A DNA stretch of 24,978 nucleotides, from NCBI GenBank assembly GCA_030668025.1, contig DAOUUT010000014.1, positions 1-24,978 of the forward strand, in the 5' to 3' direction. The translations under genes were made by a program, and so were the position numbers. This document shows positions 1 through 24,978 of the stretch, piece after piece. The DNA is from Promethearchaeota archaeon. GTDB taxonomy: Archaea > Asgardarchaeota > Lokiarchaeia > Sigynarchaeales > SOKP01. Each line of letters opens with the position of its first letter. Positions within the stretch are counted from its first letter, which is position 1. The notes under the pieces are model-generated. The model was not told where the DNA came from, did not search any database, and was given only the letters and a program-made list of their open reading frames with translations.

Positions 1-390
1 GATGTATTAATCCCTGCAGCTATAGAAAATCAAATAACAGAAAAAAATGCGGAGAAAATAGACTGCAAAATAGTTTTAGAAGGTGCAAATGGTCCTACAA
101 CACCAGAAGCGGATAAAGTTTTGTTTAAGAAAGAAATCTATGTTGTACCAGATATCCTCGCCAATAGTGGTGGGGTTTGCGTCTCTTACTTCGAATACGT
201 CCAAGACATTAATTCCTACTTCTGGAAATTAGATCGTATTAACGAAGAACTCAAAAGAATTATTATTGAAGCCTTCGAAGAAACATATAAAATCTCAAAA
301 GAGAGAAATATTTCGCTTCGTACAGCGGCATACATTATAGCTGTATCAAGAATCGCGAAAGCAATTGAGTTAAGAGGGATTTTCCCTTAA
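1..390 (+). CDS. gdhA: Glutamate dehydrogenase, C-terminal part (truncated by window edge)
   Basis: Frame 1 is open from the first base to a TAA stop, so this is the 3' end of a gene that begins outside the window; about 129 residues are present. Family knowledge: Glu/Leu/Phe/Val dehydrogenases interconvert glutamate and 2-oxoglutarate with NAD(P). Seen: the conserved Rossmann-domain stretch DVLIPAAIENQIT, then VLEGANGPTTPEAD and VPDILANSGGVCVSYFEYVQ, which are family signatures, followed by the usual C-terminal helix (RTAAYIIAVSRIAKAIELRG). A TTG at position 121 could be mistaken for a start, but the homology runs straight through it from base 1. Two oligo-T tracts follow the stop. The identity as glutamate rather than another amino-acid dehydrogenase is likely but rests on the C-terminus only. 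Confidence 0.9.
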   Translation, partial: DVLIPAAIENQITEKNAEKIDCKIVLEGANGPTTPEADKVLFKKEIYVVPDILANSGGVCVSYFEYVQDINSYFWKLDRINEELKRIIIEAFEETYKISKERNISLRTAAYIIAVSRIAKAIELRGIFP

Positions 391-394
391 ATCA

Positions 395-419
395 TTTTTT
401 TTTATTCCAATTTTTTTTT
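395..419 (+). terminator. Oligo-T transcription termination tracts
   Basis: Two runs of nine T (395-403 and 411-419) lie directly after the glutamate dehydrogenase stop codon. Archaeal RNA polymerases terminate at T-rich tracts without needing a hairpin, so these are plausible terminators that separate the gene from the amidase downstream. Confidence 0.5.
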
Positions 420-462
420 CAATTCAAAAAGTTTAAAACAAATAAAATTGTAAATTGAAAAT

Positions 463-1911
463 ATGAAGAAGGAAGATATTTGTTTCATGTCTGCTTGCGA
501 AATGGCAGAAAAAATTAAAACACAAGAATTAACTTCTCTTGAAATTACAGAAACAATAATAGAAAGAATTGAGAAAATAAATCCTATAATTAATGCATAT
601 TGTACACCTACTTTTGATTTAGCTCGAAAATTAGCAAAAAAAGCAGATGAAGCAGTTAAAAAAGGAGAAAAAATGGGGTTATTACATGGGATCCCCGTTT
701 CGATTAAAGATGAAACAGAAACCAAGGGAATCAGAACAACTTTTGGTAGTAAGACATTTGAGAATAACATAGCCCGGAAAGATGAGGCTGTAGTTAGAAG
801 GTTAAAAGATGCTGGTGCTGTCATCTTAGGTAAAACTAACACTCCTGCTTTTGGATATAAAGGAGAAACAGACAATTTAATTTTCGGAGTAACAAGAAAT
901 CCGTGGAATTTAGAAAGAACTCCTGGAGGGTCAAGCGGAGGTGCTGCTGGAGCTGTTGCTTCAGGATTAGGTCCGATAGGTATAGGTTCAGATGGGGGCG
1001 GGTCTATTAGGATACCTAGTTGCTTTTGTGGTCTTTTTGGCCTTAAATCAACTTTTGGGCGAGTTCCTCAGAATTCGATGAAATTGATGGGATATACTGG
1101 TACATTCACTCATAAAGGTCCACTAGTTAGGTATGTTAAGGATGCAGCTTTAGTGCTAGATATTATCGCAGGTCAAGATGATTCTGATAGATATTCTGTA
1201 CCAAATCCAAATTTTAGCTATTTAGAAAGGCTAAACAATGCACCAAATAATTTAAAAATAGGTTATTCTTTGGATTTAGGATTTGCAGAAGCTCTTGATC
1301 CTGAAGTTGAGAAGTCTGTGATGAATGGGATTCAAAAATTTGAAGAATTCGGTTGGTCTATAGAGAAAAGTAGAATTAAGTTGAGAAACCCCGAATCTCT
1401 ATTTTTAGCTCTTTGGAGCTCAGGATTCGGTTATCTATTAGGACCATTTTTAAAAGAATGGCAAGATAAAATGGAACCTGATTTGGTAGATCTAATTAAT
1501 CGTGGATTATCATTTTCTGTAAAAGACTTAAAGATTGCAGAAGTTCAAAGAGAGATGTTTTATTCAGATATTTGTCGAGCATTTAGGAATATTGATATCC
1601 TAATAACTCCTACGCTAGCATGTCCAGCTTTTGAATTAGGTAAATCACTAGTGATTGAAAAAGAAACTGGGAAAACGGGTGTAATTATTAATGGAAAAAA
1701 TATGACTGCTTTAGGATGGTTGCCCTTTACCTATCCTTTTAATATGAGTGGTCATCCAGCAGTTAGTATTCCGTGTGGCTATTCTAGTGACGGTTTACCT
1801 ATTGGAATGCAAATAGTCGGGAAAAGATTCGATGAACTTACTGTCTTACAAGTTTCTAAAGCGTTTGAAGAATTAGCTCCTTGGCAAGATAGAAAACCGA
1901 AATTCAATTAG
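463..1911 (+). CDS. Amidase-signature family amidase
   Basis: A 482-residue enzyme of the amidase-signature family, which hydrolyses carboxylic amides with a Ser-cisSer-Lys triad. Seen: GIPVSIKDE gives Lys82, the glycine/serine-rich motif PGGSSGGAAGAVASG gives Ser158, and GSDGGGSIRIPS gives the expected nucleophile Ser181. The C-terminal part has the usual PFNMSGHPAVSIPCG and LPIGMQIVGKRFDE blocks. Length and order match GatA, fatty-acid amide hydrolase and stand-alone amidases. There is no gatB/gatC-like neighbour, so it is probably not the tRNA amidotransferase subunit, and the substrate cannot be told from sequence. It starts at an ATG with no clear Shine-Dalgarno and is convergent with the permease that follows. 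Confidence 0.9.
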   Translation: MKKEDICFMSACEMAEKIKTQELTSLEITETIIERIEKINPIINAYCTPTFDLARKLAKKADEAVKKGEKMGLLHGIPVSIKDETETKGIRTTFGSKTFENNIARKDEAVVRRLKDAGAVILGKTNTPAFGYKGETDNLIFGVTRNPWNLERTPGGSSGGAAGAVASGLGPIGIGSDGGGSIRIPSCFCGLFGLKSTFGRVPQNSMKLMGYTGTFTHKGPLVRYVKDAALVLDIIAGQDDSDRYSVPNPNFSYLERLNNAPNNLKIGYSLDLGFAEALDPEVEKSVMNGIQKFEEFGWSIEKSRIKLRNPESLFLALWSSGFGYLLGPFLKEWQDKMEPDLVDLINRGLSFSVKDLKIAEVQREMFYSDICRAFRNIDILITPTLACPAFELGKSLVIEKETGKTGVIINGKNMTALGWLPFTYPFNMSGHPAVSIPCGYSSDGLPIGMQIVGKRFDELTVLQVSKAFEELAPWQDRKPKFN

Positions 1912-1914
1912 TTT

Positions 1915-1949
1915 TTTCTAAAATTTTAGAAAGAAAATCTATTTTTTTT
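1915..1949. terminator. Bidirectional terminator between convergent genes
   Basis: A perfect 18-bp palindrome (TTTCTAAAA/TTTTAGAAA, 1915-1932) begins four bases after the amidase stop and is followed by a run of T at 1942-1949. It sits between two convergent genes, so it could end transcription from both sides. Confidence 0.5.
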
Positions 1950-1970
1950 AAATTTTTATTACAATCTTTT

Positions 1971-3290
1971 TTATGACGTTAAGGGAATAAGGATTAATAA
2001 ATAAAGGCAAGAAATTGCAATATGAATAAACGCAAAAATAGCTCCTGTTTTTAGCAGCCTTTTGAATCCTAGATTCTCAACACCACTATCTTTAGCTACT
2101 TTAAGAGTCATCATATCTGCTGCGGCTCCGCTAGGTAAAATGTTCCCTCCTATATTTATGGCAACGATAAAGGCGAATAGTAGAGGTGTCGCTGGAAAGG
2201 CAAAATCATCCATTAAAACGTCAATAATTGGTAAAAAGATAAGAGCTATTGGGGTGTTTGCAACGAAGCCTGACAGTAGACTAACAAGAATAAGGATTAT
2301 AAAAACTGTTAATATAGGTCCAAAAAATTCAAAAGGAATCAAACCAATAATGTCCCTGAAACCAGCTTGCAACATGCAATTAATAACGACATACATGGAA
2401 ATGAAGAAAAATATAATTTCCCATTCAACATCTTTTAGGATTTTTCCCATTGGTTTATTAGTATATTTTCTATTAACTAAAACTAATATTACTGCTGAAA
2501 TTGCAGCTGTAAGATAAAGCAATGGCAATACGATAAATAAAACAATAGTAACGAGTATAGCGAAGCTATTAAAGTAAAACATTGTTTTATTTTTGATCAT
2601 AACATCTGTACTTATTAGCTCTAACACGTATTCTCTCTGTTGCGCTTCAATCTCCGGCTCTTTTGAAAGCATTAATTTATCTATCAAAAATATAGTTAAA
2701 AACAACAACGCAAAAGAAAAAACCCAGAAATATTGGATAAAAAAGACTGTATCAAGTGCAAACCAAGTAGAAATAATGATATTCTCTCCTGAGCTAAAGG
2801 GGGTAATAATAGAACCAATATTAATACAAATCGTCATTCCTAGAAGATAGGTACCCGCTCTTATTTTTAAGAAATGACAAAGGCGAACGACTACAGGTGC
2901 TAAAATAATAACCACGACTACATCACTGATAACGGCTGCCAATAGAGTAGTAATAACGCAAAGTAGATAAAGAAAATATCGCTGATTTCCTTTTGAGATT
3001 TTAAAAATCTTTACGGCTAAATATTCTAACACGTTTGAATCCTGAGCAATTTTAGATATAATACTCATGCTCATAATTATAATTATTGCTTGCCATTCAA
3101 TAGATAATACGAAATTATCAAACCAATTGTCAAAATTTAATGGTACTTCCAAAACCAAACCAGTAACAAACGCCGCTATGAACATAGATATCAAAGAGAC
3201 TGCTACGAAATCTACATCTTTCATAGAGTAACTTACAATAATTAAAGCAAAGACAATAAAAACAAAAATTAGTAGAGGAAGGTTAATCAT
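1971..3290 (-). CDS. ArsB/NhaD-type ion permease
   Basis: A 439-residue, very hydrophobic protein with about 10-12 predicted membrane segments from residue 1 to the end. Seen: two inverted-repeat-like halves, each with a polar re-entrant motif of the ion-transporter superfamily, GSIITPFSSGENIII in the first half and NIGGNILPSGAAADMM in the second. FVANTPIALIFLPIIDVL is typical of the ArsB/NhaD/P-protein and CitM branch. Members move anions or exchange Na+/H+ across the cytoplasmic membrane. The substrate is unknown: no arsenate reductase, ArsR-type regulator or ATPase lies beside it. It starts at an ATG and stands alone as a transcription unit. Confidence 0.8.
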   Translation of the reverse strand: MINLPLLIFVFIVFALIIVSYSMKDVDFVAVSLISMFIAAFVTGLVLEVPLNFDNWFDNFVLSIEWQAIIIIMSMSIISKIAQDSNVLEYLAVKIFKISKGNQRYFLYLLCVITTLLAAVISDVVVVIILAPVVVRLCHFLKIRAGTYLLGMTICINIGSIITPFSSGENIIISTWFALDTVFFIQYFWVFSFALLFLTIFLIDKLMLSKEPEIEAQQREYVLELISTDVMIKNKTMFYFNSFAILVTIVLFIVLPLLYLTAAISAVILVLVNRKYTNKPMGKILKDVEWEIIFFFISMYVVINCMLQAGFRDIIGLIPFEFFGPILTVFIILILVSLLSGFVANTPIALIFLPIIDVLMDDFAFPATPLLFAFIVAINIGGNILPSGAAADMMTLKVAKDSGVENLGFKRLLKTGAIFAFIHIAISCLYLLILIPLTS

Positions 3291-3383
3291 TTCTCTAAAT
3301 TAAGATGTACTTTTATATTAATATTGTTTAATAAACAGTTTTTAATAAGTTTTTAGAATACATAGACTATATTCTAGATAAAA

Positions 3384-4232
3384 TTATTTTAATAAAAAAA
3401 GTTGTAAAAGAAATTTGAACAAATTGAGTTCATTTAACAGAGAAATGTTAGAAATTAAATATTCAAAAATATTCTCTTCTATAAAATAATGTAGACTTAC
3501 GTAATATCCCTCTTGGGATTTTATCATTTCAACAATCCTTCTTATTAAATTTATTATTTGCTTTTCAACTACCAGCATGTCACATTTAGTAGGGTCAATA
3601 TTAATGATATTAATTCCAGTAGAATGGCTAAATGAAAATTTGCTTAATTCAGAATTATTCTTCACGTATTCATTATTTAAATAATGGTTAAACATAGATT
3701 CGATTTGAGAATTAATCGTTTCTTTTTTTTCAGCTGGAAAATGAGCTTCAATTAGATTTGTAAGCACATTTAATATTTGTTGAAACACACCTAAAATATC
3801 AAAATATTCTGCGATTGTTGTGATATTTTCGGCTGTTAACCACTGCGCATAGTATTCATCGATAACATCTTTAAAAGGGCTAAAAAGGTCTGTATCGCCT
3901 TTCCATATAGAGCCCCACTCTTTTTTATCTCCAGAAACATATTGCTCAAGAAAGGTTTGCATGATAACATTGAGCCGAGCTTTTAACATATTTGAACTTA
4001 TATTTTTCTCAGATGCCGCAATAAACAACAACTTAGCCTCTTTATCTTCTAAATAGCACCATCGGAGCCCTCCCATTTCAATACTTTCTATACCTTGTTG
4101 AAATTCATAAGTAGTAAATTGATTTAATGCCGCTAAAAGACCACTAATGAGATCTTCATCTAAAGCGAAGTCCATATACGGTTTATATAACAAAGTTATT
4201 CCGCTTTCAGAATCTAAAACCCAAACGTTCAT
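3384..4232 (-). CDS. Longin/roadblock-like domain protein, function unknown
   Basis: A 282-residue protein. Residues 1-105 (MNVWVLDSESGITLLYKPY, then EDLISGLLAALNQFT, IESIEMGGLRWCYLEDKEAKLLFIAASEKN, and a long helix) follow the strand-strand-helix-strand-strand-strand-helix order of longin/roadblock profilin-fold domains. Asgard archaea encode many such proteins and they often partner small GTPases. Residues 106-282 are mainly helical, with acidic and hydrophobic patches and no motif I recognise. No GTPase gene is in the window, so any GTPase partnership is inference. The call rests on predicted fold order and a typical Lokiarchaeal look rather than on invariant residues. The upstream region has a palindrome and duplicated TATA-like boxes. 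Confidence 0.5.
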   Translation of the reverse strand: MNVWVLDSESGITLLYKPYMDFALDEDLISGLLAALNQFTTYEFQQGIESIEMGGLRWCYLEDKEAKLLFIAASEKNISSNMLKARLNVIMQTFLEQYVSGDKKEWGSIWKGDTDLFSPFKDVIDEYYAQWLTAENITTIAEYFDILGVFQQILNVLTNLIEAHFPAEKKETINSQIESMFNHYLNNEYVKNNSELSKFSFSHSTGINIINIDPTKCDMLVVEKQIINLIRRIVEMIKSQEGYYVSLHYFIEENIFEYLISNISLLNELNLFKFLLQLFLLK

Positions 4233-4252
4233 TTTTCTAAAAACCCCGTGTT

Positions 4253-4282
4253 ATTAGAGGTTATCTCTAATTCTCTCTAATT
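4253..4282 (-). promoter_or_regulatory. Inverted and direct repeat in leader of the longin-like gene
   Basis: ATTAGAG at 4253-4259 is the perfect inverse of CTCTAAT at 4265-4271, with a 5-base spacer. CTCTAATT occurs again at 4275-4282. This lies about 20-50 bases upstream of the ATG on the minus strand, between the start codon and the TATA-like boxes, a suitable place for a repressor site or leader hairpin. No binding protein is known. Confidence 0.3.
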
Positions 4283-4286
4283 ATAT

Positions 4287-4312
4287 AGCTTATAAATTAC
4301 GAGCTTATAAAT
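4287..4312 (-). promoter_or_regulatory. Tandem TATA-box-like elements
   Basis: AGCTTATAAAT occurs twice exactly (4287-4297 and 4302-4312), a 15-bp period. On the minus strand each reads ATTTATAAGCT, a good archaeal TATA-like box, 55-80 bases upstream of the ATG at 4232. Either copy could position TBP for the longin-like gene. Confidence 0.4.
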
Positions 4313-4431
4313 GATTTTTTTTAAACAAAATTCTATCGTATTACAAGAAATCTTTATATCAACCATCAAAACTTTTACTTTTTTTTTTTAGAAATTTTAA
4401 ATTCAAATCTATTGGTTTTGCCTCGTTTATT

Positions 4432-4917
4432 TTATAAGAAATCTTTCAGATCTTTTGTTTTGCAATATTTCTCAATATTCCTTATCATTTCGGTAATTTT
4501 CTTTTGAAGTGTAAGATTTGCAACACTGCCTATCAAACTGAGGAAATCACCACTTAAAGTAAAATTCTCCACAAAGACTCCTATTTTAGATTTAGTCGGG
4601 GTCAAGGCTTTAATTCGCAAACGACCTTCTAATTGTTTAATATCTTTATTATTTCTAACGTTAAATTCAACTAATCGCCCCTTTCCTCCGATATCACCCT
4701 TGTCTGAAAGCACTAATTCTCCTTCCATTTCTATTGGAACGTGAACTACATCTATCTCGTCGTATATTTTAGTATACAACACATTAGGTGCTATAAAGTT
4801 AGCTTCCATTTTCTTTGTTGGGTTAATGGTTTCCCAAAATTCGGCTTTGAAAAGTGCCTGAGAAAGGATATCCTTATTACAATTGTCAATTTCTAAAACC
4901 TTTGAAATTTTAGCCAT
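4432..4917 (-). CDS. SRPBCC/START-like fold protein
   Basis: A 161-residue protein that looks like a helix-grip (SRPBCC, polyketide cyclase/START-like) domain over its whole length. It has an N-terminal strand (KISKVLEID), a short helix pair with FKAEFWETINP, a run of beta strands (MEANFIAPNVLYTKIYDEIDVV, PIEMEGELVL, GGKGRLVEFNVRN, QLEGRLRIKALTP, SKIGVFVENFTLSG) and a long C-terminal helix. Such domains bind hydrophobic ligands in a cavity. I chose the ATG at 4915-4917; the frame could begin nine bases further up at a GTG (4924-4926), giving three more residues. No catalytic residue can be assigned and the ligand is unknown. Confidence 0.55.
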   Translation of the reverse strand: MAKISKVLEIDNCNKDILSQALFKAEFWETINPTKKMEANFIAPNVLYTKIYDEIDVVHVPIEMEGELVLSDKGDIGGKGRLVEFNVRNNKDIKQLEGRLRIKALTPTKSKIGVFVENFTLSGDFLSLIGSVANLTLQKKITEMIRNIEKYCKTKDLKDFL

Positions 4918-5171
4918 TAATAACACGTAAATATCTAATTCTTATAACTCACTAAAACATCGAAAGTTTATATTCTTTTATATTACTAAGATTAAAGTTA
5001 AGATGATTAGCCTCAGACTTCCTAGATTTTATCATATTTTTAGACATTAAATCATTTTTTAAAATTTATCATCATTGGCTTAAAAAAATCATGAATTATA
5101 CCGATAAAGAGAACTTAAAACGTATGTTATGCATAAATTAACCGTTTCGGAATAATAATCTTTTTTCTATA

Positions 5172-5378
5172 TTAATTATCTCGGAAAATTCTTGACTTTT
5201 CTTTATCTTGTTCCTCTTTGCAGTGAGGACAAATCCAGGTGGTATCGTTCTTTTTTACAGAATTTAAACAAACATCGCAAACAGTGATGTTGCATATGCA
5301 ATAATAGCATTTATCTAATATATTCTCGCAATTCTTCCCACATACGTAACAATTAGGAGGGTTTTTGATTTTGGACAT
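5172..5378 (-). CDS. Small cross-brace (RING-like) zinc protein
   Basis: A 68-residue protein with ten cysteines in the order C10-x2-C13, C17, C24-x2-C27-x-C29, C34-x2-C37, then W48 and C50-x2-C53. Four CxxC pairs, the second and third close together and the last after a loop with WICPHCKEE, resemble a RING/FYVE/B-box-like cross-brace or a double zinc ribbon binding two zinc ions. Asgard archaea have ubiquitin-type systems with small RING proteins, so an E3-like or adaptor role is conceivable but unproven: there is no E1, E2 or ubiquitin gene here. The tail is charged (DKEKSRIFRDN). It is divergent from the 5470 gene across a 91-bp A+T-rich spacer. Confidence 0.6.
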   Translation of the reverse strand: MSKIKNPPNCYVCGKNCENILDKCYYCICNITVCDVCLNSVKKNDTTWICPHCKEEQDKEKSRIFRDN

Positions 5379-5411
5379 TTCTAATTTATATTTTAAATTC
5401 TTTTATTTATT

Positions 5412-5428
5412 ATAATATTCAATATTAT
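5412..5428. promoter_or_regulatory. Palindrome in divergent promoter region
   Basis: ATAATATT, one C, then AATATTAT form a perfect 8-bp-armed palindrome midway between the divergent starts at 5378 and 5470. It could be a shared operator or TATA-like entry site. In such A+T-rich DNA chance palindromes are common, so support is weak. Confidence 0.25.
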
Positions 5429-5469
5429 GATTATTATTAATTAAATTTAACAAAATTATTTTTAGCAAA

Positions 5470-5655
5470 ATGGATAAACTAAAATCGCGAGTTCAATTGC
5501 TTTCGCTTTTTATAATTTTTTTTATATATAAAGCTATAGCCGGTATTGTTGAGAGTAATTATTCTGAATTCGTTCTATGGTTTATGTTTTCTATTGTTTA
5601 TGCAATATCTCTTACGATCTTATATTTTGCTCTTAAAAAAAGGCAATTACAGTAG
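5470..5655 (+). CDS. Small two-helix membrane protein
   Basis: A 61-residue hypothetical protein. Residues 9-26 (LLSLFIIFFIYKAIAGIV) and 36-54 (WFMFSIVYAISLTILYFAL) form two membrane helices joined by a short loop containing ESNYSEF. The N-terminus (MDKLKSR) and C-terminus (KKRQLQ) are basic, so both ends should face the cytoplasm. No family is recognised. It starts at an ATG and lies in a cluster of very small genes. Confidence 0.55.
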   Translation: MDKLKSRVQLLSLFIIFFIYKAIAGIVESNYSEFVLWFMFSIVYAISLTILYFALKKRQLQ

Positions 5656-5713
5656 TTTAATTAGTATTGAGTTGAAAATATATAAATTGTTAAACTTCTT
5701 TGAAATGGTTCGT

Positions 5714-5977
5714 TCATTTCTTTGATTTTTTTTTAAAAATATCCGGAATTAAACCATCAAGGTTGTAAATACTATCACTAATATCGACTTTAACTTTCAT
5801 GTCTTGCATAGCTTTTAATGTTTCTCCTAACATTTTAGTGAAACTCTCGCTCATTTCTTTAATAGTATCGGAAGTCAATTGAAGGGATTCTCGAATAGCA
5901 AGATTTGTCTCGTGTATCTCTGAAGTCATTTTTTCCATGCTTTTCCTCATTTCTAAAATCTCATCTTTTAATCCCAT
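5714..5977 (-). CDS. Short coiled-coil protein
   Basis: An 87-residue protein, strongly helical and amphipathic from residue 3 to about 65 (heptad-like spacing in EILEMRKSMEKMTSEIHETN through SFTKMLGETLKAMQDM). It then has a short acidic/hydrophobic segment (DISDSIYNLDGLIPDIF) and a basic tail (KKKSKK). The composition suggests a homo-oligomeric coiled coil. I prefer the ATG at 5975-5977 over the TTG two codons upstream (5981-5983). No family is recognised. It is convergent with the 5470 gene and divergent from the first candidate selenoprotein gene. Confidence 0.5.
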   Translation of the reverse strand: MGLKDEILEMRKSMEKMTSEIHETNLAIRESLQLTSDTIKEMSESFTKMLGETLKAMQDMKVKVDISDSIYNLDGLIPDIFKKKSKK

Positions 5978-6155
5978 TATCAATCCAAATTTTAACTGAT
6001 TTTATTTTTTTTTAATAGTTATGTAAATGAATGAAGTACTTAAATTTTTTACTTAAATGGAAAATTAATCTCGTTTAATTATTAAATATAACAAATACTC
6101 TTTTAAGATTGCTTAATTATATTCAAAATAACTAATAAACTAAAAATTAATCAAA

Positions 6156-6287
6156 ATGTCTGAATGGAAATACAAAATTAAAAAACCCGTAGCCGAAGAA
6201 GCTTCTTGTACGGGCTGAGGCATCGTTGACGGAATAATTTCGTGTATAAGTAATCTAAAAAAAAAACGCAAAGAAAAGAAAAGCTAA
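6156..6287 (+). CDS. Candidate mini-selenoprotein A (in-frame TGA read as Sec21)
   Basis: A 43-codon reading frame, ATG at 6156 to TAA at 6285-6287, interrupted once by TGA at 6216-6218 (codon 21). Read as selenocysteine (U), the protein is MSEWKYKIKKPVAEEA, then SCTGUGIVDGIISCISN, then a Lys/Arg-rich tail. C18-x2-U21 is a thioredoxin-like CxxU redox motif, and a short apolar stretch (residues 22-34) precedes the tail. Established: Lokiarchaeota insert Sec at UGA and place eukaryote-like SECIS elements after their genes. Seen: a structured RNA element starts 79 nt after the UGA, and a second gene of the same design follows 228 nt downstream. Family and function are unknown. Alternatives are a 20-codon peptide ending at the TGA, or a non-coding transcript. 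The Sec machinery is not in this window. Confidence 0.55.
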
Positions 6288-6296
6288 AAATAAACT

Positions 6297-6360
6297 AAAT
6301 CTCGAGGAATAAAGCAAAAACGATAGGTTTTATTCCTTAGTTCCGCAAGAACTAGAGATT
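6297..6360 (+). promoter_or_regulatory. Candidate SECIS-like 3' RNA element A
   Basis: By hand folding: outer stem AATCTC (6298-6303) with GAGATT (6355-6360); hairpin 1 GGAATAAAGC (6306-6315) with GTTTTATTCC (6327-6336, one G-U), loop ending in CGATAG; hairpin 2 TAGTTC (6338-6343) with GAACTA (6349-6354), loop CGCAA. It begins 9 nt after the TAA of mini-gene A. The element at 6657-6723 aligns with it end to end, sharing AAATCTC, GATAGG, AGTTC, GCAAGAACT and GAGAT, while hairpin 1 differs in sequence but still pairs. The fold is branched rather than the single hairpin of textbook SECIS elements, so the SECIS assignment rests on position and pairing conservation. Confidence 0.55.
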
Positions 6361-6466
6361 AACTCTTACATTTTTACATAATATCGATCTTTTTATTATT
6401 ATAAAAAATCACAAAATTGCCCAGTAACTTTATTTTTTATAAACCTCACCCTTAATACTCCTGATT

Positions 6467-6475
6467 TTTATAAAT
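6467..6475 (+). promoter_or_regulatory. TATA-like box of mini-gene B
   Basis: TTTATAAAT at 6467-6475 lies about 40 bases upstream of the ATG at 6515, suitable for an archaeal promoter with a short leader. It suggests mini-gene B can be transcribed separately from A. Confidence 0.4.
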
Positions 6476-6493
6476 TTAATAATAAATTTAATA
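6470..6493 (+). repeat. Perfect tandem 12-bp repeat
   Basis: ATAAATTTAATA occurs twice back to back (6470-6481 and 6482-6493) and overlaps the TATA-like box of mini-gene B. It may be a duplicated factor-binding site or simple slippage in A+T-rich DNA. Confidence 0.5.
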
Positions 6494-6514
6494 ATTAAAT
6501 AGTGAGAAAAACAC

Positions 6515-6694
6515 ATGTCGGAAGAAGATGAATTTGATTTTGGATTTGATGATAATTGCTACGAAACTAGTTGATCGATACTTACTATGTGGTACTTAAG
6601 AGCTTTAAAAACGCAAAAGACTAAAGAAAAAATGGAAAAAAAAAAAAATAAAATAAAAATCTCTAAGATTAAGTCATTAAATGATAGGATTTAA
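6515..6694 (+). CDS. Candidate mini-selenoprotein B (in-frame TGA read as Sec20)
   Basis: A 59-codon frame, ATG at 6515 to TAA at 6692-6694, interrupted once by TGA at 6572-6574 (codon 20). Read as Sec (U), it starts with an acidic segment (MSEEDEFDFGFDD), then NCYETSUSILTMWYLRAL, then a long Lys-rich tail. C15-x4-U20 places a Cys just before Sec, as in mini-gene A (C-x2-U), and both share the order Cys, Sec, apolar stretch, Lys-rich tail. The sequences are otherwise different, so this is shared design rather than clear homology. The 3' RNA element starts about 84 nt after the UGA and overlaps the end of the frame. The C-terminal boundary is uncertain because the last codons lie inside that element. 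No known selenoprotein family is recognised. Confidence 0.5.
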
Positions 6695-6723
6695 TCAATA
6701 AGTTCTATGCAAGAACTTGAGAT
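6657..6723 (+). promoter_or_regulatory. Candidate SECIS-like 3' RNA element B
   Basis: Same plan as element A: outer stem ATCTC (6659-6663) with GAGAT (6719-6723); hairpin 1 GATTAAGTC (6667-6675) with GATTTAATC (6688-6696), loop ending in TGATAG; hairpin 2 AAGTTCT (6700-6706) with AGAACTT (6712-6718), loop ATGCA. Compared with A, nearly every pair of hairpin 1 has changed on both sides, which supports the fold. A competing fold exists in B only: TAGGATTT with AAGTTCTA directly after an ATGA, which looks more like a eukaryotic SECIS but lacks the matching 3' GA and is not reproduced in A. A T-run follows at about 6737-6742. Confidence 0.55.
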
Positions 6724-6769
6724 AGAATTTCTTATTACTTTTTTATTGAAAAACAAAAAGAGAGAAACA

Positions 6770-8134
6770 TTAATAGGGTTTTTTTGACCCTTCTCCAATC
6801 TTTCTGTAAATAAATCCTTTTTCTTCAACTATTTTCTTATCAAATATGTTCCTTCCGTCTATAATAATCGGCGTTCTTACTTTCTTCTTTAAATCAGCAA
6901 GATCGATATCATAATATTCTTTATGATTTGTAGTGAAAAACAAAACATCAGCATCGGTTACAGCTTTGTTGAAATCTTTGGTTAATTCAGTAAGATTATA
7001 ATCGCGCGACTTTACATAGGGATCGTGAGCAATGTAGATGATATTATGAGAATGATATCTACTTTTTAGGGCTCTAATGACATTTTCTGTCGGAGTATTT
7101 CGCGTGTCATCGGTATCTGCTTTATACGAGACCCCTAAAAGTGCTATTTTAATATTGTCTACTAACCTATGGGAATCTCTGAATACACTTTCCATTAACT
7201 CGACCATATGATACGGCATATAATCGTTCAAATTTCTTGAGTTAGGAATTATCTTCATTTTAGATTCGTTAATTCTTTCGGTATATTTATTAAATCCGTA
7301 CAATAGAAGCCAAGGATCTTTTGTAAGACAATGTCCTCCTACGCCTGAACCGGGGTAATGCATCATTCTGTCGTGGCGATGATTTATTAATTCTATAATT
7401 TCGAATATATTTCGATTAAAATCTTCGCTTAATAACGCCATCTCGTTTGCAAATGCAATATTTACGTCTCGGTATGCATTCTCTATACATTTAGTTAACT
7501 CTGCCGTAAGGGTGTCTGTTATTTGAAGTTCCTTTTTAACAACCTTCCCGTACAAATACATAGCATTATCGTTGGCTTCTTTACATCCCCCGCCAATTAC
7601 TCTAGGAAAATTTATGATATACTCCAATAACTTACCAGGCATTACACGCTCAAACGAAAAAACAAGATAGAAATCCCTTCCCCTTTTTAAACCACTTCCT
7701 TCTTCTAAAATAGTTTGTACAACATTATCTGTCGTTCCAGGTGCGACTGTAGATTCAAGTATGACTGTAACACCCTTTTTCATGTGTTTTGAAATCTGTT
7801 GAGAAACTTCCTTTAATGATTCGTACCTTGGGGCTCTTTGGTCGTCTACAGGCGTTTGTACATCGATTAAAATATAATCCGCATTTTTAGCATGGTTATA
7901 TTTGTCTGTAACTATAAATTTTCCATTTTTTACTACTCTTTCAATTAACGAATCTAAGCCAGGCTCATCTCCTTCAAAAGGGTTTTTACCCTTGTTAAGC
8001 CAATCAATTTTCCAACTTGATCTTTGAGACCTTCGTTGAATACCCGTAACATAGAAATCGTCTACATCAGCTAACAGAGCAGCCATGGGAATACCAACGT
8101 ATCCCATACCAATAACAACGATATTAGTACGCAT
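6770..8134 (-). CDS. wecC: UDP-N-acetylmannosamine-type nucleotide-sugar dehydrogenase
   Basis: A 454-residue enzyme of the UDP-glucose/UDP-ManNAc dehydrogenase family. It oxidises a nucleotide sugar at C6 to the uronate with two NAD+ in the cytoplasm, for glycan synthesis. Seen: N-terminal Rossmann motif VIGMGYVGIP (7-16), TPVDDQRAP (94-102), ESTVAPGTT (127-135), Lys215 in ELTKCIENAYRD and the catalytic Cys269 in GVGGHCLTKDP. The C-terminal UDP-binding domain has LLGVSYKADTDDTRNTP. TPVDD and APGTT favour the WecC branch over UDP-glucose dehydrogenase. The usual SPERVMPG motif reads SFERVMPG (Pro to Phe). No epimerase or glycosyltransferase lies beside it, so the pathway is inferred: sugars for N-glycans or a surface polysaccharide. 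Confidence 0.88.
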   Translation of the reverse strand: MRTNIVVIGMGYVGIPMAALLADVDDFYVTGIQRRSQRSSWKIDWLNKGKNPFEGDEPGLDSLIERVVKNGKFIVTDKYNHAKNADYILIDVQTPVDDQRAPRYESLKEVSQQISKHMKKGVTVILESTVAPGTTDNVVQTILEEGSGLKRGRDFYLVFSFERVMPGKLLEYIINFPRVIGGGCKEANDNAMYLYGKVVKKELQITDTLTAELTKCIENAYRDVNIAFANEMALLSEDFNRNIFEIIELINHRHDRMMHYPGSGVGGHCLTKDPWLLLYGFNKYTERINESKMKIIPNSRNLNDYMPYHMVELMESVFRDSHRLVDNIKIALLGVSYKADTDDTRNTPTENVIRALKSRYHSHNIIYIAHDPYVKSRDYNLTELTKDFNKAVTDADVLFFTTNHKEYYDIDLADLKKKVRTPIIIDGRNIFDKKIVEEKGFIYRKIGEGSKKPY

Positions 8135-8224
8135 TTTTATTACTCAAGCTTATTAAAAAATTTGATATTAAATTTATAAAGAAATAAGAAAATAAAAAAA
8201 TTATTAAAAAATTTCTGATTACTT

Positions 8225-8905
8225 CTATTTTTTCTTGTTCTTATATGATGTACCTTTTACTACTTTAAATACACTTGCTATTATTGCTCCAGCAATGAAC
8301 CCACCTACATGTGCAAAGTGAGCTGTCTGACCAATGCTAAAGGGATCCATTAGCGAAACTATAGCATAAGTTAATTCCGCCACAAAATAGGTTACTATGA
8401 AATAACCAGCACCTATTTTTCGCACACCTGTTGTACCCAGAAGATTAAATTTATTACCAGGATAAAGAATAGCATATACTGCCAAAAGTCCAAATATAGC
8501 TCCAGAAGCTCCTAATGAGGGAATAATAGATAACATCGGACCCCATACGGGAATAATTATTGTGCTCAATGCGTGAAGAAAGCTACCAAATAACCCTGAG
8601 AGAATATATGTAACTAAATATAATAAATGCCCCATAGCATGCTCGCAATTGTCAGTTATTACTATGAAAAACCACATGTTCATGAGGATATGCATAAAAT
8701 CTCCGTGCATAAACATTGAGGTAAATATCGTCCATAGTTTTTCTCCAGCGAAAAATTCAGCAGGAACAAACGCATATTCAATGTGCATTTGGCCTAGTGG
8801 GTCCAATATTTGCCATACGAAAACTAGAATATTAGCAACTAAGAAAATAACCGAGAAATATTGTTTTATAAAAGAAATTTTATCATCTGACGCTTCGAAT
8901 ACCAA
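8225..8905 (-). CDS. Rhomboid-family intramembrane serine protease
   Basis: A 226-residue membrane protein with six to seven predicted helices. Family knowledge: rhomboids cleave transmembrane substrates with a Ser-His dyad inside the bilayer. Seen: HGDFMHILMNMWFF (H67, H72, N76) in helix 2, GASGAIFG with nucleophile Ser134 in helix 4, and AHFAHVGGFIAG with His199 in helix 6. All catalytic positions are intact, so it should be active. The only workable start before the first helix is a TTG at 8903-8905, since an in-frame TGA lies three codons upstream and the next ATG is inside helix 1-2. The N-terminus is short and cytoplasmic, and the tail is Lys-rich (KGTSYKNKKK). Its substrates are unknown. 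Confidence 0.9.
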   Translation of the reverse strand: MVFEASDDKISFIKQYFSVIFLVANILVFVWQILDPLGQMHIEYAFVPAEFFAGEKLWTIFTSMFMHGDFMHILMNMWFFIVITDNCEHAMGHLLYLVTYILSGLFGSFLHALSTIIIPVWGPMLSIIPSLGASGAIFGLLAVYAILYPGNKFNLLGTTGVRKIGAGYFIVTYFVAELTYAIVSLMDPFSIGQTAHFAHVGGFIAGAIIASVFKVVKGTSYKNKKK

Positions 8906-9065
8906 TTTAATTCACACTTCCTACATATTTATTAAGTTTTAAATGTTTTTGTAGAGTTAGATTTTAATAGTATTTAAGAATTTTTTTGATAATTAATAAA
9001 TTTCTATAATTATTAGTAAATTTGGAAATAAAAACATAATAAACTAACAAATATTAACGAGCACA

Positions 9066-10250
9066 ATGCGATTAGGAGAATCTACTTTACGTGATATTGC
9101 GAAAATTCACCCTGATACGGTTAAGAGGAAGCGAATTTCAAGTTACGACAAGACGGGGGGAAATAACGATTGGATCGATGTTCAACCTGGAGAAAAGGTA
9201 ACAATTGGAAAAGAAGATTGTGCTGGGTGTATAACCCATTTATGGTGTACAATAAAATGTAAAGACCGTTATTATTTAAGAAATATTATAATTAGATTGT
9301 ATTGGGACGATGAACAAGACGATAAACCTAGCGTAGAGGTTCCAATTGGTGATTTCTTCGGCTTAGGTCACGCCAAACACAAGAATTTTGTTTCATTGCC
9401 ACTCCAGATGAGTCCACAATCGGGAAAAGGATTTAATTGTTGGTGGCCAATGCCATTTTCAAACGGTTTTAAAATAACTATAGAAAACGATGCTTCTAAA
9501 CCTATGAGATTTTTTTACTACATTGATTACGAAATCTACGAGGATAGATTCGAAAACGAAAGGGACTATGGAAGATTCCACGCTCTCTGGCACCGCGAGA
9601 ATCCTACAACTCCTAAAAAGAAAGATAGTGAAACTGGAAAAAAGTTTTACAGGGTGAGACCAAAGAAATTCTGTTATAATGGATGTAATATCGATAATCC
9701 TCTTATGGAAAATTATAAAATCCTTGAAGCAAAAGGTAAAGGTCAATTTGTTGGATGTCATTTAGATATTGATAATATTACATATATGCCTTGGTATCTT
9801 AATTGGCCTGGCGAAGGAGACGACATGGTATATATCGACGACGATGTCGAAAAAGGCGTACCCACTTTACATGGAACGGGCACAGAAGATTATGTAAACC
9901 AAGCATGGGGACAACGCCAAAACTATTCTGCTCCATATCACGGTACAATTAAATCTGGAGGGCTAAACTGGTGGGGCAAAATCTCGTATTATAGATATCA
10001 TATTGAAGACCCTATCTATTTCAATGAGAGAATAGCGGTCACAATCGAGCACGGGCACGATAACCATCGTAAAGACGATTGGTCGTCAACAGCTTATTGG
10101 TATCAACGAGAACCACACAACCATACTTTATTTCCGAAATTATTAAATAAAGAAGGAAGAAAACCGCGCGTTCATGTTGCTCATATGGTTAGAAAATCTT
10201 TATGCCTTGTTTTAATCGTAGTCGTCCCACTTTTATGGATATTTCTTTAG
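9066..10250 (+). CDS. GH172/DUF2961-like glycoside hydrolase with hydrophobic C-terminus
   Basis: A 394-residue protein resembling the DUF2961 family, now glycoside hydrolase family 172 (fructo- and arabinofuranosidases). Seen: an N-terminal beta-rich part with WIDVQPGEKVTI and GCITHLWCTI, a central EVPIGDFFGLGH motif with FNCWWPMPF, and the hallmark GTGTEDYVNQAWG (Glu274, Asp275), followed by YRYHIEDPIYFNERIAVTIEHG and WSSTAYWYQREPH. No signal peptide is visible. The last 17 residues (SLCLVLIVVVPLLWIFL) are a hydrophobic stretch ending exactly at the stop, like a tail anchor, which I do not associate with this family. Neighbouring frames at 10160-10250 give no better C-terminus. The substrate is unknown. 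Confidence 0.8.
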   Translation: MRLGESTLRDIAKIHPDTVKRKRISSYDKTGGNNDWIDVQPGEKVTIGKEDCAGCITHLWCTIKCKDRYYLRNIIIRLYWDDEQDDKPSVEVPIGDFFGLGHAKHKNFVSLPLQMSPQSGKGFNCWWPMPFSNGFKITIENDASKPMRFFYYIDYEIYEDRFENERDYGRFHALWHRENPTTPKKKDSETGKKFYRVRPKKFCYNGCNIDNPLMENYKILEAKGKGQFVGCHLDIDNITYMPWYLNWPGEGDDMVYIDDDVEKGVPTLHGTGTEDYVNQAWGQRQNYSAPYHGTIKSGGLNWWGKISYYRYHIEDPIYFNERIAVTIEHGHDNHRKDDWSSTAYWYQREPHNHTLFPKLLNKEGRKPRVHVAHMVRKSLCLVLIVVVPLLWIFL

Positions 10251-10364
10251 CTTTTCTTACAAAATTGTTTTATTCTGAAGTTAAAAATAAAAAGTGAAAA
10301 TTAAAAGACTTAATAATTATTAATTAATGTCTTGTCGTCTGATGATGATTTATTAACACATTCA

Positions 10365-11357
10365 TTATATATCTTTAGTAGCCTCATCTTTTATAATAGA
10401 AGTAGAGGATTTCTTGACATCCATCGTCTTAATATCTACTTGAAATCTTCCGAGCACAAATGTTCCAATGAATATTAAAACGATCGCTAAGAAAAATAGA
10501 AAATAATTATTGAATGTTTGTTTAAAGACTAGGATTCCAGCAATTATCGGTATTGATAAACCAATTGAATCCAATATCGGAAACACTACAGCCATTCTAC
10601 TTTTTTGGAAAGCACTTTGATAAAACGCAAAACTAGCTATATTACAAATCGCCAAGCCCCACCACCCAATAAAAACCCACAAATGAGTGTAATCAAACCA
10701 AAATATTCCAAAAAATATTTCTATCCCAAAATACCAAGTAAGTTGTATGTTTGCTTGCAATATAGCTTGAGCTAATATGTTTGTGAAGACTCCTCCAATG
10801 GCTAAAAAAAAAGAACCGGTTAACATAACAAGAAAACCTTCAAGTTTCGTGCCTCTTTTCTTTTGAGAATATATAAAGCTACCAATGGTAATAGAAAAAG
10901 TTATTATCAAAAAAATGGTTAATGGGATGACCATCTCGTATAAATCAATGGCAACTTCTGAAATTCCTGCAAAAGCAATTAATATAGGGGAAACTGCTAA
11001 TGTTAATATTGCGAGAAACTCATACCAAGTAACATTTTCACCTAAGATACGGTTTGCGGCAATAACTACAATGATAATACCCATACTGTTAATTGGCTCC
11101 GCTACCATAAATCCAACTAATCCTATTGACATTATGTACGGAAACCAGCCAACTATACCCAAAATAGCGCCTAAAAGCCACCACTTGTTTTTTGCAATTT
11201 CTTTAAATGATTTTAGTATTCCTTTAAATCCTTTATCGAAACTGATTTCTGGACCTTGTTGTAAGCCCATCTTCTGGAATACTAGCGCTAAATTAAACAT
11301 AGGAGTTGCGATTAAAACTAAAATAATACCTAATGTAACCGTAAACGGATCAACCAT
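10365..11357 (-). CDS. DMT-superfamily (EamA/NIPA-like) transporter
   Basis: A 330-residue protein with about nine to ten membrane helices in two repeats, a layout typical of the drug/metabolite transporter superfamily. The N-terminus (LVLIATPMFNLALVFQKMGLQ) and the early VAEPINSMGIIIVVIAANRILGE, followed in the second half by FAFYQSAFQKSRMAVVFPILDSIGLSIPIIAGILVF, resemble NIPA-type Mg2+ transporter-like proteins as well as EamA carriers. A soluble Lys/Asp-rich tail (DIKTMDVKKSSTSIIKDEATKDI) follows the last helix. The substrate is not predictable. It stands alone on the minus strand, convergent with the GH172-like gene. Confidence 0.7.
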   Translation of the reverse strand: MVDPFTVTLGIILVLIATPMFNLALVFQKMGLQQGPEISFDKGFKGILKSFKEIAKNKWWLLGAILGIVGWFPYIMSIGLVGFMVAEPINSMGIIIVVIAANRILGENVTWYEFLAILTLAVSPILIAFAGISEVAIDLYEMVIPLTIFLIITFSITIGSFIYSQKKRGTKLEGFLVMLTGSFFLAIGGVFTNILAQAILQANIQLTWYFGIEIFFGIFWFDYTHLWVFIGWWGLAICNIASFAFYQSAFQKSRMAVVFPILDSIGLSIPIIAGILVFKQTFNNYFLFFLAIVLIFIGTFVLGRFQVDIKTMDVKKSSTSIIKDEATKDI

Positions 11358-11476
11358 AATACCCTAACTCTAATTAAAGATTTATAATACTTAAGAAAAT
11401 TATTCATCAATTTTAATCTTATTTATGTAATAAGCATCGATTTCTCGAGAATAATTTTAATACAATAAAGAAGTAA

Positions 11477-11878
11477 TTAATTAGTTTCTTTTTTTTTTCT
11501 CTCAAGTAAATTTGTTATATAGGTTATAATTTCGTTTCCAGAAATTGCTTTAACTAAATAACCATCCGCACCGAGATCTTTACCTTTTTTAATATCTTTA
11601 AAAAAATTTTTCACAGTAAAAAGAACTACAAGGACATGGTTAAATTTTTCGTTGGATTTAATGGATTTTAGTACCTCGTAACCACTAAGGTTTGGCATCA
11701 TAATATCTAAAAGTACTAGTGCGATATCCTCATATTTTTCTTCCATGATCTGTAACGCTTCACTTCCATTACTACACGTAATAGTTTCGTAATTCTCAAG
11801 TTGTAAAAACTTCTCTGTTAAATTAACGATATCTTCTTCGTCGTCGACTATGAGAATCTTTTTTGCTACTACTGACAT
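11477..11878 (-). CDS. Single-domain response regulator 1 (CheY-like)
   Basis: A 133-residue receiver domain with no output domain. Seen: acidic pair D12/D13 (IVDDEED), phospho-acceptor D58 (LVLLDIMMP), switch Thr88 (LFTVK) and Lys110 (YLVKAIS). The normally conserved cis-proline after the lysine is Ala111 (VKAI instead of the usual KPF), which is unusual. It is a close paralogue of the receiver at 12094-12474, with the same length and shared motifs such as CSNG, GADGY and SGNE. No histidine kinase or effector is near. A TGTTAG/CTAACA inverted repeat (11895-11918) lies just upstream of its start. It probably acts by protein contact. Confidence 0.88.
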   Translation of the reverse strand: MSVVAKKILIVDDEEDIVNLTEKFLQLENYETITCSNGSEALQIMEEKYEDIALVLLDIMMPNLSGYEVLKSIKSNEKFNHVLVVLFTVKNFFKDIKKGKDLGADGYLVKAISGNEIITYITNLLERKKKETN

Positions 11879-11894
11879 TTAGAACCCAGATTTA

Positions 11895-11918
11895 TGTTAG
11901 TATAATTTAATTCTAACA
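11895..11918. promoter_or_regulatory. Inverted repeat upstream of response regulator 1
   Basis: TGTTAG (11895-11900) and CTAACA (11913-11918) form a perfect 6-bp inverted repeat with a 12-base A/T spacer, starting 17 bases upstream of the start codon at 11878. It could be an operator or a leader hairpin. Confidence 0.25.
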
Positions 11919-12093
11919 ATTAAATGGTTTATTTGTTTATTTATAAAAGGTATATAATTTTAGCTAATTTACTGATAGTATCAAGAAAATTAACTTATAA
12001 ATAGTTATTTAAAAATAGTTTGATTTTAAGTTGATTAGAACTTTTGAAATAGGTATTTTACATACTTAAATCAGAATTTAATGGTTTTAGTTA

Positions 12094-12474
12094 CTATCTA
12101 TTTAAAACTTTTTTTATGTAATCACGAAGTTCATTACCCGAAAAAGGTTTGGTAATGTATCCATCTGCGCCTAATTCTTTACCTTTTTCAATATCTTCCT
12201 TAAAACTCTTAACTGTGAAAAGAACAACTCGAATATCCTTATAAGTATCCTTCGATCTTATGTTTCGGAGCACCTCAAATCCTGAGATGCCAGGCATCAT
12301 AACGTCTAAAAGTATTAGGACGATCTCCTCGTGTTTTTCTTCTAGACTTTTTAAGCATTCTTTTCCATTGCTACAAGTAAGTGTCTTAAAACTATCAAGT
12401 TGTACAAATCTTTTAGTAAGATTGACGATATCTGGCTCATCGTCACAAATTAGGATGGTATTTTTTTCTGACAT
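12094..12474 (-). CDS. Single-domain response regulator 2 (CheY-like)
   Basis: A 126-residue receiver domain with the complete conserved set: D11/D12 (ICDDEPD), phospho-acceptor D57 (LILLDVMMP), Thr87 (LFTVK), Lys109-Pro110 (YITKPFSG). It has no DNA-binding or enzymatic output domain. It is paralogous to the receiver at 11477-11878, from which it is separated by 215 bp of A+T-rich DNA in the same orientation, pointing to a local duplication. Its canonical active site contrasts with the altered K-P position in the other copy. Its kinase is elsewhere. It is divergent from the Bud23-like gene across about 150 bp. Confidence 0.9.
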   Translation of the reverse strand: MSEKNTILICDDEPDIVNLTKRFVQLDSFKTLTCSNGKECLKSLEEKHEEIVLILLDVMMPGISGFEVLRNIRSKDTYKDIRVVLFTVKSFKEDIEKGKELGADGYITKPFSGNELRDYIKKVLNR

Positions 12475-12622
12475 GTTTAACCTCGATTGTTTTTAATATA
12501 ACCTTTTTTTTTTAATTTGGTATTTAACTTATTCTTATGACTACATATATATTTTATCTACTTATTTAATAATTTATATATGTATACTTTTTAGCATCTT
12601 TTAATATTGAAATCTTTTTTTT

Positions 12623-13279
12623 ATGTCAAATCGCGAAAGTACGCCCAAATTTCCAGATTCCTACATCGGTGATAATTCAGTAGAATACGATAATTCAACA
12701 TGGATGGAAAGAAATCAAAAAAAGGCAACCTTATTATGTTTACAGTATTTACGCGATGATAAGTTGGATAATCTCGGTAATTACAACGTTTTAGATGGTA
12801 ATCATTACATTATTATGGATTTGGGTTGTGGCTCAGGCTTTTCTTCGGAAATTTTAGTGGATAGTAGGCATCGAGTTGTTGGTATCGATATTCTAATCGA
12901 TATGCTCTCGAAAGCAAAAACTAAAAAAAAAATCTCAGAAAATAAAAAAAATCTAGAGCTTATATTAGCTGATATTAACAATTTACCTTTAAGAAAGGCT
13001 TCAATCAATCATATTATTTCAATTTCTGCTTACAATTTTATAATTTATGGATCAGAAACAATTCGAGATAAATATAAAACTGTTAATAATACAGCAATGT
13101 ATTTGAAAAAAATTTTGAAACCAAAAGGAAGAATAATAATCGAATTTTACCCAAAAGACGAAAAGGAATTAGAAATATTTAAATCTTCTTTTAATAATAG
13201 CGGTTTTGATGGATTTATGATTAAAAAGAATCCTGCTCAAAAAGCGGGTCAGACTTACTTATTATTAAAAAAGCGGTGA
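12623..13279 (+). CDS. Bud23/WBSCR22-like SAM-dependent rRNA methyltransferase
   Basis: A 218-residue class I methyltransferase. Motif I is MDLGCGSGFSSEIL (about 70-83), then VVGIDILIDML (acidic end of strand 2), ILADINNLPLRKASINHIISISAYNFI (motif IV region) and RIIIEFYPKDEKELE. The C-terminal GFDGFMIKKNPAQKAGQTYLLL matches the Bud23 tail pattern (GF.GG...P....A.K..L.L). Eukaryotic Bud23 makes m7G in the 18S rRNA P-site region; an archaeal counterpart would act on 16S rRNA, by inference. It ends in TGA. The next gene starts six bases later in the same frame, so the two are surely co-transcribed. Confidence 0.72.
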   Translation: MSNRESTPKFPDSYIGDNSVEYDNSTWMERNQKKATLLCLQYLRDDKLDNLGNYNVLDGNHYIIMDLGCGSGFSSEILVDSRHRVVGIDILIDMLSKAKTKKKISENKKNLELILADINNLPLRKASINHIISISAYNFIIYGSETIRDKYKTVNNTAMYLKKILKPKGRIIIEFYPKDEKELEIFKSSFNNSGFDGFMIKKNPAQKAGQTYLLLKKR

Positions 13280-13285
13280 GAAGAT

Positions 13286-14380
13286 ATGGGAACTTGCATA
13301 TTTTGTGGAAAAACAGGCAAGTTTATCTCTGATGTGCTTCAAGTATGTCGAGATTGCGTTCTAAACAAAAATTGGGAAGTCGTTGAGCCGCATATTTTAG
13401 CTGTTCATAAACAAGTTAGAAATTTAGTAGATTTGCCATCCAAACCTCCAAAAGCAGATGATAAGGATGCTAAATTAAAATGTAACCTTTGCGTTAACGA
13501 ATGTATTCTTTCTAAAAATGATTTAAGCTATTGTGGGTTGCGAAATATACCAAAAAGTCAAAGTGGGAAGTTGCCCTTACCTTCTAGAACAAGAGGTTAT
13601 ATTCACGGGTACCTTGATCGAATACCAACTAATTGCTGTAATGCATGGTTTTGTAACTCGGAATTAGATACATATTCGTACGCCGCGTTTCTTTACGGTT
13701 GCACTTTTAATTGCTTATTTTGCCAAAATGCTTCCCATAAATCTTTTTCTAATAATTATTTGATTGATGTCGAGACCTTAGCGAACCAAATCTATAAAAA
13801 TAAAAAAATCACATGTATATGTTATTTTGGGGGGACTCCTGAAGCACAACTGCCTTTTTCAATTAATTTAGCAAGCATGATTCTCGAAAAAATCAAAAAT
13901 GAAGGAAAAAATCGAAAATTTAAAGTATGTTGGGAATGGAATGGTAGCGGAAACCCAGACTTAGTTGAGAAATGCATGCAAATTGCCATAGCCTCTGGAG
14001 GAAATGTTAAATTCGATTTAAAATGTTTTCATGAGAAATTAAACTTAGCTTTATGTGGAGTCAGCAATACAAGGACCCTTGATAACTTTAAGTTTTTAGC
14101 GAAAAATTACTTTGGAACACGAAAAAAAACGTATGAATTAAGTGCATGTACATTATTAGTTCCAGGTTATGTAAACCACGAAGAAGTGGAACTAATTGCA
14201 AAATTTATTAGTGAAATTAACGATACGATTCCTTATAGCTTGCTGATTTTCCACGGAGACTATCAAATGAAGGATTTACCAATAACTCCAAGAAAACAGG
14301 CAATAAAATGCTTAGAAATAGCTAAAAAATATCTTAAAAATGTGAATCTTGGAAATAAATTTCTTTTAGGGCTTTCTTAA
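13286..14380 (+). CDS. PflA-like radical SAM protein with N-terminal zinc ribbon
   Basis: A 364-residue protein. Residues 4-24 carry C4-x2-C7 and C21-x2-C24, a zinc-ribbon pattern. Residues 66-83 (CNLCVNEC, then YCG) form the Cys cluster found ahead of the core in PflA-like and AmmeMemoRadiSam-type proteins. The radical SAM 4Fe-4S motif is C139-x3-C143-x2-C146 (YGCTFNCLFCQNASH), followed by CYFGGTPEAQLPFS. The core then runs through FKVCWEWNGSGNP and NVKFDLKCF to LLVPGYVN. It should cleave SAM reductively to a 5'-deoxyadenosyl radical. The substrate is unknown. Coupling to the Bud23-like gene suggests a role near rRNA or translation, but that is inference. It ends in TAA. Confidence 0.8.
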   Translation: MGTCIFCGKTGKFISDVLQVCRDCVLNKNWEVVEPHILAVHKQVRNLVDLPSKPPKADDKDAKLKCNLCVNECILSKNDLSYCGLRNIPKSQSGKLPLPSRTRGYIHGYLDRIPTNCCNAWFCNSELDTYSYAAFLYGCTFNCLFCQNASHKSFSNNYLIDVETLANQIYKNKKITCICYFGGTPEAQLPFSINLASMILEKIKNEGKNRKFKVCWEWNGSGNPDLVEKCMQIAIASGGNVKFDLKCFHEKLNLALCGVSNTRTLDNFKFLAKNYFGTRKKTYELSACTLLVPGYVNHEEVELIAKFISEINDTIPYSLLIFHGDYQMKDLPITPRKQAIKCLEIAKKYLKNVNLGNKFLLGLS

Positions 14381-14526
14381 ATTTCTTTAAAAGAGTTTAT
14401 TGGTTTGAAAAAATACATATTTTCTAACTATCTTGTGGAACTTTCATTAACTTTTTTTATTAATAACTATTAAATAGGAAAAGAAGGATATCCTTATTAT
14501 TAATTTTTAAAAACAAGTTGCTTATA

Positions 14527-15627
14527 ATGAAAAGAATTAAGAGTGTTGATACAATTCGCGGATTATGCATACTTCTTATGATTCTTGGACACCTATTAGA
14601 TTGGTGGGTTAGACCCGAGGATAGATGGTTAGTACATATGTTGTTTGCATTTTTAGCGCCTATAGCAGCTACAGGATTTATGTTTATTTCAGGATTCAGT
14701 GCTATTTTATCTTATAAAAGGAAAGTATCAAATATAGAAGATTCAAATGGACTTACTATGCGTAAAGTTAAAAATATATACCTTATGAGAGCTTCGTTAT
14801 TATTGATAGTAGCTTTGCTCTATAATACAGTAATAGCTTTTGGTATTAACGATCTTACTTGGATTTGGGCGTGGAATGTTTTACAAACAATCGCGATTTC
14901 GCTCTTATTGGGGTGGTTTTTCTTAAATACATCAAAAACACTTAGGATTTTGGTTGGAATTGTATTACTAGTTGGTAATCAATTTATTTCAATCTTGTTG
15001 CTACCCTATGATGGACAAACTAATCTTTATGGGCTATTATTCTATATTTTATTCCATCCTTTAGAGCAATTTACAATCTTGTCTTACTTTTCTATATTTC
15101 TCATTGGAACTGTAGTGGGAGATTCATTTATTAAGGTTAACAATATTATCGATCAAGAGAAAAGGAAACATGCGATAAAATATGTGTTTATAACGCCCTT
15201 ATTGTTAATTGGGATATTTTTAGTGTCATTTGGTTTCATTTTTCGTTTTCCGGATATTGTATATCGTAGAACCTTTTCTTCGCTAGTTTTCTCTATTGGT
15301 TTTTTTCTAATTTTTCTTTCTATACTTATATTTAATGAAGAATTTGAAATTATTAAACCAAAAAAAAGTTATAGATTTCTCTATTATTACTCTTTTTACT
15401 CTTTTACTATTTATTTAGCACATGATCCATTGTATTTTTTATTTTTTAATCAATTAAACGCTTTGACTGTTTGGATAGCTCTCGTAGGAACTATAATTGT
15501 GATAACGCTATTACTCAAAGGCATTTATAAAAAATGGGGGAGAAAAGCCTCTTTAAAAACTCAATTAAGCATCCTAAGTTTAATATTACTAAGTAAAATA
15601 GAACAAAAAGGAAGTAAAAATAATTAA
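14527..15627 (+). CDS. DUF1624/HGSNAT-like membrane acyltransferase
   Basis: A 366-residue integral membrane protein with about ten helices. The N-terminus RIKSVDTIRGLCILLMILGHLLDWW is the signature of DUF1624/heparan-alpha-glucosaminide N-acetyltransferase-like and acyltransferase-3-related proteins, with a conserved His after the first helix. FMFISGFSAILSYKRK follows in the second. The last helices include YYYSFYSFTIYLAHDPLYF, also with a conserved His. Such proteins move acyl groups across the membrane onto sugars, though many members are uncharacterised. I chose the ATG at 14527 over the TTG three codons upstream. The nearest neighbours do not reveal the acceptor. Confidence 0.7.
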   Translation: MKRIKSVDTIRGLCILLMILGHLLDWWVRPEDRWLVHMLFAFLAPIAATGFMFISGFSAILSYKRKVSNIEDSNGLTMRKVKNIYLMRASLLLIVALLYNTVIAFGINDLTWIWAWNVLQTIAISLLLGWFFLNTSKTLRILVGIVLLVGNQFISILLLPYDGQTNLYGLLFYILFHPLEQFTILSYFSIFLIGTVVGDSFIKVNNIIDQEKRKHAIKYVFITPLLLIGIFLVSFGFIFRFPDIVYRRTFSSLVFSIGFFLIFLSILIFNEEFEIIKPKKSYRFLYYYSFYSFTIYLAHDPLYFLFFNQLNALTVWIALVGTIIVITLLLKGIYKKWGRKASLKTQLSILSLILLSKIEQKGSKNN

Positions 15628-15741
15628 TTTAGCATTAACTTTTTTTGCAATAGATGTTAAGTTCTTGATTGAATGAAATCTTGTTTTGAGGTATGAATGA
15701 TAAAATTTATTTAATTTTAATAATTTCTAACTCTAATTACT

Positions 15742-15756
15742 ACAATTAAAAATTGT
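15742..15756 (+). promoter_or_regulatory. Small hairpin in uS10 leader
   Basis: ACAATT (15742-15747), AAA, AATTGT (15751-15756) form a perfect 6-bp hairpin that ends nine bases before the uS10 ATG. Ribosomal proteins often bind structured leaders to autoregulate, but this A/T-only stem is weak evidence for that. Confidence 0.2.
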
Positions 15757-15765
15757 TTTTAAAAA

Positions 15766-16071
15766 ATGCAACGAGCAAGAATTAGGCTTTCTTCTACGAA
15801 GCTTCCAGCGCTAAAAGGTGTATGCGAACAAATAGAAAGTGTATGTAAAAATCAAGGCATTAGAAAACTTGGACCAATTCCCTTACCTACAAAGAGATTA
15901 CGCGTACCAGTCTTAAAAGCGCCTTCTGGTCAAGGAACTGCGACTTGGGCGAAGTTTGAAATGAGAATCCACAAACGCCTTTTTGAGATAATTGCAAACG
16001 AGCGCTCGATGCATCTTATTATGAAGATCCAGATTCCAGAATCAGTTTTAGTTGAAATTGAGTTAATATAA
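15766..16071 (+). CDS. rps10: Small ribosomal subunit protein uS10
   Basis: A 101-residue protein matching archaeal/eukaryotic uS10 over its full length: MQRARIRLSSTKLPALKGVCEQI, IRKLGPIPLPTKRLRVP, GTATWAKFEMRIHKRLFEI and the C-terminal MKIQIPESVLVEIEL. uS10 binds the 3' domain of 16S rRNA in the head of the small subunit. In many archaea the gene follows the EF-1A gene; here no translation factor adjoins it and it appears to be its own transcription unit after a 138-bp spacer. It starts at an ATG with no Shine-Dalgarno. Confidence 0.95.
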   Translation: MQRARIRLSSTKLPALKGVCEQIESVCKNQGIRKLGPIPLPTKRLRVPVLKAPSGQGTATWAKFEMRIHKRLFEIIANERSMHLIMKIQIPESVLVEIELI

Positions 16072-16142
16072 TCAAACTTATTTTTATAATCTAGAGATAT
16101 TCCATTATAAGAATTTAAATATTAAAGGAATAAATTATTATT

Positions 16143-16994
16143 GTGCCTTTTACCCCATATCATTTAGGCCCAGGATTAACGATTGGATTGTTGTTTCTTA
16201 ATTTCATTGATTTTCCTACATTCTTAATTGCTAGCATAATTGTTGATTTAGAACCCTTTTTTGTCTTATTTTTTAACTTAGATTATCCTCTTCATGGTTT
16301 TTTCCACAGTTTTTTAGGAGGGACTATTGTTGCACTTCTCTTGACGGTGGTAATGAGCAAAATTAGAAGATATTTTTCTCCTTTAATGTGGTTTTTCAAG
16401 TTAGAACAAGATGTATCGTTTAAAAAAATCTTGGTTGCCTCTCTTTCTGGAATATATATTCACATTTTACTCGATTCCCCTATTTACACGGATATTCAGC
16501 CTTTTTTTCCTCTCGCTTTTAATCCTTTCTTTCGAAGTACTAGTATGCCTGGATTATTGGAAACTATGATATGCGTGTGGTGTTTCATGGGAGCATTAAT
16601 TATTTACATAATTAGATTATTTCAATATAAAGCAAAAAATCAAGGAAAAATTCAAGTGAAAAAAGAGTTAGAAAATCTTATTCAGTTTGTTAATAAACAT
16701 AAATTTATTTCCATAATAATTGCCTATTTCATAATTGGGATAATCTATGTTTTAACTGGGTTTTTCCATGATTTAATTATAGGAAAACAAGTCGTATTCT
16801 CTCTTATGATAAGTATACCTCTTGTAGCACCATTTTGGCCATTATTGGTTTATGCCGATTTTATAAACATCGGTATAATGCTTCAAGACATTATTACATT
16901 AATTTCTTTTATTTTTTTCGTTTTATTCCTTTTGTATTGTTTTAGGATGGTTAAACCCGGTAATGAAATAACGAAAGAAATAGTTTCATCATAA
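16143..16994 (+). CDS. YdjM-like membrane-bound metal-dependent hydrolase homologue
   Basis: A 283-residue membrane protein with about seven helices. Conserved polar residues sit in an otherwise hydrophobic N-terminal half: H7 in MPFTPYHLGPG, D35 and E37 in IVDLEPFF, H51 and H55 in HGFFHSFLGG, and H107 and D111 in HILLDSPIY. This His/Asp pattern is that of the YdjM/DUF4184-type putative membrane hydrolases. The biochemical role is unproven in the whole group. The start is a GTG at 16143, chosen because the next residues match the conserved family N-terminus. A hairpin with a T-run follows the gene. Confidence 0.65.
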   Translation: MPFTPYHLGPGLTIGLLFLNFIDFPTFLIASIIVDLEPFFVLFFNLDYPLHGFFHSFLGGTIVALLLTVVMSKIRRYFSPLMWFFKLEQDVSFKKILVASLSGIYIHILLDSPIYTDIQPFFPLAFNPFFRSTSMPGLLETMICVWCFMGALIIYIIRLFQYKAKNQGKIQVKKELENLIQFVNKHKFISIIIAYFIIGIIYVLTGFFHDLIIGKQVVFSLMISIPLVAPFWPLLVYADFINIGIMLQDIITLISFIFFVLFLLYCFRMVKPGNEITKEIVSS

Positions 16995-17017
16995 AAATGT
17001 AAGAATTAATTAAACAT

Positions 17018-17040
17018 GAAACAGAGATGTGTTTCTTTTT
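17018..17040 (+). terminator. Hairpin plus T-run terminator
   Basis: GAAACA (17018-17023) and TGTTTC (17030-17035) form a 6-bp stem with a 6-base loop, directly followed by five T. It lies 24 bases after the stop of the YdjM-like gene. Confidence 0.5.
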
Positions 17041-17186
17041 ATCCTAAAAATAATTACGTTCTAAAATGGCTATTAAATTATTAAATTACTCAAATGTAAA
17101 TGCCAAAATCTATTTAATCCGTAATAAGATAATTAAAATAACAATTACTTAGATATATATATGATTCAAAAAGTTGTTGTAGATAA

Positions 17187-18443
17187 ATGAACGAAGCAGA
17201 TAAAAGTAAAAAATTTTACACTAAACCAATTTTCGTAAATTCTGTGTTATTAGTTGTAAATTTAGGTCTATTTATTTTTAAGTTAATTTTTGCCGATTTA
17301 AGCGGTAGTTTGGCGCTTCGAGCGGATGCTTTTGATAATCTTACAGATATAATTATGGTGTTTGCTGCTTTAGTTGGAATCATTTACGCAAAAAGAAAAC
17401 CAAATGAAAAATTTCCTTATGGATATTACAAAATAGAAAATATAATCAGCTTAATTATATCTCTAGTTATATTTTTTACGGCATATAATGTAATTATTAT
17501 TTCGTTCTCCGAAATTTACTCTCACTTTGTTGGACTTCCAAAACAAATAATAACCTCTCCGGCTATTTTTATTTTCTTAATCATTTCATTAATTATTTCG
17601 TTCTCCACAACCTTATATTTAAGGATAATCGGAAAACAGACAAACTCCCCAATAATTCAATCTCAAGCAAGCGAAAAATTCTACGATAACCTTATCTCGT
17701 CTTCAGTGATAATCGGTTTTATTGGCGCTTTATTCGGCGTAAATTTTCTAGATTCAATAATTAGTCTAATTATTGCTTTACTAATTATTAAAGGCGGATA
17801 CGATATTTTCTTGACTTCTACTAAAATATTATTAGACGCTATTATCGATTTTGACAAGAGAAATGAACTTTATAACGCGATTAAAAACTTTCCAAATGTT
17901 AAAGAGATTGAAAACCTTGAAATTAGATCTTACGGCCGATATATTTTTTTAGAAGTTGTATTAATTTTAAATAAAGAACTTCATTTGCATCAAATTCAGT
18001 CGTTGAAAAATGCATTATCAGATAAAATCCAAGCAGGATTCCCTCAAATCTTTAGAATCATTATTATTTCTCAAACTCTACCAAAAGAAGTTATAAAAAT
18101 CGCCGTTCCTTTAGCGAACAACGAAGGTTTAAGTTCTAAAATCTCGGAGCACTTTGGAGAACCGCCTTTCTTTGCTATCTTGGAAATGCAAGAAGAAAAT
18201 AATTTTCTTGAATTAAAGAACTATAACATTCTACCAAACAAATTTGTAGACGAAGAAAAAAGAAAAGGTATCTTAATTTCTGAATGGCTACTTTTAGAAA
18301 AAATCGATAAGCTTTATTTAAAAAAAGAGTTGAAAAAGGGTCCACATTTACTCTTGGAAAATGGCTTTGTTCAAATGATTGTAACTGAGTTAAGTAGCTT
18401 AAAAGACATTTTAGAACATGAAAGACATATTCAATCCTCTTAA
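17187..18443 (+). CDS. CDF-family metal transporter fused to NifX-like domain
   Basis: A 418-residue fusion. Residues 14-215 are a six-helix cation diffusion facilitator (efflux of divalent metals by proton antiport), followed by the cytoplasmic ferredoxin-like domain (about 220-300). Residues 303-410 (VIKIAVPLANNEGLSSKISEHFGEPPFFAILEM) are a dinitrogenase iron-molybdenum-cofactor-type (NifX/NafY-like) domain. In the transport site, helix 2 has DxxxD (D50, D54). Helix 5 has E163-x3-D167 where Zn transporters have HxxxD, so all visible A-site ligands are acidic. That pattern suggests Mn2+ or Fe2+ rather than Zn2+, by inference. The fused domain may bind a metal or cluster and act as a sensor. 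An ATATATATA box lies about 30 bases upstream. Confidence 0.85.
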   Translation: MNEADKSKKFYTKPIFVNSVLLVVNLGLFIFKLIFADLSGSLALRADAFDNLTDIIMVFAALVGIIYAKRKPNEKFPYGYYKIENIISLIISLVIFFTAYNVIIISFSEIYSHFVGLPKQIITSPAIFIFLIISLIISFSTTLYLRIIGKQTNSPIIQSQASEKFYDNLISSSVIIGFIGALFGVNFLDSIISLIIALLIIKGGYDIFLTSTKILLDAIIDFDKRNELYNAIKNFPNVKEIENLEIRSYGRYIFLEVVLILNKELHLHQIQSLKNALSDKIQAGFPQIFRIIIISQTLPKEVIKIAVPLANNEGLSSKISEHFGEPPFFAILEMQEENNFLELKNYNILPNKFVDEEKRKGILISEWLLLEKIDKLYLKKELKKGPHLLLENGFVQMIVTELSSLKDILEHERHIQSS

Positions 18444-18500
18444 TAAAAGATATTTACCTAATTGTATTTTATTATTTAATCAAACTTTTAATTGGTTATT

Positions 18501-19331
18501 ATGGAACTTAATATTGATCTATTGAAGCAAATTGCTATAAATGTATATGATGCCATCCATCCCCTCTTAGGCTCAAAAAAGGCGGCAGAAAAATCTCAGA
18601 GGGGCGCAGGTGGGGACATTTCAATGCAAATAGACCTTATTGCGGAAAATATCGTTATTGACACTTTAGAAAATGAGAATGTAAATCTATTGTTAATTAG
18701 CGAAGAAATAGGAGAAAAATACATAGGGAATAAAGAAAAAGCAAATAAAAGCCAAAATGTTCTAATTATCGATCCTGTTGATGGTTCTAATAATGCAGTA
18801 AGAGGAATCCCGTACTGTTCTATATCAATAGCCTATGCTATAGGTAAGAGTATAAAGGACATAAAAAAAGCTGTGGTATTAGATTTAGTTTCAAAAGACA
18901 TTTATTGGGCTGTTAAAGGAGAAGGGGCGTTTTTAAACGATAAAAAAATTCACGTTTCAAATCTGAACCTTACAGATAATTGTTTTTTTGAGCTCAATCT
19001 TCCAGAGAAAACCGCTCTTACATCTATCGCAAGATTAAAACCAATTATTGAACGATTCTATCGCATTAGAATACTTGGGAGTAGTGCTTTAACCTTGTGT
19101 CAAGTTGCCAAGGGTAGTATGGAAGCTTTTATTAATTTACGCGACTCTAATAGATTAGTTGATGTTGCTGCTGGTCTTTTAATATTACGAGAAGCAAAGG
19201 GTAAATTTTTCTCTCTTGATGGTTCTGAAATTGATCAGCAATTATCAATAAACGAAAAATTTCCATTTATTGCATGTAATTCTGAGCTAGAATCTTTCCT
19301 TAAAGAAGAATTAGTTAATAAAAAGAATTGA
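18501..19331 (+). CDS. Inositol-monophosphatase/FBPase-family phosphatase
   Basis: A 276-residue Mg2+-dependent phosphatase of the IMPase fold; archaeal members hydrolyse inositol-1-phosphate and often fructose-1,6-bisphosphate. Seen: metal-binding ISEEIGEK (E68, E69), IDPVDGSNNAVRGIPYCSISIA (D91, D94) and LVDVAAGLLILREAKG (D221). The GAGGDISMQIDLIAE stretch corresponds to the early catalytic loop of archaeal enzymes. Length is normal. I chose the ATG at 18501 rather than a TTG three codons upstream. It ends in TGA, which shows that UGA is a normal stop for some genes here. It lies 57 bp after the CDF gene and may be co-transcribed with it. Confidence 0.88.
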   Translation: MELNIDLLKQIAINVYDAIHPLLGSKKAAEKSQRGAGGDISMQIDLIAENIVIDTLENENVNLLLISEEIGEKYIGNKEKANKSQNVLIIDPVDGSNNAVRGIPYCSISIAYAIGKSIKDIKKAVVLDLVSKDIYWAVKGEGAFLNDKKIHVSNLNLTDNCFFELNLPEKTALTSIARLKPIIERFYRIRILGSSALTLCQVAKGSMEAFINLRDSNRLVDVAAGLLILREAKGKFFSLDGSEIDQQLSINEKFPFIACNSELESFLKEELVNKKN

Positions 19332-19381
19332 TATTATCAATTTATCAACATATTTATTATATAAAAAAAAGATATATAGAA

Positions 19382-19455
19382 TGGAGGAGTATTGGTTTAG
19401 GTGTGGTTTTTGAGAAGCTAATCATCTAGACTTATTCCTCCACTTCTATTTTTTA
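19382..19455 (+). ncRNA. Candidate small structured RNA
   Basis: TGGAGGAGTA (19382-19391) pairs with TATTCCTCCA (19433-19442) over 10 bp with one G-U, and the 41-nt loop can form an inner stem (GGTTTAG with CTAATC). The segment is clearly richer in G+C than its flanks. A TATA-like stretch (about 19351-19364) sits at promoter distance before it and a T-run (19449-19454) follows. It lies between convergent genes, so a terminator stem or a 3' UTR element is an alternative. I recognise no known RNA family. Confidence 0.35.
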
Positions 19456-19504
19456 ATTAAAAATGTACCTGTCTTAAATCATTCTTTTTTCTATTTCTAT
19501 TTTA

Positions 19505-19873
19505 TCATTTTTTAAACAAAAAATATCCATAAGCTATAGCAAGTATAGTATGAATAACTATGACAAACCAAAGCATTAGATTTGATAGATCACAGAAAAT
19601 GAAATGAAATACAACCATGAGAACATATGCTATAAACAGGAAGAGGATTATAGATCGCCTTACTGAGGAAGTATCTTCATTCCTAACAGCAAATGTAAGA
19701 ATACTGATTCCAAAAACTAGAATTCCAAAAAATCTAAAAGCAGTAGGTCCATCAGCTTCGTCAGAGAATCCTATCATAGTCATCAAGATTTCAGGAATAA
19801 ACATGAAACCTAGACCAAAGAATAATGCTAAGACAGCATTGAAAATAAATATATACTTTACTTTAAAATTCAT
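19505..19873 (-). CDS. Four-helix small membrane protein
   Basis: A 122-residue hypothetical protein with four predicted membrane helices (about 8-26, 45-63, 72-92 and 98-119). The first loop reads MIGFSDEADGPTAFRFFGILVFG; an acidic loop followed by Arg-Phe-Phe at the start of helix 2 resembles DUF4345-like small membrane proteins, but I cannot assign a family firmly. The start is an ATG. The 270-bp region upstream is shared with the divergent winged-helix regulator gene and contains palindromes. Confidence 0.55.
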   Translation of the reverse strand: MNFKVKYIFIFNAVLALFFGLGFMFIPEILMTMIGFSDEADGPTAFRFFGILVFGISILTFAVRNEDTSSVRRSIILFLFIAYVLMVVFHFIFCDLSNLMLWFVIVIHTILAIAYGYFLFKK

Positions 19874-19938
19874 TTTTATTACCTCTTTTTCTAAGTATTT
19901 ATAATATAATTTGTGTTGTATAAAACATTGAATTTCGT

Positions 19939-19968
19939 CCGTCTCATTAATAACCTATTATGAAACGG
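19939..19968. promoter_or_regulatory. Imperfect inverted repeat, possible operator 1
   Basis: CCGTcTCATtAATA and TATTATGAaACGG form an imperfect inverted repeat with a short spacer in the divergent promoter region between the 19873 and 20143 genes. Its core TCAT...ATGA resembles the palindrome at 19970-19985. Candidate binding site for the neighbouring winged-helix protein. Confidence 0.35.
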
Positions 19969-19969
19969 C

Positions 19970-19985
19970 TCATTACATATAATGA
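19970..19985. promoter_or_regulatory. Palindrome, possible operator 2
   Basis: TCATTA, CATA, TAATGA form a perfect 6-bp-armed palindrome two bases after the first inverted repeat. Two related sites in one intergenic region beside a regulator gene suggest autoregulation or control of the divergent membrane-protein gene. Confidence 0.35.
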
Positions 19986-20142
19986 ATGGGAAGGCTTAAT
20001 ATTTAAATGTTATGATCGGTTTCTTATATATAGATAATCAATATTTTTATTAATGAAAAAAAATCGCCGTTTTATTATCACTTAATAGATTGTATTTCAT
20101 TATTTTTACATTATAAAAATAGAAAGAGAAACATAACTTAAA

Positions 20143-20898
20143 ATGAATAAAATGAATAAAGATAATAGTGGAAAAAATTCAACAAATTTGACCGTTAAGC
20201 ACATGTATTATACCGATGCTATTTTGGAGGAAGATTGGTCAAATTTAATCGATAAACATGCGCTTCGTTATGAGATTTGGGAAATTCTTGGGATTTTTCA
20301 CGAATTAAATGTTACTGAGATTACTCATTTAGTAGAACAAAGTAAGTCTACGGTATCCAGAGTACTAAAGGGAATGGAAGAAGATAATCTTCTTTTATCA
20401 AGGCGAGGTAAAATTGGAGCGAGAGACGGTGAGAAAATTCCTCCCAAATTTTACCATATTAATAAGAAATATAGGAGTAGATTAAACCTTGAAGTTGAAC
20501 AAACAGGAATTCCAAAAAGTTATGAAGAGCTTCGCAAATTTTACGAATCACAAATTAGAAATTATCGAAATTATATTTACAATCAGCAAAAATTGCTAGA
20601 CCTTCTAAATCCCTTATTAAATATATTTGAAGGTCAATTAGAGGATATCAATAAAGCAAAACATATTTATAATACCTATTTATCAGGAAAAAATGAACCC
20701 TGGTTTAATGTTATGTATTTTGACGAGGATCATTTCGAGCAATTTTTAGATCTCCGCTTAGAATATATTCTAAAATTAGAAAAACTCGCAAGAGAACAAG
20801 AATTAAATACAAATAATGCTTACGTTTACTTAGATGCTTCATTACCACTGAAAGCAATATTCGAATTGAAAAAAGATATGTCTTTAAAGAGTAAATAG
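20143..20898 (+). CDS. Winged-helix (MarR/ArsR-like) transcription regulator
   Basis: A 251-residue protein. Residues 40-95 form a winged helix: ALRYEIWEILGIFHELNVTEITHLVEQSKSTVSRVLKGMEEDNLLLSRRG, with recognition helix around SKSTVSRVLKGMEED (67-81) and a wing around RRGKIGARDGEKIPP. The rest (about 115-251) is helical and charged, including RNYRNYIYNQQKLLDLLNPLLNIFEGQLEDINKAKHIY, and is likely a dimerisation or sensor part with no recognised ligand-binding motif. Two ATG codons are possible (20143 and 20152). Two related palindromes lie 160-200 bases upstream in the divergent spacer, so it may control itself and the 19505-19873 gene. Confidence 0.75.
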   Translation: MNKMNKDNSGKNSTNLTVKHMYYTDAILEEDWSNLIDKHALRYEIWEILGIFHELNVTEITHLVEQSKSTVSRVLKGMEEDNLLLSRRGKIGARDGEKIPPKFYHINKKYRSRLNLEVEQTGIPKSYEELRKFYESQIRNYRNYIYNQQKLLDLLNPLLNIFEGQLEDINKAKHIYNTYLSGKNEPWFNVMYFDEDHFEQFLDLRLEYILKLEKLAREQELNTNNAYVYLDASLPLKAIFELKKDMSLKSK

Positions 20899-21016
20899 TC
20901 TAAATTATATCTGATTGCTAATCTTAAAAGAATAATTGTTATATATTTAATTAATCTTATTTTTTATTATTCTAAAATTCTTTTAGAATTCAAATTCCAT
21001 TACGATTTTTTGATTT

Positions 21017-22564
21017 ATGCAGATTTCTAAAAATGAAGAATTTCTATTAGCCCAAAAACTTAATGAAGAAGGGAAATATGAAGATGCTCTTCAAATCATA
21101 CTTGATCTCGAACTAAAGGAAGATCCTTCTCCATTTGATCGGCTTTCATGTGATCTCCTTAAGGGTTCAGTTATGGTGATGTTAGGAAGATATAATGAAG
21201 TTCTTAATCTTGCAGAACGAATTTCTCAAGAAAGTCAAAAACTTGGAAAAAAATTACATTTAGTTGATGCTTTTATTCTCAAAGCTAAAGCTTTATATTG
21301 GCTCAGGAGATTAGATGATACGCTTGATGTCATTGAACAAGGTGAAAGATTGCTTGAAACTCTCACTGATAAATCTTTATTAGAGATTAAAAAAAGGGTG
21401 GCTTGGATAGTTTGGGTTAGATGTATAGCCTACTGGGATAAAGGAGAATCAGATCTAACACTTAAATATTTAGAACAGGGTTTAAAATTGGGAAAAGAAA
21501 CAGGTGATAAGCAAATAATTTTCCGTTGTCTTATGTTACATGGGCTTTATTATAATACTAAAGGTGAATTTGATCGTGCATTATTATATATAAACCGTAG
21601 TCTTGAAATAGCAAAAATAATGCAAAATCAAAAAATCGCCGCATGGAGTTTTGCCAATCTTGCTTCGATATATTATGAGAAGGGTGAGTTAGATAATAGT
21701 ATTAAACAAATAAAGATAGCTAATAAGTTGTATAAACAAACTAATAATAAATTACATTTCAGTGGATCTCTTCAGTTTCTTGGATCTATATATCGGCAAA
21801 AGGGGGAAATTAATCGTGCTTTAAGATATTTTGAAAGAAGCTTAGCTATGTTTGAAGAAATCGGAGATCCTCTTCGCATTTGCGGTGTTCTCGATAGTTT
21901 AATTCTTTTAACACTTGAAAAGTGTGATTTTAAACAAACATATTTCTATTTCAATCGTTTAAAACAAATATATAAAAAAGAAAAAAATCAAAAATTAGTT
22001 AATCTATTATATAAATTTGATAAAGCCCTAATACTTAAAAAAGATCCCCAAGTATTTAATTTTACTAAAGCTAAAAACTTGTTAGAGCAAATAATAAATG
22101 AAGAGATTATAAATTTTGGCGTTTATATTGCTGCATTGCTCGAACTCTGTGATTTACTCTTAATCAATCTACAAGATACTAATGATCTGAAATTGCTCGA
22201 TATGATACAACCGTATGTAAACAAAATAATAGAGATTGCAAGCAAGAATGAAAAAGTTCATTCATATTGGTTATTGGTTGAAATATACTTATTCCAGGCT
22301 AAATTAGAATTGATTACCTTGGACTTAAACGAAGCTCAACGATCTTTAATTACAGCTCATCAAATAGCTGAAAAACATGGTCTAAGTTTATTAACTTTGA
22401 GAATTTTAAATGAACAAGATGAATTACAAAAGCAATTCACTAAGTGGGAGAGCTTTAAAAATTCAAAAGTTATTATTGCTGAACGTATAGAGTTAGCTCA
22501 TGTAGATGAACAACTCGTACGAATGCTCCGGAAACGAATATATTTAGAAAAAATCATTTTTTAA
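21017..22564 (+). CDS. TPR-repeat protein
   Basis: A 515-residue all-helical protein made of tetratricopeptide-like repeats. The clearest are RCLMLHGLYYNTKGEFDRAL, AWSFANLASIYYEKGELDNS and SGSLQFLGSIYRQKGEINRAL (about 170-290), with weaker repeats before (EGKYEDALQIILDLE) and after. TPRs form a superhelix that binds other proteins. There is no signal peptide, membrane segment or attached enzymatic domain, so it is a cytoplasmic scaffold of unknown partner. Long TPR proteins following a regulator are common in Asgard genomes. It begins at an ATG 118 bp after the winged-helix gene and may share its transcript. Confidence 0.8.
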   Translation: MQISKNEEFLLAQKLNEEGKYEDALQIILDLELKEDPSPFDRLSCDLLKGSVMVMLGRYNEVLNLAERISQESQKLGKKLHLVDAFILKAKALYWLRRLDDTLDVIEQGERLLETLTDKSLLEIKKRVAWIVWVRCIAYWDKGESDLTLKYLEQGLKLGKETGDKQIIFRCLMLHGLYYNTKGEFDRALLYINRSLEIAKIMQNQKIAAWSFANLASIYYEKGELDNSIKQIKIANKLYKQTNNKLHFSGSLQFLGSIYRQKGEINRALRYFERSLAMFEEIGDPLRICGVLDSLILLTLEKCDFKQTYFYFNRLKQIYKKEKNQKLVNLLYKFDKALILKKDPQVFNFTKAKNLLEQIINEEIINFGVYIAALLELCDLLLINLQDTNDLKLLDMIQPYVNKIIEIASKNEKVHSYWLLVEIYLFQAKLELITLDLNEAQRSLITAHQIAEKHGLSLLTLRILNEQDELQKQFTKWESFKNSKVIIAERIELAHVDEQLVRMLRKRIYLEKIIF

Positions 22565-22592
22565 AAATTAAAAAAAAAATTACTTTTAAGAA

Positions 22593-23672
22593 TTAATCAG
22601 GAATATTTATAGGATAAGTCCCGTATTTTCTCTTAATATTTTGCATAGCTTCAAATCTATCAACTGTAACTGCTGGATGTATACTATGTCCTGAACTGAA
22701 AATATATCCTCCACCTGGTGCTAACTCTCGTATTAATTTTTTAGCGTAATCTTCAATTTCAGAAATCTCTCCCAATGCTAGCATGATAGGGCTTAAATTG
22801 CCAACAAAGGTAATTTTATCGCCATATTTTTCGTTTAATTTAAATATATCATAATCTGGGTTAGCAGTAGTAGATTCGATGGGATTGAGCGCATCAACTC
22901 CGCATTTTATAATGTCCTCAAAAATTTCCATTAAATCTCCATCTGAATGTAAAAGAATCTTGCAATCATACTTATGAGCGGTCTCACATATTTGTTTTAA
23001 CCATGGAAATATATGTTTTCGATATAAACTTGGTCTCATGAATAGTCCGTTCTTAAATCCGTAATCGTCCCATAACAACACCATTTTAGCTTCGTTTTCA
23101 GCTAAGATTTTTACCAACTCTACTGTAAACGCTCCTCGATCGTCGAATATCCTTTTCATTTGTTTATCGCGTCCTGCAATTCGTGAAAAGGTTTCCATTC
23201 CAAAACCCTCCCAAGCACATTCCATAAGAGCACCAGTTGAAGGGATAGAAAAAACAGCGTCATCCATTTCTTTTTGAGCACTTCTTCCTGATAGAAATTG
23301 ATCCATTCGAAATTTTAAATTCGGGTCTGGCTGTTCCCAGCTTTCGTAATCCTCAAACGACCCAAAGTGCCCTCCGTGGTAAGCTAAGATCATAGTTTTG
23401 TCTTTAGCATATTGGTATTTCATTATTCTACCATATTCATCGATATATCCTCCCTTAAACATTTTTCGGGGAAATACACTTACATAACTAAGAACTAAAT
23501 CTATTCCTACTTTACTAAAAAATTTATAGATGTTTTTGTATCCACGACCACCGCTAGGATTTACACCATAATGTTTTATTATAGTATTGTTTGTAAAAGC
23601 ACTTTCAAAAGCAGGAACTCGATCCGGTTCTTTGTGCTCAATAGTAGTTAAAACTCTTTCTGGAGCGTTCAT
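22593..23672 (-). CDS. Uroporphyrinogen decarboxylase/MtaA-family protein
   Basis: A 359-residue TIM-barrel protein of the URO-D superfamily. The N-terminus MNAPERVLTTIEHKEPDRVPAFE is typical, as are LLHSDGDLMEIFEDIIKCGVDALNPIE and FVGNLSPIMLALG. In MtaA/MtbA methylcobamide:coenzyme M methyltransferases a zinc is held by HxC and a later Cys. Here these positions read H242-S-D244 and SSGHSIHPA (H329, H332), so the cysteines are absent. It is thus neither a haem-pathway HemE nor a standard CoM methyltransferase, and is probably one of the many uncharacterised corrinoid-related members. No corrinoid protein gene is adjacent. It starts at an ATG and is convergent with the TPR gene. Confidence 0.8.
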   Translation of the reverse strand: MNAPERVLTTIEHKEPDRVPAFESAFTNNTIIKHYGVNPSGGRGYKNIYKFFSKVGIDLVLSYVSVFPRKMFKGGYIDEYGRIMKYQYAKDKTMILAYHGGHFGSFEDYESWEQPDPNLKFRMDQFLSGRSAQKEMDDAVFSIPSTGALMECAWEGFGMETFSRIAGRDKQMKRIFDDRGAFTVELVKILAENEAKMVLLWDDYGFKNGLFMRPSLYRKHIFPWLKQICETAHKYDCKILLHSDGDLMEIFEDIIKCGVDALNPIESTTANPDYDIFKLNEKYGDKITFVGNLSPIMLALGEISEIEDYAKKLIRELAPGGGYIFSSGHSIHPAVTVDRFEAMQNIKRKYGTYPINIPD

Positions 23673-23777
23673 TAAATCTCAAGTTAATAATCTTTTATTA
23701 AAATCTTTTATTACATTAAGAAGGTCTTTAAAATATATAAAAGTTTAATTTTACAAATTTGTAGAGCTGATTCCGAT

Positions 23778-24377
23778 TTGAGCGAATTTAAAAGACTAAC
23801 AACAGACTTCTTTTCAAGAGATACTGTCGAAGTAGGTAAGGATCTCTTAGGAAAATATCTCGTAAGAAAAACAGCGAAAGGAAGAATGATTGGAAAGGTA
23901 ATTGAGGTAGAAGCCTATTTAGGCCCAAAGGATAAAGCGTGTCACTGCTATAATTTTAAAAAAACTGAGAAAACAAAAATAATGTACATGAAACCTGGTA
24001 CTCTTTACGTTTATTATATCTATGGCACATATTTCTGCCTTAACGTTATCACTGAACCAGAAGGATTTCCGTGTTCTATATTCATAAGAAATTTGTATCC
24101 AATTGATGGAATTGAATTAATGAAAGATAATCGGAAAGTTAAAGTTGGCAAGGATTATAAAAATTTAATGGATGGTCCAAGCAAGCTTTGTATAGCTATG
24201 AAAATATCTAAGGAGATGTTTAATAGCATAGATTCTTGCGCTGAAAACTCAGCACTCTTTTTTACCGAAGGTGAAAAGATCGATGATAAACAAATCTTAT
24301 TGGGAAAAAGAATTGGAATTGATTATGCTGAAGAAGATAAAGATAGACTTTTGCGTTTTTTTTTGAATAAGGAGTAA
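23778..24377 (+). CDS. Alkyladenine (3-methyladenine) DNA glycosylase, AAG/MPG type
   Basis: A 199-residue base-excision enzyme that flips out and removes alkylated purines. It matches the human AAG core: KVIEVEAYLGPKDKACHCYN contains catalytic Glu45 (E125 in AAG), intercalating Tyr47 (Y127) and His56 (H136) with identical spacing. MYMKPGTLYVYYIYGTYFCLNV and the GPSKLCIAM motif follow. The length is normal for prokaryotic members. The start is a TTG at 23778; the frame has no ATG before the conserved N-terminal segment FKRLTTDFFSRDTVEVGKDLLG. It stands alone and is followed by the V4R-like gene after 116 bp. Confidence 0.93.
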   Translation: MSEFKRLTTDFFSRDTVEVGKDLLGKYLVRKTAKGRMIGKVIEVEAYLGPKDKACHCYNFKKTEKTKIMYMKPGTLYVYYIYGTYFCLNVITEPEGFPCSIFIRNLYPIDGIELMKDNRKVKVGKDYKNLMDGPSKLCIAMKISKEMFNSIDSCAENSALFFTEGEKIDDKQILLGKRIGIDYAEEDKDRLLRFFLNKE

Positions 24378-24493
24378 TACTTACAAACATGCTTAAATTT
24401 ATATACGATTTATTTAACTTTTAATTTAGAGTTAAGGTTTGTTTGACTACAATTTTAGTTATAAATTAGGAAAAGTCATTTAGGTTGATTTAA

Positions 24494-24937
24494 ATGGTAA
24501 AAGATGCTTTAAAATTTTTTCACGCATATGTAAACGAGATGATTGATGTTGGCGGAGAAAACCTCCCACGGGCCGTTAGCACAAAATTGGGAGCAAAATT
24601 AGCCGCTTTATATAAAGAAAAAGGTATTAACGATTTAACAACTGCTTTAGAAACATCATATAAAGCGTTAGGTGCCTCAACTTCAATTAAAAAAATAGAT
24701 GAGAACACATATCTTATTCAATTAAAACATTCAAAGAAATTTTGTCCAATTGGCGGAAAAAGGAACCCTACAAGCGCAAAAAATATTCAAGAGAGCATAT
24801 GTCTTCCTTATACGAGGAGTTTTTTGACGAGTCTATGTCCAGAGTTTCAATTTGAGACTGAAATTAAGGAGTGTATTGTTGATAATAGTAATTCTCACTG
24901 TAAATATAAACTTAAAGTAAAGAAAAAATCGTATTAA
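24494..24937 (+). CDS. Small V4R-like (hydrocarbon/metal-binding) domain protein
   Basis: A 147-residue protein. The helical N-terminus (ALKFFHAYVNEMIDVGGENLPRAVSTKLGAKLAALYKEKG) is followed by a beta-rich half with five cysteines: C84 (FCPIGG), C103 (SICLPYTRSFLTSL), C115, C127 and C136 (SHCKYKLKV). The closing pattern of acidic strand, Cys and a last strand with Cys-x-Tyr resembles the V4R (4-vinyl reductase) or ATC-hydrolase-like small-molecule-binding domains of archaea. The fold call is tentative and no function can be given. It starts at an ATG; only 41 bp of non-coding DNA follow to the window end. Confidence 0.5.
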   Translation: MVKDALKFFHAYVNEMIDVGGENLPRAVSTKLGAKLAALYKEKGINDLTTALETSYKALGASTSIKKIDENTYLIQLKHSKKFCPIGGKRNPTSAKNIQESICLPYTRSFLTSLCPEFQFETEIKECIVDNSNSHCKYKLKVKKKSY

Positions 24938-24978
24938 TCTTAGGAAATGTTTTTTAGGAAGGAATAGAATAAAAGACC

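Follow-up and report, generated by a model that had tools for sequence, protein, structure and literature searches.

What is encoded by two adjacent, very short reading frames that each contain an in-frame TGA and are each followed by the same kind of structured RNA? They lie in a 24,978-nt stretch of DNA from a Promethearchaeota archaeon (contig DAOUUT010000014.1, assembly GCA_030668025.1), analysed here at its full length and referred to as the window. The first frame, mini1 (6156..6287, plus strand), would specify a peptide of 43 residues, MSEWKYKIKKPVAEEASCTGUGIVDGIISCISNLKKKRKEKKS, with Sec (U) as residue 21 at the TGA at 6216..6218, motif CTGUG and a Lys/Arg-rich tail. The second, mini2 (6515..6694, plus strand), would specify 59 residues, MSEEDEFDFGFDDNCYETSUSILTMWYLRALKTQKTKEKMEKKKNKIKISKIKSLNDRI, with Sec as residue 20 at the TGA at 6572..6574, motif CYETSUS, an acidic N terminus and a basic tail. 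Both frames and their in-frame TGA codons are present where a first-pass annotation of the sequence had placed them, and the CxxU (mini1) and CxxxxU (mini2) motifs that it named are found in the translations. The reading favoured here, with a probability of roughly nine in ten, is that the locus encodes two tiny selenoproteins by recoding of UGA, in conjunction with a SECIS-like element that lacks the published core; the UGA would be read as Sec under the guidance of a conserved three-way-junction RNA at a near-fixed distance.

The proposed SECIS of mini1, element 1 (6299..6359, plus strand), consists of P1 (6299-6303/6355-6359), P2 (6306-6315/6327-6336, loop AAAAACGAUAG) and P3 (6338-6343/6349-6354, loop CGCAA). 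That of mini2, element 2 (6659..6723, plus strand), has its P1 at 6659-6663/6719-6723, a long P2 with the loop AUUAAAUGAUAG and a P3 formed by AAGUUC/GAACUU; the mini2 frame overlaps its start. The two elements align with each other over their full length, and both fold as a closed three-way junction in which P1 surrounds the hairpins P2 and P3 (folding z-scores −4.23 and −2.78). They begin 80 nt (mini1) and 84 nt (mini2) after the UGA, in agreement with the earlier claim of like structures 79 and 84 nt past it, the former value being obtained with one extra base assigned to the first stem. Their scores with the covariance model R1, 75.4 and 75.2 bits, are those of two of the model's own 59 training sequences; the third-best match within the window reaches only 22.3 bits. 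Across the whole window, Rfam at its gathering threshold yielded no match and ARAGORN no tRNA.

The annotation had considered this shared design hard to explain by chance. That judgement gains from recurrence of the locus in dozens of genomes and loses where the open frames are taken by themselves: with stop codons at 7.1% over six frames, the chance that 22 codons remain open after a TGA is about 20%, so that open frames alone are no evidence. The evidence supporting the proposed recoding is instead comparative, in that TGA, frame and putative element recur together across these genomes. Relatives were sought by scanning a genome contig collection for a stringent DNA pattern describing the element. 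It matched one contig, from Ca. Lokiarchaeota isolate HM4_B22 (G001), where the two frames with their TGAs, the two elements and the surrounding gene order are all as in the window. This genome formed the centre of searches over its class (83 genomes, taken to be Lokiarchaeia) and its phylum (227 genomes, taken to be Asgard archaea). A single-sequence search with mini1 (E <= 0.01) found 42 of the 83 class genomes, and 42 of its 43 matches cross the site with one TGA, the other being a 17-residue piece upstream of the site. With a profile (E < 1e-6), mini1 was found in 46 of the 227 phylum genomes, every one of them within the class and every one with TGA inside the match, some matches extending over the final TAA. 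Mini2 is present in 27 of the 227, at 29 places, all inside the class; TGA interrupts 28 of these, and the other has no stop. Six weak mini1 profile matches (E 0.002-0.008) and three weak mini2 matches (E 2.5e-4 to 0.009) are excluded from these counts. Both genes occur together in 26 genomes, in all of which the two share a strand and the match to mini2 begins 166-401 nt 3′ of that to mini1, and mini1 occurs without mini2 in 20. The sole mini2-only genome, G048, has an extra element at a contig edge, where mini1 would be cut off; because mini2 is otherwise found only with mini1, it is the probable partner of mini1. One genome, G044 (C1:189300-192200; L093, L248), has three mini2 copies and five elements overall. 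A scan of IMG/VR with the DNA pattern gave three matches, none backed by R1, which were taken as chance.

At the site itself, TGA occupies 46 of 46 aligned mini1 and 29 of 30 aligned mini2 sequences, the remaining one having Cys, and TAA or TAG occurs in none of the 76; these numbers include the window and exclude G071, whose mini1 was omitted from the alignments as its frame is broken 5′ of the UGA in the assembly. UGA is not reassigned throughout: it ends four of the 26 main ORFs of the window, and among 275 open frames of at least 250 codons in the window and 45 further loci the terminal stop is TAA in 210, TAG in 35 and TGA in 30, counts that are not independent since the loci are largely syntenic. 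The annotation had made its case depend on conservation that continues past the TGA in homologues, and this is what was found. In the proposed frame, dN/dS past the UGA is 0.23 for mini1 (Fisher p 7.6e-12) and 0.21 for mini2 (p 1.8e-8), as computed from disjoint, hand-picked close pairs (15 and 12, respectively), whereas the ratios of the +1 and +2 frames, 0.80-1.70, are not significant; 5′ of the UGA the values are 0.34 and 0.11. Purifying selection thus acts at the protein level on both sides of the UGA, and 3′ of it is specific to the frame.

Whether homologues keep U or replace it with Cys had likewise been raised, and for mini2 the answer is that both occur. The mini2 of G038 reads DDDCYYTSCSLINMW, with Cys instead of the UGA, and of 44 database proteins that match the mini2 profile five have Cys at the site, 37 have Trp and two lack the region. 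For mini1 the database matches have Trp in 17 of 17, and a Cys form was found in none of these 17 and none of the 46 genomic sequences; Cys homologues, a criterion for selenoproteins, were therefore found for mini2 only. Because the genomic homologues have TGA at this position, the Trp is read as a gene caller's rendering of UGA under another code, and with Trp in 54 of 61 database relatives the case illustrates how gene calling distorts very short UGA genes. One of the five database Cys copies is 93% identical to that of G038. Grouped by nearest-neighbour identity, and not from a tree, the mini2 Cys copies are spread over at least three places: G038 with P0006 and P0038; P0023 and P0032, near window-like UGA forms; and P0030. 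In P0030, P0032 and P0038, Ile also takes the place of the Thr that stands two positions ahead of the site (xISC for xTSU).

Two genomes provide natural experiments on the relation between codon and element. The Cys-bearing mini2 of G038 is the only one of 29 mini2 without an element, and the adjacent, UGA-bearing mini1 retains its own. In G031, mini1 and mini2 lie close together with a single element, 3′ of mini2, whose distance is 83 nt to the UGA of mini2 and ~250 nt to that of mini1; this one element would serve both genes, as a SECIS in a 3′ UTR could. Both cases match what is predicted for a SECIS that acts from the 3′ part of the message.

The alignment underlying R1 comprises 59 elements from mini1 and mini2, over which 91.4% of the cells of the P1/P2/P3 structure pair and 16 of 21 pairs have double-sided changes. 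None of 500 shuffles is as high on any of five measures, and shifting the partners by one column reduces pairing to 47-57%. RNAalifold independently recovers P2 and P3, with double changes in 15 of 16 pairs, and gives no prediction of P1 on this alignment; P1 varies less than the other two helices, and in some rows its 3′ strand is one base out of register. Three adenines of the P2 loop are invariant in all 59 elements, and GCAA accompanies P3 in 36 by a simple first-match count. R1 returns 75 strong matches (57.8-80.2 bits) in 47 of the 83 class genomes, hereafter the carriers, the next best match scoring 37.1 bits; 57 of the 75 (37 genomes) are training sequences recovered by construction and 18 are new to the model. 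Among the latter are the elements of the divergent mini1 genes of G015, G016, G017 and G019, genes that came to light through the element after escaping the single-sequence search. Directly 3′ of mini1 lie 45 of the strong matches and directly 3′ of mini2 another 28, the two others being one in G048 that sits at a contig end and one in G044 with N masking over 100 of the 300 bases upstream. Phylum-wide, there is no strong match outside the class (best 36.5 bits, in G124). Weaker matches of 30.8-37.1 bits (G041:C69, G033:C230, G024 and G073:C31, the last only 64 nt from the contig start) have no mini frame upstream and were rejected.

The gap between UGA and element, with elements looked for at least 40 nt past the UGA, is 78-92 nt (mean 83.6, n=59). 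One feature counts against the proposed role. Of the 29 UGA-bearing mini2 genes, 20 have a frame that stops short of the element or right at it and three have one reaching no more than 8 nt into it, but in the other six the overlap is longer, 15 nt in four and 36 nt in two, the window (6659-6694) and G053.

Is this junction a SECIS? Asgard SECIS elements have been described with an [A/G]UGA_[G/A]A core and an upper stem of 7-15 bp, covering 85.1% of 1439 selenoprotein genes, and the motif has been proposed as the archetype of the eukaryotic core (PMC11227280); the accessible part of a 2022 review gives Lokiarchaeal SECIS one apical loop (PMC9499178). At SelD loci of the class, the order P1, NTGA, P2, GA, P3, P1 is found in 16 of 30; with an identical descriptor and score, a single locus of 30 fits on the opposite strand, and none or one in each of five shuffles that preserve base composition only. 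Here P3 (in L150, L155, L156, L161 and others) shows paired changes, frequently has a GCAA cap and abuts the closing stem, so that the SelD SECIS resembles a three-way junction and has two apical loops, as opposed to the one in the review. The mini elements have much in common with it: both lie 3′ of a UGA gene, both have P1, a long P2 with an A-rich loop and a P3 whose 3′ strand abuts P1, and in both a GCAA end is frequent. They differ at the base of P2, provided that the two bases correspond as their positions relative to the loop suggest. There the SelD SECIS has [A/G]UGA...GA, followed in the listed cases by 3-5 unpaired nucleotides before P3, whereas in the mini elements columns 9-41, 10-40 and 11-39 form Watson-Crick pairs that covary. 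R1 does not detect the SelD SECIS in 15 SelD loci (best 17.1 bits, E 0.17, away from the SECIS), and the identification of the mini elements as putative SECIS is therefore drawn from layout and context, not from sequence homology.

The published cores are indeed missing. With no mismatch allowed, AUGA_GA is found in 0 of 59 mini elements and in 10 of 16 SelD elements by the same test. One mismatch admits 4 of 59, compared with 0.34 (GA) or 1.26 (GA or AA) in shuffles preserving base composition only, and all four are mini2 elements with AUGA inside the P2 loop, where such a fold breaks P2. Nor does a strict AUGA_GA stem occur within 327 nt past the UGA of any of 30 mini1 genes (shuffles, of the same kind, 0.3). 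The euryarchaeal GAA_A core is found in 1 of 59 (1.36 in shuffles, likewise of base composition only), and in 0 of 59 when three consecutive C/G-G/C pairs are included. Set beside the published eSECIS-like class (PMC11227280), the mini elements have the unpaired adenines in the apical loop and the position 3′ of a UGA gene (73 of 75 strong matches) and lack the [A/G]UGA_[G/A]A core; because of that absence they are filed here as SECIS-like, outside that class.

The absence of both archaeal cores is what gives some weight to the alternative that the selenoproteins are real and the junction is something else, for example a selenium-responsive stability element, the true SECIS being another structure. 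We regard this as unlikely. Against it stand the near-fixed distance of the junction from the UGA, its near-exclusive occurrence at UGA genes, its absence 3′ of the Cys copy, the layout it shares with the SelD SECIS, and the lack of a strict AUGA_GA stem in the 327 nt past the UGA of the 30 mini1 genes. Very probably, then, mini1 and mini2 are two new micro-selenoprotein families and the element is a core-less SECIS variant. We lean slightly towards the wider proposal of a second, kink-turn-free class of SECIS, in which Sec insertion would be guided by the junction shape, an AAA...UAG P2 loop and an often GCAA-capped P3, with the mini pair forming a redox system.

The annotation had also asked for Sec machinery in the source genome; here it was sought in relatives, and most genomes that carry the element possess it. 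SepSecS is over the cut-off in 77 of the 83 class genomes and 46 of the 47 carriers (the exception being G069), and SelD in 73 of 83 and 44 of 47 (exceptions G015, G039 and G049), each of the listed over-cut-off SelD having one in-frame TGA. For tRNA-Sec, Rfam gives 34 of 83 and 16 of 47, counting only matches over the cut-off since a control gave signal above or below it in 14 of 14 genomes. This model under-detects here and misses copies at its cut-off: around SepSecS in six genomes it reported no tRNA-Sec, and the G038 copy, used as a DNA query, found tRNA-Sec, whole or partial, in 10 of 10 chosen carriers, adjoining SepSecS on the same contig in nine. By inspection, the anticodon is TCA and the T-arm carries additional bases (seen in L256 of G038 and in L259-L262), in line with the 31-nt T-arm intron that the accessible part of the 2022 review gives for Lokiarchaeal tRNA-Sec (PMC9499178).

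This machinery bears on a selenium-free explanation, in which a near-cognate tRNA, such as that for Trp, would read through the UGA in a programmed manner stimulated by the RNA structure. A frame conserved on both sides of the UGA and a structured RNA 3′ of it would be expected in that case too, and the inserted residue has here been deduced from sequence. However, the one genomic replacement of UGA is Cys (G038), as is that in the five database proteins, while Trp in the 37 others is most simply the work of a gene caller translating TGA. The G038 Cys copy is without an element, the sole element of G031 lies as far as ~250 nt 3′ of the mini1 UGA and the carriers possess the Sec machinery, all of which makes read-through of this kind quite improbable. 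That the UGA is a true stop, ending a 19-20-residue leader peptide ahead of a regulatory RNA (riboswitch or attenuator), is scarcely credible: riboswitches often contain three-way junctions and Rfam has no match in the window, but selection past the UGA is purifying and frame-specific, TAA and TAG never take its place in the 76 aligned sequences, the Cys copies are open straight through the site and the usual gene 3′ of the pair lies on the opposite strand.

If mini1 and mini2 are selenoproteins, what might they do? Conserved in mini1 are an MSEWK start (in most sequences), (C)xGU, an Asp at the fourth position past Sec, a hydrophobic helix and a tail rich in Lys/Arg; in G042, G045 and G049 the Cys partner gives way to N or K. 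In mini2 (window numbering), an acidic start, D8, D12, C15, Y16, Sec20 and W26 are conserved and followed by a basic helix. AlphaFold models, for which Cys stood in for Sec in the query and Trp occupied the site in most aligned rows, give a helix over residues 20-42 of mini1 (mean pLDDT >90 over residues 21-40) and one helix over 13-58 of mini2; the pTM values, 0.39 and 0.56, are uninformative on assembly. The window proteins (P0001 and P0002) match no Pfam or NCBIfam family, and a sequence comparison of the family profiles with the PDB matched no solved structure, so the original remark that they belong to no recognized selenoprotein family stands. In each peptide, an α-helix with a basic tail would have a Cys/Sec pair at its start or close to it.

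The gene neighbourhood of the pair is the same in most genomes, typically with an opposite-strand gene 3′ of it, and, being conserved as a whole, is uninformative on role; a functional link to the adjacent UDP-sugar dehydrogenase was rejected on the same ground. Three small genes without a Pfam match at 5172-5378, 5470-5655 and 5714-5983 of the window (by eye, one Cys-rich, one membrane-like and one coiled-coil-like) accompany the locus in many class genomes, and two receiver-domain-like genes, again recognized by eye, lie on the minus strand at 11477-11878 and 12094-12474. In the separate lineage of G015, G016, G017 and G019, mini1 is found outside the common locus. Within ~5 kb on either side of it in G019 (L244), Pfam identifies OsmC-like, 1-Cys peroxiredoxin, desulfoferrodoxin, rubrerythrin and TusA proteins, and G015 (L241) has near-identical OsmC-like, desulfoferrodoxin-like and rubrerythrin-like proteins, with no peroxiredoxin within 4.5 kb. 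DnaJ-like and DnaK-like genes were also recognized by eye in the G019 region. These oxidative-stress genes around mini1 in one lineage are the only functional hint, and would fit with a role as thiol/selenol redox peptides. The annotation had suggested redox peptides or selenium carriers; the former is the most likely, if unproven, role of mini1 and mini2.

Neither such families nor a core-less SECIS appear in the titles and abstract openings of the papers listed by full-text searches (20 of 168 in one of them), which covered a body of literature to which subscription papers and preprints mostly do not belong. The 2024 survey of Asgard archaea, according to its methods, used known families (PMC11227280) and would therefore miss such de novo families. 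If the present reading is true, the two families would add to the 11 archaeal selenoprotein families given in the accessible part of a 2026 review (PMC13188914). Under the wider proposal, mini1 and mini2 would together make up a selenium redox system of two peptides, without a known counterpart, the AUGA_GA quartet would be dispensable in Asgard archaea, and the reader of the SECIS would recognize some feature other than the kink-turn. Lokiarchaea are archaeal relatives of eukaryotic cells, and the kink-turn would thus be separated from SECIS function in a group seen as a bridge to the eukaryotic Sec system; with the two separated, what reads the archaeal SECIS becomes directly testable.

Among known systems, the VhuU of methanogens, a hydrogenase fragment, is a selenopeptide of very small size in which Cys and Sec form a pair; mini1 and mini2 differ in that no hydrogenase is found among the scanned proteins of their neighbours. 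SELENOW-like proteins have CxxU near the start of a helix, as does mini1, which, unlike them, has no thioredoxin fold and is modelled as essentially one helix. The 11 archaeal families of the 2026 review include, in its accessible part, SelD, FrhA/VhuU, HdrA, FrhD/VhuD, Prx-like, AhpF-N-like, DsbA-like and FdhA, and none of the families named there resembles mini1 or mini2 (PMC13188914); FmdB is a further archaeal selenoprotein (PMC11227280). Mini1 and mini2 stand apart from the known archaeal selenoproteins as short helical peptides without a Pfam or NCBIfam match, yet the mini genes would have in common with them a Sec encoded by UGA and, in mini2, the existence of Cys forms.
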